Positions 1-64,000 of a stretch of 64,000 bases of DNA are shown here, piece by piece. The stretch is from Synechococcus sp. ROS8604 (lineage in GTDB: Bacteria > Cyanobacteriota > Cyanobacteriia > PCC-6307 > Cyanobiaceae): contig NZ_CP047946.1 in NCBI RefSeq assembly GCF_014279655.1, positions 2,046,001 to 2,110,000 of the forward strand, read 5' to 3'. The notes under the pieces were generated by a model that was not told the origin of the DNA, searched no databases, and worked only from the letters and a program-made list of their open reading frames with translations. Made by a program: the position numbers and the translations under genes. Position 1 is the first letter of the stretch. Each line of letters begins with the position of its first letter.

Positions 1-701
1 TGGGATTCATTCCCCCGTTTCTCAGTCTTGGTACACCCTTGATCTGGGCCTGCTTGAACCTTGATCAACTTCAAACCGGTTTACAACCAGAGCTGTTGCT
101 GTTGACCTTGCGCAGTCTTGGGCTCGCCCTTGCCGCGGCAGGTTTGGCCTTAGCAGCGGCCTTGCTCCTGGCGATCACAAAGCGCTGGACCACGGCCCCT
201 TGGCTGCACAGCCTGACCTTTCTCGCGGGGCTCGGGTATGCGATCCCAGGGGCCGTCCTCGCTCTGGCCCTCCTCCTCATCGGTGGGCCCTGGCAGCTCT
301 CACCCATCCTGCTGTTGCTTTGGGGCTACAGCGATCGCTTTCTTGCCGTTGCCAAAGGGGGACTTGATGCCGGATTGGAACGCATGTCACCCAGCCTGGA
401 CGAGGCAGCCACTGGCCTGGGCTGTCGCTGGCCAGATGTGCTTCGTCGCATTCACATTCCCCTGCTGCGGGGCCCGCTCGCGGTCGGTGCCCTGCTTGTC
501 TTTGTGGACACGGTGAAGGAACTTCCGCTGACCTTCGCGCTTCGTCCCTTTGATTTCGACACCCTTTCCGTGCGCGTTTTTCAATATGCGAGCGACGAGC
601 GGCTTGCGGCAGCGCTTTGGCCTGCCTTGATGATCCTTGGACTCGGCCTCATTGCTGCCGCGGCCCTGGTGCCAGGCCTCGACCACACAACTGAGACTTA
701 A
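1..701 (+). CDS. futB: Iron(III) ABC transporter permease, C-terminal part
   Basis: This is an inner-membrane permease of a binding-protein-dependent ABC importer, closest to the Fe(III) type (FutB/FbpB), which works with a periplasmic iron-binding protein and an ATPase. The frame is open to the left edge of the window, so only about the last 230 of the usual 500 or more residues are present. The EAA loop that contacts the ATPase reads DEAATGLGCRWPDVLRRIHI, and the following KELPLTFALRPFDFDT is typical of the iron branch. Several hydrophobic helices are visible. The gene converges on the next operon and overlaps its last gene by 4 bases. The family is clear; the exact substrate is inferred. 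Confidence 0.85.
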   Translation, partial: GFIPPFLSLGTPLIWACLNLDQLQTGLQPELLLLTLRSLGLALAAAGLALAAALLLAITKRWTTAPWLHSLTFLAGLGYAIPGAVLALALLLIGGPWQLSPILLLLWGYSDRFLAVAKGGLDAGLERMSPSLDEAATGLGCRWPDVLRRIHIPLLRGPLAVGALLVFVDTVKELPLTFALRPFDFDTLSVRVFQYASDERLAAALWPALMILGLGLIAAAALVPGLDHTTET

Positions 702-1729
702 GTCTTCGGCAAAGCAGGGCAACCAGAGCTCCGGCGAGGAGCCAACAGTCCCACCAAATTTCGCTGAATCAGACTGAAATTATCGTCACTGACGATCACG
801 AGAGTGCGACGCCCATCGTCAAGCTTTGGCCCCCAAGCCAGACCCTCCCAATTTTCGCGAGGCAGATCCTCACCCCTGAAATCCCAGCCCGTGATGGGCT
901 GCAAAGCCAGCTGAGACTTGCGTTTAGGCCAAGAGAACAACTGGAGCCTGGAGGTCCATTGAAGGGGGCGATGACGACGAATCAGTGCCAACAGGCCAGG
1001 GGGGCCTTCCAAGGCAAGAAGTTCGGACAGTCCAACGGTTTCTTCTGAATCGGTTTCTTCTGGTTCTGAGTCGCTGGAATCGAGAGGCAAGCGACCACGC
1101 TCTTCCATGACACCTTCCCGGTCCAAATGCGCTAAACGCACGCCATCCCTATCGCCGGCAGCGAGATCCTGAATCAACGGAGCCTCCGCTGCGATCAAGA
1201 GTCCACCATCGATGGAGCGCGTCAAAGACTCTGGCCCTTGATTCACCGCGAGTCCCTGACCAGGAAGAGCCATCCATGCAGGTGGCAGAGCCTTGGTCTC
1301 CAACAACCAGCCATTGCGAAGCGAAAAACGCTGAAGACGCGCCTGATGCCCTGCTTGACGACGCCCCTCGCTCACAATCCAAGCCCCGTGATCGCCCGTC
1401 AGCACCAAACCCTCTGCATCTAACGAGGGAGGGAGGGGGGTTCCACTTTGATCACGCAAAACCAAGCGGGGACCAACCTGCAGTTGACCTCCTGTTCGTA
1501 AGGCTTTTGCAAGCGGGCCCACCGGGAGCACATATCCCCATGACGCATCACTCAGCAACCAAAGTCGATCATCCGATGCTTGGTAAGCCGCTGCGGAAAA
1601 CCCTCCAAGGGACAGCCCGTTATCGGCCCGTTTTGGCAGTTCCCAAAGACGGATCAAAGCCCAACCAGCATCAAGCGGACAGGGCAACGCCTCCCAGCGA
1701 ATCGGCAATTCAGGGAGAGGCCACACCAT
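698..1729 (-). CDS. Phytase-like (esterase-like) domain protein
   Basis: This 343-residue protein resembles the esterase-like activity of phytase family (PF13449-type beta-propeller). The best marker is the C-terminal block NWEGLAWGPKLDDGRRTLVI followed by SDDNF, the usual end of that domain. An acidic, low-complexity stretch (SDSEPEETDSEET) lies near residue 215. The start ATG shares one base with the stop of the upstream gene (TGATG), so translation is probably coupled. It is the last gene of a five-gene overlapping operon. The true substrate cannot be told from sequence; phosphate ester cleavage is only a family-level guess. Confidence 0.75.
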   Translation of the reverse strand: MVWPLPELPIRWEALPCPLDAGWALIRLWELPKRADNGLSLGGFSAAAYQASDDRLWLLSDASWGYVLPVGPLAKALRTGGQLQVGPRLVLRDQSGTPLPPSLDAEGLVLTGDHGAWIVSEGRRQAGHQARLQRFSLRNGWLLETKALPPAWMALPGQGLAVNQGPESLTRSIDGGLLIAAEAPLIQDLAAGDRDGVRLAHLDREGVMEERGRLPLDSSDSEPEETDSEETVGLSELLALEGPPGLLALIRRHRPLQWTSRLQLFSWPKRKSQLALQPITGWDFRGEDLPRENWEGLAWGPKLDDGRRTLVIVSDDNFSLIQRNLVGLLAPRRSSGCPALPKT

Positions 1730-2676
1730 CAGAACAGCTGATTAAACGCGAACCTTGCCGTGATCCAGGCATCACCCTTCACAGCAGCAGCAGCGATCAG
1801 ATCCGCCAAGGTGACGAGCAATCGGTAACTAAGGGCCACGGCAAGCAGGGAAGCCTCCGGCACCATCGTGCCCATACGAATTAACAGAACCACCTCAAAC
1901 ACCCCCAACCCACCTGGAGCAGCAGGAACGACCAGACCTGCCGTCCAGGCAAGGGCAAAGGCCGCAAGCCAAAGGCCTAGGGGCTGCCCAGACACGAGTC
2001 CGAACGTTTGCAAGCAGCACCAAAACCCAGCAAATCGACAGAGAACAAACAGCAGTTCGGAGACGAGGGGCCACCAGGGGTACGACGCTCGACCAGTGCC
2101 CAGATCCTCATCCTCAATGGAGGTCATCCCCCCCGGATCCACGCGATTGAGCTGACGCAACTTGCTGGTCTCCAACCGACGCAACAAAGGCTCCCGCCAA
2201 CGGGGCAGCAGCAGCAGAGAAGGAAGAACGCAGAGCAACGCCAAACCGTTTTGAAACCCACCGAACGGCACCCAAAGCAACGCAGCAACGGCCATCACCA
2301 TGGGCTCCATCAACACTGAAACCAAAGCCTTGCCGCCACCAAGATCAGGCCGGAGAGCACGAAAACGATCGAGGAAATGCCAGACGCCACCAGGCAAATA
2401 TTTAAGCAAGTTGCTTCGGAGATAGAGCGGCACCAAGGCCAAGCGCTCCGGCTGATGTCCGAGCCAAATCACCAAGACCTTCCAAGCCAGGGCATTGACG
2501 ACCAAGCTGAGCCAACTCAAACCAAGCCCTAACAACAACCACCACCATCCCTGTCGGCTGATGGTGAGGGCACGCAATCCTGTGGCATGGCTCGCCAACG
2601 CCACGCCCACAAAAACGAGGGTCAGCAGGGTGATCCAAAGACGTAAACCACCTGGCAAAGAAAGCCGTTTCAACAC
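1729..2676 (-). CDS. Lysylphosphatidylglycerol synthase TM region / UPF0104-like membrane protein
   Basis: This 315-residue integral membrane protein has about eight hydrophobic segments. The pattern YLRSNLLKYLPGGVWHFLDR near residue 88 and the C-terminal AAPGGLGVFEVVLLIRMG match the UPF0104/LPG-synthase transmembrane family (flippase-like and glycosyltransferase-associated proteins). It has no soluble synthase domain, so it is not a full MprF. It overlaps the upstream larC gene by 7 bases and the downstream gene by one, which supports a single transcript. The substrate is unknown. Confidence 0.8.
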   Translation of the reverse strand: MLKRLSLPGGLRLWITLLTLVFVGVALASHATGLRALTISRQGWWWLLLGLGLSWLSLVVNALAWKVLVIWLGHQPERLALVPLYLRSNLLKYLPGGVWHFLDRFRALRPDLGGGKALVSVLMEPMVMAVAALLWVPFGGFQNGLALLCVLPSLLLLPRWREPLLRRLETSKLRQLNRVDPGGMTSIEDEDLGTGRASYPWWPLVSELLFVLCRFAGFWCCLQTFGLVSGQPLGLWLAAFALAWTAGLVVPAAPGGLGVFEVVLLIRMGTMVPEASLLAVALSYRLLVTLADLIAAAAVKGDAWITARFAFNQLF

Positions 2677-3881
2677 TGCCAGTCCTCCTCGGGCACAAAA
2701 GCAAGCGTCTCGCGAGAAAGGCGCTCACGAAGCTCCATCACGGTGAGACCCGCCTCAGCAGAGACGCGCTGGAGCTCATCTTGCTCCCACTTCAAGGTGA
2801 AGGTCCCATCTGGACGGCGCGTCTGCTTAGCGCGAATCATCCCCCAAGGGGTGGTGCTTGTCCCACAACGACGGGGCAACACCCAGCGCCCCTGTTCTCG
2901 CTCCCTTAAGCCGATGGTTGGACTATGGCGCCACCACACCTGCCGCAAGGCCGCTGCCTGATTTGGTGTTGTTAGGGCCATCACAGCAGTACCCGGCCTT
3001 TGCTTTTTCATCAACACGGCTCCTTGAGCAACGTCCAATGCACCAGCCAAACGCAAGTGCTGAGCCAGGCTTGCCAACTCTTCGGCCGTGGCATCGTCAA
3101 TCCAAGCCTCCTGCACCACAAGCTCCTGCCAACCAGGCTCTGTTCTGGTCGCATCACGAATGCGCATCATGCGCAGCAGGTTGGGACGGTCCAAAGACCG
3201 ATGGCCGAGGCCAATGCCAACGGCTTCAACCTCCATCCTGGAGGGACGATGAAAGTGATCTGCCAACGCCGCCATCAAGGCCAGACCGGTGGGCGTGGTG
3301 AGCTCAGCCGCAGGAAAATTTTCCCCCGTGAGGAGCGGCAGCTGATGGCGCTTTGCCAATTCGAGAACCGCTGGCACTGGAACAGGCAACACCCCGTGGG
3401 CCGTCGTCACGCGTCCATGGCCTGCTGGGGGTGCTGTGCAATAAATCAAACCCGGGGAAAGGTGCTCAATTCCAGCGCAGACGCCGATCACATCCACCAA
3501 GCTGTCGATGGCCCCGATCTCATGGAAATGAACCTGATCAGGAGCACAGCCGTGCACCGTGGCTTCCGCATCAGCCAGGGCCTGAAACACCTGCAAAACC
3601 TTGGCCTTTAGGGAAGGTGACAGCGAAGCGTCCGAGATCAACAGGCTTAAATCTGACCAGCGACGATGGGGTGGATTGGATTCCTCGCTCCTCACCGTGA
3701 GCCGAAGACCACGCAAGCCACCACTCTTCGCTTCCTCCACGTTGAGTGCATAGGCCTTTGCGAGGCCAAGCGCCTGCAAGGGCTGATGCACAACCGACTC
3801 CGGCACTCCTAAATCCAGGAGTGCCGACAACAACATGTCCCCGGCAAGCCCCGTTGGACAATCAATGACCAGCGCACTCAT
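2670..3881 (-). CDS. larC: Nickel-pincer cofactor biosynthesis protein LarC (DUF111)
   Basis: LarC inserts nickel into the pincer nucleotide cofactor of lactate racemase-type enzymes. The 403 residues have the usual family length. Diagnostic blocks are the N-terminal DCPTGLAGDMLLSALLDLGV, then HFHEIGAIDSLVDVIGVCAG near residue 120, and a C-terminal LREREQGRWVLPRR region. No larA, larB or larE lies in this window, as is common in cyanobacteria that keep larC for an unknown partner. It overlaps both operon neighbours by 4 to 7 bases. Confidence 0.92.
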   Translation of the reverse strand: MSALVIDCPTGLAGDMLLSALLDLGVPESVVHQPLQALGLAKAYALNVEEAKSGGLRGLRLTVRSEESNPPHRRWSDLSLLISDASLSPSLKAKVLQVFQALADAEATVHGCAPDQVHFHEIGAIDSLVDVIGVCAGIEHLSPGLIYCTAPPAGHGRVTTAHGVLPVPVPAVLELAKRHQLPLLTGENFPAAELTTPTGLALMAALADHFHRPSRMEVEAVGIGLGHRSLDRPNLLRMMRIRDATRTEPGWQELVVQEAWIDDATAEELASLAQHLRLAGALDVAQGAVLMKKQRPGTAVMALTTPNQAAALRQVWWRHSPTIGLREREQGRWVLPRRCGTSTTPWGMIRAKQTRRPDGTFTLKWEQDELQRVSAEAGLTVMELRERLSRETLAFVPEEDWQC

Positions 3882-4516
3882 GCTGGCTCTGGTGGCATAC
3901 CGTCCAGCAACCTGTCGGCGATTGATTCAATCTCAGTGCGCCGCGAACGCAGAAGCTGCTCCACCTCCCGACGGGCCCGTCGTTGCTCGCGCTGAGCCGT
4001 GTCGACATCTTGTCCTGACACGCCCCAGATGCGTCCCAATAAAGCCCTGTCATCTTCACCGCCTTGAGGGGGGCCCTCGAGCAATGTCTCTGCAGCCATC
4101 CCGGCCTGAAGGACGCGGCTCCAGCGACGCAAGTCTTCCAGAGACAACCGGGCCCGATCGGGCAGTGCAAATTCAGTGACACCGTTGCAGCGCAACCCCG
4201 CCTTCAGGCAGCCACGGGTTCCGACAAGAACCCTCTTGACCTCAAGATTTTCCTCTTGAGCCACCAACCAGTGACCTGCCTCGTGAAACGCGACTCTGCG
4301 CAATCTGTTGCGTCCCCCGGGCAGGGATTCCGCCAACAGGTGACCTCCCATCCCATTCAACTGAGCGGCATCCACGGTGAGGCCCAATAGGGCCCCTCCC
4401 AAGCCGAGAGCAATCCAAGCCGGCGACAGTCCGATCAACGGTCCGAACACAGCCAACCCTGTGGCACTGGCCACCGCGATACCGGCCGTGGTGTTGAAGG
4501 TGGGGGAAGAGGGCAT
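3878..4516 (-). CDS. FtsH-like (M41) metallopeptidase domain protein lacking the AAA ATPase
   Basis: Residues 1 to 50 form two hydrophobic helices. A peptidase-M41-like domain follows, with the zinc motif HEAGHWLVAQ near residue 78. A later AGMAAETLLEGPPQGGEDDR corresponds to the GGRAAEE...ND segment that supplies the third metal ligand in FtsH. At 212 residues it is far shorter than FtsH (about 620) and has no Walker A or B motifs, so the AAA module is absent. The active-site residues look intact, so it may be an ATP-independent membrane peptidase or a pseudo-FtsH partner. It is the second gene of the overlapping operon. Confidence 0.8.
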   Translation of the reverse strand: MPSSPTFNTTAGIAVASATGLAVFGPLIGLSPAWIALGLGGALLGLTVDAAQLNGMGGHLLAESLPGGRNRLRRVAFHEAGHWLVAQEENLEVKRVLVGTRGCLKAGLRCNGVTEFALPDRARLSLEDLRRWSRVLQAGMAAETLLEGPPQGGEDDRALLGRIWGVSGQDVDTAQREQRRARREVEQLLRSRRTEIESIADRLLDGMPPEPA

Positions 4517-5172
4517 CAGGTCTTGGCAGGTCGGGAACGAGCACCTCCCTTACGGGATCCCTCCCGTCCTTTTCCGCCTCGCGTCGGCATCGGTGCAATC
4601 ACTTCCACAGCCTCTACGGCGAGGAGCTGTCCTTGACGGCGCACATCCAAGCTGACGAAATGTCTTAGGAGCTCGAGGGGCAGCTCTCCAGTGAGCTGAA
4701 CTTTGAACGGCAACGGGCGGAATCCGTCAGCGCGAGGCAGCTGCCGCACCTTGACCACAAGCTGATTGGCTTCTGGCTTGGTGAAAATCAATTCGCCGCG
4801 AATCGAGAAAAAATCGTCGCCTTCGGGCAGTTGATCCAACGCGTCCTGGGCCTCGGAGGCCTCGGCATCCGGGGTTTCCGCTGTCGCCAGCGTGCTTGGC
4901 TCCCAAATTCCTGCGATTTGAAGATGCAGCTGCTCAGACTCACGGCAGCGGGGGTACACCACCCAAAGGTGGGGCGTTTTCATGTCGAGATGACGACGCA
5001 TAAGGGTCAGCATCCTGCCAAGAACGACAGTCTCTAATTCATTGCCATCGGAATCAATCAAGACTCCCCGGGTCAATTGATCCTCGGATTCCGGTCGGTA
5101 GATACCCCTAACAACACCGATCGCCCGGTACTGGAGGGGTTCTGTAACCGGGGAAATCGGATGGTCGCGCAT
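4516..5172 (-). CDS. Conserved cyanobacterial protein of unknown function
   Basis: I do not recognise a named family in this 218-residue protein. Residues 12 to 180 look like a compact, mostly beta domain (QYRAIGVVRGIYRPESEDQL at the start, PLPFKVQLTGELPLELLRHF near 155). The C-terminus is a basic, glycine-rich tail (TRGGKGREGSRKGGARSR) that could bind nucleic acid. It is the first gene of the five-gene minus-strand operon and touches the next gene by one base. The promoter should lie in the divergent gap 5173-5304. Confidence 0.7.
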   Translation of the reverse strand: MRDHPISPVTEPLQYRAIGVVRGIYRPESEDQLTRGVLIDSDGNELETVVLGRMLTLMRRHLDMKTPHLWVVYPRCRESEQLHLQIAGIWEPSTLATAETPDAEASEAQDALDQLPEGDDFFSIRGELIFTKPEANQLVVKVRQLPRADGFRPLPFKVQLTGELPLELLRHFVSLDVRRQGQLLAVEAVEVIAPMPTRGGKGREGSRKGGARSRPAKT

Positions 5173-5304
5173 TGCTGTCAGTGGCTTCCATTTGCCTGCA
5201 GTGACTCTAGCCAGCTCGAGGGATTCGATTCAGAGTGGTCCCAGCACTCCCCATGCAGATTGGCCGGCGCTAACCGACAACAGGCGGTTCGAAATCGATG
5301 GTTG

Positions 5305-6057
5305 ATGGGGTTGGGACTTCCTTTGGCCCTGATCACAGGCTGGTTTGTAGCCCAGTCACTCAATCAAAATCCAACGGGGAACCAGCAGACGAAGGCGCCA
5401 AAAGCCAAGGCGCGAAAAGACAAGGCGCCGCAGGCCCTGGAGCCAGAGCAAAGGCTGGAGCGACTCGCCCTCTCCCATCCACGCGATTGGCGTTGGCGCT
5501 TGCTCCTGGCCCAAAGGAAGCTCCAAGGAGGGGATCGCGATGGCGCAAGGCGCGAGCTCATCACCCTTCAAGCCCTGTGGCCCAATCGGCCAGAGGTCCA
5601 AAACCTCCAACTGCTGTTGGAGGTGGGAACAAAGCGTCAGGCCGCCGCGTTGAAACAGACAAGCGATCGTTTCCAGCAAACCCCCAAAGGTCAAAGACTC
5701 TTGCTTGGATTGCGCCTGGCGGATCTGCAACGTCTCTCCGGACAAGACGAGGCAGCCATGGCCACCTATCGCCTGATCGCCACAGAGTCTCCCAAGAGCA
5801 TGCAGCCTTTGCTTGCCCTCGCCCTTCTCCATCGAGACAAGGGACAGAATCAGCAATCGCAACAGGTCCTGCTCAGTGCCCGAAACAGACTGTCTGGCAG
5901 CGAAGAGAACAAGCAAACCATCGATCAGTTAGCCGTGCGCTGGCAACTTGATTCCTTCCGAAACAGTGAGGACAGCACGGCAAAACATCGTGCAAGCGTG
6001 CTGCCCCCAACCACCTCTCCGACTAAGGCGCGGGCTGGGACGACTCCAGAGCCCTAA
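5305..6057 (+). CDS. Membrane-anchored TPR-like protein
   Basis: The likely start at 5305 begins with a transmembrane anchor (MGLGLPLALITGWFVAQS). A basic low-complexity linker follows, and then a helical-repeat region (residues 50 to 210) with TPR-like spacing, e.g. ALSHPRDWRWRLLLAQRKLQ and LLALALLHRDKGQNQQSQ. The frame stays open upstream to a TTG at 5077 and an ATG at 5161. Those starts would run into the divergent gene, so I prefer 5305. It is probably a scaffold facing one side of the inner membrane; no specific role can be assigned. Its 3' end overlaps the convergent gene by 35 bases. Confidence 0.65.
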   Translation: MGLGLPLALITGWFVAQSLNQNPTGNQQTKAPKAKARKDKAPQALEPEQRLERLALSHPRDWRWRLLLAQRKLQGGDRDGARRELITLQALWPNRPEVQNLQLLLEVGTKRQAAALKQTSDRFQQTPKGQRLLLGLRLADLQRLSGQDEAAMATYRLIATESPKSMQPLLALALLHRDKGQNQQSQQVLLSARNRLSGSEENKQTIDQLAVRWQLDSFRNSEDSTAKHRASVLPPTTSPTKARAGTTPEP

Positions 6058-6328
6058 GAGCCGCATCAATGGCATCGGCAGGCGGTGTGGCGTCATTCAT
6101 GGCATTCGCCCTGCGCAACCGATTCATCAATTCCATGGGGTTGGTGGCATCAAGCACCGACTCCTGGTTTTTCTGGCCGGGCACGGTCTGGAACACGTCA
6201 CGCTGCTGGGGAGACTGATAGCCGCTACTCATCGGGCTTTCCTGAGCCAAACCGTCCACGCAAGTGACCAGCGAAATCGCACTGATGAGCCCAAGCAGAT
6301 GGGGTCGGAACGGGGTTAGCGATGGCAC
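6023..6328 (-). CDS. Small exported protein of unknown function
   Basis: This 101-residue protein has an N-terminal signal peptide (HLLGLISAISLVTCVDGLAQ) and a polar, probably disordered body. Its C-terminus contains a short helix (NPMELMNRLRRANAMNDATP). I see no catalytic motif. It converges on the TPR-like gene with a 35-base tail overlap, which makes one of the two 3' ends slightly suspect, although both frames look coding. Confidence 0.6.
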   Translation of the reverse strand: MPSLTPFRPHLLGLISAISLVTCVDGLAQESPMSSGYQSPQQRDVFQTVPGQKNQESVLDATNPMELMNRLRRANAMNDATPPADAIDAALRALESSQPAP

Positions 6329-6388
6329 GTTCTCAACTCCCAGATAACGGCCTGATGCTAAGGGTCACCATCAGAAGCCGCATCATCC

Positions 6389-7213
6389 GTGCAAATCGCC
6401 AGCTGGAATGTCAATTCCGTGCGAACCCGACTGGATCATGTTCTGAATTGGCTTGAGCGCTCGGAAGCAGACCTGCTGGCATTGCAGGAAACCAAGGTGG
6501 ATGATCCTCAATTCCCGCTAGGGCCTTTTCTCGAGAGGGGCTATCAAGTTCAAATTCATGGACAGAAGGCCTACAACGGCGTTGCGCTGATCAGTCGCAC
6601 CCCTCTGGACGATGTGCGCATGGGCTTCAGCGCAGAACTTGTGGACGACAGCGAAGCCGAGGAACTTGGTGCTCAAAAACGCGTGATCAGCGCTCTGATC
6701 GATGGCGTTCGCGTGGTGAATTTGTACGTCCCAAATGGATCGAGTCTCAAATCGGACAAATACAGCTACAAACTCACCTGGCTGTCCTGTCTGGAGCGCT
6801 ACCTAAAGGCCATCCAAACCAGAGATGAACCGCTCTGCGTGGTGGGAGATTTCAACATCGGGCTTGAAGCACGAGATCTCCCTGATCCCGATCGCTTATC
6901 CGGGGGGATCATGGCCTCCGATCGCGAACGCAACGCGTTACATGCAGCCTTAGGCCCCGATCTCCATGACGCCTTTCGTCTGTTTGAGCCGAACAGCGGC
7001 CATTGGAGCTGGTGGGATTACCGCAGTGGTGCTTGGGACCGAGACCGTGGCTGGCGAATCGATCACGTCTATCTCGATGAAACCCTTCGGGACGTCGCAC
7101 GAAGCTGTTCGATCGATAAGCAAGAACGCGGACGGCTCCAACCCAGCGACCATGCACCTGTGATTGTTGACCTGGCCTGGGACTTGGAGGACGACGAAGA
7201 GGTTGAGGACTGA
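6389..7213 (+). CDS. xth: Exodeoxyribonuclease III (AP endonuclease)
   Basis: This is a DNA repair nuclease of the EEP fold that cuts at abasic sites and trims 3' ends. The 274-residue product has the family motifs in order: IASWNVNSVRTRL at the N-terminus, LALQETKVDDPQFP (metal-binding Glu), VVGDFNIGLEARDL, GHWSWWDYRSGAWDRDRGWR and the final PSDHAPVIVDL (catalytic Asp-His). The start is GTG. It ends 2 bases from the convergent glcD. Confidence 0.93.
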   Translation: MQIASWNVNSVRTRLDHVLNWLERSEADLLALQETKVDDPQFPLGPFLERGYQVQIHGQKAYNGVALISRTPLDDVRMGFSAELVDDSEAEELGAQKRVISALIDGVRVVNLYVPNGSSLKSDKYSYKLTWLSCLERYLKAIQTRDEPLCVVGDFNIGLEARDLPDPDRLSGGIMASDRERNALHAALGPDLHDAFRLFEPNSGHWSWWDYRSGAWDRDRGWRIDHVYLDETLRDVARSCSIDKQERGRLQPSDHAPVIVDLAWDLEDDEEVED

Positions 7214-7215
7214 TT

Positions 7216-8733
7216 TCAGTAGACAATGGCTTCTTCAGGAAGCGATCGTCCTTCTGTCTGCAATTGCACGGACCGTCGCATCGACTCGCCACAGGTCTGT
7301 GGAGTCGGAAAAATTTTTCCGGGATTGGCACGGCCAAGCGGATCAAAAGCCAGCCGAACCCATTGCATGCTGTCCAGGTCTTCAGCGCTGAACATTTGGT
7401 CGAGAAAGCAGCGTTTATCGCTGCCAACGCCGTGCTCACCACTGATGCTGCCGCCGACCTCCAGGCAAAGGTTCATGATCGCGCCTCCAAGTGCTTTCAC
7501 CCGTTCATTCACACCCTGCTCTGAAGCCCGATACAAGATCAGCGGATGCAGGTTGCCATCACCGGCATGAAACACATTCGCCACCACCAATCCGTGCTCC
7601 GCACTGAGCTGATCAATGGCCTTGAGAACCCTCGGCAGAGCCGTACGCGGGACCACACCGTCCTGGAGGTAATAGCTAGGGCATTGCCTGCCAAGCGCTG
7701 AAATAGCACTTTTACGCCCTTTCCATAGACGGGCCCGATCCTCTTCACTCCAGGCTTCCCGAATAGCGCCGGCCCCAGCCTCTCGACAAAGGGCTGTGGT
7801 GACCGTGACAGCTTGCTTGACCTCTGGTTCCTGGCCGTCCAGCTCAATCAATAAAACCGCTCCAGCCTCCGGCGGATACTCCTCTTCTCCAAACGCTTCA
7901 TTTACCGCCTTGATGCAGGTCTGGTCCATGATTTCCAACCCAGCCGGCAACACCCCAGCGCGCGTGATCAAGCGCACAGCCTCTCCAGCCGCCTGCATGG
8001 AAGAGAAATCTGCGAGCAACACCGCTACAGCATCCGGAGCATGCAGCAAGCGAAGCGTGATCGCCGTAGCAATTCCAAGCGTGCCCTCACTCCCAATAAA
8101 CACGCCCCGCAGATCCAGTTCAGCCGCATCGCACAACGCGCTGCCAAGGCGTGTGGGTGTGCCATCCGGCAGCACAACATCCAAGGCGAGCACATGGTTG
8201 CTGGTGACGCCGTACTTCAAGCAATGCACGCCACCAGAATTTTCGGCCACATTGCCGCCGATGCTGCACACCACCTGACTGGAGGGATCTGGCGCGTAAT
8301 AAAAGCCATCACCAACAACCGCACGACTCACCCAACTGTTGATCACACCGGGCTCCACCGTGATCGTCTGATTGTCGAGATCAATGTCGAGAATGCGGCG
8401 CATCCGACTGGTCACTACCAGAAGCGCTTCCTGCTCAACCAGCGCACCACCTGAAAGCCCAGTGCCGCTCCCTCGAGCCACAAAAGGAATGCCATGGCGA
8501 TGGCAACACACCAAGATTTTGGCCACCTGATCGGCCGTTTCTGGCAAGACCGCAAGCCTCGGCATGTGCCGATCCATGGTGAGACCGTCACAGTCGTAAG
8601 ACAACAATTCCTGGCGCCTTGCGACGACTGATTTCGAAGGAAGGAACCCTCTCAACTCCCGCTCAAGCGCTGGCCAGTCGTAATTCACGGATGACGTGCC
8701 GAACTTGAGCAACCTAGGCATCTTTGTCATCAA
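7216..8733 (-). CDS. glcD: Glycolate dehydrogenase FAD subunit GlcD
   Basis: This FAD-linked oxidase turns photorespiratory glycolate into glyoxylate in the cyanobacterial 2-phosphoglycolate pathway. The 505 residues hold a PP-loop FAD-binding domain (PFVARGSGTGLSGGALV near residue 85, VCSIGGNVAENSGGVHCLKY near 155). The FAD-oxidase C-terminal domain has FHAGDGNLHPLILY near residue 390 and GSISGEHGVGSDK near 435. There is no Fe-S GlcF gene next to it. The start could be the first or second Met (MMTKMPRL). Confidence 0.92.
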   Translation of the reverse strand: MMTKMPRLLKFGTSSVNYDWPALERELRGFLPSKSVVARRQELLSYDCDGLTMDRHMPRLAVLPETADQVAKILVCCHRHGIPFVARGSGTGLSGGALVEQEALLVVTSRMRRILDIDLDNQTITVEPGVINSWVSRAVVGDGFYYAPDPSSQVVCSIGGNVAENSGGVHCLKYGVTSNHVLALDVVLPDGTPTRLGSALCDAAELDLRGVFIGSEGTLGIATAITLRLLHAPDAVAVLLADFSSMQAAGEAVRLITRAGVLPAGLEIMDQTCIKAVNEAFGEEEYPPEAGAVLLIELDGQEPEVKQAVTVTTALCREAGAGAIREAWSEEDRARLWKGRKSAISALGRQCPSYYLQDGVVPRTALPRVLKAIDQLSAEHGLVVANVFHAGDGNLHPLILYRASEQGVNERVKALGGAIMNLCLEVGGSISGEHGVGSDKRCFLDQMFSAEDLDSMQWVRLAFDPLGRANPGKIFPTPQTCGESMRRSVQLQTEGRSLPEEAIVY

Positions 8734-8824
8734 TTTTTAGGCTTCAACTACAGAAAAAACACATTGGGCCAATCTTGGGTCAAGATGTTGCACGGTTTGC
8801 AATTGCCCTTTGGCTCCCGTCCCC

Positions 8825-10126
8825 GTGACTGCTTCCAATCTGAACACCAGCCACTCCCAGGCCATTTTTAGTGCTGCCAAGGCTCTGATGCCTGGTGGCG
8901 TGAGCTCTCCGGTGCGCGCCTTCAAGTCGGTCGGCGGGCAGCCCATCGTGTTCGATCGGGTCAAAGGCCCTTACGCCTGGGATGTCGATGGCAATAAATA
9001 TGTGGATTACATCGGCAGCTGGGGGCCAGCCATCTGCGGTCATGCCCATCCAGAGGTCATCAGTGCACTTCAAGAGGCCATTGAGAAAGGCACAAGTTTT
9101 GGTGCTCCCTGCGCCTTAGAAAACACCCTGGCCGAGATGGTGATTGAAGCCGTCCCCAGCGTGGAAATGGTGCGCTTTGTGAACAGCGGCACCGAGGCCT
9201 GCATGTCGATGCTGCGCTTGATTCGCGCGTTCACTGGGCGCGACAAGATCATCAAGTTCGAGGGCTGCTACCACGGCCATGCGGACATGTTCCTCGTCAA
9301 AGCTGGTTCTGGTGTGGCAACGCTCGGCCTACCCGATTCCCCCGGAGTACCACGGAGCACCACTGCCAACACGCTAACCGCTCCCTACAACGATTTGGAA
9401 TCGGTCAAACAGCTCTTCGCTGAGAACCCCGACGCCATTGCTGGCGTGATTCTTGAGCCAATTGTTGGCAATGCTGGGTTCATCCAACCTGAGCCAGGAT
9501 TTTTGGAGGGGTTGCGAGAACTCACCAAAGAAAACGGCGCACTTCTGGTCTTCGATGAAGTGATGACTGGTTTCCGTATCAGCTACGGCGGGGCCCAAGC
9601 TCATTTTGGAGTGACTCCTGATCTCACGACGATGGGGAAAGTGATTGGAGGAGGTTTGCCCGTAGGAGCCTATGGCGGCCGCAAAGACATCATGGAGATG
9701 GTGGCTCCAGCTGGTCCTATGTATCAAGCAGGGACGCTGAGCGGCAATCCATTAGCGATGACGGCTGGAATCAAAACACTCGAGTTGCTCAAGCAGCCAG
9801 GAAGTTACGAGAAACTGACTGCCACAACGGAACGCTTGATTCAAGGAATCCTCGACGCGGGCCGTGAGGCAGGGCTTCCGATCACCGGGGGCAGCGTTGG
9901 CGCCATGTTTGGTTTCTTCCTCTGTGAAGGTCCAGTTCGCAATTTCGAAGAAGCGAAAACAACCGATTCCGTTCGGTTTGGACAGCTGCACCGAGCGATG
10001 CTGGAACGCGGTGCTTACCTTGCACCGTCGGCGTTTGAAGCGGGGTTCACGTCGCTTGCTCACTCCGATGTAGACATCGACGCGACCATCAAGGCATTCC
10101 GAGAAAGCTTCGCTGCAATCGCCTGA
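8825..10126 (+). CDS. hemL: Glutamate-1-semialdehyde 2,1-aminomutase
   Basis: This PLP enzyme makes 5-aminolevulinate, the precursor of chlorophyll, haem and bilins, in the C5 pathway. From the GTG at 8825 the protein is 433 residues, the usual cyanobacterial length. A TTG at 8810 would add five residues. Motifs include [58 protein letters not shown] and the PLP-lysine segment [18 protein letters not shown] (Lys near residue 272). It is followed after only 5 bases by the OprB-like gene, so read-through is possible. Confidence 0.96.
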
Positions 10127-10131
10127 ATCAA

Positions 10132-11356
10132 GTGAAGATCACGGCTCTAGGTATCGCGAATGCGATGCTGAGCTTTGGTCTTTTGATGACTGAAGCACAC
10201 GCAAACGAAACGGAAACATCTCAACCACCTGCTTGGGTTGATTTAACTCTGGATTTAACGGCCCAACCGGTGGTGGGAATTGCAGGAGGACTGGAGCCTT
10301 CAGCCAGCAGTTGGATGCAACAAGTTGCGGCAGGACTCACCCTCGGCACTGGCCTGGACAAACATCGAAGCAGCTGGACAGGCTTCGATCATTGGCAAAT
10401 CCAGCTGGAACTGAATCAGTTCACAGGCAATCCAAAACTCAATGAACAGCTAGGGACGGACTATCCCCTTCAAAGCCTGGTGGTTCCCACTGGCACCTGG
10501 ATTACACAGGCATCCTTGGAACGACTAGAGGGCGAAAACAAAATCGACTGGAGCATGAATGCTGGAATGATTTCGATCGAAAACAATGTAATGGAGATAC
10601 CATCTCTTGATTACTACACAAATCACACCTTAAACACACCTTACAACGTATCGATCATTGGCCTTCCAATCACTCCACTTGTCGCCCTAGGAGCACAACT
10701 AGGATGGCACACGAACAACTCGGGAGCTTCGATTACGCGTACTACAACTTAACAAGACACATCAAATTGCTGCCTCACTAGGTGTCAAGCCGTTAACGCC
10801 AAAGCTCAAAGGTGATCTTCAAATCTTCCAATGGTCGATGAATCCATGGATCGATTCCCAACAGAAAAACGCGAAAGAATCAGAACAAAACCTGCCAGAT
10901 CCACTCATTCAACTAGGCGGTTATTCAGCAACAACCGACCTAGATGTAACGCAAAGCACAAACTTAGGCGATGGCAGCAATCATGGCATTTACGGAACGA
11001 TCACATGGCCATTATCCCTACCCATTGGAAACGACAACCGAATCTGGATCTCCAGTAGTCTCAGTTTGAACCCAAACAACAACCCCTTAATCAGCTATGT
11101 AGCCGGGGGACTGCTCAGCCAAGGGATCTTCCCTGGCAGGCCCTTGGATGTGCCCCTAGGCGTGAACAAAAACGGATTCAGCCAAAGCATTACTCCTAAC
11201 CAAAGCTATGAAGGAGTGATTGAACTCAACTACAAGATTCAAATCTCTGATCGCCTGCAAATACAGCCACTCATGCAGTTGATTATCAACCCTTCTGGGA
11301 TAGGATCTCTGCCAACGATATGGGCAACAGGAGCCCAAATCAACTTCTCTATTTAA
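10132..11356 (+). pseudogene. OprB-family carbohydrate porin, split by two frameshifts
   Basis: A signal peptide (start GTG 10132) and the N-terminal half of an OprB-type outer-membrane porin run to a stop at 10752. The C-terminal half continues in another frame to 11356, with the family-typical SYEGVIELNYKIQISDRLQI and PLMQLIINPSGIG. Reading between them, frame 1 gives WHTNNSG, then a third frame gives GSFDYAYYNL at 10722-10751, then frame 2 gives NKTHQIAASLGVKPL from 10751. Two single-base shifts about 30 bases apart explain it. Either the gene is recently inactivated or the sequence has errors here. I see no internal start with a good ribosome site for the second half. Confidence 0.7.
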
Positions 11357-11362
11357 GATCGC

Positions 11363-12319
11363 ATGAAAATACAAACAACAAGTCTTCTCCCCATATTAAA
11401 ACGAGCAGCGTGGCTCCCCATAGCCTTCAATGCAACCGCGCTGCTGCTGCTTGATAGCAGCACACGCAATGTCTTTGCAGAAACAATCACGCTAACCCTT
11501 AGCAATGGCGACAAAATTCAAGGGACATTAGTCAAGAGTGAGAGCACTGATACCGTGACTGTGATTGACCACCCAAGTTTAGGCAAGCTTGAAATTAAAT
11601 CGACAGCTTTAAAAGCCAAACCGAAAAAAAAGCACTGGACAGGAAGTCTTTCAGCTGGAATGACAGGCACAAATACAGATCGTGATTACGACCTCGACAG
11701 CACATTTCAACTGATCACACAATATAAGGACGAAAGGAATCTTCTCTCCTTCAAAGCCAATACAGAGTACGGAATTACAAGAAGCGCCAATCAAAAGGAG
11801 GGCTCAACAGACACCAACCAAGGACAGATGGACTTGCGTTATTCATATACTTTTTCAGGGAAACTGAGTACTTATGCATCCAATACCTATGAGTACGACA
11901 TGCTGAATCAGGTCGGCCAGAATAATCTCATTAATTCAATTGGACTCGGGTATGACCTGATCAAAACTGACACCACAACTCTCAATGTATCGGCAGGACC
12001 TTCGGCCCAGAGCCTTTGGGGAGGAAGATTCTGCACAGCTGACAAATACTGCGGAAAAACTTACCCAGCAAGCAGTGCTCGAATCAGTTTCGACTGGCTT
12101 CCTAACAACTACTTCAACCTCTCTCTCAGCAATCAATTCACGAATGCCTACGTCGATGGGTTTTCTCCGAGCAACAATTTCTCAGGAACCATCAAAATCT
12201 ACCCCTTGGGGGACAAAAAACTATTCACATCCCTAAATGGACAACTTATCTATAACTCTCTCACGTCACCAAAAGTTGACAACAGCTTTTCATTGCAACT
12301 TGGAACCCAACTCTTCTAA
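11363..12319 (+). CDS. DUF481-type outer-membrane beta-barrel protein
   Basis: This 318-residue exported protein has an N-terminal signal region. A short beta domain of the kind TLSNGDKIQGTLVKSESTDT follows, which usually precedes DUF481. Then comes a 220-residue barrel-like part with alternating aromatic strands (GKLSTYASNTYEYDMLNQVG, LNVSAGPSAQSLWGGRF). It resembles the YdiY/DUF481 family of salt-induced outer-membrane proteins. It lies 6 bases after the broken OprB gene, in the same direction, and may share its transcript. A single CTADKYC loop may form a disulfide. Confidence 0.75.
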   Translation: MKIQTTSLLPILKRAAWLPIAFNATALLLLDSSTRNVFAETITLTLSNGDKIQGTLVKSESTDTVTVIDHPSLGKLEIKSTALKAKPKKKHWTGSLSAGMTGTNTDRDYDLDSTFQLITQYKDERNLLSFKANTEYGITRSANQKEGSTDTNQGQMDLRYSYTFSGKLSTYASNTYEYDMLNQVGQNNLINSIGLGYDLIKTDTTTLNVSAGPSAQSLWGGRFCTADKYCGKTYPASSARISFDWLPNNYFNLSLSNQFTNAYVDGFSPSNNFSGTIKIYPLGDKKLFTSLNGQLIYNSLTSPKVDNSFSLQLGTQLF

Positions 12320-12414
12320 CGCTACTGAGTGACGAACAGCCCCTTAAGACCTGCCAGCATCAATCACTAGCCATAAGACCTTCAACGGAAAGATCAAGAC
12401 TAGGAACTTTCCAT

Positions 12415-12909
12415 TTAGCGGTAATTCTCAAATTGAAGCGGAACATCTAATTCTTCCTCCTTGCTTTTCACGAGTTGGATGGCTGCTTGAAGGTCGTCCT
12501 TGCTCTTACCAGTAATACGAAGACTTTCCCCTTGAATGGCAACCGTGACCTTCTTCAATTCATCGCGAACCATTTTGCTCAGCTTTTTCGCCAACTCTTG
12601 ACTCAGCCCCTTTCGCAATTGAATGACCTGCTTGACGCGATTCCCACCCACTGCTTCAGGGGTTTGGAAGTCAAAAATCTTTAAAGAAAGATCGCGTTTC
12701 GTCGCTTTAGTTCTCAAGATATCCTCCACAGCCTGCAATGTCATATCACTGGCTGTTGTGATAACCACTTCCGTTTCGGCTAGATCAATCTCAGTACCCG
12801 AGTCCTTAAGGTCATAGCGATTTCCAACATCCCGGCGGACTTGATCCAGAGTATTGACCAGCTCCTGGCGGTCAAAATCAGAAACCACATCAAATGAATA
12901 TGACGCCAT
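12415..12909 (-). CDS. yajQ: YajQ family nucleotide-binding protein (UPF0234)
   Basis: YajQ proteins are small two-domain, ferredoxin-like-fold proteins; some bind cyclic di-GMP or RNA. The 164 residues match the family length and its hallmarks: YSFDVVSDFDRQELVNTLDQ at the start, RYDLKDSGTEIDL, LQAVEDILRTKATKRDLSLK, and a C-terminus KSKEEELDVPLQFENYR. It stands alone between a DUF481 gene and a gene-poor stretch. Confidence 0.93.
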   Translation of the reverse strand: MASYSFDVVSDFDRQELVNTLDQVRRDVGNRYDLKDSGTEIDLAETEVVITTASDMTLQAVEDILRTKATKRDLSLKIFDFQTPEAVGGNRVKQVIQLRKGLSQELAKKLSKMVRDELKKVTVAIQGESLRITGKSKDDLQAAIQLVKSKEEELDVPLQFENYR

Positions 12910-13225
12910 AGTGCTGTGCTGCTGTTCCGAACAGGTCTTTGCTCAACTTACTCACGGCGAGCGATCGTGGCAGTCTGAACAAACAAACTCACAGCATCTC
13001 GGGTGCTTTTGGCGCTCAAAAGCAGAGTTGCGGGCCCAAAGACCTAAAAACAGTCGGCAGGTCCAGGATCTACGACGCACAAGCCCGTGGGCGATTCAAC
13101 AATGAGCCTCAAGACATTGAGTCAATATTATTTTCACCGAAGAATTAACAAAGAATTCACATCAAAGCCCAAGCAAGTCTAATTTATAATCAAAAAACTT
13201 ACTCACGCAGGCTTTCAGGCTCTCC
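12910..13225. other. Gene-poor interval
   Basis: I see no convincing gene here. The right part (13110-13215) is AT-rich and probably carries the promoter of the 80-residue gene that starts at 13226. Confidence 0.4.
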
Positions 13226-13468
13226 ATGACAACACCACTTGATCAAGCGCTCTTCATCGCCAATGAGATGGAAAAACTTGCTGATCAACTGAAGCCTACG
13301 GTGATTCGAGCCGCTCGTTCTGATGATGAGGGACGAAAAAATCTCGACCGTATTGAATATGCCCTTGGGACGATTGGGAAAGCTCTGATCCTTACTGACT
13401 ACAGCGTGGATGAACAAAAAGATCTCGATAAACTCGAAGAGTTCAGAGAACTTCATGGAAAGCAGTGA
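13226..13468 (+). CDS. Small helical protein of unknown function
   Basis: This is an 80-residue acidic, mostly helical protein with no signal peptide or membrane segment. The frame reads like a true coding region (LDQALFIANEMEKLADQLKP, then DLDKLEEFRELHGKQ). Its isolated position after an AT-rich promoter-like stretch supports a monocistronic small gene. No family is recognised. Confidence 0.6.
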   Translation: MTTPLDQALFIANEMEKLADQLKPTVIRAARSDDEGRKNLDRIEYALGTIGKALILTDYSVDEQKDLDKLEEFRELHGKQ

Positions 13469-13511
13469 AGCAGTGAAGCCCTAAAGCTCGCTGCTCAAGC
13501 AGGGTGCAAAA

Positions 13512-13697
13512 TTAGGGAATGGGCTCATCGGATGCAGCTTGTTCTAAGTCTTTCCAGGTCAAGTCAATGAGGGGGAGCGCCTCATCAATTTCTCTTTTCA
13601 CGCCAGAGGCTTCATCACTGAGCCCCAGCTCGATCAGCTGCTGGTATTTCTTGTATTGGTTGACCCAGATCAGGATCGTGGGGGTGCTGTTCGTCAT
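13512..13697 (-). CDS. Small soluble protein of unknown function
   Basis: This is a 61-residue protein if started at the ATG at 13697 (MTNSTPTILIWVNQYKKYQQ); a longer frame reaches 13733. The C-terminus is acidic and helical (DLTWKDLEQAASDEP). No family is recognised. It converges on the small gene to its left with a 43-base gap. Confidence 0.55.
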   Translation of the reverse strand: MTNSTPTILIWVNQYKKYQQLIELGLSDEASGVKREIDEALPLIDLTWKDLEQAASDEPIP

Positions 13698-14041
13698 GCT
13701 TCTAGAGTGGAGCGACATTCCAGGACATCCCATAGGCAGAGGATGTAGGGGAAGAGCCTTTGGGCATCAGATCAATTCCAAAGGTAATCGATTCATAGGC
13801 GAGGAAGGCCTGAATGCTCGAGAGCTCACATACCCAATAGCGAATAAAACTGCCATAGAGGGGTTGCGATGGCCATTTAAGTAAAAAAAAGCGATGCCTC
13901 AGAGAAGCGAACTGGCCAAAAGTGTTCTCAAAGGGTCAACTCTGAACCCAAGCTTGCATCGAGACAACATATTTGAAGACGTTTAAAAAGCCTCATCCAT
14001 CACATCTACGAATCAAAAGATGAAAAGCCTAAAGAAGTGAG
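13698..14041. other. Gene-poor interval
   Basis: There is no convincing open frame on either strand. The sequence is AT-rich between 13860 and 14040. Confidence 0.35.
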
Positions 14042-14386
14042 CTAGAAGTCATGTTTTTCACCTTCAACCACCATCGCCACCAATAAGGGCCAGTAGCGAT
14101 AGCTCGCCCGAATCAAAAGGGCCCAAATCAACCAGAGAAGCCAAAAATTGACACTCTCATCAATGGCCTCACGACAGTTCTGTTGCAAGCGCGTTGCCTC
14201 AGGGCCTGAAACTTGCTCTTGCAACGACCGATTCATGGCTGCACACACCCTTCCAGCTGGAAGGCGGAACAATTCTGCAGAAAGCCAGGCCGGAGCTAAA
14301 GCCACGGGAATAGCAACCAACCATCTGCCGACAAATCGCTCTAACGAACGACTCGGCACGATGCGTCTCGGCTTGGGAGAAGGCAT
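14042..14386 (-). CDS. Two-pass membrane protein of unknown function
   Basis: The 114-residue protein has a basic N-terminus (PSPKPRRIVPSRSLERF), one hydrophobic helix near residues 22-42 (WLVAIPVALAPAWLSAELF) and a second near 82-100 (NFWLLWLIWALLIRASY). Two cysteines, in RVCAAMNRS and QQNCREAID, lie between the helices and could pair. No family is recognised. Confidence 0.6.
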   Translation of the reverse strand: MPSPKPRRIVPSRSLERFVGRWLVAIPVALAPAWLSAELFRLPAGRVCAAMNRSLQEQVSGPEATRLQQNCREAIDESVNFWLLWLIWALLIRASYRYWPLLVAMVVEGEKHDF

Positions 14387-14524
14387 CAAACGCCAATCCA
14401 GACGCTCACTGTCCTGAAATTAGAAACGGTTGGTCAACAAGACCAGCGCATTGACATCAAGCGAAAGCTTTTCTGTTGGACACTGATTGCGCAACCACGC
14501 GGTACACCGTTTACAAACTCAGCA

Positions 14525-14905
14525 TCACACAACTCGATTCAAGGAAGTCTGAATGATTGCGCCGGTAGTTGAGGCATCCTCTGCCCAAAACTGACTCCAA
14601 CCGGCAGTTCCAACGTAATTGGTGTAGAGCCAAACGCCGTTGCGGCCAAAGTTCATCCAAGGGCTCTCAGGCGTTTGACGGGTGGGGCTAAAAAATGTCA
14701 TCGATCCACCACTCAGGGTGCCTGGCCAACGTTGATTCCCATAAACAACGACCGCCTCTGTTGGATGTTCCGTGGAACGATCAACACTCACCTCACCAAG
14801 CGGTCCGCAGCGATACCTCACCGACTCCAAGGCGAGAGCAGGCCCTGGGAGAGCGCCTACAACCACAAGCAATGACCACCGGGCAATGTTGTGCCATGAC
14901 GTCAT
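14525..14905 (-). CDS. Exported small protein, possibly MliC-like fold
   Basis: The 126-residue protein starts with a signal peptide (WSLLVVVGALPGPALAL). A beta-rich body follows with VRYRCGPLGEVSVDRST, then WPGTLSGGSMTFFS and SQFWAEDAS. The pattern of a beta sheet starting near a cysteine is like membrane-bound lysozyme inhibitors (MliC/COG3895). The similarity is weak and I do not assign that function. Confidence 0.55.
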   Translation of the reverse strand: MTSWHNIARWSLLVVVGALPGPALALESVRYRCGPLGEVSVDRSTEHPTEAVVVYGNQRWPGTLSGGSMTFFSPTRQTPESPWMNFGRNGVWLYTNYVGTAGWSQFWAEDASTTGAIIQTSLNRVV

Positions 14906-15154
14906 GGGGCATCGACCCGAAGGGCCATTATCCCATTAACAAACGCGAGCAGATTGCCAGCCAGCAAGCGAACAAACAACAAAAAATAGTCCAATACTTA
15001 CCTATCGGGGGCTAAAAAGCGACTGAAATCAACGATTCAGCCCGATATTCAAAGCAAATTCAACGCATTTTAGGCGACGTACTGCCACACTCAAGCGCAA
15101 ACACAAGCTCAATCAGATCATGGATGATTGACCCGAATCAGATGCGACTAACAA

Positions 15155-15391
15155 TCATGTTTGACGCTTAAATGTATAACAACCGCCGTGGTAACCCGTG
15201 AATGGCTGCGCATAGGTAATCAATTCCCACCCCTGCTGTCCAAGCTCATTCATCAGTCCCACCAAAGTGACATCATGCTGTGGGTTCCTTCGCGAAATCA
15301 GCTGCTTTTCATCAAGCCAAAGCTCTTCAATTTCTCCAGTCCACGACTTTCCTTTCGGAACAAAACGCAATTGCGTGTATTCCCAAGTCAT
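15155..15391 (-). CDS. DUF4177-like small protein
   Basis: The 78-residue protein opens with MTWEYTQLRFVPKGKSW and ends LMNELGQQGWELITYAQPFT plus GGCYTFKRQT. The 'YE..... LN.LG..GWEL' architecture is that of DUF4177, a small alpha-beta domain of unknown role. No neighbours are clearly linked. Confidence 0.7.
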   Translation of the reverse strand: MTWEYTQLRFVPKGKSWTGEIEELWLDEKQLISRRNPQHDVTLVGLMNELGQQGWELITYAQPFTGYHGGCYTFKRQT

Positions 15392-15558
15392 GGAGGTCAG
15401 TCGTCATCATGTTGACTGTAAAGCAAGGATCGAGCTGACTAACCCTAGAAAGCACAATCTCAATGCATTTCAACGATGACAGCGCAACGCAAGCGTGAGC
15501 AGCCACAGGCCGATGCCGTAAGGCTGCACAGGCAGGGGGAGCGAGCAGGCCTCTGCCC

Positions 15559-15651
15559 TCAGCCAACGACAAACACGGCCGTTATAAACACGGCAGAAAT
15601 AGCCGCTAGAAAACTGCCGATACCAGCAGCTTGAATCAAGTTTGGGCTCAT
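15559..15651 (-). CDS. Putative 30-residue single-helix membrane peptide
   Basis: The short frame MSPNLIQAAGIGSFLAAISA continues with a hydrophobic run and ends VFVVG, giving one transmembrane helix. A GAGG lies 8 bases before the ATG. Cyanobacteria have many such thylakoid or membrane micropeptides, but this one matches none I know. A longer frame upstream to 15861 lacks protein-like character. Confidence 0.4.
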   Translation of the reverse strand: MSPNLIQAAGIGSFLAAISAVFITAVFVVG

Positions 15652-16120
15652 CAGAAATCCTCGATGCCCTTGGTATGGCTCAAGCCAAGCTCTGACATCA
15701 AGATTTGTCGTGAAACGGAAACGAAAAAGCAACCAGAAACGGAGAGGCCGCCCCTCCCGGATGCGCATTGCCATCAGAACCAAAACCGACGAGGTTGGAA
15801 ATGGCGTACCTGAAGTGAAGATTTCAGCCATCATCAGGTTTTGATGGCTGCAGGCCTCCAAGACTTGTCATCCACGATCCACTCACTCAAGCGGGAAGCA
15901 ACTGGACAAAAGCTCATAAAGCCAGGTTCACTCTGCGTGTACATAGAAAAGACTTCTGCTGTTGCTAAGCAACATTTGGGACCACAGGTAGACGATCCAT
16001 AACGAGGACAAATCATGGCTTCTCTCCGTTTTTTTTATCATCTCGCTCTTTGATGGTGTTAACTGAGCAAAGGATGAGATATCCACTAGGAAGCCATGAA
16101 TCATGCCCATGGCCAATCAC
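15652..16120. other. Gene-poor interval
   Basis: I see no convincing gene in this stretch. Frames on both strands are short and lack protein-like composition. Confidence 0.35.
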
Positions 16121-16327
16121 CTACTCGACCAAATCCAAGGCTTGAAGCACTTTCAAGCGAATTCCTCCGAGTTTGGCCCAAGCACGCAAGGCCTCAGGCT
16201 TCGAGGCATAGGGCCTCCAATCATCTTCAAGAATGCGACGCTGCATATGAATTGCAACGCGTTGAACAACAGCTCGATCACTAGGACGATCGAGATGGAT
16301 CGTTGTCCCGTTGAGCTCAAAATTCAT
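16121..16327 (-). CDS. Small protein of unknown function
   Basis: The 68-residue frame MNFELNGTTIHLDRPSDRAV through KPEALRAWAKLGGIRLKVLQ looks like a compact alpha-beta domain. It is preferred over two plus-strand frames that overlap it, because those have abnormal composition. No family is recognised. Confidence 0.5.
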   Translation of the reverse strand: MNFELNGTTIHLDRPSDRAVVQRVAIHMQRRILEDDWRPYASKPEALRAWAKLGGIRLKVLQALDLVE

Positions 16328-16534
16328 ATCAGTCCGAGTCTCTTCGCAAGGTGCGGATGTTGATGTCGCTGCTAACGACCCTAAGCCACCCTCTCAACGT
16401 CGAAATCCACTTTGATGGTGAACAGGCCGAAGCACCGTTGAAACAGTTAGGAGTGAAACCTTCAAACCGTACCTCTAACCGAACAACCGTTAAGGAACAA
16501 AACCCAATAGATTTTTCAAAGACTTATCGAGCCA

Positions 16535-16759
16535 ATGACCAATCATCGCTTGTCGATTGAACAAAAGTTTCAGCTCGAAGCGGCTTTCAGAGACATTGAC
16601 GCTTGCGACGACATCGGCAAACTACGTGAAATCACCAAAGCCATCATCACAGCCCAAGAAAATGAAAAGGCTTTCGCAAGAGAAGCTATTTCGCGAATGC
16701 GTCAAGAGATAGAAGCACAGACAAGTTCTCATTTTGGCTTTAATCGAGCGGCTGGGTAA
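16535..16759 (+). CDS. Small helical protein of unknown function
   Basis: This is a 74-residue, almost entirely helical, charged protein (LSIEQKFQLEAAFRDIDACD, EISRMRQEIEAQTS-like tail). It has no signal or membrane segment and could dimerise as a coiled coil. I do not recognise a family. Confidence 0.55.
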   Translation: MTNHRLSIEQKFQLEAAFRDIDACDDIGKLREITKAIITAQENEKAFAREAISRMRQEIEAQTSSHFGFNRAAG

Positions 16760-17127
16760 CCAGCAGCAAATGCTACTCCAATCCTTCAATCAATCTTTCT
16801 TTACTAGTTAGTATCGCTACGACAGGTTCTCCCAACCACGCTATCGATGTAGCGAAGCAAATCACATGAGATCATCCTTTTCCATTTCCCGGTCACCATC
16901 CACTGGTTTCCATTGACTTACCACTTTTAACATCAATCCCTATCTTTAAACGTCTTGATTCACAAGGCCTACAACATAATTGATTTGTATTTCATTTAAT
17001 GCATTGACCCGACCTGATCTTGCCTAGCGCCAGCGCTGAACATCAGTGACTTTCACGCCGATTCGCGCAAAAAACATGACACCAAGCAAAGATTGGGGCA
17101 TAAAGGGAAGACACAGCAGATGCAGAC
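16760..17127. other. Gene-poor interval
   Basis: No gene is visible. Sequence 16930-17010 is AT-rich and may hold the promoter for the membrane peptide that starts at 17128. Confidence 0.35.
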
Positions 17128-17313
17128 ATGTCATTACCAAAATGGGAAACGATGACTGACGAAAGCCAAGCGATGGTGAAGAACACCGGTCTCAGGATCG
17201 GCGCAGGGCTCTTGGTGGTTTGGGTGGCTTTGGGATTCATCAAAGCCATCCTTCCCATCATTGTCCTTGGAGGAACCGGCTACTTAGGTTGGAAGGTCCT
17301 CAACACAAAGTAG
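17128..17313 (+). CDS. Small single-pass membrane protein
   Basis: The 61-residue protein has a polar N-terminus (MSLPKWETMTDESQAMVKNT) and a long hydrophobic segment (LLVVWVALGFIKAILPIIVL) with a glycine motif after it (GGTGYLGWKVLNTK). This resembles small cyanobacterial membrane proteins of unknown role. Confidence 0.6.
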   Translation: MSLPKWETMTDESQAMVKNTGLRIGAGLLVVWVALGFIKAILPIIVLGGTGYLGWKVLNTK

Positions 17314-17344
17314 TGCTGGTTGGCGATCCAGCCATCGAGCTCCA

Positions 17345-17701
17345 GTGTTGGCTGAGAGGGAGCGATCGCTACGATCTTCAAGAATCGACGCCTCTCCATC
17401 TGAAGTGATATCAAAAGACTTCGACTATTCGGCCTCGATTTCATTGATGGAAGTTAGGGAGAACTTACCTTTTATCGATCCCGAAAATCTCTCATCCCAA
17501 GATGTGCTGGAGGTGCTACTGCATCTCTTTCGGCAAAAGCCAGGATTTGTTGACCGGGGCCATGAAATCAACAACAAAGAAACGGCCTGGGTGAATGCGT
17601 TCCTCTTTCGACTCAATCCTGGCATCGATCACGACGGCATGGAAGCGTTCGTTGTTGAGATCATCGGCTCTAGCGTCGACCGGATGGCAAAGCTGCGTTG
17701 A
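17345..17701 (+). CDS. Soluble protein of unknown function
   Basis: The frame has a GTG start at 17345 (118 residues) and a plausible inner ATG at 17447 (84 residues, MEVRENLPFIDPENLSSQDV). The core from the inner ATG (EVLLHLFRQKPGFVDRGHEI, NPGIDHDGMEAFVVEIIGSS) is clearly protein-like, so the shorter start is equally possible. No family is recognised. Confidence 0.55.
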   Translation: MLAERERSLRSSRIDASPSEVISKDFDYSASISLMEVRENLPFIDPENLSSQDVLEVLLHLFRQKPGFVDRGHEINNKETAWVNAFLFRLNPGIDHDGMEAFVVEIIGSSVDRMAKLR

Positions 17702-18055
17702 CCGTGTTCAATCTGGAATCATTGCATTAATCAAGCCGTATTGAGGCGAATCAGAAACAGCCCCATCCTGCGCAATCAGCCAAACAGGCTTCAATCCCAA
17801 AGCCCTTCAAGACATCCGTCAATCTCTGATGTTCTGGCCATGCTTTCGAGCAAATTAGAGCTTCAGCTGGTGATCCAAACACACCTAGCGATCCAGCATT
17901 CATGGATTCAAGGGCTCGATATCTAGGAAGCGCACGCATGCGAGCCAAGGGGCTTCATGCACCGGAATCAGATCTCAGCTTGTTTTCCCTGTTCCATTCC
18001 CGAGTGCTCTTCCCTCTCCAGTCAAAGTAGCGAACCAACAGGGAATTTCGGCAGC
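17702..18055. other. Gene-poor interval before the Coq4-like gene
   Basis: A short plus-strand frame here has odd composition and is not accepted. The in-frame extension of the Coq4-like gene to 17957 is cysteine- and serine-rich and does not look coding. Confidence 0.35.
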
Positions 18056-19012
18056 ATGTTTCTCCCTCATACCTCCATCGCACAAGCCGAAGAACTTGCA
18101 GCCGCTGTTGTCGGTGCCATGCGACTCCCCAGTGGTTGGTGTTCAGCGTTCCAGCCCCACTTCCTGTCTTTGATCTTCCGTGAGCTTCTGGACGTGGAGA
18201 TCAACTTCGAACAAATCCGCGGCCTGAGCGTGGCAGAAGCCGGAGTGATTTTTCCAGACCCCTTACAGCGGCAAGAGCTGATCGAGCTGATCGTCCTGAC
18301 AGAAATGATGGTCAATCCCATCCCAGCCGAACTGGAGCGGTCGTTGGAACACTGGGCAGAGCAACTCAACGTCCACGATCGATCCCTTGTCTTGGCCCGA
18401 GATGTGGCCACCCAAGCCAGGGCTCAAGCCCAGAGTGATTTTTATCGGCTGTTCTGGATGGGAGAAGAGGACCTGCAAAAAGCCGAATTTGAAGGACTCC
18501 TCGAGAAGCATGGGTCGCAAGCATGGACCTTCACGGTGAAGGAAGATCCCGAGCTGGCCGCTCAATGGCGCTCCCTTGCCCAGCTACCCGCAGGCACTTT
18601 AGGAGCTGCTGTTTGGCAGCACTATCAGAGCCATGGCTTCACCACCCCTGGGGAGCTCGGCGGTGCCAATGCCGCCCTTGCGCATCACGATTGGCTTCAC
18701 GTCCTGGGTGGATACAACGTGGATGTCATCGGAGAGGTAGAGAACGCCGCATTTGGAGCTGCCAGCAGCAGCGTCCCGGGCTCAACGCTCTGGTTTTTAG
18801 GCGTGATGGCGATGTACGAGGGAGGACTCTTTGACAGTGTCGTCGCCGGCAGCCATCCGCACCAAATCTCTAGCGCGGGCACGCCGGAGCGAGTCGCCCA
18901 CGCCCTGCGGCGCGGACGGGAATGCAAGCAGGACTTACTCGCCATCGACTATTTCAGCGTTGCCAATCAACAGCTGGTGGACCTGCAAGAAACCTGGGGC
19001 CTCAAGGACTGA
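18056..19012 (+). CDS. Coq4-like protein with HDxxH-x11-E motif
   Basis: Started at 18056 (MFLPHTSIAQAEELAAAVVG), the protein has 318 residues and is mostly helical. The region near residues 220-240 reads HHDWLHVLGGYNVDVIGEVE, which is exactly the HDxxH-x11-E signature of Coq4, including the small-residue pattern between the ligands. In ubiquinone makers, Coq4 acts in quinone head-group processing on lipid-bound intermediates. Cyanobacteria make plastoquinone, so a role with isoprenoid or quinone lipids is inference. The N-terminal 200 residues are longer than in Coq4 and are not recognised. Confidence 0.75.
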   Translation: MFLPHTSIAQAEELAAAVVGAMRLPSGWCSAFQPHFLSLIFRELLDVEINFEQIRGLSVAEAGVIFPDPLQRQELIELIVLTEMMVNPIPAELERSLEHWAEQLNVHDRSLVLARDVATQARAQAQSDFYRLFWMGEEDLQKAEFEGLLEKHGSQAWTFTVKEDPELAAQWRSLAQLPAGTLGAAVWQHYQSHGFTTPGELGGANAALAHHDWLHVLGGYNVDVIGEVENAAFGAASSSVPGSTLWFLGVMAMYEGGLFDSVVAGSHPHQISSAGTPERVAHALRRGRECKQDLLAIDYFSVANQQLVDLQETWGLKD

Positions 19013-19254
19013 CCCTGACAGCATGCAAAGAAGGGGATTCAGCTCAACCTTGAGGAAAAGCAATAAAATTCCAAGAAAGAAGGCCTAGAGAGAAAACTAT
19101 TCACACCTTTAATGACCGCCTCGTTTACTCATCTCCACAACGGATAGCACCACTCAATTGGTCATCGACTATTGCCAATAAAATCTCAAACTAGAGTGAA
19201 GCCTCTTGCTTAAGAAAGGGATCCGCAAGGCCCTTACCATCAAAAACTCGTGAT

Positions 19255-19554
19255 TTATGCCATCAGCTGCAGACCATCCAGTGATCGGACAATGTGCGTG
19301 ACCTCATCACCGTTCACCCAATGAATCACGCCATCATCGACATCTGAAACTTGAAACATTGTGTTCACCATCGGATCCCTAGCTCCCCCCTCACAGAACA
19401 CCACCTGTCCCATCCACCAATTCTCATCGACCTTTCGAGCCACCCGCCTCTCCGCCTGCACGATGACAAAGTCACCAGAACTAACGCTCAAAAATGCGGG
19501 AATATCCTGGCTCGCAAACGGACTCTTGCCCTGGAGAGGGTGATCAACACTCAC
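19255..19554 (-). CDS. DUF3104 family protein
   Basis: The 99-residue protein shows the DUF3104 pattern: SVSSGDFVIVQAERRVARKV, then WWMGQVVFCEGGARDP and FQVSDVDDGVIHWVNGDEVT near the C-terminus. The family is restricted to marine picocyanobacteria and its function is unknown. Its small beta-rich fold suggests a binding module. Confidence 0.8.
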   Translation of the reverse strand: MSVDHPLQGKSPFASQDIPAFLSVSSGDFVIVQAERRVARKVDENWWMGQVVFCEGGARDPMVNTMFQVSDVDDGVIHWVNGDEVTHIVRSLDGLQLMA

Positions 19555-19663
19555 TAGTACACCTGAACCACTGCTCGCGTTCTAGGGCATCTGCATCGGC
19601 TGGTCAAGCCCTTCCCAAGCCCTGCCAGACCTTGGGTTTCTGGTGTGCAACGGGATCGTTACT

Positions 19664-20053
19664 TCAAAGAGGAATGGTGATTGACCACTTGTTGCGCCTA
19701 AAACCCCAACGCTTCCCTGAATCCTCGGCTTTAGGGACACTGTCAAACAGAAAACCTTTGGGGTCATCAGGGCGTTGGCCAATCTTCTTGGCTCCATCCA
19801 GAGGAATCTCAGATCCAACGTAGTGATCGCCCTCCTTACGGCACAAGCGCACTGGAGACTGCGCGTAACTGGTCCAAATCCCTGTTCTCTTCACGGTGTA
19901 TTGACCGGCACTCTCCGCCCATTGATTGCAAGCCCTAAGCGCAGCCTCAGGCGACTCATAGCGATTGAGAGCCTGAATGAAACTGATGCAATTGGGCACT
20001 TGCGTAATAACCAGAGCCGCCAAAAGGAGCTGTGTGATTCGACTAGAAGTCAT
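19664..20053 (-). CDS. Exported or membrane-anchored protein of unknown function
   Basis: The 129-residue product begins with a hydrophobic segment (ITQLLLAALVITQVPNCISF). A conserved-looking block follows (SPEAALRACNQWAESAGQYT), then a charged C-terminus. Two or three cysteines are spaced as in small exported proteins. No family is recognised. Confidence 0.6.
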   Translation of the reverse strand: MTSSRITQLLLAALVITQVPNCISFIQALNRYESPEAALRACNQWAESAGQYTVKRTGIWTSYAQSPVRLCRKEGDHYVGSEIPLDGAKKIGQRPDDPKGFLFDSVPKAEDSGKRWGFRRNKWSITIPL

Positions 20054-20210
20054 AAAAGCTCTTGGTTAGGCCACGCCTAAACCATATTGAATCCTTTTAG
20101 AAACAAGGGCAGACTCCCTGAAATTCCCAGCCAGCCCCATACCAATCCAACCGCTAGCAGATTTTGCAAAAGAAACAGCACTCCATCAAAGGAATCAACT
20201 GCCATTACGA

Positions 20211-20747
20211 TTAGAAGCGAATGTTTGCTCTATAAATGTCCAAACGCAGGACCGGGCCAAGCGTTTGCGAGGGCGGTAGGGAAGGAGATTCGGGATAAAA
20301 ACTTGCCGACCACTCGTAAACTCCCTGCCTGGGATTAATACTTGGGATCACAACACTAACAATCTGACCAGGCTTAATGGAAGGGCTGAAGATGATCTCA
20401 GTGATTCCACTCTCATCATGGGACTGGAGACTTGCAAGACCCTTTTCTCCACGCTTACGCATATCATAAAAGCCAGAATAAACAGAGAGATCCTTACCTC
20501 GCCATTTCCACTTCTCAGTGCCATTAATTTGCGACAAGGCAATTCTTTTGAGATTCGCCCCAGCATCTGCGGGTAGCTCCAATGAGATAACGGGATAGGA
20601 CCTCTGATAGGCGTTGGAATATGAATTGTGGATCGAAATATTTCTGGGAGGACTTTGAAAAAATTCCTGACCGTATAACTCTGTCGCATGCGCGCTCAGC
20701 GGCTGAGCAAAAAGAAAAAGAAGGGGGAGCGCGGCAGCTTTATTCAC
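20211..20747 (-). CDS. DUF2808 exported protein
   Basis: From a GTG at 20747 the protein begins with a standard signal peptide (NKAAALPLLFLFAQPLSAHA); an ATG at 20780 would add 11 polar residues. The mature part has the DUF2808 traits: PVISLELPADAGANLKRIAL near the start, and SIKPGQIVSVVIPSINPRQG followed by a short GVYEW motif. DUF2808 proteins are cyanobacterial, periplasmic or outer-membrane-associated, and of unknown role. A second member is at 56918-57508. Confidence 0.8.
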   Translation of the reverse strand: MNKAAALPLLFLFAQPLSAHATELYGQEFFQSPPRNISIHNSYSNAYQRSYPVISLELPADAGANLKRIALSQINGTEKWKWRGKDLSVYSGFYDMRKRGEKGLASLQSHDESGITEIIFSPSIKPGQIVSVVIPSINPRQGVYEWSASFYPESPSLPPSQTLGPVLRLDIYRANIRF

Positions 20748-20936
20748 GGATTCTTTTCCTTTGATTCTAGTCGGCAACATCTTTCAGCAAGAAGAATGCA
20801 GCCGCCACACAGTCAGTCGCGAGCTAGTCGGCTTCGCCTTTTAGCTAGTTCTTACAGACGCTATTGAACGAATCAGGGGGTCTCGACAAAAGAGATCCCA
20901 GTCAACGCGTGAAGACATTGGGGCTGGAGGGTGGTC

Positions 20937-21032
20937 TTAGTAACCACCGAAACGCAGCGCAAGCTCTAAGGCCCCATAACCAAAAAGGAACGTGCTTCCA
21001 AGCAGTGCCAACTCTTTTTTCGAACTTGCCAT
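20937..21032 (-). CDS. Putative 31-residue membrane peptide
   Basis: A short frame encodes MASSKKELALLGSTFLFGYG followed by ALELALRFGGY, a single amphipathic or membrane helix. Codon use looks natural, but there is no Shine-Dalgarno sequence before the ATG, so the call is weak. Confidence 0.3.
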   Translation of the reverse strand: MASSKKELALLGSTFLFGYGALELALRFGGY

Positions 21033-21538
21033 AGAAAGGAGGGAGGAACCCACCAGCAACGCTCCAAAGAATCTAAAGGGAATCTGAAGCTCCAATATTT
21101 AGAAAACTATCAATCTGGTCATTATGAGCGACCTGTTTACTCAATTTCATGAAAAACGCTTAACAGTGAACATTTTTAGGCGCCAGCGCAATACTTCTAT
21201 TTATCTATAGCGAAATAAAAATGGTTCAGCCTCCGTCGCCGCCCTGCAGGCTTCACGCCCCTCCACAGCGAGGCATTTGCACCTGAGAAAGCCTCGCTTT
21301 CTGGATTTCGCCTGGCAGACTGGACCACCTAGCCGATTGTCCTCTTGTCCGTCGATCGCCATTTGAGAGTCGTCGCGGCTACCTCCCCAGCAGATGCAGC
21401 ACGGCTTCAACAGGAGGAGAGTCTCCGCACACCTGGCGTCATGAAAACCCTGGTGACACCGAGAGTCAATCTGGGGGAAGGGCTAAGGCAGGGCAGCCGC
21501 TGAATGAAAGAAGGCCTGGACACAATCCATCGCGATCT
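21033..21538. other. Gene-poor interval
   Basis: One 69-residue minus-strand frame (21201-21410) is cysteine- and arginine-rich with no supporting feature, and I do not accept it. Nothing else is visible. Confidence 0.35.
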
Positions 21539-22003
21539 TTATGGGCCTGGGGAATCGCCCATTCTGAATGGAGAAGAAAAACTCGAAGACAGGACTTCCC
21601 ATAGGCCCGGACGTTTAGCGAGCTCATTTTTCGCCTCCACAATCAGCTCGTTCTGGGTGTCTTGATCAAGGGCAAGAGCGTCACAAAGACGGGCAAAAGC
21701 CTTTTGCTCATCGGAGTTAACAGTGAATTGGTAAGCATCCCGAGAGGAGGCAATCACCATGTAGGACAATTTTGCCGTGAGAGCTCTACATTCTTCAGGG
21801 ATCTCCTCCGCCAAGACCTCCAAATCATTGGGATGGCTGAAGGCTGCAGCCCAAGACGGAATGGCGGCTTCTTTGAGATAACGCTTACTAAGAGATTCCA
21901 AGAGCTCCTGCTCCTCAGGTGCCATATTCCCGTCCGACACAGCCATCAATTTAAGGATCTGGATAACTACTCCTGCCGTACGGAGATCCATAATTACATC
22001 CAT
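21539..22003 (-). CDS. TerB-like (tellurite resistance B) domain protein
   Basis: The 154-residue protein (start MDVIMDLRTAGVVIQILKLM) has the TerB signature of a first helix followed by an acidic loop (LMAVSDGNMAPEEQELLESL). Later helices include EECRALTAKLSYMVIASS and NSDEQKAFARLCDALALD. TerB domains are helical metal-binding modules found in stress systems. No other ter genes are near, so the role is unknown. A longer frame starts at 22051. Confidence 0.7.
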   Translation of the reverse strand: MDVIMDLRTAGVVIQILKLMAVSDGNMAPEEQELLESLSKRYLKEAAIPSWAAAFSHPNDLEVLAEEIPEECRALTAKLSYMVIASSRDAYQFTVNSDEQKAFARLCDALALDQDTQNELIVEAKNELAKRPGLWEVLSSSFSSPFRMGDSPGP

Positions 22004-22379
22004 TTTAACTACCATAGCGTGGCAACTTAATGTCAACAAAGTTTTTACCACTTTTTAATAGTCCTTCGGCATTTCCTGTTCCTAAACAGCGGCTCCAAAC
22101 GTGCCATTGGTTCCTGTGACTAAATGCCCCATCAGCTCAATTTCGATCGACGAGTGGAGAACCTCAGGGACATTTTCCTTCCAGCTATGATTGTTAGCTG
22201 ATAAGCACATCTTTAAACAAGCAACCTTTGCAATAAAACCAGGGCTAGACGGAATAAAGAAGGAAACCAATAAGACGTTGGCTTTGTACGCGCCCTAGAG
22301 GCAAGCTGCACGCGCCAACTCTGTCCTGGAACAGCCCTGAGAATGATTGCTACATAGAGAAAGCTGTTGCTGCTCGTTG
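22004..22379. other. Gene-poor interval
   Basis: No accepted gene is seen. A 62-residue minus-strand frame at 22082-22270 has no supporting features. Confidence 0.35.
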
Positions 22380-22904
22380 ATGGGAACCAAGACTGCGATC
22401 TTGGCAGCTGTGCTTTCTGCCATCTCTCCAATGCGAGTGGTGATGGCCAACGAGCCAGGGCTAAGTGCACAGGATGTTGTACGCCGCTACAGCAAGACAG
22501 TGGCTTGCCAAATTCATGAGGAGAGCCCCAGCCAGTACGCCAAGGTCCAGTTGGAGCCTGGCATTCAAGATGATTTTGGAGCTATCTGGCTGGTGGGTTG
22601 GACTGGTGACCAGGGTCATTGATGCGGAACCGATGCCGAAGCTTCTGATGGGAACGCTGTTGGAGCTGGATTTTCAAGACGACGTGCTGACGATCCGCGG
22701 CACCACTGTTCGCCAGAAATGGGGCACTCTCAAACAGGTGACAGAGCGCTATCTCTGGCTTGGTCCATGGGGTAACGGCCCACGTTTCAAGCGCCTGTCT
22801 TGAGACATAACCTTGACCCTGCTCTGTGGAACCGCAGTGGTGAAACACTGCAAGTCGAGATCAGCACAAACCCCATCTGCAAGGCCCGAGCCAAACTGAC
22901 GAAA
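22380..22904 (+). pseudogene. Probably degraded gene for a small exported protein
   Basis: From an ATG at 22380 a signal peptide (MGTKTAILAAVLSAISPMRV) and a coding-like segment (CQIHEESPSQYAKVQLEPGI, then GAIWLVGWTGDQG) end in TGA at 22622, just where related marine Synechococcus proteins, as I remember them, continue with a CxGG motif. Frame 1 (to 22803) and the original frame (near 22809-22904) both look partly coding afterwards. This fits a gene broken by a stop and indels. It could instead be two overlapping small genes. Confidence 0.35.
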
Positions 22905-23029
22905 TGAAACGTCTCCTACGGCTTCTTAAGCGACTGACAGGCAAAACGCAGAAGCCTCCGCTTCATACGCCTGAGGAGTTGGAGTGCTTTAAACGGGATG
23001 CCATTGAGAACCGGGGCAAGCACTACTAA
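22904..23029 (+). CDS. 41-residue basic protein, coupled to the next gene
   Basis: A short frame encodes MKRLLRLLKRLTGKTQKPPL, then a TPEELECFKRDAIENRG segment. Its stop overlaps the next start as TAATG, a strong sign that both are translated together. The amphipathic basic N-terminus could bind membranes. No family is recognised. Confidence 0.55.
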   Translation: MKRLLRLLKRLTGKTQKPPLHTPEELECFKRDAIENRGKHY

Positions 23030-23214
23030 TGCAGGGCGCAATTGCACTGGGGCTGGTGGCTGTCCTGTTTCTTAGCCTTCAGGTTTGGTGGCTCAGCAAG
23101 GTCTTTTTAAATCGTCCACGGCAGCCAAGACCCATGGGCGATTCAAAACCAAGGGGAGCCAATTCACTCCAAAACGAACGTCATGCTCTGGAGAAGATCT
23201 TTGGGAAATCCTGA
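23029..23214 (+). CDS. Small single-pass membrane protein
   Basis: The 61-residue protein has an N-terminal membrane helix (GAIALGLVAVLFLSLQVWWL) and a basic, polar tail (NRPRQPRPMGDSKPRGANSL). It starts inside the stop of the 41-residue gene, so the two likely act as a pair. Confidence 0.55.
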   Translation: MQGAIALGLVAVLFLSLQVWWLSKVFLNRPRQPRPMGDSKPRGANSLQNERHALEKIFGKS

Positions 23215-23282
23215 GAACCAATACAGCGCTTTCAGAGCACCCAGCCCCCACGAAGCCCCCAGTTCATTCAGCGCAGATCTGC

Positions 23283-23576
23283 TTAGAAGTAGAGAAGACT
23301 GGATCGGCACAGATGCAGCGCCTTACGCGCCGAATCAACCGATGCCGTATTGGGTGTGGTCAATCCTTTTGGAACCACGAGTGCGTCATTGAGATCCAGA
23401 CGAACCCGGGCAGAGAACCACGATCCACCACCAGGCAACGATGCACGGCAAACATGATTTTGTTCACGATCCACCTTGCGCTCAATCAACCAACCATCAA
23501 CGCGATCAATCGTTTGAAAATTCTGAGCCAGGGCTGATGTTCCCATCAGCGAAACAAGCAGCAAGAGGCATTTCAT
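23283..23576 (-). CDS. Exported small protein of unknown function
   Basis: From the ATG at 23576 the 97-residue product starts with a signal peptide (MKCLLLLVSLMGTSALAQNF). A beta-rich body follows (TIDRVDGWLIERKVDREQNH, VCRASLPGGGSWFSARVRLD). Two cysteines remain in the mature part. The longer frame to 23678 puts non-coding-like sequence before the signal peptide and is rejected. Confidence 0.65.
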   Translation of the reverse strand: MKCLLLLVSLMGTSALAQNFQTIDRVDGWLIERKVDREQNHVCRASLPGGGSWFSARVRLDLNDALVVPKGLTTPNTASVDSARKALHLCRSSLLYF

Positions 23577-24158
23577 ACAACAGAAGACACTCGCATCGAC
23601 ATTGACATGGGTGAAAGGATGAAAAGCAACGTGAGCAACATCACAGCAGAGCTGGATACCTGTCATCACAGAAGCCATGGATTCGAGAGATGGTCATCCA
23701 TCGAACCCATCTCGCTTCCATGAACTTCACTCTCCCTGGCTTCGAGTCCTGGAACTTACAAATCGTATTTTTTGGAAACATCCTAATTCTTGAAGCAATC
23801 CGTGATACCGAAACGCTAAGCACCGTGCTTCAGCCAATGGACGACACACGCAAGGCCGCTCATGGATTGATCAACATGCCAAGCTGCAGCCTGATCGGAC
23901 ATTAAGGCGGAAGCCAAGCATCCTCTATGTGATGCCAAACTCGTACTTTTTGAGTGCATTTGTTGAAGCAGAGATAGCTTTATGAATGGAAGCGTCTAAA
24001 CGTCACTTCCATTTATCTTTGCGGCCAAGACCGGATCGGCTTGCGCAGGCCATCAACCTTGTGGGTGTCAATCAGCGCTTCCGCATGTGCCCAACCCAGG
24101 GAAAACTCAACATGGAGTCCCCTCCTTCCGTAGCCTCAAGATCAAGAAACATTGACGC
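23577..24158. other. Gene-poor interval
   Basis: A plus-strand frame at 23690-23905 (71 residues, core MNFTLPGFESWNLQIVFFGN) may be coding but has no support. Otherwise nothing is visible. Confidence 0.3.
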
Positions 24159-24302
24159 ATGGACGAAGACAGCAGAAAGGCCAGACGAACGACTTTTGCC
24201 TGGGTCATCGGAGCCAACGTCGCAGCATGGGGTCTTTACTTCGTTCTAACGAAAGTTGTGGGGATCGATTTTGAGATGATTCGCCAAGCCAACTACGGCT
24301 GA
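24159..24302 (+). CDS. 47-residue membrane peptide
   Basis: The short frame starts MDEDSRKARRTTFAWVIGAN and continues into one hydrophobic helix (VAAWGLYFVLTKVVGIDF), then a short tail. The charged N-terminus followed by a single helix fits a small inner-membrane protein. No family is recognised. Confidence 0.5.
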   Translation: MDEDSRKARRTTFAWVIGANVAAWGLYFVLTKVVGIDFEMIRQANYG

Positions 24303-24497
24303 CTCAGGGAGAAGCGCTTGGCGGACTGCTTAGAACGTGCTTGGTGATTCAATCACCCTTCGCCTAACGGCAGACCAGACCGATGGCCACGACTGAAATG
24401 AAAACTATGCGGTTTTAGAGGGAAAACTAAACCTCATTTAGTGAAAGCCGGTACGGTTCATGCGCCAACGCCTAATCGCGATTTCTGTCGTTAGGTC

Positions 24498-24662
24498 ATG
24501 ATCGGCAAACCTGGCTGGGATGACATGAACAAGGTCGTCGAGATTGTGACCAAAGAAGGCGTCAAGATCGCATCGCCCAAAACCAGCCAGAGGGAAATGC
24601 TTCACACCGCGCTTCGCAATAAAAAAGGGACTCAGCGTTTGCTGAATCCCCTCAAGCCATAA
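24498..24662 (+). CDS. Doubtful 54-residue ORF overlapping the tRNA terminator
   Basis: A lysine-rich frame (MIGKPGWDDMNKVVEIVTKE) ends exactly at the tRNA repeat and runs through the minus-strand terminator at 24621-24650. The composition is protein-like, but the overlap with the terminator and an equally open minus frame make it uncertain. Confidence 0.25.
   Translation: MIGKPGWDDMNKVVEIVTKEGVKIASPKTSQREMLHTALRNKKGTQRLLNPLKP
24621..24650 (-). terminator. Terminator of the original tRNA-Arg gene
   Basis: Read on the minus strand, a perfect hairpin (GGGATTCAGC, loop, GCTGAGTCCC) is followed by six T. It lies just beyond the displaced tRNA 3' end at 24663, which is where the terminator of the uninterrupted tRNA-Arg would be. 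Confidence 0.8.
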
Positions 24663-24709
24663 CGCCCCCTGCTGGATTCGAACCAGCGACCGACTGCTTA
24701 GAAGGCAGT
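24663..24709 (-). repeat. attL: 3' fragment of tRNA-Arg(TCT)
   Basis: These 47 bases are identical to the 3' two thirds of the intact tRNA-Arg at 44214-44287 (anticodon loop through acceptor end). Identity stops after the anticodon stem, where island sequence begins. This copy cannot form a tRNA. Confidence 0.9.
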
Positions 24710-24790
24710 GAGTCATACAGTCAGGCGATTCTCCTAAGTAACTGAAATTACTGGCCAGAACGTAGATCACAGCTGAAGCTATCGGGATCT

Positions 24791-24875
24791 GGGCCACACA
24801 TTGTTCACGCGTGTCATGGCATGTAATGGCCATTTGGGCCACACTTTGGGCCACACCCGAGCATTTGGGCCACAG
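24791..24875 (+). promoter_or_regulatory. Integrase arm-type repeats at the left end
   Basis: TTTGGGCCACAC occurs at 24833-24844 and 24845-24856, and TTTGGGCCACAG at 24864-24875. A shorter GGGCCACAC lies at 24791-24799. All have the same orientation. The last copy ends on the first base of the integrase GTG. The same motif appears inside the right end of the island, as expected for integrase arm sites; binding is inferred. Confidence 0.65.
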
Positions 24876-26176
24876 TGGCGAAGCGAAAGAAAAAAGCAGT
24901 CGCAGACTGGGAACAGGCTCTCCGCCACAGCCTGAAAGCGGTGAACGGCAAAGGCTGGAGCCTCAGGGAGAGTCGTGGCCGGGCCCAGCTTGTTCAGATC
25001 CTGGAAGACCGCAGCAGGCGCAGCACCAAGCTCGAAATCATCTGGGCCAGCAAAAACGTTGGGGAGATGCTGGAGGCGGTGGCCCAGCTCCGGGAATACC
25101 TGCAGAACGGCATGGACTGGGAGGTCGCTCTAGCTAACCGCGAGGAACTCTCTGTCCACAGCACCGGCACCACCAGGGCCACCAAAAAGGTGAACTGGGA
25201 GACTGCCTGCGATCGATTTTTAGAGTCACGCTCGAACCGGCGCAGCAGCACCCTCAGCGATCTCCGGACCCGATTGCGGCGTATTCAAGAGGTCATGGAC
25301 AGTAAGCCCAAGGTCACCGACGGGCCAGGTTTGATGCGTCGCTACGCCGCGCTGCATTTCGCGGATTGCCCTCCCGGTGGTCAGGGTCGGAAACGCCAGC
25401 TGCAGGATGTGAGCGCCTTTCTGTTGTTCTGTTGCGACGACCTGGGCTTCCCGGCGCGTTGGATGCCGTTGTCTACGGCCAAGCGTCAGAACCTGGTGGG
25501 CAGCTCTCCCACCACCGGAAAGAAAAAACAGCCGACCATCCCGGTCATGCCGGAGGACTTCAGCTGGCTCTTGGAGAGGATGCTCGAAGACCACAAGGAG
25601 CAGCTGTGGTTAATGACGGCGATGCTCGGTTTCTACGGCCTGCGCGAGGGCGAAATCTGCCTGCTCGACATTGATGAAAGTGGCGACGTTTATGTTGGCG
25701 GCGAGCTGAAACGGGACCTCCGCACCCTGAATAGCGCGCAGGAGAAGGGGGAGCGCCTCGCTCTGGGGCTCGATCTAAAGGGTCAGCCCGGCGAAGCTCG
25801 CAGGATTGCTCAGTTGTTCCGTTCTGGACAAATCGGCTTGCCCAAACCCGTGCAAAACCAGATTGAATTGGTGCCCCAACGGAACAGCTACCGGGAGGTG
25901 GGCGCAGCGTTCGCCCAAATCCTTCAGCGATATAAACCCTGGCAGGAATTAGTTAAGCGGACTCCAGGATTGAAGCCGTATGGATTGCGTCACGGTTGGG
26001 CATGGCGGGCTCATAAATATTCCGCTCGTCCTCTTCATTACAGTCAGGCGGCAGCCTTTATGGGTCACAGTGTCGAAACTCATCTGAAGTATTACTCCAG
26101 TTGGGTAGATCAGAAGGAGCTCATTCAGGCAGGTAAAACCTACAATGAAGCCCTTCAACTTGCCGACATTTACTAG
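24875..26176 (+). CDS. int: Tyrosine recombinase / integrase
   Basis: This is the site-specific recombinase that would integrate and excise the island at tRNA-Arg. In the 433 residues the N-terminal 110 are a basic arm-binding region, residues about 110-200 a core-binding domain (ACDRFLESRSNRRSSTLSDL), and the rest is catalytic. Catalytic residues visible are R257 (YGLREGEI), R372-H373 (PYGLRHGWAW, with Tyr where HxxR has His), H398 (FMGHSVETH) and the nucleophile Y406 or Y407. The start GTG overlaps an arm-type repeat, suggesting self-repression. It sits 165 bases from attL and reads into the island. Confidence 0.92.
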   Translation: MAKRKKKAVADWEQALRHSLKAVNGKGWSLRESRGRAQLVQILEDRSRRSTKLEIIWASKNVGEMLEAVAQLREYLQNGMDWEVALANREELSVHSTGTTRATKKVNWETACDRFLESRSNRRSSTLSDLRTRLRRIQEVMDSKPKVTDGPGLMRRYAALHFADCPPGGQGRKRQLQDVSAFLLFCCDDLGFPARWMPLSTAKRQNLVGSSPTTGKKKQPTIPVMPEDFSWLLERMLEDHKEQLWLMTAMLGFYGLREGEICLLDIDESGDVYVGGELKRDLRTLNSAQEKGERLALGLDLKGQPGEARRIAQLFRSGQIGLPKPVQNQIELVPQRNSYREVGAAFAQILQRYKPWQELVKRTPGLKPYGLRHGWAWRAHKYSARPLHYSQAAAFMGHSVETHLKYYSSWVDQKELIQAGKTYNEALQLADIY

Positions 26177-26419
26177 GACAAAGCATCAAGGAGACGGAGC
26201 AAAAATGTTGCAGTCTGAGATGACATGTCCTAGAAGAGTCATATCGGATTGAACTATCGGCTCTTTTGAGTCTTCGCCAGGTCCCGTGTCTGGTGATCGC
26301 TACGCGGATAGGTGTCTCCGGGTATTTCTCTGCCTCTCCCTACGGGATAAAGAGCCTGCGAATCAAATCGGCGACGGTTTGAAGAGCTGAGCACAGAAGT
26401 TCTCGATGACTTCAAAACG

Positions 26420-26653
26420 ATGCAAGAGCAATGGCTTCGAACGCCACAGGCTGCGATCGCCTGCGGTGTATCTGAACGAACCCTGAAACGCCTACGCGAC
26501 GATGTCCTTGAGGAAGGTATTCACTACCAGGTGGGATTCAGCAGCAACTCCGCGTACCTCTGGGAGGTGCAAAGTGTGCGCGCCAAGCTCGCCTGGCGGG
26601 GAATGATCCACCGCAAAGCCGCTGAGGTCATCCGCGAACAGGTGGAGGCATAA
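26420..26653 (+). CDS. Excisionase-like helix-turn-helix protein
   Basis: The 77-residue protein opens with a MerR/excisionase-type HTH (LRTPQAAIACGVSERTLKRL) and a following wing (GIHYQVGFSSNSAYLWEV). Its size and position between the integrase and the replication gene fit a recombination directionality factor or an early regulator. It lies 243 bases after int. Confidence 0.7.
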   Translation: MQEQWLRTPQAAIACGVSERTLKRLRDDVLEEGIHYQVGFSSNSAYLWEVQSVRAKLAWRGMIHRKAAEVIREQVEA

Positions 26654-26655
26654 AA

Positions 26656-26829
26656 ATGAGCCCCACACAATCTGCGTGGCGCTCACTACTTGCCAAAGAT
26701 GAGCCCAATTTAGGCGAGCGACTGCCACTTGAGCAGTCGTGCAAACAACCCAAACCCTCTGCGGAGACTGACATCGAGATAGCCCTACGGGGCTGCTGTG
26801 GCCCAATCTGCGGCCCAAAGCGGAGGTAG
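26656..26829 (+). CDS. 57-residue protein between the HTH and primase genes
   Basis: A short frame begins 2 bases after the HTH stop (MSPTQSAWRSLLAKDEPNLG) and ends 2 bases before the primase start, with a cysteine-rich end (GCCGPICGPKRR). The tight packing supports a translated, coupled gene. No function can be assigned. Confidence 0.5.
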   Translation: MSPTQSAWRSLLAKDEPNLGERLPLEQSCKQPKPSAETDIEIALRGCCGPICGPKRR

Positions 26830-26831
26830 CC

Positions 26832-29525
26832 ATGACCACCGCGGAAAATTTTCATCGGCTCGAACCGCTCAGCAACAGCGACCGACTGCAGCCTGTAATT
26901 GGTGGCAATGAGTTCAAAACAGCAGAAGGATCTGACGATTTTTCTGGGTTGAAAATCGATGAAGTCGATCAGTTCACATGGCTACTAAGCAAAGACCTTG
27001 ACGACACCTGGCTAAGGGCTATCGACCCACTAAAGATCCGAACCCCTGGAGGGGACGCAGGGTTTAGCGAGGGGTGGATTCAAGACAAGGTCGAAGCCGG
27101 GTTCAACGTCTACATGGTCATCGGTGAGACCAGCCGCCCCCCAGCCAAAGGCGGGGGAATCAAAGACGCCGACATCGATTCATGCGTTGCATTCTTTGTC
27201 GAGTGGGACGACGGCGCATCACTTAAAGAGCAAGCCAGCCGCTGGAAGGCATCGGGTCTGCCTGAGCCCACTGTGATGGTGGCAACAGGCGGGAAGTCGC
27301 TGCATGCCTATTGGACGCTTGAAGAGCCACTAGCCCCGACAAGGTGGAAGGAACTTCAGACGCGGCTGATCACGCATTGCAACGGCGACAAAACATGCAA
27401 GAACCCCTCACGGGTCATGCGGCTCCCCGGTTGCCCGTACTTCAGCAAAGAGACCGGCAAGATCACAGGCCGGTGCAGGATTTATGCCGCATCAGGCCAG
27501 CTCATAACAGCTGCTGAGATCGAGGCATGCCTGCCACCCGTTCAAGTCGCCCCACTAGGCGATCTGTTCACCGCGGTTGACCGGCCATCAACCACCCACA
27601 CGCCCCGCCCGATCGAAGAAATCCGAGATGCAGCCAGACACATCCCACGCAGGGCCGGAGGGCAAGGCACCTACGAACGAGACAGAAATGCACTCTGCGG
27701 GTGTGCTGCTGCGCTGAGGGATGCAGGAGCAGCAAGCCCAGACGCTGAAGCCTTAAGCCTGCTGGGGAGCTGTTGGCCGACACCACAGGCTGCGCGGCAG
27801 GTACTGGCCAGCACCACCACCCGCAACGCTGCGAGTTTTTGGGCGGTCGCAAAAGAGAACGGTTTTAGCCTGAGCAGGAGCCAGCCCCAAACAGTTGAGG
27901 CCAGCAGCAAGCCGGCAACAAACGCCAAACGCAAGCCGAAACGAAACCCTCAAAAGCATCTATCGCACTCCAAAGCAATGGTGTGTTTTGAACGTTGCGT
28001 GGAGATTCAAGCCAAGAGAGAACGCAACAGCCTGAGGCGCCGTGCGCGGCTCCTAAAAGCAGCAAAGGATCTGGGGCTTGCGTCCTATCTCAACCGCGCT
28101 GAGATCTCCCAACGTGTGCTTGAAGCAAAGGTCGAGGAACAGGGCCAAAACTTTCGGATGCTGACGGTGGCAGACCGCCAAGCCATGGCCAAGCCTGTGA
28201 TCCGCTGGTTGCTGCCCGGCGTGCTGCCTGCTGGTGATCTGACGATCCTTGGCGGTCGTCCCAAGGTCGGCAAGACGCGATTAGCGATGGCATTTGCAGC
28301 GGCAGTTCTGGAGGGGCAAAGCTGTTTCGACATGCAAAAGCCAGCGAAGCCAGCATCAGTGATCCTTTGCACGGACGATCAATCAGACGGCGACACCGCC
28401 GAAATGTTGGAGTCGCTCAACCTCTGGGAACACCCACGTCTCACATGGTCGAAGCACTTCCGGCTGTGTGAACGCGACATCGATCAGCTGCTCATGGCGA
28501 TCAGCTCAAACCCCGGCGCGCTAGTGATCATTGACAGCCTGAGATCGATCAGCAGATGCCTGCAACACGGCGAGAACGACCCTGAAAGCGGCGTAGTGCT
28601 CTACGACCTAAAGCAAGCCGTCACAGATGCAGGAGGAACGCTCCTGCTTATCCACCACTGCAACAAGGCCGTCGACCTGGTGGGAGTTGAAGCACTAAGC
28701 GGCCACAACGCAATCGCAGGCGCGGCCAACACCGTCTTGACGATGCATTACGTCGACAGCAAAGGGCAAGCCGACAAACAAGCACCTGAGCGGCGCCTAG
28801 TACGCGAAGCACGATCTGGCGAAGGATTCGACCTAGTGATCAGTCGCGACGGTCCTGGTCGATTCAAACGGGTGTGTGATCAAGGCGAATGGAAGAAGCA
28901 GCAACAGGAGGTCAAGCAACGTGAACAGCTTTCAGACCTGCAACAGGAGGTACTCGCTGTCGTCGATGCCTTGGAGGGTCAGTGGCTAACGCGCAGGCAA
29001 GTCTGCGAAGCCCTCGACATCGAATGGACGAACAGAGGCAGAAACAAGGACTGCCGGCGGGTGGAACGTGCGCTGAGGACTCTTGCGAGCGAGGAAGAGA
29101 TTCAGACCGTCAGTTCCGGGTCAGAAAACACTTATGCCTCGTGTAAGGGTCACATTAGGGTGGTCTCAGTGGACCCACCCAGTCATACCAACGGGTCTGA
29201 GGTGGCCCGTTGCGTGGTGTCACATGGTCTCAGTGGTCCCACCTTCCTCCCTGCACCCGCGACCGGGACCAGTGTCCCGTTTGACGGGACAGAAAAGGTC
29301 TCACCAAACCCCTTGGCATCACTGGGTGAGACCGCCGAGACCAGTGACCCGGGGGTGTTAGAGGCAGAGCGAAAAAAAAGCAAAAAACGATCTGTTCGGA
29401 CTTCTCCTGCTGAAGCTCCGAAGCCAGGAGCCGGAGCGGCTGGCACTCTGATCTCTGGCGCTCACGACACCACCCCACCCTCTCAACTCCCCTTTGTGAT
29501 GGAGGACGGTGATGAGCTCACGTAA
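26832..29525 (+). CDS. Primase-helicase replication protein (RepA-type ATPase)
   Basis: This 897-residue protein probably starts replication of the excised element. Residues 100-240 resemble an archaeo-eukaryotic-type primase/RepB domain, with acidic FFVEWDDGA near 121-129 and the His strand TGGKSLHAYW near 152. Residues 455-680 are a hexameric RecA/RepA-like ATPase with Walker A GGRPKVGKT (474-482), Walker B LVIIDS (564-569) and LLLIHHCNK. A winged-helix-like segment (LTRRQVCEALDIEWTNRG) follows near 720. The last 130 residues are low-complexity and contain DNA repeats that are out of frame with each other. It overlaps the next gene by 14 bases. Confidence 0.85.
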   Translation: MTTAENFHRLEPLSNSDRLQPVIGGNEFKTAEGSDDFSGLKIDEVDQFTWLLSKDLDDTWLRAIDPLKIRTPGGDAGFSEGWIQDKVEAGFNVYMVIGETSRPPAKGGGIKDADIDSCVAFFVEWDDGASLKEQASRWKASGLPEPTVMVATGGKSLHAYWTLEEPLAPTRWKELQTRLITHCNGDKTCKNPSRVMRLPGCPYFSKETGKITGRCRIYAASGQLITAAEIEACLPPVQVAPLGDLFTAVDRPSTTHTPRPIEEIRDAARHIPRRAGGQGTYERDRNALCGCAAALRDAGAASPDAEALSLLGSCWPTPQAARQVLASTTTRNAASFWAVAKENGFSLSRSQPQTVEASSKPATNAKRKPKRNPQKHLSHSKAMVCFERCVEIQAKRERNSLRRRARLLKAAKDLGLASYLNRAEISQRVLEAKVEEQGQNFRMLTVADRQAMAKPVIRWLLPGVLPAGDLTILGGRPKVGKTRLAMAFAAAVLEGQSCFDMQKPAKPASVILCTDDQSDGDTAEMLESLNLWEHPRLTWSKHFRLCERDIDQLLMAISSNPGALVIIDSLRSISRCLQHGENDPESGVVLYDLKQAVTDAGGTLLLIHHCNKAVDLVGVEALSGHNAIAGAANTVLTMHYVDSKGQADKQAPERRLVREARSGEGFDLVISRDGPGRFKRVCDQGEWKKQQQEVKQREQLSDLQQEVLAVVDALEGQWLTRRQVCEALDIEWTNRGRNKDCRRVERALRTLASEEEIQTVSSGSENTYASCKGHIRVVSVDPPSHTNGSEVARCVVSHGLSGPTFLPAPATGTSVPFDGTEKVSPNPLASLGETAETSDPGVLEAERKKSKKRSVRTSPAEAPKPGAGAAGTLISGAHDTTPPSQLPFVMEDGDELT
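29162..29243 (+). repeat. Iteron-like 18-base repeats inside the primase gene
   Basis: GGTCTCAGTGGACCCACC (29162-29179) and GGTCTCAGTGGTCCCACC (29226-29243) differ at one base and are 64 bases apart, so they fall in different reading frames. More GGTCTCA or TGAGACC cores lie at 29298 and about 29327. Repeats kept at the DNA level, not the protein level, suggest binding sites such as replication iterons. Confidence 0.5.
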
Positions 29526-29763
29526 TCGCTCCGGCAGGTGCCTAGGCGTTGAGTTGGAACCCGACCAGCTCAGCCGGCTGCATGCACTCGCCCGCGAACG
29601 CCGGATCACGTTGTCCGCGCTCGTTCGTGAATGGTTGGCCCTGGGCCTGGCCGGCTCACTCGAAGACGGATCACCGGAAGCATCCATCGCCCGGTTGCAG
29701 CTACAGATCGACGCGTTGCAGCGGGACGTTTTGACGTTGCATCTCAAACGCCTACCCCCCTAG
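29512..29763 (+). CDS. Ribbon-helix-helix (CopG-like) regulator
   Basis: The 83-residue protein has an RHH pattern: a beta strand (RCLGVELEPDQLSRLHALAR) and two helices (RRITLSALVREWLALGL), then a coiled segment (ASIARLQLQIDALQRDVLTL). It overlaps the end of the primase-helicase gene by 14 bases and is likely made from the same transcript, perhaps as copy or replication control. Confidence 0.7.
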   Translation: MSSRNRSGRCLGVELEPDQLSRLHALARERRITLSALVREWLALGLAGSLEDGSPEASIARLQLQIDALQRDVLTLHLKRLPP

Positions 29764-29962
29764 GGCACTCACATATTCCGCGATATCTCGTGGCGAAATC
29801 CCGCTTTTAACTGCCTCTTCGCGCGCGAGTTAGTTTTTCTTATGGATTAGATGCTCGAAAGTGCATTACATTTGTAGTACAGTACAAGCTCAGGACAGGG
29901 ACTGCTGGCGCCTTTGCTTTTGGTATTAGCAGGACTACTCCTGTTCATTCAGAGAAATACCC

Positions 29963-30169
29963 ATGCCTAAGAATCAAACTGTTCAAGTCAGGGTCAATTC
30001 ACAAACTATTGAGAATTTAAAAAGGCTTTCTAGTCAAAGCCAGGAGTTTCAAAGTGAAACGGTTAGAAAGGCTTTGGCTTTATATTTAGAGGCGATGTCG
30101 GATGCCGATAATAAGGTTTTGATAGTAAATGATTTGAAGAAAACGAAAAAGGAGATAATTCTTGCCTAG
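29963..30169 (+). CDS. Ribbon-helix-helix protein, antitoxin-like
   Basis: The 68-residue protein is an RHH-type regulator (NQTVQVRVNSQTIENLKRLS, then QSETVRKALALYLEAMSD). It is AT-rich compared with the primase region. Its end overlaps the next gene by 8 bases. An RHH gene followed by an overlapping small gene is the layout of many toxin-antitoxin pairs. Confidence 0.7.
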   Translation: MPKNQTVQVRVNSQTIENLKRLSSQSQEFQSETVRKALALYLEAMSDADNKVLIVNDLKKTKKEIILA

Positions 30170-30485
30170 CTCTAGTGATTCTTATGAAACAGAATCTGTT
30201 AAATTGATGAGTATCCTTGAATCTAGATCTGATGTTATCAATAACGTAAGTGATGTATCAGCCTTGCTTGAGGCTGATACAGATAGACAGATAAAATTAG
30301 GTAAGCATCGGTTCTTTTACAAAGATCTTCCTAGGTATTCTCTTATTTTTGGTATTGCGTCTCTTGGTGTTTATTTATCATTCGTTGAGCATAGTAAAGA
30401 CCTTGCCTCTGTTTTGTTCGCGATTGTTGCAGGGGCTTTGGGATTAGACCCGAATGTACGCAACCGTCTGGACAAGCACGAGTGA
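30162..30485 (+). CDS. Small two-helix membrane protein paired with the RHH gene
   Basis: The 107-residue protein starts at a TTG (30162). AAGGAG lies 7 bases before it, at 30149-30154, which strongly supports this start inside the RHH gene. A polar N-terminus of about 55 residues precedes two hydrophobic helices (YSLIFGIASLGVYLSF, LASVLFAIVAGALGLD). It may be a membrane toxin or a sensor controlled by the RHH protein; I do not recognise the family. Confidence 0.65.
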   Translation: MPSSSDSYETESVKLMSILESRSDVINNVSDVSALLEADTDRQIKLGKHRFFYKDLPRYSLIFGIASLGVYLSFVEHSKDLASVLFAIVAGALGLDPNVRNRLDKHE

Positions 30486-30661
30486 CTGCTGACTCCACAG
30501 TGACGCAACCGCTTGATGTGCCAGTTGGTCTTGTCGCGGTGGTGTTTGCCCGTCTCATCGCGTGAGACTGATGCGGCGATTCCTGTCCAATTTGACCTTG
30601 GCTCGTGTCCAAAAATCTGAGACTCAAGCAGGTGTGCCAGTTGGGTTGATCCGAAAGCCGC

Positions 30662-31105
30662 TTAGGGCTGGAGTTCTCGAAGTCGGTTGAGGCTAATGAA
30701 CCTCTGTCCGTTTGATTGCATTGCCCCAGCGGCTTCCCATACCGGTGATGCCGCACCTGAATAGATCTCTGTTGCTTCTCCAGTCTTGTCAATCTGTAGA
30801 ACGATCAACCTCTCAGCTGTTGGTTCCATCCCGCGAAGAGCCACTCCACGACTGCCAGTGGTCGCTTTAATTTCCACGCTGGTGCCGTTGGCGTCGTGAG
30901 CGTCAATGCCTTTGTTGCTGGCTGTGGTCAATGTCAGACCGTTTCGAGCGGCTGCAATTACCTCACCGATGCTGCCTACTAGGTGTCCATCAGGGGTGAA
31001 GTGGCGGCCAGGTGCTGCAGCTTCAAGTGCTGCGGTGACCCTGAATAGTTCAGGAACAAGGCGTTGAATTGCTGCAGCGTCCATTTCAGTTGGTTCAGGT
31101 ATCAA
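30662..31105 (-). CDS. DUF6998-like possible PD-(D/E)xK nuclease-fold protein
   Basis: The 147-residue protein has the arrangement SIGEVIAAARNGLTL, then KGIDAHDANGTSVEIKAT, where the Asp and the E-x-K are spaced as in PD-(D/E)xK nucleases. This resembles the DUF6998 domain seen in defence and mobile contexts. It overlaps the start-side gene by 4 bases, so the pair is co-translated. Catalytic activity is inference. Starts are possible at 31105 or 31084. Confidence 0.6.
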   Translation of the reverse strand: MIPEPTEMDAAAIQRLVPELFRVTAALEAAAPGRHFTPDGHLVGSIGEVIAAARNGLTLTTASNKGIDAHDANGTSVEIKATTGSRGVALRGMEPTAERLIVLQIDKTGEATEIYSGAASPVWEAAGAMQSNGQRFISLNRLRELQP

Positions 31106-31317
31106 CCATCAAATACATTGGTGATCTTTGGAGTTACATATTTACAAGTGCCCTTTGTTGTTGTTGTATTTGCATCCTGAGCTGAGAGCAGAGCAAAGAT
31201 CACCGAACCGTTTTGGCAGACGTATCGGTAGACGTGATCTGGATCGAGCCGGATTGAAGCGGTGATGAACTTGCCGTCACGCAGGAGATACCGCTGCGCT
31301 TTAAGGGGAGTCGTCAT
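31102..31317 (-). CDS. Small protein upstream of the DUF6998-like gene
   Basis: The 71-residue protein (MTTPLKAQRYLLRDGKFITA, SIRLDPDHVYRYVCQNGSVI) looks like a small beta-rich domain. It overlaps the next gene by 4 bases. It could be a partner or an inhibitor, but no family is recognised. Confidence 0.6.
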   Translation of the reverse strand: MTTPLKAQRYLLRDGKFITASIRLDPDHVYRYVCQNGSVIFALLSAQDANTTTTKGTCKYVTPKITNVFDG

Positions 31318-31411
31318 GCTGTTTTTTGATTGTTGTGCTGCCGGTGGTGCGCCAAGCGCAACGCTTCCGACGAGCCAAAACTAACGAGATCAATCAGGGA
31401 TGCAAGAGGCT

Positions 31412-31441
31412 GACCTTCGGGTTATGAGCCCGACGAGCTGC
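31412..31441 (-). other. Remnant of an initiator tRNA-Met gene
   Basis: On the minus strand, AGCTCGTCGGGCTCATAACC and the following CGAAGGTC form the D-stem end, the anticodon arm with the three G:C pairs typical of initiator tRNA, and the CAT anticodon. The D-loop and T-arm around it do not fold, so this is a fragment, not a working tRNA. Confidence 0.55.
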
Positions 31442-31451
31442 ACCGTGGGTT

Positions 31452-31472
31452 CGAATTCGACCCTCTCCGCTG
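31452..31472 (-). repeat. 21-base repeat, copy A
   Basis: This matches copy B (31927-31947) at 18 of 21 bases, in the same orientation (core CGACCCTCTCCGCTG on the plus strand). Both copies lie upstream of minus-strand genes, so they may be operators or promoter parts. Copy A also flanks the tRNA-Met remnant. Confidence 0.4.
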
Positions 31473-31487
31473 AGGATTTGGTTGTGC

Positions 31488-31856
31488 TCATCTTGGCTTA
31501 ATGGGCATGGTCATTTGTTTCTCCATCAGGTTCACCATCTGTTCACCTTTTGGAGTGAGAAAAATTCGATAAGCACGGTAATTATCTGGATCAACTTCTC
31601 TTCTGACCAGTTTTAATCCGTCTCGATGCTCAAGGCGGTGAGCAGGTCCAAGCCAATCAAGACAGCGCGAGACAGAAGACTTAGACATTTTCACTGCTTC
31701 AATCACATCTGATTGACGGCAGCCGTTGTGAGATGCCACCCAAAAGAAAATTGCAGCTAGCTGCATTGGGAATTCCTTCTCTCCAGTAGCGCGCAGAACT
31801 TCAATAACCAGATGGGCGCGATAAAGGCTGACGTTGGTGATTTTGTCCAGAGTCAT
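31488..31856 (-). CDS. MarR-like winged-helix regulator
   Basis: The 122-residue protein holds a winged helix with the recognition region GCRQSDVIEAVKMSKSSVSR near residue 45 and a wing (RREVDPDNYRAYRIFLTPKG) near residue 85. This is the MarR-type order. It probably controls island genes in the same region. Confidence 0.75.
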   Translation of the reverse strand: MTLDKITNVSLYRAHLVIEVLRATGEKEFPMQLAAIFFWVASHNGCRQSDVIEAVKMSKSSVSRCLDWLGPAHRLEHRDGLKLVRREVDPDNYRAYRIFLTPKGEQMVNLMEKQMTMPIKPR

Positions 31857-31926
31857 GTCGATGGATATGTAAAAGGTCGGCTAGCTCCTACGAACGGTGA
31901 TTAGAACCTGGAACTAGCGCGACTAA

Positions 31927-31947
31927 CGGATCCGACCCTCTTCGCTG
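31927..31947 (-). repeat. 21-base repeat, copy B
   Basis: This is the partner of the repeat at 31452-31472, with three mismatches (core CGACCCTCTTCGCTG on the plus strand). It lies 71 bases upstream of the winged-helix gene start at 31856. Confidence 0.4.
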
Positions 31948-32056
31948 ACGAGTAACTGATGCAGCAGTGACGGGTCAGTTACCCGTCAGTGTCATGCGGC
32001 TGAACAGATCGGAGCCAGTGCAATCAGTTGCCCGAACGTCGATCACTGAGAGCGAT

Positions 32057-32130
32057 GCAGCAGTGCCAGCGTCATCTGAGTTTCGAGAGTCATTGGGAAA
32101 AAAGCAGCTGCTTGAAGTATTCCCCCTTCA
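32057..32130 (-). pseudogene. Remnant of the array's small gene (copy 6)
   Basis: On the minus strand the sequence still encodes MTLETQMTLALL and then diverges. The upstream block with the ATTCCCC motif is also kept. Only the first 12 codons match intact copies, so this is a decayed copy. Confidence 0.6.
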
Positions 32131-32255
32131 GAAAATACCTAACTATCGATCTGCAATATCCATAGCTGACACCCTTGTTTTAGCGATTTCTTTTTATCTA
32201 TTATCTGCTCAATCGTGCCAGGTATTGGATGGCATTTAAAAGTAATTACAGAAAT

Positions 32256-32296
32256 AAAAAGACCCTGCCGTTGTGCCACAGGCACAGAAGAACGGC
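32256..32296 (-). terminator. Terminator after barrel gene 1
   Basis: On the minus strand, GCCGTT and AACGGC close a long hairpin with an inner GTGCC/GGCAC stem, followed by T-rich sequence. It lies 25 bases after the barrel 1 stop. Confidence 0.55.
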
Positions 32297-32320
32297 TGTT
32301 ATGCTCTTTGATTCTTATCT

Positions 32321-33325
32321 CTAGCAATCAACAGCAAGGTTATAAACTGCTGGAGTGCTAAGGTAAGGCAAACATCTTCTCGAATTCCCCACTCTTACGT
32401 CTCGGTTGCTTGGCGTTGCGGTTAATGCCTTAATCACAGGTTGTTGTCGAACTTCTTTTCTCATTGCTGTTGTTTTGGGTCCACCAAAACGTAATTTCAA
32501 ATCAGCAGTCACCCTGGATTCAAAATTTTCGTCATAGGAATAACCAACACCTGCCTGTAGTTGATTACTGATGTCATATTCGAGCCGTGTTTTCACTCCA
32601 GATCCTTCAGCATAGTCTTCAAATACTTCTGGCTCTTTCTCACATGTTTGGTAGTAATAACCAGCCAATAAAGACAATGAGTTGCTGATTTTGTAATTAA
32701 CATCAAGGCCGACAGTTGTTAACGGCTCTGCTCCAAAGCTACTATTAATCAACGCGACATTGTCTGAGCCATAGCCATATTCCCCAACCGGTATTAATCC
32801 ATAGATATTGGCACCCCATTGGTTGCTTTGTAGTTCTGCATTAACAGCAACCTGCTGAAAGAACGGTGTTTGTGAATTAAAGACTTCGATGCCATTGGTT
32901 GTTGCACCTGTTGCCATCGGCCTGCTGTCATAGCCAGCATTGATGCCATACATCGTGCTGCGATCACCATTGAGCCAGCGGTAGCCCAAGCGCGTTGAGG
33001 TCGAGATGGTGGTGCCAGCAACAGTGGTTTGTCCAATGCTGCTGTAGCTCTCGTAATCAGCGAAATTAGCGTTAGCGAGGACATCAAGAAACCAGACGCT
33101 GTTGTCGCCAACAGAAAGAGGCAAGAATCCACCAATACCTGCTTGGTTTGCTGTTCCTGCTCCTTGCAGTGCGCCTTGAAACCCAAGGGTTGGTTTGACG
33201 ACATCCTTCAGGCTGATGCTCATCACACCAAGGTCATCAGCACTGCCGTCCTCTTGAGCAATGGCAGGCAGAGCAGAAAGAGAGATGGCAGAAGCCAACA
33301 GCCCCAGGGAGAGACGACGCAGCAT
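32321..33325 (-). CDS. Outer-membrane beta-barrel, inverse-autotransporter-like, array copy 1
   Basis: The 334-residue protein has a signal peptide (MLRRLSLGLLASAISLSALP), then the shared start LGVMSISLKDVVKPT. The barrel has LGYRWLNGDRSTMYGINAGY, which resembles the inverse autotransporter (intimin/invasin) beta-domain. It is the most divergent copy: loops such as YYYQTCEKEPEVFEDYAEGS differ from the others. The body ends in NRDVRV and is followed by its own short tail with Cys (RRCLPYL ... AVDC). It would sit in the outer membrane with the tail possibly at the surface; export of the tail is inferred. Confidence 0.75.
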   Translation of the reverse strand: MLRRLSLGLLASAISLSALPAIAQEDGSADDLGVMSISLKDVVKPTLGFQGALQGAGTANQAGIGGFLPLSVGDNSVWFLDVLANANFADYESYSSIGQTTVAGTTISTSTRLGYRWLNGDRSTMYGINAGYDSRPMATGATTNGIEVFNSQTPFFQQVAVNAELQSNQWGANIYGLIPVGEYGYGSDNVALINSSFGAEPLTTVGLDVNYKISNSLSLLAGYYYQTCEKEPEVFEDYAEGSGVKTRLEYDISNQLQAGVGYSYDENFESRVTADLKLRFGGPKTTAMRKEVRQQPVIKALTATPSNRDVRVGNSRRCLPYLSTPAVYNLAVDC

Positions 33326-33376
33326 GGAGCGTGAATCAGTTGCCGTAACGATGCTTTGCTTGTGCTGCTGCTGCCA

Positions 33377-33404
33377 GCTGCAGTAGGCAGTTTCAGCTTT
33401 GCTG
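33377..33404 (-). promoter_or_regulatory. Conserved 28-base leader element, copy 1
   Basis: On the minus strand this reads CAGCAAAGCTGAAACTGCCT plus ACTGCAGC, with internal CAGC/GCTG pairing. It is the same in all five barrel genes and lies about 51 bases upstream of the start codon. It may be a promoter element or an RNA leader. Confidence 0.6.
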
Positions 33405-33423
33405 TTCTGCTCTCACAAAGGGA

Positions 33424-33642
33424 CTAGAGGCTCACACCCAGCTGCCAAGCCATAAGCCTGTCTCTTTCCTCTTCCACCAACAGGGGCACCATCCAGTCCG
33501 ACTCGACTTCAGCAGCTACATCCCTTCCAAGCTGTTCAATGCCGAGGGTTAACCAAGACTTATAGCCATCAGCGTCATTCGCCCTCAGTGCCATCAGTAG
33601 CTCTTGCAGTAGAGCCAGCGTCATCTGTGTGTTGAGGGTCAT
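33424..33642 (-). CDS. Array small protein, copy 1 (unknown family)
   Basis: The 72-residue acidic helical protein starts at MTLNTQMTLALLQELLMALR (ATG 33642) and ends SDWMVPLLVEEERDRLMAW plus QLGVSL. It has no signal peptide and probably stays in the cytoplasm. It lies directly upstream of barrel 1. The same protein comes before every barrel of the array. I do not recognise a family. Confidence 0.7.
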   Translation of the reverse strand: MTLNTQMTLALLQELLMALRANDADGYKSWLTLGIEQLGRDVAAEVESDWMVPLLVEEERDRLMAWQLGVSL

Positions 33643-33870
33643 TGGTTTAGGGCAACTGGTTGAAGTATTCCCCGAAGCCAACTGCGAGAATCTTCTGAAA
33701 AGTGTAGAAAAGTAAACGCCATGCAGAGGGCTCTAATCGCTTTACAAGCTGAACCATACTTAGAGTTGAAGTGAAGCCTGAGAAGTCGGTAGGGACAATA
33801 TCTTTGCTAAGGATTGCTAAAAATTTTTGACAAAGCAATGCACAATCCTTCTGACAGGCTTAGAGGTAAT

Positions 33871-34116
33871 ATGTTTGCATTTATTGCGATGAGAGCCTGC
33901 CTTGTATTGATTGCTGGATTATTTCTTTTTGGAATACAAGCACAAGCCAATACTCGGTCGCTTACAAGGAGTGGAGTGAGTGAGGAGATCACGCTCAACC
34001 TCTTGAAGTCAAAAATTCCTCAAGGCGCAACAGTTACAGATACATCCTGCAAAGAAATACAAACAGCAGGTTTTAATTATTCATATCGTTGCACTATTAC
34101 CTGGGAAGAAAATTAG
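33871..34116 (+). CDS. Small exported protein
   Basis: From an ATG at 33871, with GAGG 5 bases before it, the 81-residue product has a signal peptide (FAFIAMRACLVLIAGLFLFG). The mature part has two cysteines (TSCKEIQTAGFNYSYRCTIT). It lies in the opposite direction to the array. An ATG at 33838 is possible but gives a poorer leader. Confidence 0.6.
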   Translation: MFAFIAMRACLVLIAGLFLFGIQAQANTRSLTRSGVSEEITLNLLKSKIPQGATVTDTSCKEIQTAGFNYSYRCTITWEEN

Positions 34117-34206
34117 ATATGATCCATTGAACTGCTCGCTTGATGATCTAAGTCCCATCAGCAGCTCTTGCAGCAGAGCCAGCGTCATCTGAGTTTCGAG
34201 AGTCAT
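34081..34206 (-). pseudogene. Truncated copy of the array small gene (copy 7)
   Basis: The frame keeps TQMTLALLQELLMGLR (20 N-terminal codons) and the usual upstream block, then continues with unrelated residues to a stop at 34081. It overlaps the end of the exported small-protein gene on the other strand. It is a decayed or recombined copy. Confidence 0.6.
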
Positions 34207-34272
34207 TGGGAAGAAGCAACTGCTTAAGCATTCCCCTATTGAAATAAACAACCCCGCACGTGGCCGGGCTAG

Positions 34273-34299
34273 TGAATATTCAGTCGGGAGATTGATAGC
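34273..34299 (+). repeat. 27-base island repeat, copy A
   Basis: The 27 bases TGAATATTCAGTCGGGAGAT + TGATAGC match 42687-42713 with one mismatch. This copy lies 30 bases before the RAYT transposase start. The role is unknown. Confidence 0.5.
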
Positions 34300-34328
34300 C
34301 ACAATCAGCGAACCTGTTCGTTCATGGA

Positions 34329-35114
34329 ATGGGACGTACGCAACGCAAGCTTCCAGCAGGTCATTCCTTTCACATCACACTCAGGTGCAATAGCCGTCAG
34401 TTCTTGATTGCCAAGGGCTTGAGAAGGGATGTGCTTCTTGCTGTGCTCGCTAAGGCAAAGCAGAAAGTACCTCATCGCTTGTATGCGGTGTGCCTGATGG
34501 CTAATCACCTGCATCTGCTTCTGCGTCCTAATGATGCATCACAGCTGCCAAAGCTGATGCATTGGGTTGGCTGGTACTCAGCGATGGCACTGAATCGTCT
34601 TTCTGGACGTTGCGGGCATTTTTGGGAGGCAAGGTATTACGCCACTGTGATTGCGCCTAGAGACCACAGGCGAGTGCTGAATACGTTGCGGTATATCCAC
34701 GCCAATCCAAAGGCAGCAGGAATCAGGAAAGGGTTTTATGACCCCTATTCCAATTATGGGCATTACGGAAGATTGGAATGTGATGGCATCAGTGAGTGGC
34801 ACCCCAGCTTTCTGCAACTGGCATCAAGCCTGAAAGGCTGTTCCAGACGATATGCACGGTTCTGCCAGAAGTATCGCCATCACGCCAAAGGAACACCTAA
34901 GTGCCATTGGGGCTCAAGCATGCTGAAACGACTGGTTGAAAAAGGCAGAAGCAGTCAAAGCAGGAAGAACCGGGTCTCACCAGGGCAGCAGAACTTACCC
35001 TTTGCATTTGATATTCGCCTCAATCAAATGCCAGAAGACTGGCATCAAGTCGCGGTGAGATTTAGACGAGCAAATGGCATTCGTGATGGCGATCAAATCC
35101 TCAAGCTGTGGTGA
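34329..35114 (+). CDS. REP-associated tyrosine transposase (RAYT, IS200/Y1 type)
   Basis: The 261-residue protein is a Y1 HUH transposase of the RAYT branch. The HUH motif is in CLMANHLHLLLRPN (H60, H62) and the likely nucleophile Tyr in LRYIHANPKAAGI (about Y122). The N-terminus GHSFHITLRCNSRQF is also typical. RAYTs are single-copy, mostly domesticated, and linked to short palindromic repeats. It sits inside the array, between barrel 1 and barrel 2, on the opposite strand. Confidence 0.85.
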   Translation: MGRTQRKLPAGHSFHITLRCNSRQFLIAKGLRRDVLLAVLAKAKQKVPHRLYAVCLMANHLHLLLRPNDASQLPKLMHWVGWYSAMALNRLSGRCGHFWEARYYATVIAPRDHRRVLNTLRYIHANPKAAGIRKGFYDPYSNYGHYGRLECDGISEWHPSFLQLASSLKGCSRRYARFCQKYRHHAKGTPKCHWGSSMLKRLVEKGRSSQSRKNRVSPGQQNLPFAFDIRLNQMPEDWHQVAVRFRRANGIRDGDQILKLW

Positions 35115-35291
35115 TTAAACCAGGAAATATAGATAGAGTTAGGGCAAATCAGTTGAGGCATATTTGTCATGAATACGCAAAATAATTCTTATTGGCTCCT
35201 GCCAAATAAGCCATCAAGGCAGCTTTCTGAATTCCAATGGTGCCAGGTATTGGAGGCTGATTTAAGGGTTTATGGTGTTGATTGAAGAAAT

Positions 35292-35315
35292 AAAAAACCC
35301 CTGTGGTCGCAGGGG
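35292..35315 (-). terminator. Terminator after barrel gene 2
   Basis: On the minus strand, CCCCTGCGACCACAGGGG is followed by TTTTTT. It is a clear rho-independent terminator, with close relatives after barrels 3 to 5. Confidence 0.8.
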
Positions 35316-35367
35316 CGTTGAGTGACAAGCTGCCACTACATCTCAATTACACCTTTACAGAAAAGCA

Positions 35368-36336
35368 CTACTCAAATGTACAGGCTTGTCGCTTCGTTGG
35401 CTGACAACCATCGCCAAAAGCACTACTACTATCGTGCACCCTCACATCTCGGTTGCTTGGTGTTGATGTTAAGGCATTGATGACAGGTTGTTGTTGAACT
35501 TCTTTTCGTTTTTCAGTTGTTTTCGCACCACCAAAGCGAACTTTAAGATCAGCTGAAACTCTTGTATCAAAAGCCTCGTCGTAGGAGATATTCACTCCTG
35601 CTGTGACGCCACTTGCCATTTCGTAAGCCAAGCGTCCGAGTACGCCAGAACCATCAGCTGTTCCTAGGTCACCATTTTGGTAGTAGTAACCAACAGACGC
35701 ATTCACCACTGGAGTGATGAAGTAACCCACATCAAGCCCGTAGGTGTTGAGTGAACCGCCTTGATAAACGCTGTTGAGTTGAGCTTCTTTCTCACCGACA
35801 GGCACTAAGGCATAGGCATTGAAATTCCAGCTATCTGAGATTGCTTCTGCATTCACAGCAAGCTGCTGGAAAAACACACTGCTCTTATCTGTGACGGATA
35901 CCCCTGTATCGGCATCGCCTGTAGCCATCGGGCGACTGTCATAACCAGCATTCAGCCCATACATCCAGCTGCGATCTCCATTCAGCCAGCGGTACCCAAG
36001 CCGTGAAGAGGTGCTGATCGTGGTACCAGCCACATCGGTATTGATGATGCTGCTGTTGTTTTCGTAATCGGCGAAGTTGGCGTTAGCGAGGACATCAAGA
36101 AACCAGACGCTGTTGTCGCCAACAGAGAGAGGCAAGAACCCGCCAATACCTGCTTGGTTCGGTGTTCCAGCGCCTTGAAGTGCCCCTTGAAAACCAATGG
36201 TGGGCTTGACCACATCCTTGAGGCTGATGCTCATCACCCCGAGGTCATCAGCACTGCCCTTCTCTTGCGCAATGGCAGGTAGGGCAGCAACAGAGATGGC
36301 AGAAGCCAGCAGCCCTAGGGAGAGACGACGCAGCAT
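35368..36336 (-). CDS. Outer-membrane beta-barrel, array copy 2
   Basis: The 322-residue protein has the common signal peptide and the shared GFQGALQGAGTPNQAGIGGF. The inverse-autotransporter-like core LGYRWLNGDRSWMYGLNAGY is near residue 120. Loop differences from the other copies cluster around ATGDADTGVSVTDKSSVFF. After NRDVRVHD it ends in a short tail SSSAFGDGCQPTKRQACTFE with two Cys. Its leader and much of the paired small gene are identical to copy 1, while the paired small gene's 5' half matches copy 4. Confidence 0.75.
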   Translation of the reverse strand: MLRRLSLGLLASAISVAALPAIAQEKGSADDLGVMSISLKDVVKPTIGFQGALQGAGTPNQAGIGGFLPLSVGDNSVWFLDVLANANFADYENNSSIINTDVAGTTISTSSRLGYRWLNGDRSWMYGLNAGYDSRPMATGDADTGVSVTDKSSVFFQQLAVNAEAISDSWNFNAYALVPVGEKEAQLNSVYQGGSLNTYGLDVGYFITPVVNASVGYYYQNGDLGTADGSGVLGRLAYEMASGVTAGVNISYDEAFDTRVSADLKVRFGGAKTTEKRKEVQQQPVINALTSTPSNRDVRVHDSSSAFGDGCQPTKRQACTFE

Positions 36337-36387
36337 GGGGCGTTCAATAGATGCAGTAACGATGCTTTGCTTGTGCTGCTGCTGCCA

Positions 36388-36415
36388 GCTGCAGTAGGCA
36401 GTTTCAGCTTTGCTG
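36388..36415 (-). promoter_or_regulatory. Conserved 28-base leader element, copy 2
   Basis: It is identical to the element of copy 1 and again lies about 51 bases before the barrel start. Flanks are identical to copy 1 over a long stretch. Confidence 0.6.
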
Positions 36416-36434
36416 TTCTGCTCTCACAAAGGGA

Positions 36435-36653
36435 CTAGAGGCTCACACCCAGCTGCCAAGCCATAAGCCTGTCTCTTTCCTCTTCCACCAACAGGGGCAC
36501 CATCCAGTCCGACTCGACTTCAGCAGCTACATCCCTTCCAAGCTGTTCAATGCCGAGTGCCAGCCAAGACTTGTAGCCATCAGCGTCATTAGCCCTGAGT
36601 GCCATCAGTAGCTCTTGCAGCAGAGCCAGCGTCATCTGAGTGTCGAGGGTCAT
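36435..36653 (-). CDS. Array small protein, copy 2
   Basis: The 72 residues differ from copy 1 at only a few positions (TLDTQ for TLNTQ; SWLALGIEQ for SWLTLGIEQ). The start is ATG 36653. It is paired with barrel 2, whose leader begins 19 bases after its stop. Confidence 0.7.
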   Translation of the reverse strand: MTLDTQMTLALLQELLMALRANDADGYKSWLALGIEQLGRDVAAEVESDWMVPLLVEEERDRLMAWQLGVSL

Positions 36654-36780
36654 TTGTTTGGGGTAACTGCTTAAAGCATTCCCCGCTGCCATGAAAACCC
36701 AGACTGTGGCGGGATAAAGCATTATTTAGTGCCAAGCATCGAAGAAAGATATGGGCGGTTATTAGAGCGAATAAAGAAAC

Positions 36781-36806
36781 AAAAAGCTCCTGTTATGTCA
36801 GGAGCT
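36781..36806 (-). terminator. Terminator after barrel gene 3
   Basis: On the minus strand, AGCTCCTGACATAACAGGAG and a closing CT form a near-perfect hairpin followed by TTTTT, 12 bases after the barrel 3 stop. Confidence 0.8.
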
Positions 36807-36818
36807 TGGTGGATATCG

Positions 36819-38018
36819 TTATTTAATCAAATCTCCTCCCTGCGGAATCATAAAAGGACGTCCATCATCAGACTTCGCATCAATATTGCAAAACCCCGTC
36901 CTTCGCAACCGTTCGCACTTACTCCTTCCTTCCGCGTCTATGGTAAGAAGTAATTTTTTGCCGTCTTTGTCGATCCGTGGCTCAAAAGTTTCAACCTTGC
37001 CGGTCGCTTTGTCCATAACATTTATAGAAATGCCGTCACAAGCAATCGCAACAAGAACTCGCGCCGCATTTACGGCATCCGGGCCTTGACAACCATTGGC
37101 GTCTATCACGTCATGCACCCTCACGTCCCTATTGCCTGGCGATGATGTTAATGCAGATATGACAGGTTGATTCTGAACTTCTTTGCGTTGTGCTGTTGTA
37201 GCTGCACCACCAAAACGAACTTTTAGATCAGCTGAAACTCTGGTCTCAAATGCTTCGTCGTATGAGACGTTCACTCCTGCTGTTAAGCCACTGCTGATTT
37301 CGCAGGCAACTCTTCCGAGCACACCAGACCCATCAGCTGTGCCTAGATCACCGCTTTGGTAGTAGTAACCAACAGAAGCATTCAGCTCTGGAGTGATGAA
37401 ATAACCAACATCAAGCCCGTAGGTGTTAAGTGCACCGCCTTGGTAAAAGAAGTTGAGATCTTGCTCCGTATCACCTATAGGAATTAAGGCATAAGCGTTG
37501 AAGTTCCAATCATTGGAAACAGCTTCTGCGTTGAATGCCACCTGCTGAAAAAATGCACTCTCCTCTGTGCCGCTGACATTGATGCCTGTATCGCTTCCGC
37601 CTGTATTCATCGGGCGGCTGTCATAACCAGCATTCAGCCCGTACATCCAGCTGCGGTCTCCGTTTAGCCAGCGATAACCAAGCCTTGATGAGGTGCTGAT
37701 CGTGGTGCCAGCAACATCGGTGTTGATAATGCTGCTGTTGTTCTCGTAATCAGCGAAATTAGCGTTGGCGAGGACATCAAGAAACCAAACGCTGTTGTCT
37801 CCAACAGAGAGGGGCAAGAACCCACCAATGCCTGCCTGATTCGGTGTTCCTGCTCCTTGCAATGCACCTTGAAACCCAAGAGTTGGCTTGACGACATCCT
37901 TAAGGCTGATGCTCATCACCCCAAGGTCATCAGCACTGCCATCTTCTTGAGCAATGGCAGGCAGAGAAGCAATGGAAATGGCAGAAGCCAAAAGCCCTAG
38001 GGAGATACGACGCAGCAT
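36819..38018 (-). CDS. Outer-membrane beta-barrel with long C-terminal tail, array copy 3
   Basis: At 399 residues this is the longest copy. Signal peptide and barrel are as in the others (NTGGSDTGINVSGTEESAFF loop), but after NRDVRVHD there is a tail of about 95 residues with several Cys (GCQGPDAVNAARVLVAIACD, SKCERLRRTGFCNIDAKSDD). In an inverse-autotransporter layout this tail would be the surface passenger. The leader is identical to copy 5, which points to recent exchange. Confidence 0.75.
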   Translation of the reverse strand: MLRRISLGLLASAISIASLPAIAQEDGSADDLGVMSISLKDVVKPTLGFQGALQGAGTPNQAGIGGFLPLSVGDNSVWFLDVLANANFADYENNSSIINTDVAGTTISTSSRLGYRWLNGDRSWMYGLNAGYDSRPMNTGGSDTGINVSGTEESAFFQQVAFNAEAVSNDWNFNAYALIPIGDTEQDLNFFYQGGALNTYGLDVGYFITPELNASVGYYYQSGDLGTADGSGVLGRVACEISSGLTAGVNVSYDEAFETRVSADLKVRFGGAATTAQRKEVQNQPVISALTSSPGNRDVRVHDVIDANGCQGPDAVNAARVLVAIACDGISINVMDKATGKVETFEPRIDKDGKKLLLTIDAEGRSKCERLRRTGFCNIDAKSDDGRPFMIPQGGDLIK

Positions 38019-38068
38019 GGGGAGCTGATAGATAAGGCAACGATGCCTTGCTTGTGCTGCTGCCGCAC

Positions 38069-38096
38069 GCTGCAGTAGGCAGTTTCAGCTTTGCTG
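38069..38096 (-). promoter_or_regulatory. Conserved 28-base leader element, copy 3
   Basis: The element is the same as in copies 1, 2, 4 and 5. The sequence from here to the ATG matches copy 5 base for base as far as I can read. Confidence 0.6.
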
Positions 38097-38113
38097 ATTT
38101 GCTCTGAAAAGGA

Positions 38114-38329
38114 CTAGAGGCTCACGCCCAGCTGCCAACCAATCAGCCTGTCCCTCTCCTCTTCCACCAACAAAGGCACCATCCAGTCGGACTCGACCTC
38201 ACCAGCTACATCCCTTCCAAGCTCTTCAATGCCAAGGGCAAGCCAGGACTTGTACCCATCAGCGTCATTAGCCCTGAGTGCCATCAGCTCTTGCAGCAGG
38301 GTAAGAGTCATCTGAGTGTCGAGGGTCAT
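38114..38329 (-). CDS. Array small protein, copy 3
   Basis: This copy has 71 residues, one codon shorter than the others, in the leucine run (QELMALRAND). It also differs in AGEVESD and the end DRLIGWQLGVSL. It is paired with barrel 3. Confidence 0.7.
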   Translation of the reverse strand: MTLDTQMTLTLLQELMALRANDADGYKSWLALGIEELGRDVAGEVESDWMVPLLVEEERDRLIGWQLGVSL

Positions 38330-38699
38330 TGGTTGTGGGCAACTGGATAAAGCATTCCCCGCTGCAATAAAAACCCGCTCGTCATGGGTCTAAGTATTAA
38401 TCAGCGCTAGGTATCGGATGTCATTTAGGCGTGATTAGGCAGTGATTAAAGAAATAAAAAGCCCTTGCAATTGCAAGAGCTTTGGGAGTTAGCCTCTAAT
38501 TTCTTTCTTCAATTTTTCATTGCGGCTTTGCCTTGCACAGTTCTTGACCACCTTCTTTGGATATTCCTTCGCGGCTCCTATAGTACAAATGTTAACAAAA
38601 TGTTACAAATACAGTTAAAATACATTAACTTACGGTGAGGTGCAGTTAGTACACGTGTCACTCGCTCCCGGACTGAATCTCCATTATCCAATTCATTAT
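38330..38699. other. Interval after barrel 4: possible tail remnant
   Basis: Between the barrel 4 stop (38700) and its terminator (38456-38480) lie about 220 bases. A minus-strand frame there ends in VVKNCARQSRNEKLKKEIRG just before the terminator, but it has no clear start. This could be a leftover of a longer tail. The small-gene upstream block of copy 3 is at 38330-38375. Confidence 0.4.
38456..38480 (-). terminator. Terminator after barrel gene 4
   Basis: On the minus strand, GCTCTTGCAATTGCAAGGGC is followed by TTTTT. It is the same class as the other array terminators but lies over 200 bases after the gene end. Confidence 0.7.
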
Positions 38700-39665
38700 T
38701 CAAATACACACATCCACTGCACCCGGATAACACTTCGTGTCGTGCACCCGAACATCCCTGTTCTTGGGTGATGCTGTTAACGCATTAATTGTTGGATTCT
38801 CCCACTTTTTCTTCGTCGCTGCTGTTGTACTTGGGCCACCAAAGCGCACTTTAAGATCAGCTGAAACTCTTGTATCGAATGCTTCGTCGTAGGAGATATT
38901 GACTCCTGCTGTGACGCCACTGGTCATTTCATAGGCTAAGCGTCCGAGTACGCCGGAACCATCTGCTTCTCCTAGGTCACCGCTTTGGTAGTAATAACCA
39001 ACAGAAGCATTAACGGCTGGAGTGATGAAATAACCAATATCAAGCCCGTAGGTATCAAGCGAGCCGCCTTGATAAACGCTATTCAGCTGTTGCTCTGTAT
39101 CACCAACAGGAACTAAGGCATAGGCATTGAAGTTCCAGCTATCAGAGACTGCTTCTGCATTAACTGCCACCTGCTGGAAGAAAGCACTCTTCTCTGTGCC
39201 GCTGACATTCACGCCTGTATCAGTTCCACCTGTATTCATCGGGCGGCTGTCATAGCCACCGTTAACGCCATACATCCAGCTGCGGTCGCTATTTAGCCAG
39301 CGATAACCCAATCGCGTTGAGGTACTGATCGTGGTGCCAGCTACGTCGGTATTGATGATGCTGCTATTGCCGCCGTAATCAGCAAAGTTGGCATTGAGCA
39401 GCACATCAGCAAAGAACACACTGTTCTCGCCAACAGCGAGGGGCAAGAACCCGCCAATACCTGCTTGGTTAGGCGTGCCTGCTCCTTGTAGTGCGCCTTG
39501 AAAACCCCAGTTGAACTTGACTGCATCCTTAAGGTTGATCTCCATCACCCCGAGGTCTTCTGCGCTACCTGCCTCTTGAGCAGCCGCAGGAAGCAGAGCG
39601 CCATTAGAGAGTGCCAGTGCAGCAACACCGCTTAGCGATAACGACAGGCGCAGTGAACGCTGCAT
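38700..39665 (-). CDS. Outer-membrane beta-barrel, array copy 4
   Basis: The 321-residue protein has a different signal peptide (MQRSLRLSLSLSGVAALALS) and a modified start (LGVMEINLKDAVKFN). The rest of the barrel is close to copies 2, 3 and 5 (MNTGGTDTGVNVSGTEKSAF). Its C-terminal linker (KKWENPTINALTASPKNRDV) is nearly identical to copy 5. The tail after RDVRVHD is only TKCYPGAVDVCI, again with two Cys. The paired small gene has an altered 3' end. Confidence 0.75.
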   Translation of the reverse strand: MQRSLRLSLSLSGVAALALSNGALLPAAAQEAGSAEDLGVMEINLKDAVKFNWGFQGALQGAGTPNQAGIGGFLPLAVGENSVFFADVLLNANFADYGGNSSIINTDVAGTTISTSTRLGYRWLNSDRSWMYGVNGGYDSRPMNTGGTDTGVNVSGTEKSAFFQQVAVNAEAVSDSWNFNAYALVPVGDTEQQLNSVYQGGSLDTYGLDIGYFITPAVNASVGYYYQSGDLGEADGSGVLGRLAYEMTSGVTAGVNISYDEAFDTRVSADLKVRFGGPSTTAATKKKWENPTINALTASPKNRDVRVHDTKCYPGAVDVCI

Positions 39666-39715
39666 TGATAAGGATCTATTGAGCGCAGAATGGCTTGCTT
39701 TTACTGCTGTTGCGA

Positions 39716-39743
39716 GCTGCAGTAGGCAGTTTCAGCTTTGCTG
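39716..39743 (-). promoter_or_regulatory. Conserved 28-base leader element, copy 4
   Basis: The same 28 bases occur, 51 bases before the start, although the sequence between the element and the ATG differs from the other copies. That makes the element itself the likely conserved site. Confidence 0.6.
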
Positions 39744-39751
39744 CCCTGCGC

Positions 39752-40015
39752 TCACAAACGGATTAAAAGCTCACGCCAAGCGTCCAAGCCATCAGCCTTA
39801 TCTACGCGAAGCAGATAAACCACACAGCTTGTCCAGCTGAGATACAGCACCAACAACGGCACCATCCAATCCGATTCGACCTCAGCAGCTACATCCCTTC
39901 CAAGCTGTTCAATGCCGAGTGCCAGCCAAGACTTGTAGCCATCAGCGTCATTAGCCCTGAGTGCCATCAGTAGCTCTTGCAGCAGAGCCAGCGTCATCTG
40001 AGTGTCGAGGGTCAT
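39752..40015 (-). CDS. Array small protein, copy 4, with altered C-terminus
   Basis: From ATG 40015 the first 55 residues match copy 2. After SDWMVPLLV, inserted sequence with a small palindrome (TTATCT...AGATAA, near 39798-39818) replaces the EEERDRLMAW end with LYLSWTSCVVYLLRVDKADG and more. The product has 87 residues. The change looks like an insertion, and function may be altered. Confidence 0.6.
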   Translation of the reverse strand: MTLDTQMTLALLQELLMALRANDADGYKSWLALGIEQLGRDVAAEVESDWMVPLLVLYLSWTSCVVYLLRVDKADGLDAWRELLIRL

Positions 40016-40140
40016 TTGTTTGGGGTAACTGCTTAAAGCATTCCCCTGCATTAAAAACTCCGCTCGTTGCTTGGCTAAGTATTAATTATTGCCAGGTATT
40101 AAAGGCTGATATAAGGGTTTATGGTGTTGGTTGAAGAAAT

Positions 40141-40165
40141 AAAAAGCACCTGTGGTCGCAGGGGC
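40141..40165 (-). terminator. Terminator after barrel gene 5
   Basis: On the minus strand, GCCCCTGCGACCACAGGTGC is followed by TTTTT, nearly the same as the terminator of copy 2. It lies about 110 bases after the barrel 5 stop. Confidence 0.75.
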
Positions 40166-40274
40166 TTTAGGAGTCTTTAATTATTTGGAAGGGGAGGGAG
40201 TTAGCCTCGATGGAGACACCTAGAGACCAGGAGCACGTGTCCCTCACAAACGAAGATCACGGCCATGCCGGCTG

Positions 40275-41225
40275 CTATGGAACCCTTCTACAGGGCCCTG
40301 GTTTATCACAAATGATATCATCGTGAACCCTCACATCCCTGTTCTTGGGTGAGGCTGTTAATGCATTAATTGTTGGATTTTCCCACTTTTTCTTCTTCGC
40401 TGCTGTTGTACTTGCACCACCAAAGCGAACTTTAATATCAGCTGAAACTCTGGTGTCGAATGCTTCGTCGTAGGAGATGTTCACTCCTGCTGTTAATCCG
40501 CTGCTGATTTCATAGGCAAGGCGTCCAAGCACACCAGACCCATCAGCAGATCCAAGATCACCGCTTTGGTAGTAGTAACCAACAGAAGCATTCAGCTCAG
40601 GCGTGATGAAATAACCAACATCAAGCCCGTAGGTGTTAAGTGCACCGCCTTGGTAAAAGAAGTTGAGATCTTGCTCCGTATCACCAACAGGAATTAAGGC
40701 ATAAGCGTTGAGGTTCCAGCCATTGGAGACCGCTTCTGCATTGACTGCCACCTGCTGGAAGAACGCACTCTCCTCTGTGCCGCTGACAATGATGCCGGTA
40801 TCGGTTCCTCCTGTATTCATCGGGCGGCTGTCATAGCCAGCATTCAGCCCGTACATCCAAGAGCGGTCACCATTCAGCCAGCGATAACCAAGCCGTGATG
40901 AGGTGCTGATCGTTGTACCAGCCACATCGGTATTGATGATGCTGCTGTTGTTTTCGTAATCAGCGAAATTAGCGTTAGCGAGGACATCAAGAAACCAGAC
41001 GCTGTTGTCGCCAACAGACAGTGGCAAGAACCCGCCAATACCCGCCTGATTCGGTGTTCCTGCTCCTTGCAATGCACCTTGAAACCCAAAGGTGGGCTTG
41101 ACCACATCCTTCAGGCTGATGCTCATCACACCAAGATCATCAGCACTGCCCTCTTGCGCAATGGCAGGCAGGGAAGCAAGAGAGATGGCAGAAGCCAAAA
41201 GCCCCAGGGAGATACGACGCAGCAT
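40275..41225 (-). CDS. Outer-membrane beta-barrel, array copy 5
   Basis: The 316-residue protein is very close to copy 3 in barrel and leader (NTGGTDTGIIVSGTEESAFF loop) and to copy 4 in the last 40 residues (KKKKWENPTINALTASPKNR). The tail after RDVRVHD is DIICDKPGPCRRVP, with two Cys. The paired small gene is far upstream, behind a DUF4278 gene and two terminators, so this barrel must have its own promoter. Confidence 0.75.
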   Translation of the reverse strand: MLRRISLGLLASAISLASLPAIAQEGSADDLGVMSISLKDVVKPTFGFQGALQGAGTPNQAGIGGFLPLSVGDNSVWFLDVLANANFADYENNSSIINTDVAGTTISTSSRLGYRWLNGDRSWMYGLNAGYDSRPMNTGGTDTGIIVSGTEESAFFQQVAVNAEAVSNGWNLNAYALIPVGDTEQDLNFFYQGGALNTYGLDVGYFITPELNASVGYYYQSGDLGSADGSGVLGRLAYEISSGLTAGVNISYDEAFDTRVSADIKVRFGGASTTAAKKKKWENPTINALTASPKNRDVRVHDDIICDKPGPCRRVP

Positions 41226-41275
41226 GGGGAGCTGATAGATAAGGCAACGATGCCTTGCTTGTGCTGCTGCCGCAC

Positions 41276-41303
41276 GCTGCAGTAGGCAGTTTCAGCTTTG
41301 CTG
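41276..41303 (-). promoter_or_regulatory. Conserved 28-base leader element, copy 5
   Basis: The same element lies 51 bases before the barrel 5 start. Here it is not preceded by the small gene, so it belongs to the barrel gene itself. Confidence 0.6.
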
Positions 41304-41318
41304 CTATTAAGTAGGCAA

Positions 41319-41345
41319 TAAAAAACTCCCGCTGTTAAGCGAGAG
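41319..41345 (-). terminator. Terminator after the DUF4278 gene
   Basis: On the minus strand, CTCTCGCTTAACAGCGGGAG is followed by TTTTTT. It separates the DUF4278 transcript from the barrel 5 leader. Confidence 0.75.
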
Positions 41346-41368
41346 CTGATTGATGTGAAATCCTTGGT

Positions 41369-41476
41369 TTACTTGGCGTATGACACGCCGCGATAGGTCA
41401 ATGGTGCCTTCTTGGTTGCATCAAAACCAACACCTTTGTGCTGGACATACTGCTTACCACGATAGGTGAGAGTCAT
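41369..41476 (-). CDS. DUF4278 small protein
   Basis: This 35-residue protein, MTLTYRGKQYVQHKGVGFDA ending LTYRGVSYAK, shows the DUF4278 pattern with the LTYRG motif twice. A GAGG lies about 9 bases before the ATG, and a strong terminator follows 24 bases after the stop. The family is common in cyanobacteria and phages, with unknown function. It stands between small gene 5 and barrel 5. Confidence 0.75.
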   Translation of the reverse strand: MTLTYRGKQYVQHKGVGFDATKKAPLTYRGVSYAK

Positions 41477-41805
41477 TTGAGGTTCCTCAGAAATCCAGGT
41501 CCCCGTTCCGTGGCCTGGCGAGTCTGCGCCTCACAGAAGTGAGGTGAACGTTCTTTGTAGTTGGTACTACTTTATTTTTATAGCAACAACGTCAACGTTT
41601 CTGTTGTTCGTGCTGTTACACAAGTGAATCCAATCTTTCTATTGGCAGCATATCTATACAGAAACGAAAAACCCCCAACAGTTAGGGCAGGGTTAGAAGG
41701 CTTTAGCGTTGGTTGCCAGAGCTTCATCAGCAGTGCCACGCTTGCGCTTATCAGGCAGCTTGGTCGAAATGATGTCGTCATACAACTAATCCAAGTCCTC
41801 ACCCG
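41477..41805. other. Interval between the DUF4278 gene and small gene 5
   Basis: It holds the terminator of small gene 5 (41666-41687) and the probable promoter of the DUF4278 gene. Overlapping frames on both strands do not look coding. Confidence 0.4.
41666..41687 (-). terminator. Terminator after small gene 5
   Basis: On the minus strand, CCCTAACTGTTGGGGG is followed by TTTTTC. It shows that small gene 5 ends its own transcript. Confidence 0.55.
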
Positions 41806-42060
41806 TTATGGGTACAACACCTCCATAATTTCCCAACGGGACTGCAGACTCACGCCTAGCTGCCAAGCCATCAGCCTGTCCCTTTCCTCTTCCACCAACA
41901 GGGGCACCATCCAGTCTGATTCCACCTCACCAGCTACATCTCTTCCAAGCTGTTCAATGCCAAGAGCAAGCCAACCCTTGTAGCCATCAGCGTCATTAAC
42001 CCTTAGCGCCATCAGTAACTCTTGAAGTAGAGCCAGCGTCATCTGAGTTTCTAGAGTCAC
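41806..42060 (-). CDS. Array small protein, copy 5, with extended C-terminus
   Basis: The 84 residues match the family to QLGVSL and then run on with QSRWEIMEVLYP because the usual stop is lost. Other changes are ALRVNDADGYKGWLALGIEQ. The upstream block (AACTG..., ATTCGCC) is kept. Confidence 0.65.
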   Translation of the reverse strand: MTLETQMTLALLQELLMALRVNDADGYKGWLALGIEQLGRDVAGEVESDWMVPLLVEEERDRLMAWQLGVSLQSRWEIMEVLYP

Positions 42061-42340
42061 TGGATTGGGGCAACTGCTAGAAGCATTCGCCGCTTCAGAA
42101 AGCCGCAGCTATGTCTGCTGCAATGTCCCAAGTTGACACCCTTAATTTAGCTAGCTTGTTTTATCTAATTTCTGCTTAAATTTTTAGTTTGCAGATTGAG
42201 AGAACATTCGGCTGTTCGTTCGTGTGATCATCTACAGTAAAAATCACTCTCATCCCGTCTAAAGAAGGCTGTTGGATACCCCATGAGTATCGACAATCCG
42301 CGCTGGTGTAGAGTTATCAATTAATAGCTAATTTCTATAA

Positions 42341-42586
42341 ATGTCTCGACTATCCCTGGTGATCGCCTTTGCGGCTGTTGCATCTATCTCTGCTGTGCCT
42401 GCGCATGCCAGCAAGTGGGTTGATGACATTATTTTCGGAAAGTGCGCTGAAGCCATGAATAAGGAATACTTGAAAGCAGGTAAACAGCTGCTCTTGAGCA
42501 AGAAGAACGAGACCTGTAACTGTGTAGTGAAAGAGATGAATAACCACAAGAGCATTGACGAAGCTAAAAACTTCTGCATCAAGTAG
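42341..42586 (+). CDS. Small exported cysteine-containing protein
   Basis: The 81-residue protein starts with a signal peptide (MSRLSLVIAFAAVASISAVP). The mature part is basic and has four Cys (GKCAEAMNKEYLKAG, ETCNCVVKEMNN, FCIK). It is probably periplasmic or secreted, with disulfides. It is island cargo with no recognised family. Confidence 0.65.
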   Translation: MSRLSLVIAFAAVASISAVPAHASKWVDDIIFGKCAEAMNKEYLKAGKQLLLSKKNETCNCVVKEMNNHKSIDEAKNFCIK

Positions 42587-42686
42587 ATTGTCGTGTCAAC
42601 ATAAACATAAAAGTCAGATCGATGTGTTAATTGAATACATATTCGCTAACACTTTCTCTTTGCGCAGACACTCAACTTATTAATTA

Positions 42687-42713
42687 TGAATATTCAGTCG
42701 GGAGATCGATAGC
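42687..42713 (+). repeat. 27-base island repeat, copy B
   Basis: This is the partner of the repeat at 34273-34299, with one mismatch. Confidence 0.5.
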
Positions 42714-42771
42714 GACACACACAACGCCCCCTGCTTTTCCCTTTCGGGTTTTGTATAGCTTTCAGCCATAA

Positions 42772-42790
42772 GGCTTCAGGCTTCCCGACG
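42772..42790. repeat. 19-base repeat GGCTTCAGGCTTCCCGACG, copy A
   Basis: This exact 19-base sequence is found again at 43095-43113. Each copy lies just 3' of a small minus-strand gene, so it may belong to a shared 3' end. Confidence 0.45.
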
Positions 42791-42814
42791 AGTGCTTAAG
42801 TCCAACCGGCTGAA

Positions 42815-43045
42815 TTAATCCCAAGTTTCCTTATCTAATAGCACCTTCAGAGAAGCACCGCCCACCACAAGCGCGATTGCAGTGCTGGTATACATTTCAG
42901 CCTGGCATGATTCAGCTGCGATCTGATTTCGCTCCATAAAAGCCTGACCTTCAGAACACATTTTTGAATTATTCGCTTCATTTGCGAATAACACAGCTGC
43001 AACTATCCCCACTCCCCCTAGTACCTTTTTGATTGTGTTGATCAT
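42815..43045 (-). CDS. Small membrane or exported protein
   Basis: The 76-residue protein has an N-terminal hydrophobic segment (VLGGVGIVAAVLFANEANNS), two Cys in the middle (KMCSEGQAFMERNQIAAESC) and a second hydrophobic segment (TAIALVVGGASLKVLL). It is probably a small two-pass membrane protein with both Cys on the outside. Confidence 0.6.
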   Translation of the reverse strand: MINTIKKVLGGVGIVAAVLFANEANNSKMCSEGQAFMERNQIAAESCQAEMYTSTAIALVVGGASLKVLLDKETWD

Positions 43046-43094
43046 GGTTCACATTTTTGGTATTAGTTAAATTTTCTCATAGCCTTGCTTTCAT

Positions 43095-43113
43095 GGCTTC
43101 AGGCTTCCCGACG
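43095..43113. repeat. 19-base repeat GGCTTCAGGCTTCCCGACG, copy B
   Basis: It is identical to copy A at 42772-42790 and lies 5 bases beyond the stop of the exported protein at 43119-43550. Confidence 0.45.
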
Positions 43114-43118
43114 GAGGA

Positions 43119-43550
43119 TTAGCGGCAGAATTTATTAAAAGCAACTGCTTCCTCTCCTCCTGGTATTACATCAAACCAACGTTCCCATTCCGGTTTGTTG
43201 GAATAAACAGAACGCCATCGGTATTTCTTTGAATTACAATCAATCTCATGCGCATTAACAAGTTTATTGCTTCGGTCAACCATTTTAGTGAAATAAATGC
43301 AATGACTTTGCCTGCAGTCAACGAGTTTCATTTTTTTCATTAAATCCGTGCCAGGCGATGATGATAACAACACCCAACCAGGCGAATCGTATGTTTTTTT
43401 CTGATCTTTAGATGGAAATTTGTAGGTTGTACCTCTAAGCATTTCATATGTCGGTTCTTGTCCCCCACCCCACCAAGCCTGAGCAGGATTAGGGATTAAG
43501 AATGAACCACCGATAACAGCAGCGATAGCGACAAAAGCAGAAAGTTTCAT
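43119..43550 (-). CDS. Exported protein with four cysteines
   Basis: The 143-residue protein has a signal peptide (FVAIAAVIGGSFLIPNPAQA) and a mature domain with Cys in LVDCRQSHCIYF, HEIDCNSKKYRW and the C-terminal NKFCR. The pattern YTTKFPS..., CIYFTKMVDR, RWRSVYSN is like small cyanobacterial secreted domains (surface-adhesin-type CpeX/E-like or DUF-class), but I cannot name a family. Confidence 0.65.
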   Translation of the reverse strand: MKLSAFVAIAAVIGGSFLIPNPAQAWWGGGQEPTYEMLRGTTYKFPSKDQKKTYDSPGWVLLSSSPGTDLMKKMKLVDCRQSHCIYFTKMVDRSNKLVNAHEIDCNSKKYRWRSVYSNKPEWERWFDVIPGGEEAVAFNKFCR

Positions 43551-43668
43551 TTGATTCAGGTGTTGTGTGAAGGTCGCCCCTCGATGTATTCACAATCGCT
43601 GAATCAGAACGAATCCGAATCCCCCATTCGAGTGGTCTTCGCTGCTGATGTGTCCCCCAAACAGGTAG

Positions 43669-43936
43669 TCAGTTAGGTGCTGAGCAGGGTTGCCAACCGA
43701 TCTTCTGCAGGTTGATCCACATTTCGATGCCTAGATGCCTAAGCATCCTTTGCTGCCTGATTGGCTGCCCAAGCCGTGCTGACAAGTGGTAGTAGCTCGC
43801 CAGAACGAACTGAGCATGTTGCGTTGGTGTGTCGGGCTTGATCTGCGAGAGCATCCCTTCTTGCCTGTTGACCAGCCAGCCTTCACCGTTGAGCTTCTCT
43901 TTATTTCTGACGTCATCAGGCTGCTGCTGCCACATC
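43669..43936 (-). CDS. ORF near attR, downstream half of an overlapping pair
   Basis: From an ATG at 43936 that shares a base with the stop of the upstream ORF, it encodes MWQQQPDDVRNKEKLNGEGW and a helical rest (QHAQFVLASYYHLSARLGQP). Both halves look coding, so they are either coupled genes or one gene split by a frameshift. Confidence 0.45.
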
Positions 43937-44165
43937 ACTGCAATTTGGCGAGATTGCCCATGGGGTGAGACCAACTCACTCGAAAGGATGAGTTGAAATC
44001 CCTTTTGATCAGCCCTTGGAGCGTGTCGATGCGGTCGGAGGTCTCTGCTGCTGTTGCTCGTGCCATGGCCAATAAGCCTTTGAAAGCCGCTGGCACATCC
44101 AGCTTTTGGGGAATAACCAACACTAGGACGACTTGGGCCACACTTTGGGCCACACAAAGCAACAA
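43935..44165 (-). CDS. ORF at the island's right end, upstream half of the pair
   Basis: The frame's protein-like part is VPAAFKGLLAMARATAAETS plus DRIDTLQGLIKRDFNSSFRV. Its first codons lie on the arm-type repeats at 44132-44155, so the true start is probably further in (a GTG or the Met of MARAT). It ends in TGA overlapping the next ATG. Confidence 0.4.
   Translation of the reverse strand: MLLCVAQSVAQVVLVLVIPQKLDVPAAFKGLLAMARATAAETSDRIDTLQGLIKRDFNSSFRVSWSHPMGNLAKLQ
44132..44155 (+). promoter_or_regulatory. Integrase arm-type repeats at the right end
   Basis: CTTGGGCCACAC (44132-44143) is directly followed by TTTGGGCCACAC (44144-44155), in the same orientation as the copies near attL. They lie 59 bases inside the attR core. 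Confidence 0.65.
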
Positions 44166-44170
44166 ATAAG

Positions 44171-44200
44171 AAAAAAGGGCTCAGCTTTCACTGAAACCCC
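44171..44200 (-). terminator. Terminator of the restored tRNA-Arg gene
   Basis: On the minus strand, a hairpin GGGTTTCAG...CTGAGCCC is followed by TTTTTT. It is like the terminator at 24621-24650 but not identical, so the island brought its own copy when it replaced the tRNA 3' end. Confidence 0.75.
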
Positions 44201-44213
44201 TTGCTGTGATTAA

Positions 44214-44287
44214 CGCCCCCTGCTGGATTCGAACCAGCGACCGACTGCTTAGAAGGCAGTTGCTCTATCCAGCTGAGCTAAGGGAGC
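44214..44287 (-). tRNA. tRNA-Arg(TCT)
   Basis: The 74-base minus-strand gene folds as a full cloverleaf: acceptor GCTCCCT with AGGGGGC, D-arm with AGCTGGATAGAGC, anticodon arm ACTGC-CTTCTAA-GCAGT (anticodon TCT) and T-arm GCTGG-TTCGAAT-CCAGC. The 3' part (44214-44260) is the attR core, identical to attL at 24663-24709. No CCA is encoded. Confidence 0.95.
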
Positions 44288-44353
44288 ATCAAGCCATTTT
44301 GACAGTTGGCGTACACCACCCCGCTTAAGCTTGAAAACTGTGCGGTACAGACG

Positions 44354-45136
44354 ATGGCCCCCAGCCGGCTTAACGACAGCCACAAGCAGGAAATTGTGGA
44401 GCGGTACCGCGCTGGAGAAACAAGCGCTCATATCGCGGCAGCCTTCGGATGCAGCGCAAACACGGTGAGTCGCACCGTTCGGTCTTTGTTGAGCGCTGAT
44501 GAATACGCCGAGCTCAAAATCCAGCGTGCCGCCAAAGGGACGGCTTTAGAGATCTCTGCTTCAGAAAGCAGCGCGCCTGACTCAGCACCAAGCACCAACG
44601 CGGAGAGCAGCAAAAAGAGCGTGGGGAGTGAAGCTGATGGCGATGCTGTTGAAGATGAAGATGGCAATGGAGATGGTGAGAGCCAAATCCTCGCGCTCGA
44701 TGATGCCGAAGATTTCGGTGGCGCCGATCTCGACGACAACGAGACCTTCAACACGGACGATGAAAATGTTTTCCATGAGATAGCCGTGCTCCCGGTGGAC
44801 CTTCCCCAGGTCACCACCCAAGAAGTGATTTGCCGGCCCTTTGCCTCTGAACTTTTGCCAGACAGCGTCTACATGCTTGTCGACAAAACGGTGGAGCTTG
44901 ATCCTCGGCCACTCAGTGAGTTCCCTGAATTGGGCCTGAGTGACCCCTCAGAGCAGCAACGCCAGGCTTTATGCCTCTATGCAAGTCCACGTGCTGCCAA
45001 ACGCCAATGCGGCCGAAGTCAGCGGGTGATCAAAGTGCCAGACACCCAGGTCTTTGAGCAAACATCGTCCTACCTGCTTGCCCGTGGCATCACGCATTTA
45101 GTGGTTGAGGGATCCCTCTTTTCACTCAAGTCCTGA
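44354..45136 (+). CDS. Helix-turn-helix protein with acidic linker
   Basis: The 260-residue protein (start MAPSRLNDSHKQEIVERYRA) has a Hin/transposase-type HTH at residues 5-50 (GETSAHIAAAFGCSANTVSR). A long acidic, low-complexity linker follows (EDEDGNGDGESQILALDDAE), and a conserved C-terminal part ends QTSSYLLARGITHLVVEGSL. It is known from many cyanobacteria without an assigned role. It lies just outside the island. Confidence 0.75.
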   Translation: MAPSRLNDSHKQEIVERYRAGETSAHIAAAFGCSANTVSRTVRSLLSADEYAELKIQRAAKGTALEISASESSAPDSAPSTNAESSKKSVGSEADGDAVEDEDGNGDGESQILALDDAEDFGGADLDDNETFNTDDENVFHEIAVLPVDLPQVTTQEVICRPFASELLPDSVYMLVDKTVELDPRPLSEFPELGLSDPSEQQRQALCLYASPRAAKRQCGRSQRVIKVPDTQVFEQTSSYLLARGITHLVVEGSLFSLKS

Positions 45137-45137
45137 T

Positions 45138-45377
45138 TCAGCGGTCTGGGTCTGAATCAGGCGCTGGCGCCAACACCGCAGCCACACTGCCACCGCTGAT
45201 GATTCCGAGCACCAAGCTGACGCCAACAATGAAGCCGGAGGGAAGGGGGGCAGACCGACCAACGCCAAGGTTGAGGCGATAGCGATCATTCAGATTTTGT
45301 GCACCAAGGCAGAGCACTAACAGCAGCGTTAGCCCACTCCCCAAACTCAACAGCAGCAGTCGTAGCCGGATCAGCAT
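45138..45377 (-). CDS. Small two-pass membrane protein
   Basis: The 79 residues have a first helix (LLLLSLGSGLTLLLVLCLGA) and a second (FIVGVSLVLGIISGGSVAAV) with a polar loop between. It ends one base from the convergent HTH gene. No family is recognised. Confidence 0.6.
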   Translation of the reverse strand: MLIRLRLLLLSLGSGLTLLLVLCLGAQNLNDRYRLNLGVGRSAPLPSGFIVGVSLVLGIISGGSVAAVLAPAPDSDPDR

Positions 45378-45397
45378 CGCAATCGCTTTTGACTTGA

Positions 45398-46264
45398 TCA
45401 GTCTGACGGTTCGCTCACAGCGTGTAGTAACGCATAAAGCTCTCGTTTCGAACGTCCAATCCGACTGGACAACAGCTTGGCCGCATCCTTGGCACTCATC
45501 CCCTCGGCGGTGAGTGCCAACAACTGCTCACAACACTGCGTGTCGCTTAAGGCTTCGATCTCGAGGGGTGGAGCTCCTCCCAACACCACAGTGCATTCCC
45601 CCTGGGGGGGGTGCTCTTGAAAATGCATCCGCGCCGCGCCAACGGTTGGCCCCACCTGTTGCTCATGCCGCTTCGTGAGTTCTCGAGCCACTTGTAACGG
45701 TCGCTCCTCACCGCAAAGCTCAAACATCTCTTCCAGCAGTTGGCACAAACGATGAGGGGCCTCATAAATCACGCTGGTGCGCTGCTCCGTTGCGATGAGG
45801 GCCAGTCGGTCCCGGCGTTCTCTGCCTTTGGACGGAAGAAACCCCTCGAAACAAAACCGGTCGGTAGGAAGCCCGCTGCTCACCAGAGCCGTCGTCGCCG
45901 CGCAAGGGCCAGGAATAGAAATCACCTCACAGCCAGACGCACGCGCAGCAGCGACCAAGTCCTGCCCAGGATCACTAATCCCTGGCAAACCGGCATCAGT
46001 GATGACCGCAACGCTGCGACCTTCTTCGAGTTCCAGCAACAGTTGGGGAATCCTCGTGCGGGTGTTGTGCTGATGGAAGGAACACCGCCTTGCTGCTGAA
46101 CCGATACGGCTCAGCAGCTGTCCGCTGTGCCGCGTGTCCTCGCAAGCAATCGTGTCCACAGCGATCAACAGCTCACGCGCTCGAGGAGACAGGTCACCGA
46201 GATGGCCAATCGGAGTGCCTACGACATACAGCACTCCGGCCGCAGGTTCAGCGCGTTGCTTCAC
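45398..46264 (-). CDS. rsmI: 16S rRNA (cytidine-1402-2'-O)-methyltransferase RsmI
   Basis: RsmI methylates the ribose of C1402 in the ribosomal decoding centre. The 288 residues show the SAM-dependent tetrapyrrole-methylase-type fold: LYVVGTPIGHLGDLSPRARE, VDTIACEDTRHSGQLL, TDAGLPGISDPGQDLV and RFCFEGFLPSKGRERRDRL. It is divergent from cysQ, with 23 bases between their starts. Confidence 0.95.
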   Translation of the reverse strand: MKQRAEPAAGVLYVVGTPIGHLGDLSPRARELLIAVDTIACEDTRHSGQLLSRIGSAARRCSFHQHNTRTRIPQLLLELEEGRSVAVITDAGLPGISDPGQDLVAAARASGCEVISIPGPCAATTALVSSGLPTDRFCFEGFLPSKGRERRDRLALIATEQRTSVIYEAPHRLCQLLEEMFELCGEERPLQVARELTKRHEQQVGPTVGAARMHFQEHPPQGECTVVLGGAPPLEIEALSDTQCCEQLLALTAEGMSAKDAAKLLSSRIGRSKRELYALLHAVSEPSD

Positions 46265-46287
46265 AATGGCTTCGCCTAGATCAAACC

Positions 46288-47205
46288 ATGATGCCGAGCT
46301 CGCCGACCCTTCTTGCCGGTATCAACCTAGAAGATGTTTTAAAGGTTCTTCGCCCCCTCAGCTGGGGAGCAGCAGACATCCTGCGCGCCTATGCCCGTGG
46401 AGAACAGCCTCCCCACGGTTTTTCGAAAGCCCTGAGCGTTGACAACGGTGGAGAGGGCCCTGTGTCCGCCGCTGATCTTGCCGTCAATCAATGGCTCCTG
46501 GATGGCTTAAAACAATCCTTCCCCAGCGCCGCTTGGACCCTTCTCAGTGAGGAAACAGCCAAAGAACAACTGACGGAGGGGCAACCCTTGGCGGCGGATT
46601 GGCTATGGATTTTGGACCCACTCGATGGGACCAAGGATTTCCTCCAAGGCACAGGGGAATACGCCGTCCATCTGGCCTTGGTGCATCAGCAGCGGCCAGT
46701 CCTTGGGGTGGTGCTGCTCCCAGAGGCGGACGAGCTTTGGATTGGTGTCGTGGGTGAGGGGACATGGTGCGAAAACCGCTCCGGAGAACGAGCGCCAGTT
46801 CGTTTCAGTGAGCGAAAGGTCACCCATGAACTGATCTTGGTGGCAAGCCGCAGTCACAGAGATCAGCGACTTGAGCAGTTGATTACCGCCCTGGAACTTG
46901 GCGACTCCAAGGCCGTGGGCAGTGTTGGCTGCAAAGTGGCCACCATCCTTCGCGGCGAAACCGATTTATACATTTCCCTCTCTGGGAAAAGTGCTCCGAA
47001 AGATTGGGATATGGCCGCTCCAGAAGCGGTGCTACTCGCAGCTGGAGGTGCCTTCACCCATGCAGACGGCAGAGAGCTCACCTACAACACCGGCGATGTT
47101 CGCCAGGCAGGCTGTTTGATCGCTAGCCATGGAAAAGCCCATGCCACTTTGTGTAAGAAAGGGGCACAGGCCATGGAAGTGATTGATCCCGGTTTTCAGG
47201 TCTGA
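46288..47205 (+). CDS. cysQ: 3'(2'),5'-bisphosphate nucleotidase CysQ
   Basis: This inositol-monophosphatase-family enzyme removes phosphate from PAP, a by-product of sulfate assimilation. The 305-residue product (start 46288 or 46291) contains the metal motifs LLSEETAKEQL, WILDPLDGTKDFLQGTGEYA and DWDMAAPEAVLLAAGG. A long open extension to 46090 covers the divergent rsmI gene and is not used. Confidence 0.93.
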   Translation: MMPSSPTLLAGINLEDVLKVLRPLSWGAADILRAYARGEQPPHGFSKALSVDNGGEGPVSAADLAVNQWLLDGLKQSFPSAAWTLLSEETAKEQLTEGQPLAADWLWILDPLDGTKDFLQGTGEYAVHLALVHQQRPVLGVVLLPEADELWIGVVGEGTWCENRSGERAPVRFSERKVTHELILVASRSHRDQRLEQLITALELGDSKAVGSVGCKVATILRGETDLYISLSGKSAPKDWDMAAPEAVLLAAGGAFTHADGRELTYNTGDVRQAGCLIASHGKAHATLCKKGAQAMEVIDPGFQV

Positions 47206-47222
47206 GCCTGGGCGGGCGCCTC

Positions 47223-49388
47223 TCAGGAGAGGGGCGCTACGGGTGTCGGAGCGGGTTGTGAGTGAGGAGACTCGCCGTTCTGAGGAACGCCACGCAGGGT
47301 GAGGTTGATATGGCCGCGATTGTTAATTTCACGCACGCGCACCGTGACTTCATCTCCCACCTTCACCACATCTTCAACTTTTTCGACCCGTGCCTCAGAA
47401 AGCTGTGAGATGTGAATCATGCCTTCTTTGCCGGGAAGAATTTCCACAAAGGCTCCGATCGGAATGATGCGGGTAATGGAGCCCGTGAACACTTCGCCCT
47501 CATTCACCTTGCGGGTGAGGCCTTCAATGATCTTCTGAGCTTCCTCTGCCGCAGCACCGTCATGGGAGGCAATGGTGACAATGCCACTGTCCTCGATGTC
47601 GATCTTGGTGTTGGTTCGCTCCGTGATGTTCTTGATGGTGCGACCACCAGGGCCGATCACAGTCCCGATCAACTCAGGATCAATCCGGAAACTCAGCAAA
47701 CGAGGGGCGTGAGGAGAGAGACCCTCCCGTGGGCTTTCAATCGCCTCCATCATCTTTTCGAGGATGTGAAGACGCGCAGGGCGAGCCTGATTCACCGCAT
47801 CAGCCACGGTGCTCACAGGGAGACCCGTGATCTTCATATCCATCTGCAGAGCAGTAATCCCCTTATCTGTACCCGCCACTTTGAAGTCCATGTCGCCAAG
47901 GAAGTCTTCAATGCCTTGGATATCAGTGAGGATTTTGACCTCATCACCCTCCTTAATCAGGCCCATGGCCGCACCACTCACAGGAGCCTTCAGAGGAACG
48001 CCGGCATCCATCAGAGCCAAGGTGCTTCCACAGACGGAACCCATCGACGTGGAGCCATTGGAGCTCAACACTTCGCTGACAACACGCACCACGTAGGGGA
48101 AGGTGTCTTTCGCAGGAAGGACGGGCACGATGGCGCGCTCAGCCAAGGCACCGTGACCAATCTCGCGGCGTCCAGGAGAGCGCATGGGACGGGTCTCACC
48201 GACGGAGTAAGCCGGGAAGTTGTAGTGGTGAAGGTAGGTTTTTTCGTTGCTTGGATTGAGGTCATCCATCTCCTGGGCATCACTTGGGGTGCCGAGGGTT
48301 GCGGTCGACAGCACCTGGGTGAGACCGCGTTGAAATAAACCTGAGCCATGCACGCGCTTCGGAAGCACTCCCGCAGCGGCGCTGATCGGACGCACCTGAT
48401 CAAGGTTGCGACCATCCACCCGTTTGCCGTCCTTAAGGATCTGCTGGCGCATCAAGGTTTTGGTGAGCGCTTTGAAACTGTTCGGTAGGGCCTTGCCGTT
48501 GGCACTCACCGCGACGCGGACGGGATCAGAGTCCTTGAGACCCTGAATCGTTTCCGCCGTTGTGCTGCGAATGGCATCCAGCTTTTCGTCACGCTCAGCC
48601 TTGGTCTGCTCGAACTGGCCGAGCACCTCACCAATCGCCTTGCTGCAAGCTTTCTCTAAATAAACCGGCAGCGTTTTGTCTTGCTCAGGAGCCTCTGGAA
48701 TCACTTGCTCGATCCCAGCCTCTTTCAGGATGGATTGCTGAGCTTTGATCAACTCAGAGACGGCTTCATAACCAAAGTCGATCGCTTCAATCACATCTCC
48801 CTCAGGGAGCTGATTCGCGCCGGCTTCCACCATCACCACACCTTGAGGAGTGCCAGCGACAACGAGGTCTAGATCGCCACGCTCAATCTCCCGATAGCTG
48901 GGATTAAGAACAAAATCATCACCGAGCAGACCGACGCGAACAGCGGCCATCGGCCCATAGAAGGGAATCTTTGCCAGCAGAGTGGCCATGGAGGCACCCG
49001 TCACGGCGAGGACATCAGCTGGAACCCGCTCATCCAGAGACATGCAGGTTGCAACGATCTGCAAATCATCCCGCAGCCAACTTGGAAACAACGGACGCAT
49101 CGGCCGATCGATGAGTCGGCAAATCAGCGTGGCTCGCTCAGGGGGGCGACTCTCACGCCGCATAAAACTTCCAGGAATCCTGCCTGCTGCGTAGAGACGC
49201 TCTTCGTAATCACAGATCAGCGGAAGAAAATCAATTCCGTCTCGACCTGTGGAGCGTGTAGCCGTGACCAATACGGAGGTATCCCCGCACTCAATCATCA
49301 CCGAGCCACCGGCTTGAGGGGCATACCGCCCAGTGGTCAGCCGTATCTCCCGACCGTCAAAGGAGATCGACTGCGTCTGACCTTGCAC
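47223..49388 (-). CDS. pnp: Polyribonucleotide nucleotidyltransferase (PNPase)
   Basis: PNPase degrades RNA from the 3' end with phosphate. The 721 residues carry two RNase PH domains ([27 protein letters not shown]-type [13 protein letters not shown] near 400), a KH domain ([20 protein letters not shown] near 570) and an S1 domain ([20 protein letters not shown] near 635). The short tail is [15 protein letters not shown]. Confidence 0.97.
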
Positions 49389-49500
49389 GTTGGTTTATGT
49401 CTTTCTGTCAATTCTGATTCTTACATTTGAGCGGAACCCACTGCTGGGGTTACCCGGTTAGATCCACAAAATCCAACAGATCCGACGCCATAAAAAGGTC

Positions 49501-49528
49501 AAAAAAAAAGAGGTGATGACTCACCTCT
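49501..49528 (-). terminator. Terminator after rpsN
   Basis: On the minus strand, GAGGTGAGTCATCACCTC is followed by nine T. It lies 34 bases after the rpsN stop and before the pnp start. Confidence 0.85.
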
Positions 49529-49561
49529 TCGTCGAATCGATTGGGAGAGAGTGAACTCCAA

Positions 49562-49864
49562 TCACCAACTGGACTTCACAACACCGGGAAGTTCACCCTT
49601 GTGTGCACGCTCACGGAGCTGGTTACGGCACAGACCAAAATCGCGATACACGCCACGGGGCTTGCCAGTGGCCCAGCAGCGATTGCGCACACGGTTGGGG
49701 GCGCTGTTACGAGGTAACCCTTGGATCTTGCGGTGGATCTCAAGACGCTCCATAGGATCCTTAGCCGCATGAAACGCAGCCATCAGGGCTGCGCGCCTTT
49801 CCGAAAAGCGCTCAACTATCTTTTTCCGCTTCACATCGCGGGCAATCATCGACTTCTTGGCCAT
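49562..49864 (-). CDS. rpsN: 30S ribosomal protein S14
   Basis: This small-subunit protein of 100 residues is the long, zinc-free form. It opens [20 protein letters not shown] and ends with the strong S14 block [20 protein letters not shown] then [17 protein letters not shown]. Confidence 0.97.
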
Positions 49865-49908
49865 GCAGCGAGTTCAGATCAGACGTCTTGATCTCTCACT
49901 CTATCTGT

Positions 49909-50991
49909 TCATTGACCAAGCAAGCGCTGAACAACCGTGAGTTGACTGGTATCGCGCACGATCAAAAGCACACTCAAGCCAACCACGAGCAAAAAGCTGG
50001 ATTGCATCACAATCAGCTGAAAGCGCTCTGGGATCGGCCGTCCGCGCACTCCCTCCAAAAGGATGAACACCAACTGTCCTCCATCAAGAAGGGGCAATGG
50101 GAGGGCATTGAGCACCGCGAGGTTGATCGAAATCAACGCCATGAACAGGGCGAGACCACTTCCGCCCTGACTGGAGAGTTGGGCGCCCATCTCCACGATC
50201 TTGACCGGCCCACTCACCTGCGGAGCTGTCGTTCCAAAATCAGTGAACAAGGCTCCATATCCCGACACCGTGCGTTGCAACAGTCCAGAGAACTGCTCTG
50301 ATCCACTTGCGATCGCTTCACCCAAGCCATGGACAGCGCGCGTGGATCCACTGAAGTTGGCCTGGAGCTGGGCACCGATGCGTCCTTGGCCTTGATGGTC
50401 CTCCGGAGTGAGCGCAATCACGCGAAGCGATCCATTTCGCTGCACCTCAAGGGAAAGGGCTCGAGAGGGGTTATCGCGAACGGGCCTCACGGCGTCTTTC
50501 ACGCCCTTCTCTCCACGACCCAGGGCCAATCCCTCGATGCTCAAAATTTGATCACCGGGTTGCAAGCCTGCTTTCTCAGCGGGTTCACCCGGCTGAACAG
50601 CCATCACCATCACCCCAGGGTCAGGATCACCTGGAACTCCTGCCAGAGCGGTATGGCCGACGAGAACGAGCCAAGCCAGCAACAAATTGGCCAGCACCCC
50701 TGCACTAATGACCAGGGCTCTCTGGGGGATCGGGCGGTTGCGAAGAAGGTCAGGGTCATCCGCAGGGATGGGACTGTCTTCCTCATCGTCGGGGAAGGAC
50801 ACGAAGCCACCAAGAGGAAGGGCGCGCAAGGCATAGGTCACACCTCCACGCTCGAGTTTCCATAGGGCAGGTCCAAATCCAATCGAAAATCCATTCACGC
50901 GGATGCCCTGAAATCTGGCCGCAAGAAAGTGACCAGCCTCATGGATCACGATCAGCAGCCCCAGAACCAACAGTGCTGCCAGAACGTTCAT
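49909..50991 (-). CDS. rseP: Membrane-embedded zinc metalloprotease RseP (site-2 protease)
   Basis: This is an intramembrane protease of the S2P type, which cuts membrane-bound regulators such as anti-sigma factors. The 360 residues show HEAGHFLAARFQGIRV in the first helix, a PDZ domain near residues 125-205 (GEPAEKAGLQPGDQILSIEG), and the second motif NALPLPLLDGGQLVFILLEG near 300. Four membrane segments are visible. Confidence 0.95.
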   Translation of the reverse strand: MNVLAALLVLGLLIVIHEAGHFLAARFQGIRVNGFSIGFGPALWKLERGGVTYALRALPLGGFVSFPDDEEDSPIPADDPDLLRNRPIPQRALVISAGVLANLLLAWLVLVGHTALAGVPGDPDPGVMVMAVQPGEPAEKAGLQPGDQILSIEGLALGRGEKGVKDAVRPVRDNPSRALSLEVQRNGSLRVIALTPEDHQGQGRIGAQLQANFSGSTRAVHGLGEAIASGSEQFSGLLQRTVSGYGALFTDFGTTAPQVSGPVKIVEMGAQLSSQGGSGLALFMALISINLAVLNALPLPLLDGGQLVFILLEGVRGRPIPERFQLIVMQSSFLLVVGLSVLLIVRDTSQLTVVQRLLGQ

Positions 50992-51010
50992 ATCGGATCC
51001 ATTACTCGAT

Positions 51011-52288
51011 TCATTCTGGCTGGAGACGATCGCAACCGAAGTACGGAACCAAAGCCTGGGGAAGCTTCACGCTCCCGTCTGGCTGTTGCCCGTTCTCAAG
51101 CAGAGCCGCCATGGTGCGGCCAATCGCAAGGCCACTGCCATTGAGCGTGTGAACCAACCGTGTGGTCTTGCCGTCTTTCGTGCGAATCGAGGAGCGACGG
51201 GCCTGGAAATCGGAACAGACACTGCAGCTGGAGATTTCCCGAAACGCACCTGCACCTGCCAACCAAACCTCGAGGTCATAGGTGCGGGCGGCGGAGAAAC
51301 CCAGATCCCCCGTACAGAGCTCAAGCACGCGATAGGGCAGCTCCAGGGCCTGAAGCACGGCTTCGGCGTCGGCGGTGATTTGGGCGTGCGCTTCTTCAGA
51401 GCGCTCGGGATGGACAAACCAATACAGCTCAACTTTGTTGAACTGATGCAGGCGAATCAGCCCCCGCGTGTCCCGTCCATAGCTACCGGCTTCCCTGCGA
51501 AAGCAGGGGCTATAGGCCACGTAGCGCAGAGGCAATTGATCCGAAGGAATAATTTCGTCGCGATGCAGCGAGGTGAGCGGAACCTCTGCGGTGGGTGTCA
51601 ACCAGAGGTCATCCTCTGCGCAACGGAAGCTTTCTTCAGCAAATTTGGGCAGTTGCCCTGATCCCATCAGGCTGGCGCTGTTGACCAAAACCGGAGGAAG
51701 CACCTCGCGGTAGCCCTTCCCCGCATGCAAGTCCAACATAAAGTTGATGAGCGCTCGCTCCAGCCGAGCGCCTTGCCCAAACAAGGTCACAAAGCGACTT
51801 TGGGCAATTCGGACGGACCGCTCCGTGTCGAGCAAAGACAGCTGCTCGGCGATTTGCCAATGCTCAATCAGTCCGTCTTCAACCCGGGGATCACCCCAGC
51901 GACGAACCTCTTTGTTGTCGTCTTCGCTGCGACCGTCTGGACACGCCTCTGACGGCAGATTCGGGTAGCTAAGAAGTTCCTCACGCAACCGTGCCGTGAG
52001 TTGCTTCTCCTCATCCTCGATCACGGCAACCTTCTGCTTGATTTGGTTGCCTTGCAGGCGAAGTTCAGCAACTTCAGTCCCTTTTGGATCGGCCCCGGCT
52101 TGAATGCGCTGACCAACCTCTTTGCCAATGCGGTTGCCCTCGGCTTGAAGGCTGCTGCGACGCTCCTCGAGATCGCGTTGCTGCTGTGCAATCAGCTGAA
52201 GACTTGTGAGATCAACATCCATCCCCCTCCGTCCCAACTCACGGGAAATCAGTTCGGGGTTGTCACGCACCAAGCGCTGGTCAAGCAC
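51011..52288 (-). CDS. serS: Seryl-tRNA synthetase
   Basis: This class II synthetase has 425 residues. An N-terminal long coiled-coil arm binds tRNA ([20 protein letters not shown]). Motif 2 is [20 protein letters not shown] and motif 3 is [18 protein letters not shown]. The start [20 protein letters not shown] is typical. Confidence 0.97.
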
Positions 52289-52352
52289 GGAAATTCTGAA
52301 GAGGGCAGGCTGAAAAGCCTACGTCTCGGTTCAGATCGAACGATCAACGTTC

Positions 52353-52556
52353 CTAGAGAACCTGGCCAACCATCACCGCGGCAACAGCCGAGAACAAGGT
52401 GATGCCGAGGGCTGTAATCGGATTCTGCCCCTGAGCGACCGCAACGGTTGTAATCACACCGGCACCAAGACAGGCAGCAGCGAGTTGGGTGGTGAGATCC
52501 GAAAAACGATTCACGGACAAAGGGGCGCTATTGACGAAACATACGGAGGTCGCCAA
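52353..52556 (-). CDS. Small membrane protein
   Basis: This 67-residue protein has two hydrophobic stretches (LTTQLAAACLGAGVITTVAV, TALGITLFSAVAAVMVGQVL). It lies between serS and ycf46 in the conserved block. No family name is known to me. Confidence 0.6.
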   Translation of the reverse strand: MATSVCFVNSAPLSVNRFSDLTTQLAAACLGAGVITTVAVAQGQNPITALGITLFSAVAAVMVGQVL

Positions 52557-52585
52557 ACCTTGTCTGGGCCCATGCCCCTGGTTCG

Positions 52586-54085
52586 TTACGCCCTGTCAAG
52601 GTTCGTTACCAGTCGCAATGAAGCTGGACGCGCCCGGCCGCTACTCGCCCATTGCTTCAGGCCTTCCAATTGTTCTTTGGCGGTACGCGACAAAGGAACC
52701 AATTGAGCCGCAGCTTGAATTAAATCGGACTCCGCCAATTCACGGCCTTCAGCAAAGGCCAGGTGCATGGCTTCAATCACCGTTTGCTCGAGCTCTGCTC
52801 CGGAGTACCCCTCCGTCCGGTCGACGACGGTTTCAACGGGAAGGCGCAGCCCTGGCCGTCTGCGACCAATGTGCAATTCCATGATGCTCTGACGTTCAGA
52901 GCGAGCGGGCATATCGAGGAGAAAAATCTCATCGAAGCGGCCCTTTCTGAGCAGTTCAGCGGGCAGCCGATCCACTCCATTGGCGGTGGCCACCACAAAC
53001 ACTGGAGACGTTTTCTCCGCCATCCAGGTCAGAACGGTGGCCAAGACCCGCTGACTGGTTCCGCCATCGCTGCGGCCGTCACTGCCAAATCCTTTGTCGA
53101 TTTCATCAATCCAAAGCACACAGGGAGCCATCGCTTCAGCCCTTTGAATCATTTCGCGCGTGCGTGCTTCGCTCGCGCCAACGAGTCCGGCAAAAAGCCG
53201 ACCCACATCCAAACGCAGGAGGGGCATGGACCAGCTGTGGGCGATCACTCGCGCCGTAAGCGACTTACCCGTTCCCTGCGGCCCTACCAAGAGCACACCC
53301 CGAGGGAGGGGCAAGCCAAAGCGCCTGGCCTCATCACTGAAGGCACGGTGGCGCTGCTCGAGCCACTGCTTGAGAGCTTCCAGCCCACCAATATCGGCGG
53401 GGGTGGCGTCGGTAGGACAGAACTCCAGCACTTCGCTACGCGCCAGGGCGAGGCGCTTCTCCTCCAGCACATCAGCAAGGTCCTGGCGGCCGAGCTCGCC
53501 GCGCTGAGCCAACGCCTTCGCCGCCACGTGACGCACCCGTGATTCACTCAATCCACAGCAGGCATGGGTGAGCTCCTCAAGCACCTCGCTATTGAGGGGC
53601 GATCCTGTTGCCTTCGAAATATTGCCAAGCAGGGTCATCAACTCCTGTTCTTGGGGAAGGGGCAGGTCGAGCAGAGTGAGGGCTTCTTCTAAATCTGGAG
53701 GCGGCGTCCAGCTGCCACAACCGAGCACAAGGGTATGAGGGCGTCCACGCAACAAACTCGTGAGATTGCGCAGCATGCGGGCGATGCCCGGGTCATCGCA
53801 AAAGCGATGCACATCCTTGAGCAGAAACAGCGTGGGACTGTTGCCATCGAGATCCTGCAACCACTGCAGAACAACCATCGGCTGACGAGCTCCGAGTCCC
53901 TCGCTGCCAAGGACACCTGAAAGGCCACTCACAAAGTCCCAAGACGCCAGTCGCCGGCCTGGCAAGCGTTCGGCCGCTTGACTCAAAAGAGATTCAACGC
54001 GCTCCTCCTCGTGGCTGCGAATCCAGATCAGAGGAGTTCCGGCGCGAATGAGCAGATCGAGTTCTTGGGCCCACTGTTCAGTCAC
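52586..54085 (-). CDS. ycf46: AAA ATPase, Ycf46 family
   Basis: The 499-residue protein is a Ycf46-type AAA ATPase (named for its plastid-encoded homologue), linked to regulation of photosynthesis and CO2 use. The N-terminal 230 residues are family-specific (IRAGTPLIWIRSHEEERVES). The AAA domain has Walker A VGPQGTGKSLTA near 268, Walker B CVLWIDEIDKGF near 325, and ATANGVDRLPAELLRKGRFD near 372. It overlaps the YceD gene by 8 bases. Confidence 0.93.
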   Translation of the reverse strand: MTEQWAQELDLLIRAGTPLIWIRSHEEERVESLLSQAAERLPGRRLASWDFVSGLSGVLGSEGLGARQPMVVLQWLQDLDGNSPTLFLLKDVHRFCDDPGIARMLRNLTSLLRGRPHTLVLGCGSWTPPPDLEEALTLLDLPLPQEQELMTLLGNISKATGSPLNSEVLEELTHACCGLSESRVRHVAAKALAQRGELGRQDLADVLEEKRLALARSEVLEFCPTDATPADIGGLEALKQWLEQRHRAFSDEARRFGLPLPRGVLLVGPQGTGKSLTARVIAHSWSMPLLRLDVGRLFAGLVGASEARTREMIQRAEAMAPCVLWIDEIDKGFGSDGRSDGGTSQRVLATVLTWMAEKTSPVFVVATANGVDRLPAELLRKGRFDEIFLLDMPARSERQSIMELHIGRRRPGLRLPVETVVDRTEGYSGAELEQTVIEAMHLAFAEGRELAESDLIQAAAQLVPLSRTAKEQLEGLKQWASSGRARPASLRLVTNLDRA

Positions 54086-54629
54086 GGGATACCTCCGACT
54101 CCTCGCCGACGTCAGCGCGCAGGCTCAACAGTGCCTGCCAACGCGGATCGGCCGCGGCCGACAGCGAAGCATGGGGCGCTTGGTTGGCCGCTTGAGGCAT
54201 GCCTGAACAGTCATCACCGCAAAAATTGACGGCTGGAATTTGAAGACTCAATTGCTCGAACACCCATCGCTCTGGTTCAAAGCTGCCCCTTGGATCGAGG
54301 CACTCCACAAGTCCATCCACTGAAGACGCATCGAGGCCCTGCTCAGCCATCGCCTCTGCAGCTTCAGGATCGCCAAGCCAGATCAGCTCATTCACCTGCG
54401 TGGACAACTTACGGTTGAACTGCTTCAGACAGCGATCGCAACAAAAGCAAATGATGGTCTGAGCTGAGCCGGAAACCTCGAGAATGTTGCCGCGGTGCTC
54501 GGCCTGAAGATTGCCGCGAACGGGGGTTAAGGAGGGAAGCTCATCCAGTTGGCCCTCGAATTCCCAATTACGAACAGACCCAAGAGCTTGCAGCTCGCGA
54601 AGGGGAACGGGCTCGAGCCCAGGAATCAT
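54078..54629 (-). CDS. YceD/DUF177 family protein
   Basis: The 183-residue protein belongs to DUF177 (YceD), a family linked with ribosome (L32/23S rRNA) processing. It has the zinc-like pair [20 protein letters not shown] near residue 65 and the later DLSGxC-type region [20 protein letters not shown]. It overlaps yidC by 4 bases (ATGA). Confidence 0.85.
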
Positions 54630-55774
54630 TTGTTTCCGCCTTTGGGCTCGAAGGGCATCCGACCAGAGCTGGATCCACCCCCCGCAGAAGCCGCTGCAGG
54701 CTGGGAATTCTTGAGCCTTTGATCATCAAGGATCGACTGAAGGTTGTCAGGAAGAGCCTCACGCGTGAGCAGGAATGTTTGCAGGGCTTGGAAAATATTG
54801 GCGATCACCATGTAGAGCAAAACACCTGCAGGGAGTGGGAAGAACAGGAACATCCCCGTGATCATCACTGGAGTGATCTTGTTAGCCGTGGATTGCTGGG
54901 GGTTGGCGGGCATCCCCATGCCGGAGAGAAGCTGAGACGCGAACAGGCTGAGACCGAAGGCACCAATCAGGATGGCAATGTCCCAATTGATCGCCCCCTC
55001 GGTGTAAAAACCAACCTGACCGAGGGCCTTGATGAACAAGAAGCCGCTGCGGGCTGCCAAACCGGTGATTTTTCCTTCAACCGTTGCATCGCCGGTCGTG
55101 AGAGCCGTAATCGTTCCCGTCTCACTCACGCTGACAACGCCCTCTCCCTTGGTGACCGTCCAATTGGGAAGGAATCTTTGGCCGTTATCAACACCCGAAA
55201 TCACATCGCGGAAACTCTGTCCACTGCGCGTCTCGAGCTGAATCGTGGCGGAGTCTCCAGCACCGATCTTGGTGCCGCCGGGAAGGCTCGCGATGATGGG
55301 GACGTGATTCGTTTCCGTAATGAAGATCGAATGGCTGGCGCTGGTGAAAGGCTTGGGCTCAACAGCGGCAATCTGATCAGCGGGAAGCACCTTGAGATTG
55401 AGGGTGTAAGGCACATCCGCGAAGGGTGATCCCCGCAACGTCGCAAACAGCGCAAACAAGATGGGCATCTGAACGAGCAGTGGCAAGCAGCCCGCCAGAG
55501 GACTGCCGAACTCCTTCATCAACTTTCCGAGTTCGGCTTGTTGCTTTTGGGGATCGCTTGCGTAGCGGGCCTTGATCTCAGCCTGACGCTTCTGCATCAC
55601 AGGCTGGGCGATGCGCATGCGCCTGGCGCTACGAATCGAGCCTGCGCTGAGAGGAAACAAAGCCAGGCGAATCACCACCGTGAGGGCCACGATCGCCAGG
55701 CCATAGCTTGGAACCAATCCGTAGAAAAAATCCAGGATTGGCAGCAGCAGATTGTCGGAGATGTACCCGATCAC
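54626..55774 (-). CDS. yidC: Membrane protein insertase YidC/Oxa1
   Basis: YidC inserts proteins into the inner and thylakoid membranes. The 382-residue product has the core: [20 protein letters not shown], the cytosolic hairpin [40 protein letters not shown] and the last helices with [20 protein letters not shown]. The large periplasmic loop between residues 130 and 255 is specific to cyanobacteria. Confidence 0.95.
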
Positions 55775-55864
55775 AATGGCGTTCCGAGTGATTGATGAAT
55801 GTTGTTGCCAGTGTGCAACAGCACAAGGGCTTCTGTGGAAATTCGCTTGAGGCGAACACCTAAC

Positions 55865-56281
55865 TCAGGCCGCGAAGCCCTTGTTGTCTTCCTCCTTCGC
55901 ATTCGCATTGTCACGGCGGGCACGGATGCGCTCTTCGATGAAAGCCTCGAGCTCCCGGAACCGTGGGACGGAGCGCAGCTCCAGACGTGATCCGTCTGTC
56001 AAGACAAGAACCATGTCTCCCCAGGCGCCAAAGCCGCGGGACACGCTGCGGACTTCACGCACCTGACTGAAGACCACCTGACTGCGATCCCGTCCCATCC
56101 AGCCGCCAGTGACCGAAATTCGACGGGTGGTGATGTTGAAACGCAACCAAACCGCGCGAACAATCGCTCCAACCGCAAATGGCAGACCGATCAGTGTCAG
56201 CCCAAGCAACAGATTAAAAATCAAGTCGCCGCGAGCTGGACCACCTTCGTAGAAGGTCTCTTCTTGGATGGACGTTGGCAT
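55865..56281 (-). CDS. PH-domain (YdbS-like) membrane protein
   Basis: The 138-residue product (start MPTSIQEETFYEGGPARGDL) has two hydrophobic helices (LLLGLTLIGLPFAVGAIVRA) and a bacterial PH domain (RRISVTGGWMGRDRSQVVFS, then VREVRSVSRGFGAWGDMVLV). It lies between rnpA and yidC, its usual place in cyanobacteria. The frame's longer start at 56317 overlaps rnpA. Confidence 0.85.
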   Translation of the reverse strand: MPTSIQEETFYEGGPARGDLIFNLLLGLTLIGLPFAVGAIVRAVWLRFNITTRRISVTGGWMGRDRSQVVFSQVREVRSVSRGFGAWGDMVLVLTDGSRLELRSVPRFRELEAFIEERIRARRDNANAKEEDNKGFAA

Positions 56282-56283
56282 GG

Positions 56284-56673
56284 CTAATACCCCGCTTGTT
56301 GGAGCAATCTGTCGCATTCTTCCAGGACAGGGGCATCTTTGGCCTCTGCGCCGGGTTTAAGACTGATCAAAACCCAAGTGTTGGCGTGCTGAAACGACTG
56401 CTCAAAATGTTCACGCAAGTGGTCATGCAGCAGGCGTCTGAGCCGATTGCGGACGACGGCCCGTTTGCTGACCTTGCTACTGACGACCACAGCGCATCGA
56501 CACACCGCCGTTGCTCCCTTCTCCTCGACAGGGCGACAATCTCTACGCAGAAGCCTCGGCATCGCCGAGGCTTTACGAAGGGTCATCAACGAGCAGTGGA
56601 AGCGCTGACCCCTGCGATGCAGATGGTCAAAACAGCGGTGACCGCGTAATCGCATGGACGTCGGAAGCACCAT
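56284..56673 (-). CDS. rnpA: Ribonuclease P protein component
   Basis: This is the protein subunit of RNase P, which matures the 5' ends of tRNAs. The 129 residues contain the family's RNR core VSSKVSKRAVVRNRLRRLLH and DHLREHFEQSF. It follows rpmH by about 50 bases, the common bacterial order. Confidence 0.93.
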   Translation of the reverse strand: MVLPTSMRLRGHRCFDHLHRRGQRFHCSLMTLRKASAMPRLLRRDCRPVEEKGATAVCRCAVVVSSKVSKRAVVRNRLRRLLHDHLREHFEQSFQHANTWVLISLKPGAEAKDAPVLEECDRLLQQAGY

Positions 56674-56725
56674 CGAATTCGTTCAAACGTCACCCCTCAA
56701 GGGGGTTAAGCGTTGCTGGTCAAGC

Positions 56726-56863
56726 TCAAGCAGCCAAGCGTGAACGTCCACGCTTACGACGCGTCCGAATCACGCGACGCCCAGTGTGAGAGCGCATGCG
56801 AACACGGAAACCGGAAACGCGTTTCCGCTTACGGCTGGTGCCACCAAAAGTTCGTTTGGTCAT
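56726..56863 (-). CDS. rpmH: 50S ribosomal protein L34
   Basis: A 45-residue basic protein, starting [20 protein letters not shown] and ending [13 protein letters not shown], is an unmistakable L34. It heads the rpmH-rnpA-yidC block. Confidence 0.97.
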
Positions 56864-56917
56864 GGATTCACTCTGGCGCCCAGCCTTTCATCAGTAGAGG
56901 AGCTTATCAGCCAATGA

Positions 56918-57508
56918 TTAGTCGATACTGAAGTTCCAGCTCCCCAAATAGCCGGCCACGGGAACATCCCCAGGCGCCTGGGCCAGAGCATTGAGCTGAA
57001 ACATTCCAGCTTTATTGGGATTAAAGATCGTCATGGACACGGCGTAGGTGTCTTCGGTTGGAATGGGAGTTTCGGGGAAAACCTCAATTGCAGTTTGGTT
57101 CTCGCTGACCTCGAAAACGGCTGGAATGATCTCTTCGCAACGGCTTCTGCTGAGCATGCCGCCCTTCTTCATCTTGCAGAGCTTCAACTTGTTTGGGCGG
57201 ATCTTTGCGTTGAAGTAATCAGGAATGGTGATGGTGAGCTTCAGGATCGCGGTTTTGCGATCTTTCGGCCGAAGCATCAGGTAGTAATCCGAGCGCTCGC
57301 GCGTGCGGGTGCTGGTTTGGACGTAGTACAACTTGCGATAGTTGTTGTCGCTTTCCCAGCGAAACTCCATCAAAGAAGGCGTGTTCTGAGCTTGAACAGC
57401 AACGGGTTGGAGCATCTCGACCACAGAAGCGGACGCAACAACTCCGCCACCAATCACCCCCGCAATCACAGCGAGGCGTCGGGTCTGGGTCGTGGGCAGA
57501 AGGTCCAT
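56918..57508 (-). CDS. DUF2808 exported protein
   Basis: The 196-residue product (start MDLLPTTQTRRLAVIAGVIG) has a signal-like hydrophobic N-terminus. A conserved body follows: SDNNYRKLYYVQTSTRTRER, then ILKLTITIPDYFNAKIRPNK and TYAVSMTIFNPNKAGMFQLN. This is the second DUF2808 member in the window and the better conserved of the two. The role is unknown; it is probably periplasmic or outer-membrane. Confidence 0.85.
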   Translation of the reverse strand: MDLLPTTQTRRLAVIAGVIGGGVVASASVVEMLQPVAVQAQNTPSLMEFRWESDNNYRKLYYVQTSTRTRERSDYYLMLRPKDRKTAILKLTITIPDYFNAKIRPNKLKLCKMKKGGMLSRSRCEEIIPAVFEVSENQTAIEVFPETPIPTEDTYAVSMTIFNPNKAGMFQLNALAQAPGDVPVAGYLGSWNFSID

Positions 57509-57607
57509 TCGTTCACCTGGTGAAAACAACCACCGCAATGGTTAGATCCCATGATTGTCCTAAGGACAGGCAGCGACAAGGGGTTCGAAGGGCCGGCGCG
57601 GCATCTG

Positions 57608-57994
57608 TCAGTTGTGACTGGATCTATCTGGCCTGAGGCGGCTGGCTTCCCCTAGGTAGGCGTGGCGAAGCTCCTGATCTTCTGGCATCCAGGTGTGGGC
57701 CAAAAGACGAATGCACCTGGCCAGATCCCCCTCAACAGCCATCTGTTGACAGTCGATCAGTGCCACCCCATCCCAACCTTCACGGCGGCGTGCGATGGCC
57801 GCTGGAAAACAGGCATCCAGATCGGTTGTCACCGAAAACGTGATCGAAACGATGCATTCCGGCTTCAGAGCGTTGTGTTCCACCAGGGCATCCATCAGTT
57901 CAGAGACCGCCTGCTCGATCGCCACAACTGTGTTGGCACTGCAGGTGGTCGCACCTCGCAGACCGCGCAATGCCAAGCCGCTCCCCAAGGTCAT
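57608..57994 (-). CDS. aroH: Chorismate mutase, AroH class
   Basis: This turns chorismate into prephenate for Phe and Tyr. From ATG 57994, which overlaps the sppA stop by 4 bases (ATGA), the protein has 128 residues. Its AroH marks are ALRGLRGATTCSANT at the N-terminus, VSITFSVTTDLDACFPAAIA, and CIRLLAHTWMPEDQELRHAY near the C-terminus. A GTG at 58009 would add 5 residues. Confidence 0.92.
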   Translation of the reverse strand: MTLGSGLALRGLRGATTCSANTVVAIEQAVSELMDALVEHNALKPECIVSITFSVTTDLDACFPAAIARRREGWDGVALIDCQQMAVEGDLARCIRLLAHTWMPEDQELRHAYLGEASRLRPDRSSHN

Positions 57995-58803
57995 GGCCGA
58001 AACAACCACAAAGGTTGACCGCTGAGCTCCATCTCAACCGTAACGAGCTCCTGAATGCGTGCAAGCAAATGGGACCCTGACAACCCTTGCAGCAAGGGCT
58101 TGCGGGGTTTTCCAAGGGTCACCACGCGGCAGCGCTCCTCATCCAGATCAGCCAACTGTGCCGCAAGCACTCTTGCGCGCTCTTCGTCCCCCAATTCATC
58201 CACAAGCCCAAGATCTTTGGCCTGCGCACCGCTGAACACCCGACCGTCAGCAAACTCGCGGACACGGCTGGGATCCAGCTTTCGTCCTTCGGCAACGGCC
58301 GCCACAAATTGCTCGTAGCTGCTGTCAATCAAGGCTTGCAGCAGCTCACGTTCTTCTGCGCCAAGGGCACGATCCGGAGAAAGGATGTCTTTGAAAGCAC
58401 CGCTCTTCACCGTTTCAAATTTGACACCAACACGATCCAGCAATTTGGACAGGTTGTTGCCGCGAAGAATCACACCGATGGAACCGGTGATCGTGCCTGG
58501 ATTGGACACGATCGTTTCTGCAGCAACACCCACATAAACCCCACCAGAAGCAGAAATATTTCCGAAGCTGGCAACAACGTGACAGCCTTTTTCCCGCAGC
58601 CTGAGCAAGGCAGCATGAATCTCCTGACTGTCGCCAACAGTCCCTCCAGGACTATCAATCCGCAGCAAGAGTGCAGGGAATTCCCGATCCTGAACCTCCT
58701 TCAGGGCTTTAAGGATGCGACGGCGCGTGGAGCCAGTGATCGCCCCCTCAATGGCGATCCTCGCCATCGTTCGCCGGGACTTGCGGCGCCAGGGCCAGAT
58801 CAT
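57991..58803 (-). CDS. sppA: Signal peptide peptidase SppA
   Basis: This membrane-bound serine/lysine protease degrades leftover signal peptides. The 270-residue short form has LLRIDSPGGTVGDSQEIHAA, VASFGNISASGGVYVGVAAE (catalytic Ser) and TIVSNPGTITGSIGVILRGN, with the general-base Lys region further on (VKSGAFKDI). It is translationally coupled to aroH. Confidence 0.93.
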   Translation of the reverse strand: MIWPWRRKSRRTMARIAIEGAITGSTRRRILKALKEVQDREFPALLLRIDSPGGTVGDSQEIHAALLRLREKGCHVVASFGNISASGGVYVGVAAETIVSNPGTITGSIGVILRGNNLSKLLDRVGVKFETVKSGAFKDILSPDRALGAEERELLQALIDSSYEQFVAAVAEGRKLDPSRVREFADGRVFSGAQAKDLGLVDELGDEERARVLAAQLADLDEERCRVVTLGKPRKPLLQGLSGSHLLARIQELVTVEMELSGQPLWLFRP

Positions 58804-58857
58804 GACGATCAATCAAACACGTTTAGATCTTAAAAAGGAACCTGTTCGCAGCACCCC

Positions 58858-59820
58858 ATGGGATCTCTCCGCCGAGGGCTGCTGATGGTCCTTCCGTTCG
58901 TCCTCTGGGGAACGGCCATGACAGCGATGGCTCCTCTGGTCAGCACAGGAGGGCCGATTCTGGTCTCCTGCTTGAGGCTGCTGCCGGCTGGAATCGTTGT
59001 GATCGCCTTTGTTCCGCTCCTCGGGCGTTCCTTAGCGATTGATCCTGGAGATCGGGGTTGGTTTCTCCTGTTCACCCTGGTTGATGCCCTGCTCTTTCAG
59101 ATCTGTCTTGCCCGCGGACTCGAAGGCACGGGCGCGGGCCTCGGCTCCGTGCTGATTGATTCTCAGCCCTTGATGGTTGCCCTGCTTGCCCGCTGGCTCT
59201 TTGCCGAAACGATCAATCCCATCGGTTGGATGGGATTGGTTCTCGGCCTGATGGGAATTGTCTGTCTGGGGGTCCCCCAACCGCTACTGCGGCACTGGTG
59301 GCTCTTGGGTGAGGGGGTGTCCTTTCAATCCGGTTGGCAGGCTGGAACTGGTTGGATGTTGGCGGCTGCCATTGCGATGGCTGTCGGCACCGTTCTGAGT
59401 CGATTCGCCTGCCGAAACAGTGATCCTGTAGCCGTCACGGGATGGCACATGCTGCTGGGAGGACTCCCCTTGCTGGTTTGGCATGGTCTCGACGGAGCGT
59501 TCCCCTTGATTCCTCCTTGGTCCGCGTTGGCTTGGACGCAGATGGCCTATGCATCGCTGATGGGGAGTGCCGTGGCCTACGCACTCTTTTTCTGGTTTGC
59601 CAATCGTGAGGACCTCACAGGGTTCACCACACTGGGATTTCTTACACCCGTGTTTGCGCTGGCGTCTGGGGGCCTGCTGTTGCAAGAACGACTCAACACC
59701 CTGCAATGGTTAGCGGTGGTTTTGGTCCTGATTTCCGTCGTGCTGGTGAGCCAACGCAAACGACTCTGGGAGCCGGTTGCTCTCGTGAATAACCCCCAGC
59801 AAAGCGATCTCGGCGCATGA
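58858..59820 (+). CDS. EamA/DMT-family transporter
   Basis: The 320-residue protein has about ten helices in two EamA repeats (LPFVLWGTAMTAMAPLVSTG; GWHMLLGGLPLLVWHGLDGA). It is a drug/metabolite transporter with unknown substrate. It overlaps the next gene by 4 bases (ATGA), and no other clue to its cargo is visible. Confidence 0.88.
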   Translation: MGSLRRGLLMVLPFVLWGTAMTAMAPLVSTGGPILVSCLRLLPAGIVVIAFVPLLGRSLAIDPGDRGWFLLFTLVDALLFQICLARGLEGTGAGLGSVLIDSQPLMVALLARWLFAETINPIGWMGLVLGLMGIVCLGVPQPLLRHWWLLGEGVSFQSGWQAGTGWMLAAAIAMAVGTVLSRFACRNSDPVAVTGWHMLLGGLPLLVWHGLDGAFPLIPPWSALAWTQMAYASLMGSAVAYALFFWFANREDLTGFTTLGFLTPVFALASGGLLLQERLNTLQWLAVVLVLISVVLVSQRKRLWEPVALVNNPQQSDLGA

Positions 59821-60929
59821 GCACCCCTCCCCTTGATTTAGTTCTTGTCAGCACACCCATCGGTCACTTGGGCAGTGGACGCGGTGGCGGGGTGGAACTG
59901 ACGCTCAGCTCGTTGTTGCGCGGTCTTGCCGCAAGGGGGCATCGGATCACCCTGGTCGCCCCTGAGGGGTCGGTTGCCCCTGACGACTGCCCTGGACTCC
60001 TCCTGCACACCGCAGGGGGCAGCGACCAACCCAGCTGGCAACATGCCGCAAGAGCTGCTTCCGTTCAAATTCCATGCGATGGCGTGCTTCCCCATCTATG
60101 GGATCTGGCGTTGTCCTTAGGCGAAGACGCCGATGCGGTCATCAACTTCAGCTACGACTGGTTACCTCTCTGGCTCACTCCCCATGCGAAGTCCTCGTTA
60201 TTTCATCTCGTGAGCATGGGTTCTGTCTCGCGGGCGATGGATGAGGTCATCTCTCAACTCGCCCGCTGGGACCAGAGGCGAATGTCCTTCCATACCCAAC
60301 GGCAGGCGGATGATTTTTCCCTGACCAGTCCACCCTCCATCGTGGGCAATGGCTTTGACCTCACCCGTTACCAGTTGCAGTTGAACCTCGATGGCCCACT
60401 GGGTTGGGCCGGTCGCATCGCGCCTGAAAAAGGTCTCGAAGATGCCGCAGCCGTTGCCGCAGCTCTTGGAGAAACGCTTCTGGTGTGGGGCTTGGTCGAA
60501 GATGCTGGCTATGCGCAATCAGTCGAAGCAGCCGTGCCTCCCGGAACCCTTGATTGGCGTGGTTTTCAGCCAACACACCGCCTTCAGCAGGAGCTTGGAT
60601 GCTGCCGCGCCCTCCTGAATACGCCCAAGTGGAATGAGGCCTACGGCAACGTGGTGGTTGAGGCCATGGCCTGCGGAGTCCCTGTTGTGGCCTATGACCG
60701 CGGCGGTCCTGGCGAGCTGATTCAAGACGGCGTCACGGGATGGCTGGTGCCACCGGATGATCTCGAGGCCCTCACAATGGCCAGCAGCAAGGTTGATCAA
60801 ATCGATCGACAAGCTTGTCGCCGTTGGGTGGAGCAAAACGCCAGCCACACAGTGTTTGCGCAACGCGTAGAGGCTTGGATCAGGCAGGGCCTCTCTGCAG
60901 GAAATGGCACGATCGCCCCATGTCGATAG
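59817..60929 (+). CDS. Glycosyltransferase, tetrahydrobiopterin glucosyltransferase-like
   Basis: This 370-residue GT-B (GT4-type) enzyme starts VSTPIGHLGSGRGGGVELTL, very like the cyanobacterial UDP-glucose:tetrahydrobiopterin glucosyltransferase (BGluT). The donor domain has GWAGRIAPEKGLEDAAAVAA and the E-x7-E motif EAYGNVVVEAMACGVPVVAY. The BGluT role is from memory of the family and should be treated as probable, not shown. Confidence 0.78.
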   Translation: MSTPPLDLVLVSTPIGHLGSGRGGGVELTLSSLLRGLAARGHRITLVAPEGSVAPDDCPGLLLHTAGGSDQPSWQHAARAASVQIPCDGVLPHLWDLALSLGEDADAVINFSYDWLPLWLTPHAKSSLFHLVSMGSVSRAMDEVISQLARWDQRRMSFHTQRQADDFSLTSPPSIVGNGFDLTRYQLQLNLDGPLGWAGRIAPEKGLEDAAAVAAALGETLLVWGLVEDAGYAQSVEAAVPPGTLDWRGFQPTHRLQQELGCCRALLNTPKWNEAYGNVVVEAMACGVPVVAYDRGGPGELIQDGVTGWLVPPDDLEALTMASSKVDQIDRQACRRWVEQNASHTVFAQRVEAWIRQGLSAGNGTIAPCR

Positions 60930-62773
60930 TCAACGCCCCCACCGACGCACGGATCTCGCCACGACAGCGCAGCCGGGGGCTGCTGCTGATCTTGGCGCTT
61001 GGCCTTGCCTTGGGCTGTTGGCAACTGGGGGGCACCGGTCTTGTCGATGAGACCCCGCCGCTGTTTGCAGCCGCGGGTCGTGCCATGGCACGCACGGGGG
61101 ACTGGTTAACGCCTCGGGTCAATGGATTACCCCGATTCGACAAACCGCCCCTGGTGTATTGGCTCATGGGTCTGGGGTACTCGCTCCCCGCCAATGAGCT
61201 CTGGGATCCACTCGGAACCTGGGCCGGCAGGCTTCCCTCGGCCCTCGCGAGTGTGGCCACCATGTTGATGCTTGGGGACACCTTGATGGTGCATCCAAGT
61301 GCAGAGGACAGCCATCCACGCCGCACTGCGGTAGCAGCAGCACTGGCCTTTGCGCTCTCTCCCTTGGTGCAGCTATGGAGTCGTACCGCCGTCAGTGATG
61401 CCCTGCTCAGCGGCACCCTCGCCCTCAGCCTGCTTTGCCAGTGGCGTTGTTACGCCACTGGCCACTCGCGGAGATGGTGGCTTGCCTGGGTTCTGCTCGC
61501 CACAGCCGTTCTCACAAAAGGGCCTGTCGCCGTCGTCCTCAGTGGCATGACCCTGGCCCTTTTTGCGCTGATGCGCCGAGACCTCAAGGGCCTATGGCGC
61601 TGCATCAAACCGATCCGCGGCCTTGCGATCACCGCGTTGATCAGCCTCCCTTGGTACGTCGCAGAACTGCTGGTCGAAGGCCAACCTTTTTGGGACAGTT
61701 TTTTTGGCTATCACAACCTTCAACGCTTCACGTCAGTCGTGAATAGCCACCTTCAACCCTGGTGGTTCTTTGGGGTGATTTTGGTTGTGGCATCCCTGCC
61801 CTTCACCCCCCTGTTGCTGCTTGGGCTGGCGCAAACCCTGCATCCTTCCAATCTCAAGCGGGCGTTTTCATCCAGCCAACCCACCGCAACACTGTCTCTC
61901 CAGAGTTTTGCCAGCTGCTGGCTTCTCTCCATCCTTCTGCTGTTCACCACAGCGGCAACGAAGCTTCCGAGCTACTGGTTACCGGCCACACCGGCTGCTG
62001 CCATTCTCATCGCCCTCGCAGCAAGGTCCTCAGGACAACAAATCCGCCGCCCTTTGGATTGGGCCTGGGGCGCCACCATCTTGCTCACGTTTGTTTTGGC
62101 GGTGGGGTTCTGGAGTTCCTCAATCTGGGTTCCCCTCATCGATGATCCCGAGATGCCCACGCTGCCTGCCGAACTGCTCGCAAGCCGCTTGGTGCTCAGG
62201 GCAGCGGTGTGCTTCTCGGTCGCTGTCGTTTTGGGGCTCTGGATGATCAGGCGGAAGGCCTCCGGTCGCCTCCTTGCCGTTCAGGGACCGCTGGTGGTGT
62301 TCCAGCTCATTGCCCTCATCCCCATGATTGGCTTAGGCGATCGCGTGCGTCAGCTTCCCGTCCGTCAGGCAGCAGCCACGATGCTGCGCGTCCAGAAACC
62401 CTCCGAACCCCTGGCGATGGTGGGAGCCATGAAGCCCTCTCTGCACTTCTACACCCAGCAGGTGGTCGTGTACGAGGGACGCTCAGATTCCGCCCTGGTC
62501 AATCTTTCGGATCGATTGAGTCATGAACAGCGCCGTGGCTGGGTGGGACATCCGATCGATGCCAAGGAAGGGTCTCCGACCGTTCTGATCGTGATTGATT
62601 CGGGAACCTTGGAACGTCCTTATTGGAAAGGGCTCGATCCCCTAGTGCTTGGCGAATTCGGGATCTACAGAGTCGTGCGCATCGACAGGGCCAAGTTGAA
62701 TCGTCGAGCTGACGAGCTTCAAGACGATGGCGTCGAGCTGACCTGGAAGACACCCCGGCCCGAGCGGTATTGA
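60920..62773 (+). CDS. ArnT-like lipid-linked glycosyltransferase (GT-C)
   Basis: From ATG 60920, which overlaps the previous gene by 10 bases, the protein has 617 residues and about 12 membrane helices. The first loop has the GT-C/ArnT signs DETPPLFAAAGRAMARTGDW and NGLPRFDKPPLVYWLMGLGY. It belongs to the dolichyl-phosphate-mannose/ArnT superfamily and should transfer a sugar from a polyprenyl phosphate to an outer substrate, perhaps lipid A or glycans; the target is unknown. Confidence 0.82.
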   Translation: MSIVNAPTDARISPRQRSRGLLLILALGLALGCWQLGGTGLVDETPPLFAAAGRAMARTGDWLTPRVNGLPRFDKPPLVYWLMGLGYSLPANELWDPLGTWAGRLPSALASVATMLMLGDTLMVHPSAEDSHPRRTAVAAALAFALSPLVQLWSRTAVSDALLSGTLALSLLCQWRCYATGHSRRWWLAWVLLATAVLTKGPVAVVLSGMTLALFALMRRDLKGLWRCIKPIRGLAITALISLPWYVAELLVEGQPFWDSFFGYHNLQRFTSVVNSHLQPWWFFGVILVVASLPFTPLLLLGLAQTLHPSNLKRAFSSSQPTATLSLQSFASCWLLSILLLFTTAATKLPSYWLPATPAAAILIALAARSSGQQIRRPLDWAWGATILLTFVLAVGFWSSSIWVPLIDDPEMPTLPAELLASRLVLRAAVCFSVAVVLGLWMIRRKASGRLLAVQGPLVVFQLIALIPMIGLGDRVRQLPVRQAAATMLRVQKPSEPLAMVGAMKPSLHFYTQQVVVYEGRSDSALVNLSDRLSHEQRRGWVGHPIDAKEGSPTVLIVIDSGTLERPYWKGLDPLVLGEFGIYRVVRIDRAKLNRRADELQDDGVELTWKTPRPERY

Positions 62774-62792
62774 ACAATTCCTTGGTCTTGAG

Positions 62793-63329
62793 CTAGGGCG
62801 AACTCTGCAGCTCTGACAGCTTCAATCGTCGACAAAACCCGCAGTGACCCCAGAGCGCCATCTCTCCTGCAGGGGCTGGGCTTTGGCAGCAAGGGCATGA
62901 ATCCATTCCATGCACATCAATTCGACTTGGATGGCGAGCCCAAACACTCTCCTCGCTCTCTAAATCTGGCGCAGGAGAGGGGTGGTGTTGCTGGATCCTC
63001 AGATCACGCACGGCATGGCCAGCACTGCGCACGGCCGCCAAAAGTTGAGGCTTGCTGTACTGCAAAGCCTGCCGCCATTGCGGGTGGCGAGCCCCCACCG
63101 TGAGAACCCCATGGCTCAAATTCAAAGGCCTGCAGTGATCGGCCAGGGGACGCCCCGCCAATTGGGGCCAGTCCTGCCAAAGCGCAGCTAGCGACCCCTC
63201 CCGTCTCCAGGTGCTGCGTAGGGAGTCGAGGCACTCCACAAGGGGCTGAACCGGCGGCGGTGGCGGCGGCACCAACACCTCTCCCAGACCAAATCGGCGC
63301 CGTTGGGATCGAGGTGCTCGTCCCATCAC
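62793..63329 (-). CDS. DciA-like (DUF721) protein with C-terminal zinc ribbon
   Basis: This 178-residue protein has the DUF721/DciA domain (LAALWQDWPQLAGRPLADHC, SHGVLTVGARHPQWRQALQY). DciA is the ancestral loader or partner of the DnaB helicase. The C-terminus adds a possible zinc ribbon (SCPCCQSP and HCGFCRRLKL), an unusual fusion typical of this group. The DciA role is inferred from the domain. Confidence 0.8.
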   Translation of the reverse strand: MMGRAPRSQRRRFGLGEVLVPPPPPPVQPLVECLDSLRSTWRREGSLAALWQDWPQLAGRPLADHCRPLNLSHGVLTVGARHPQWRQALQYSKPQLLAAVRSAGHAVRDLRIQQHHPSPAPDLESEESVWARHPSRIDVHGMDSCPCCQSPAPAGEMALWGHCGFCRRLKLSELQSSP

Positions 63330-63405
63330 GTCATCCCAAGAAATTGGACCTTAGGGGGGGAAGGTGCTCCAGCTCGCTAATCTCTGGCACTGCTCGCACC
63401 GATTC

Positions 63406-64000
63406 ATGGGTTTCTTCGACCGGCTTAGCCGTCTGCTGCGCGCCAACCTCAATGATCTCGTTAGCAAAGCGGAGGATCCCGTCAAGATCCTCGATCAAGC
63501 CGTCTCCGACATGCAAGACGACCTGGTCAAGCTCCGACAGGCTGTTGCCATGGCGATCGCCAGTCAAAAACGGCTCAAGAATCAAGCAGAGCAGGCCGAG
63601 TCTCAAGCCCGTACCTGGTACGAGCGCGCCGAACTTGCCCTCAAGAAAAACGAGGATGACCTGGCACGCGAAGCCCTGACGCGTCGCAAAACCTTCCAAG
63701 AAACGGCCACATCCCTTGGCAGCCAAGTTCAGGCCCAAGGGGCTCAAGTAGAAACCCTCAAAAAAAGCCTGGTCGCTCTAGAGGGAAAGATTGCAGAGGC
63801 TCGAACCAAGAAAGACATGCTCAAAGCCCGGGCTCAAGCCGCCCAGGCCCAACAGCAGCTCCAGAGCGCTGTTGGCAGCATGGGAACGAATTCAGCCATG
63901 GCGGCCTTCGAGCGCATGGAAGACAAGGTTCAATCTCTGGAAGCCAGCAGCCAAGCGGCCGCTGAACTCGCCGGCGCGGACCTTGATAGCCAGTTCGCGG
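63406..64000 (+). CDS. vipp1: PspA/IM30 (Vipp1) protein, N-terminal part
   Basis: This is an ESCRT-III-like membrane-remodelling protein needed for thylakoid upkeep and membrane stress. The frame begins MGFFDRLSRLLRANLNDLVS, the amphipathic helix that binds membranes. Long charged helices follow (EDPVKILDQAVSDMQDDLVK, and later AFERMEDKVQSLEAS). It runs off the window after 198 residues, so about the last 50 to 60 are missing. Confidence 0.95.
   Translation, partial: MGFFDRLSRLLRANLNDLVSKAEDPVKILDQAVSDMQDDLVKLRQAVAMAIASQKRLKNQAEQAESQARTWYERAELALKKNEDDLAREALTRRKTFQETATSLGSQVQAQGAQVETLKKSLVALEGKIAEARTKKDMLKARAQAAQAQQQLQSAVGSMGTNSAMAAFERMEDKVQSLEASSQAAAELAGADLDSQFA

Follow-up and report, generated by a model that had tools for sequence, protein, structure and literature searches.

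Repeated words at the ends of a Synechococcus genomic island as probable arm-type sites of the island's own integrase

A short word repeated at both ends of a tRNA-bounded island is very probably the arm-type binding site of the island's own tyrosine integrase (Int). This identity is assigned because the exact word occurs only at the island ends, sites lie on both arms, a pair spaced at 12 bp is kept among relatives, a third site lies upstream of it, and the word co-varies with the N-terminal sheet of the protein. Taking the sequence comparisons together, we have good confidence in an overall explanation in which these arm sites are combined with feedback of Int on int and with binding of Int inside the element. 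The idea of int feedback has precedents. What deserves a test is the covariation of words and integrases, together with the internal pairs, which repeat an island's own word in the opposite direction and are the least expected finding.

The island and its repeats

In the window (the whole 64 kb stretch of DNA that was analysed) the left att core, attL, at 24660-24709 (no strand assigned), is a displaced 3' half of tRNA-Arg(TCT). Its 50 bp are identical to attR at 44211-44260 (likewise without strand), which overlaps the 3' half of the intact tRNA-Arg(TCT) on the reverse strand (44213-44288). Another genome of the genus (G006) has an empty site, with both flanks joined through an unbroken tRNA, which gives an island size of about 19.6 kb. 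The integrase gene lies on the forward strand at 24875-26176 and encodes 433 amino acids with predicted N-terminal arm-binding, core-binding and catalytic domains. It is followed on the same strand by the gene for a 77-aa helix-turn-helix protein (26420-26653), a candidate recombination directionality factor of which a relative stands after int in 39 of 61 islands, then by a 57-aa ORF (26656-26829), similar by eye to the N-terminus of the relatives' primase-like gene, and by a primase/helicase-like replication gene (26832-29525) that matches AAA_25, and RepB_primase below its cut-off. Further into the island there is an IS200-like (Y1_Tnp) transposase gene at 34329-35114, to which a model of REP-associated tyrosine transposases matches below its cut-off. 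The leftward remnant of a small gene (MARATAAETSDRIDTLQ...) is found at 44000-44090; in the G009 island a relative of it, also at the right end, has an open reading frame.

The word, TTTGGGCCACA(C/G), had been described in a sequence-only reading as occurring three times before int and twice in the right end, all in one direction. The three left copies are indeed exact, starting at 24833, 24845 and 24864, and the orientation is the same for all six end copies. There are two copies on the right, but only the one starting at 44144 is exact, that at 44132 (CTTGGGCCACA) having one mismatch, and a left copy at 24788 (TCTGGGCCACA), also with one mismatch, had been overlooked. The left sites, all on the forward strand, are here called P1 (24788-24799, TCTGGGCCACAC), which lies 45 bp upstream of the tandem pair and is the exact word in the G009 island; P2 (24833-24844) and P3 (24845-24856), the first and second members of that 12-bp pair; and P4 (24864-24875, TTTGGGCCACAG). 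The right-end pair (CTTGGGCCACAC, TTTGGGCCACAC) occupies 44132-44155 on the same strand, 55 bp from the core. P4 ends, as had been noted, on the first base of the int GTG, the G at 24875, and no other in-frame ATG, GTG or TTG is found between the upstream stop and the conserved Trp12 of int.

A genome-wide search places the exact 12-mer TTTGGGCCACAS at four sites in 2,876,904 bases (2.88 Mb), all of them island ends. The proposed specificity for the ends holds for the exact word, but it had left out a reverse-facing pair inside the island at 26796-26819. The exact 11-mer has one further genome site outside the island. With up to one mismatch the 12-mer has 33 genome sites, 8 in the island and 25 outside, none of the latter with a neighbour within 20 bp (grouping read from the coordinates), and the reversed control pattern gives 15 matches genome-wide. 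When two mismatches are allowed, 27 matches in the window compare with 24 expected by chance, so the evidence lies in exactness and clustering. The same genome carries psaA and psaB, which marks it as cyanobacterial.

The integrase

R257, K279, R372 and H398 are invariant among 74 aligned integrase sequences and Y407 is present in at least 90% of them; from what is known of the tyrosine recombinase family we take these five to be catalytic. Three positions before R372 there is no His but Tyr369. The fold predicted from the same alignment has a mean pLDDT of 88.6, and within residues 11-77 it consists of a helix (11-24), strands at 28-33, 36-42 and 48-56, and then a helix, so that an N-terminal arm-binding domain with a three-stranded sheet is predicted. 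A prediction from the single sequence had a mean pLDDT of 36 and was discarded.

In the structural comparison of the predicted fold by VIA-align, full-length lambda Int heads the list (Z 13.1, rmsd 12.9, 321 residues aligned, range 13-422). The alignment takes in the N-domain for three entries of lambda Int (1z1b, 1z1g, 5j0n), with rmsd 12-18, and most VIA rows stop short of it. A profile search of solved structures gave three Xer-type chains, matched over the catalytic or neighbouring parts only; absence from either of these structure searches excludes no family. PHROGs integrase phrog_1 is the only family match, none being found in Pfam or NCBIfam at E 0.01.

When 388 genomes of the class were searched, matches at E 1e-40 or better came from 39 of them, every one a member of the window's family. 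Searching the genome contigs and viral contigs with the integrase protein confirmed no related locus, tblastn of the integrase against phages gave no match, and a scan of viral contigs for two words in tandem with the P3-P4 gap found none. With the integrase alignment as query, two distant viral loci were obtained.

Words in related islands

Related integrase genes were collected from 31 genomes of the genus and 400 of the family (overlapping sets); 75 were taken from 90 rows, 15 partial or broken matches being left out. Within 150 bp upstream of each match, two 10-mers that agreed in 9/10 positions or more were counted as a pair, and the expectation was taken from dinucleotide shuffles. A pair at exactly 12 bp precedes 49 of the 75 genes (0.35 of 75 expected), or 40 of 60 once near-duplicates at 90% identity are removed. 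Eight of the 75 have a pair at 13 bp (0.35 expected), and spacings of 11 bp (5 genes), 19 bp (7) and 20 bp (6) also exceed the shuffles; 11 integrases have no usable pair. The words themselves differ among relatives, for example TTTGGCGCACA, TTCTGCGCA, TTCTGCTCTA, ATCCCGCCA and AAATCAGACT. A further copy of the word, 44-45 bp upstream of the pair, is present for 13 of 64 integrase genes, where other words at 43-45 bp give an expectation of 0.74; these fall into 10 groups after de-duplication at 90% identity.

The G009 island, at the same tRNA and with an integrase 85% identical, has all four left copies exact and repeats the start-to-start spacings of 45, 12 and 19 seen in the window. Its right end has the pair, with one mismatch in the second copy, and its internal pair is degenerate. 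The exact 11-mer occurs five times in that genome, always inside the island.

Of 22 islands read for 14 to 41 kb, 18 have a right-end pair of their own word (up to two mismatches), placed a short way inward of the far att repeat or tRNA and in the same direction as the left pair (16 of 19 after de-duplication). G148 has a far pair with three mismatches near its att repeat, no right pair is seen in G000b, and the far att repeat of G015 and of G017 was not found. Thirty further islands with a word were read for 2 to 20 kb and their far end was not located; a forward pair lies beyond 5.2 kb in four of them. The tRNAs of the examined islands are Arg, Ala and Val.

Two more related integrases, 33% and 36% identical, are encoded in the genome of the window (C1:962644-963846 and 975107-976279). 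They have words of their own (AATCAGACT at 13 bp; TTCCCCCTA) and tRNA-Ala att repeats. Three related integrases of one genome thus have three different words, which suggests private addressing against cross-talk.

A second class of repeat, spaced at 10 bp, was observed upstream of 16 of the 75 integrase genes (pairs at least 9/10 alike, 0.65 expected), GCTTGATAGT occurring twice being an example; these are possibly sites of the directionality factor. Between P1 and P2, at 24811-24830, a weaker pair (8/10) at 10 bp, GTGTCATGGC ATGTAATGGC, can be seen by eye. Locus L030 (genome G027; by eye the same tRNA-Arg) has a more distant integrase, and there TGCTCTCA-like upstream repeats reach an ATG.

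Overlap with the start of int

A site was scored as touching the start codon if it matched with up to one mismatch in nine on either strand and either overlapped the codon or ended within two bases of it, one start being chosen per gene. By this definition 12 of 63 integrases have a contact, compared with 0.88 expected from the words of other islands. The contacting sites are of different words and both orientations, and they form 9 groups after de-duplication. The overlap is therefore recurrent and non-random but not general. With no more than 12 of 63 relatives showing it, it does not form the core of the arrangement. The sequence-only reading had proposed both integrase arm sites and a feedback of bound integrase on its own translation or transcription; the comparison strongly supports the first, and the second is plausible.

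Arm sites stand directly before int in the window. Because P2-P4 are so placed, and P4 takes in the G of the GTG, occupation of the left arm by Int would be expected to impede the start of transcription or translation of int. No sigma-70-like promoter was recognised by a promoter scan of 24600-24950. Feedback is plausible: it fits the position of the sites and the published cases of autoregulated integrases, and the idea is already established for intS of the KplE1 element of E. coli. In that element arm sites also lie between the tRNA end and int and were expected to repress it (PMC2951348). One of them, P'1, overlaps the -10 box, whereas in the present island the overlap is with the start codon, no promoter being recognised. 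The same article reports that intS is repressed by IntS and TorI and that no single arm-site mutation relieved the repression. It also gives autoregulation as predicted for 61.5% of 1273 tRNA-integrase pairs, cyanobacteria included, and states that repression by the gene's own integrase was seen for intC, intF and intL, all of them in the predicted autoregulated class, but not for two controls (Panis et al., PMC2951348).

The repeats might instead be arm sites without any feedback, the overlap with int merely reflecting a compact end. That 51 of the 63 integrases have no site touching the chosen start codon speaks for this. A contact rate of 12 against 0.88 expected, with varied words in both orientations, speaks against it, as does the repression of intS, intC, intF and intL, unlike two controls, by their own integrases (PMC2951348). 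We regard such a feedback-free arrangement as the less likely one, though a serious contender.

Recognition of the word

Covariation of word and protein was examined by Mantel tests, in which shared ancestry can inflate r and each gene's word was set by its best pair, a few of which may be spurious. The test set was 51 integrases, the 11 of 75 without a pair having been dropped and then 13 near-identical ones of the remaining 64. Word similarity follows Int residues 12-100 when the other domains are taken into account (partial rank r 0.407, permutation p 0.0005, n=51); the values for the core-binding part are r 0.004, p 0.96 and for the catalytic part r -0.096, p 0.13 (n=51). By segment, with the other segments not partialled out, residues 28-58, which correspond to the predicted sheet, give r 0.507 and every other segment 0.255 or less.

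Covariation of single residues is not confined to the N-domain, and mutual information between word bases and Int residues, being confounded by ancestry, was dropped as evidence. As a lead only, noted by eye in a listing of 39, R46 is present in 8 of the 9 whose word has G at position 4 and in 0 of the 30 with T there.

From these comparisons we conclude that the word is read by Int. Contact with the 12-bp sequence would be made by the three-stranded sheet in the N-terminal domain, and the core-binding and catalytic domains would act on the tRNA-Arg core. The catalytic role follows from the family of the protein. The left arm would then comprise P1, 45 bp, P2, 12 bp, P3, 19 bp and P4, and the right arm a single pair at 12 bp that stands 55 bp away from the core. 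An arm-binding domain and a DNA word that vary together are a natural data set, from which a recognition code could be read from sequence.

The main rival is that the repeats are bound by the small helix-turn-helix directionality factor (26420-26653), as by Apl in phage 186. At att, factors of this kind bind direct repeats spaced by one helical turn, and those of P2-like phages and P4 bind distant promoters too (PMC7498355). The internal pairs are downstream of the helix-turn-helix gene, and in the 26 islands that have this gene the word follows its product (partial r 0.264, p 0.003) as well as the N-domain of Int (0.303, p 0.0005). However, 15 de-duplicated islands with a pair and no helix-turn-helix gene detected in the stretch read keep the correlation with the N-domain (r 0.513, p 0.001), and the Int sheet is the best segment. 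The spacing is mostly 12 or 13 bp (12 in the island; 49 of 75 relatives at 12, 8 at 13 and 5 at 11) and not the 10-11 bp of direct repeats of the directionality-factor type. Sites on both arms suit Int, and the separate 10-bp class in the same upstream regions would suit such a factor better. Recognition of the 12-bp word by the directionality factor is accordingly improbable.

Internal reverse-facing pairs

In the 52 of 61 islands that have a defined word, the interior was searched for pairs of that word, two 9-mers with up to two mismatches in all, distances being taken from the start of the int match. At 1.5-3 kb there are reverse pairs in 10 of 51 islands and no forward pair; at 4-5.2 kb there are reverse pairs in 8 of 49 and one forward pair, which is the right end of G139b. 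After de-duplication the reverse pairs number 9 of 43 and 7 of 42, and none of either direction was found at 0.3-1.5 or 3-4 kb. Words of other islands at least five mismatches away gave no reverse pair at either distance (0 of 1806 trials at the nearer, 0 of 1717 at the farther), and 6 and 2 on the forward strand. With three mismatches allowed over 0.3-3.2 kb the proportions are 15 of 52 and 0.27% of 1829 controls. All these word swaps, like those behind the expectations for start-codon contact and for the copy at 44-45 bp, reuse the same islands and so are not independent.

The pair in the window, I1, is on the reverse strand at 26796-26819 (26796-26807 and 26808-26819, one mismatch each), inside the 57-aa ORF and 12 bp before the ATG of the primase/helicase-like gene. 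It is the weakest of its kind, with three mismatches over two 9-mers, so that it is scored only under the looser limit, and its second copy differs between the genome of the window and G009. First-group pairs lie near the start of the primase-like gene, often within its reading frame, at 341-403 bp after the start of the helix-turn-helix domain in 9 of 13 islands and at 531-638 bp after it in 4. In relatives the peptide encoded there varies with the island's word (CGPICGPK, AQNSAQNF, AQKGAQID, CAQFGAHF, CAPESAPN, some read by eye). Fifteen pairs, mainly of the second group (I2), were listed with their context, and in 7 of them a small ORF running leftward ends next to the pair, its stop being 18-27 bp away from where the pair starts. 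This ORF was considered as a terminase small subunit; of three tried, two had no PHROGs family and the third a weak match of unknown function, so that it is named here, by eye, a small helix-turn-helix-like ORF.

Since such pairs recur at set places in relatives, Int probably also binds the reverse pair before the replication gene, and through internal pairs it may regulate replication genes. The most likely effect would be repression or roadblocking of these genes while Int is present. A wider reading, which we hold tentatively and would place a little short of an even chance, makes the integrase the element's own regulator: with reverse own-word pairs on either side of the replication genes, I1 close to their start and I2 beyond their end, recombination, the synthesis of Int and replication would be coupled by one protein, and a private, co-evolving word would keep related elements in one cell apart. 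If the internal pairs do bind Int, a tyrosine integrase would act on genes well outside att, a role that belongs to directionality factors in the literature cited.

That the internal pairs are coding or chance matches and not sites is quite improbable. The pair in the window does lie in an ORF with each copy mismatched, and at 5.2-10 kb the single reverse pair seen (G008; 1 of 43) does not exceed the yield of other words (18 of 1553). On the other side, the relatives' peptide changes with the island's word, and all 10 pairs at 1.5-3 kb are reverse, whereas the 6 matches that other words give there in 1806 trials are all forward. It is highly improbable that the repeats are iterons of the island's replication protein, for although short direct repeats do stand close to the primase/helicase-like gene, pairs lie near both att cores and the words follow the N-domain of Int.

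Relation to known systems

Like lambda Int, the integrase has a predicted three-domain layout with an N-terminal helix and three-stranded sheet, and putative arm sites on both sides of the core; it differs in that the word families are spaced mostly at 12-13 bp and that pairs of the same word lie 2-5 kb inside the element. The directionality factors of 186 (Apl), P2-like phages and P4 are examples of recombination proteins that have another cluster of sites inside the element (PMC7498355). Apl has distant regulatory sites in addition to those at att, according to the same article. Apl is, however, a directionality factor with repeats 10-11 bp apart in the same source, while here the evidence favours the integrase and the spacing is 12-13 bp.

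Among the matches listed, which cover the subscription literature thinly, there was no prior account of arm sites in this group of integrases or of integrase sites away from att. Tycheposons of marine picocyanobacteria are reportedly the subject of work by Hackl in 2023. Such tRNA-bounded islands with a tyrosine recombinase, as they are described second-hand in PMC10872708, resemble the present one by description, which has tRNA repeats at its ends and lies in a genome with psaA and psaB. The tyrosine integrase cluster158946 of Prochlorococcus and Synechococcus islands also lies next to tRNAs and was modelled on lambda Int, and it is reported at tRNA-Phe and tRNA-Cys (PMC10187409), the tRNAs here being Arg, Ala and Val. 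The words 'arm' and 'direct repeat' are absent from the main text of that article. About 9.9-11.1 kb after the start of the int match, the G008 island contains a gene for a terminase large subunit (phrog_2, E 1.2e-20), a hint that this element may be packaged or resemble a satellite.
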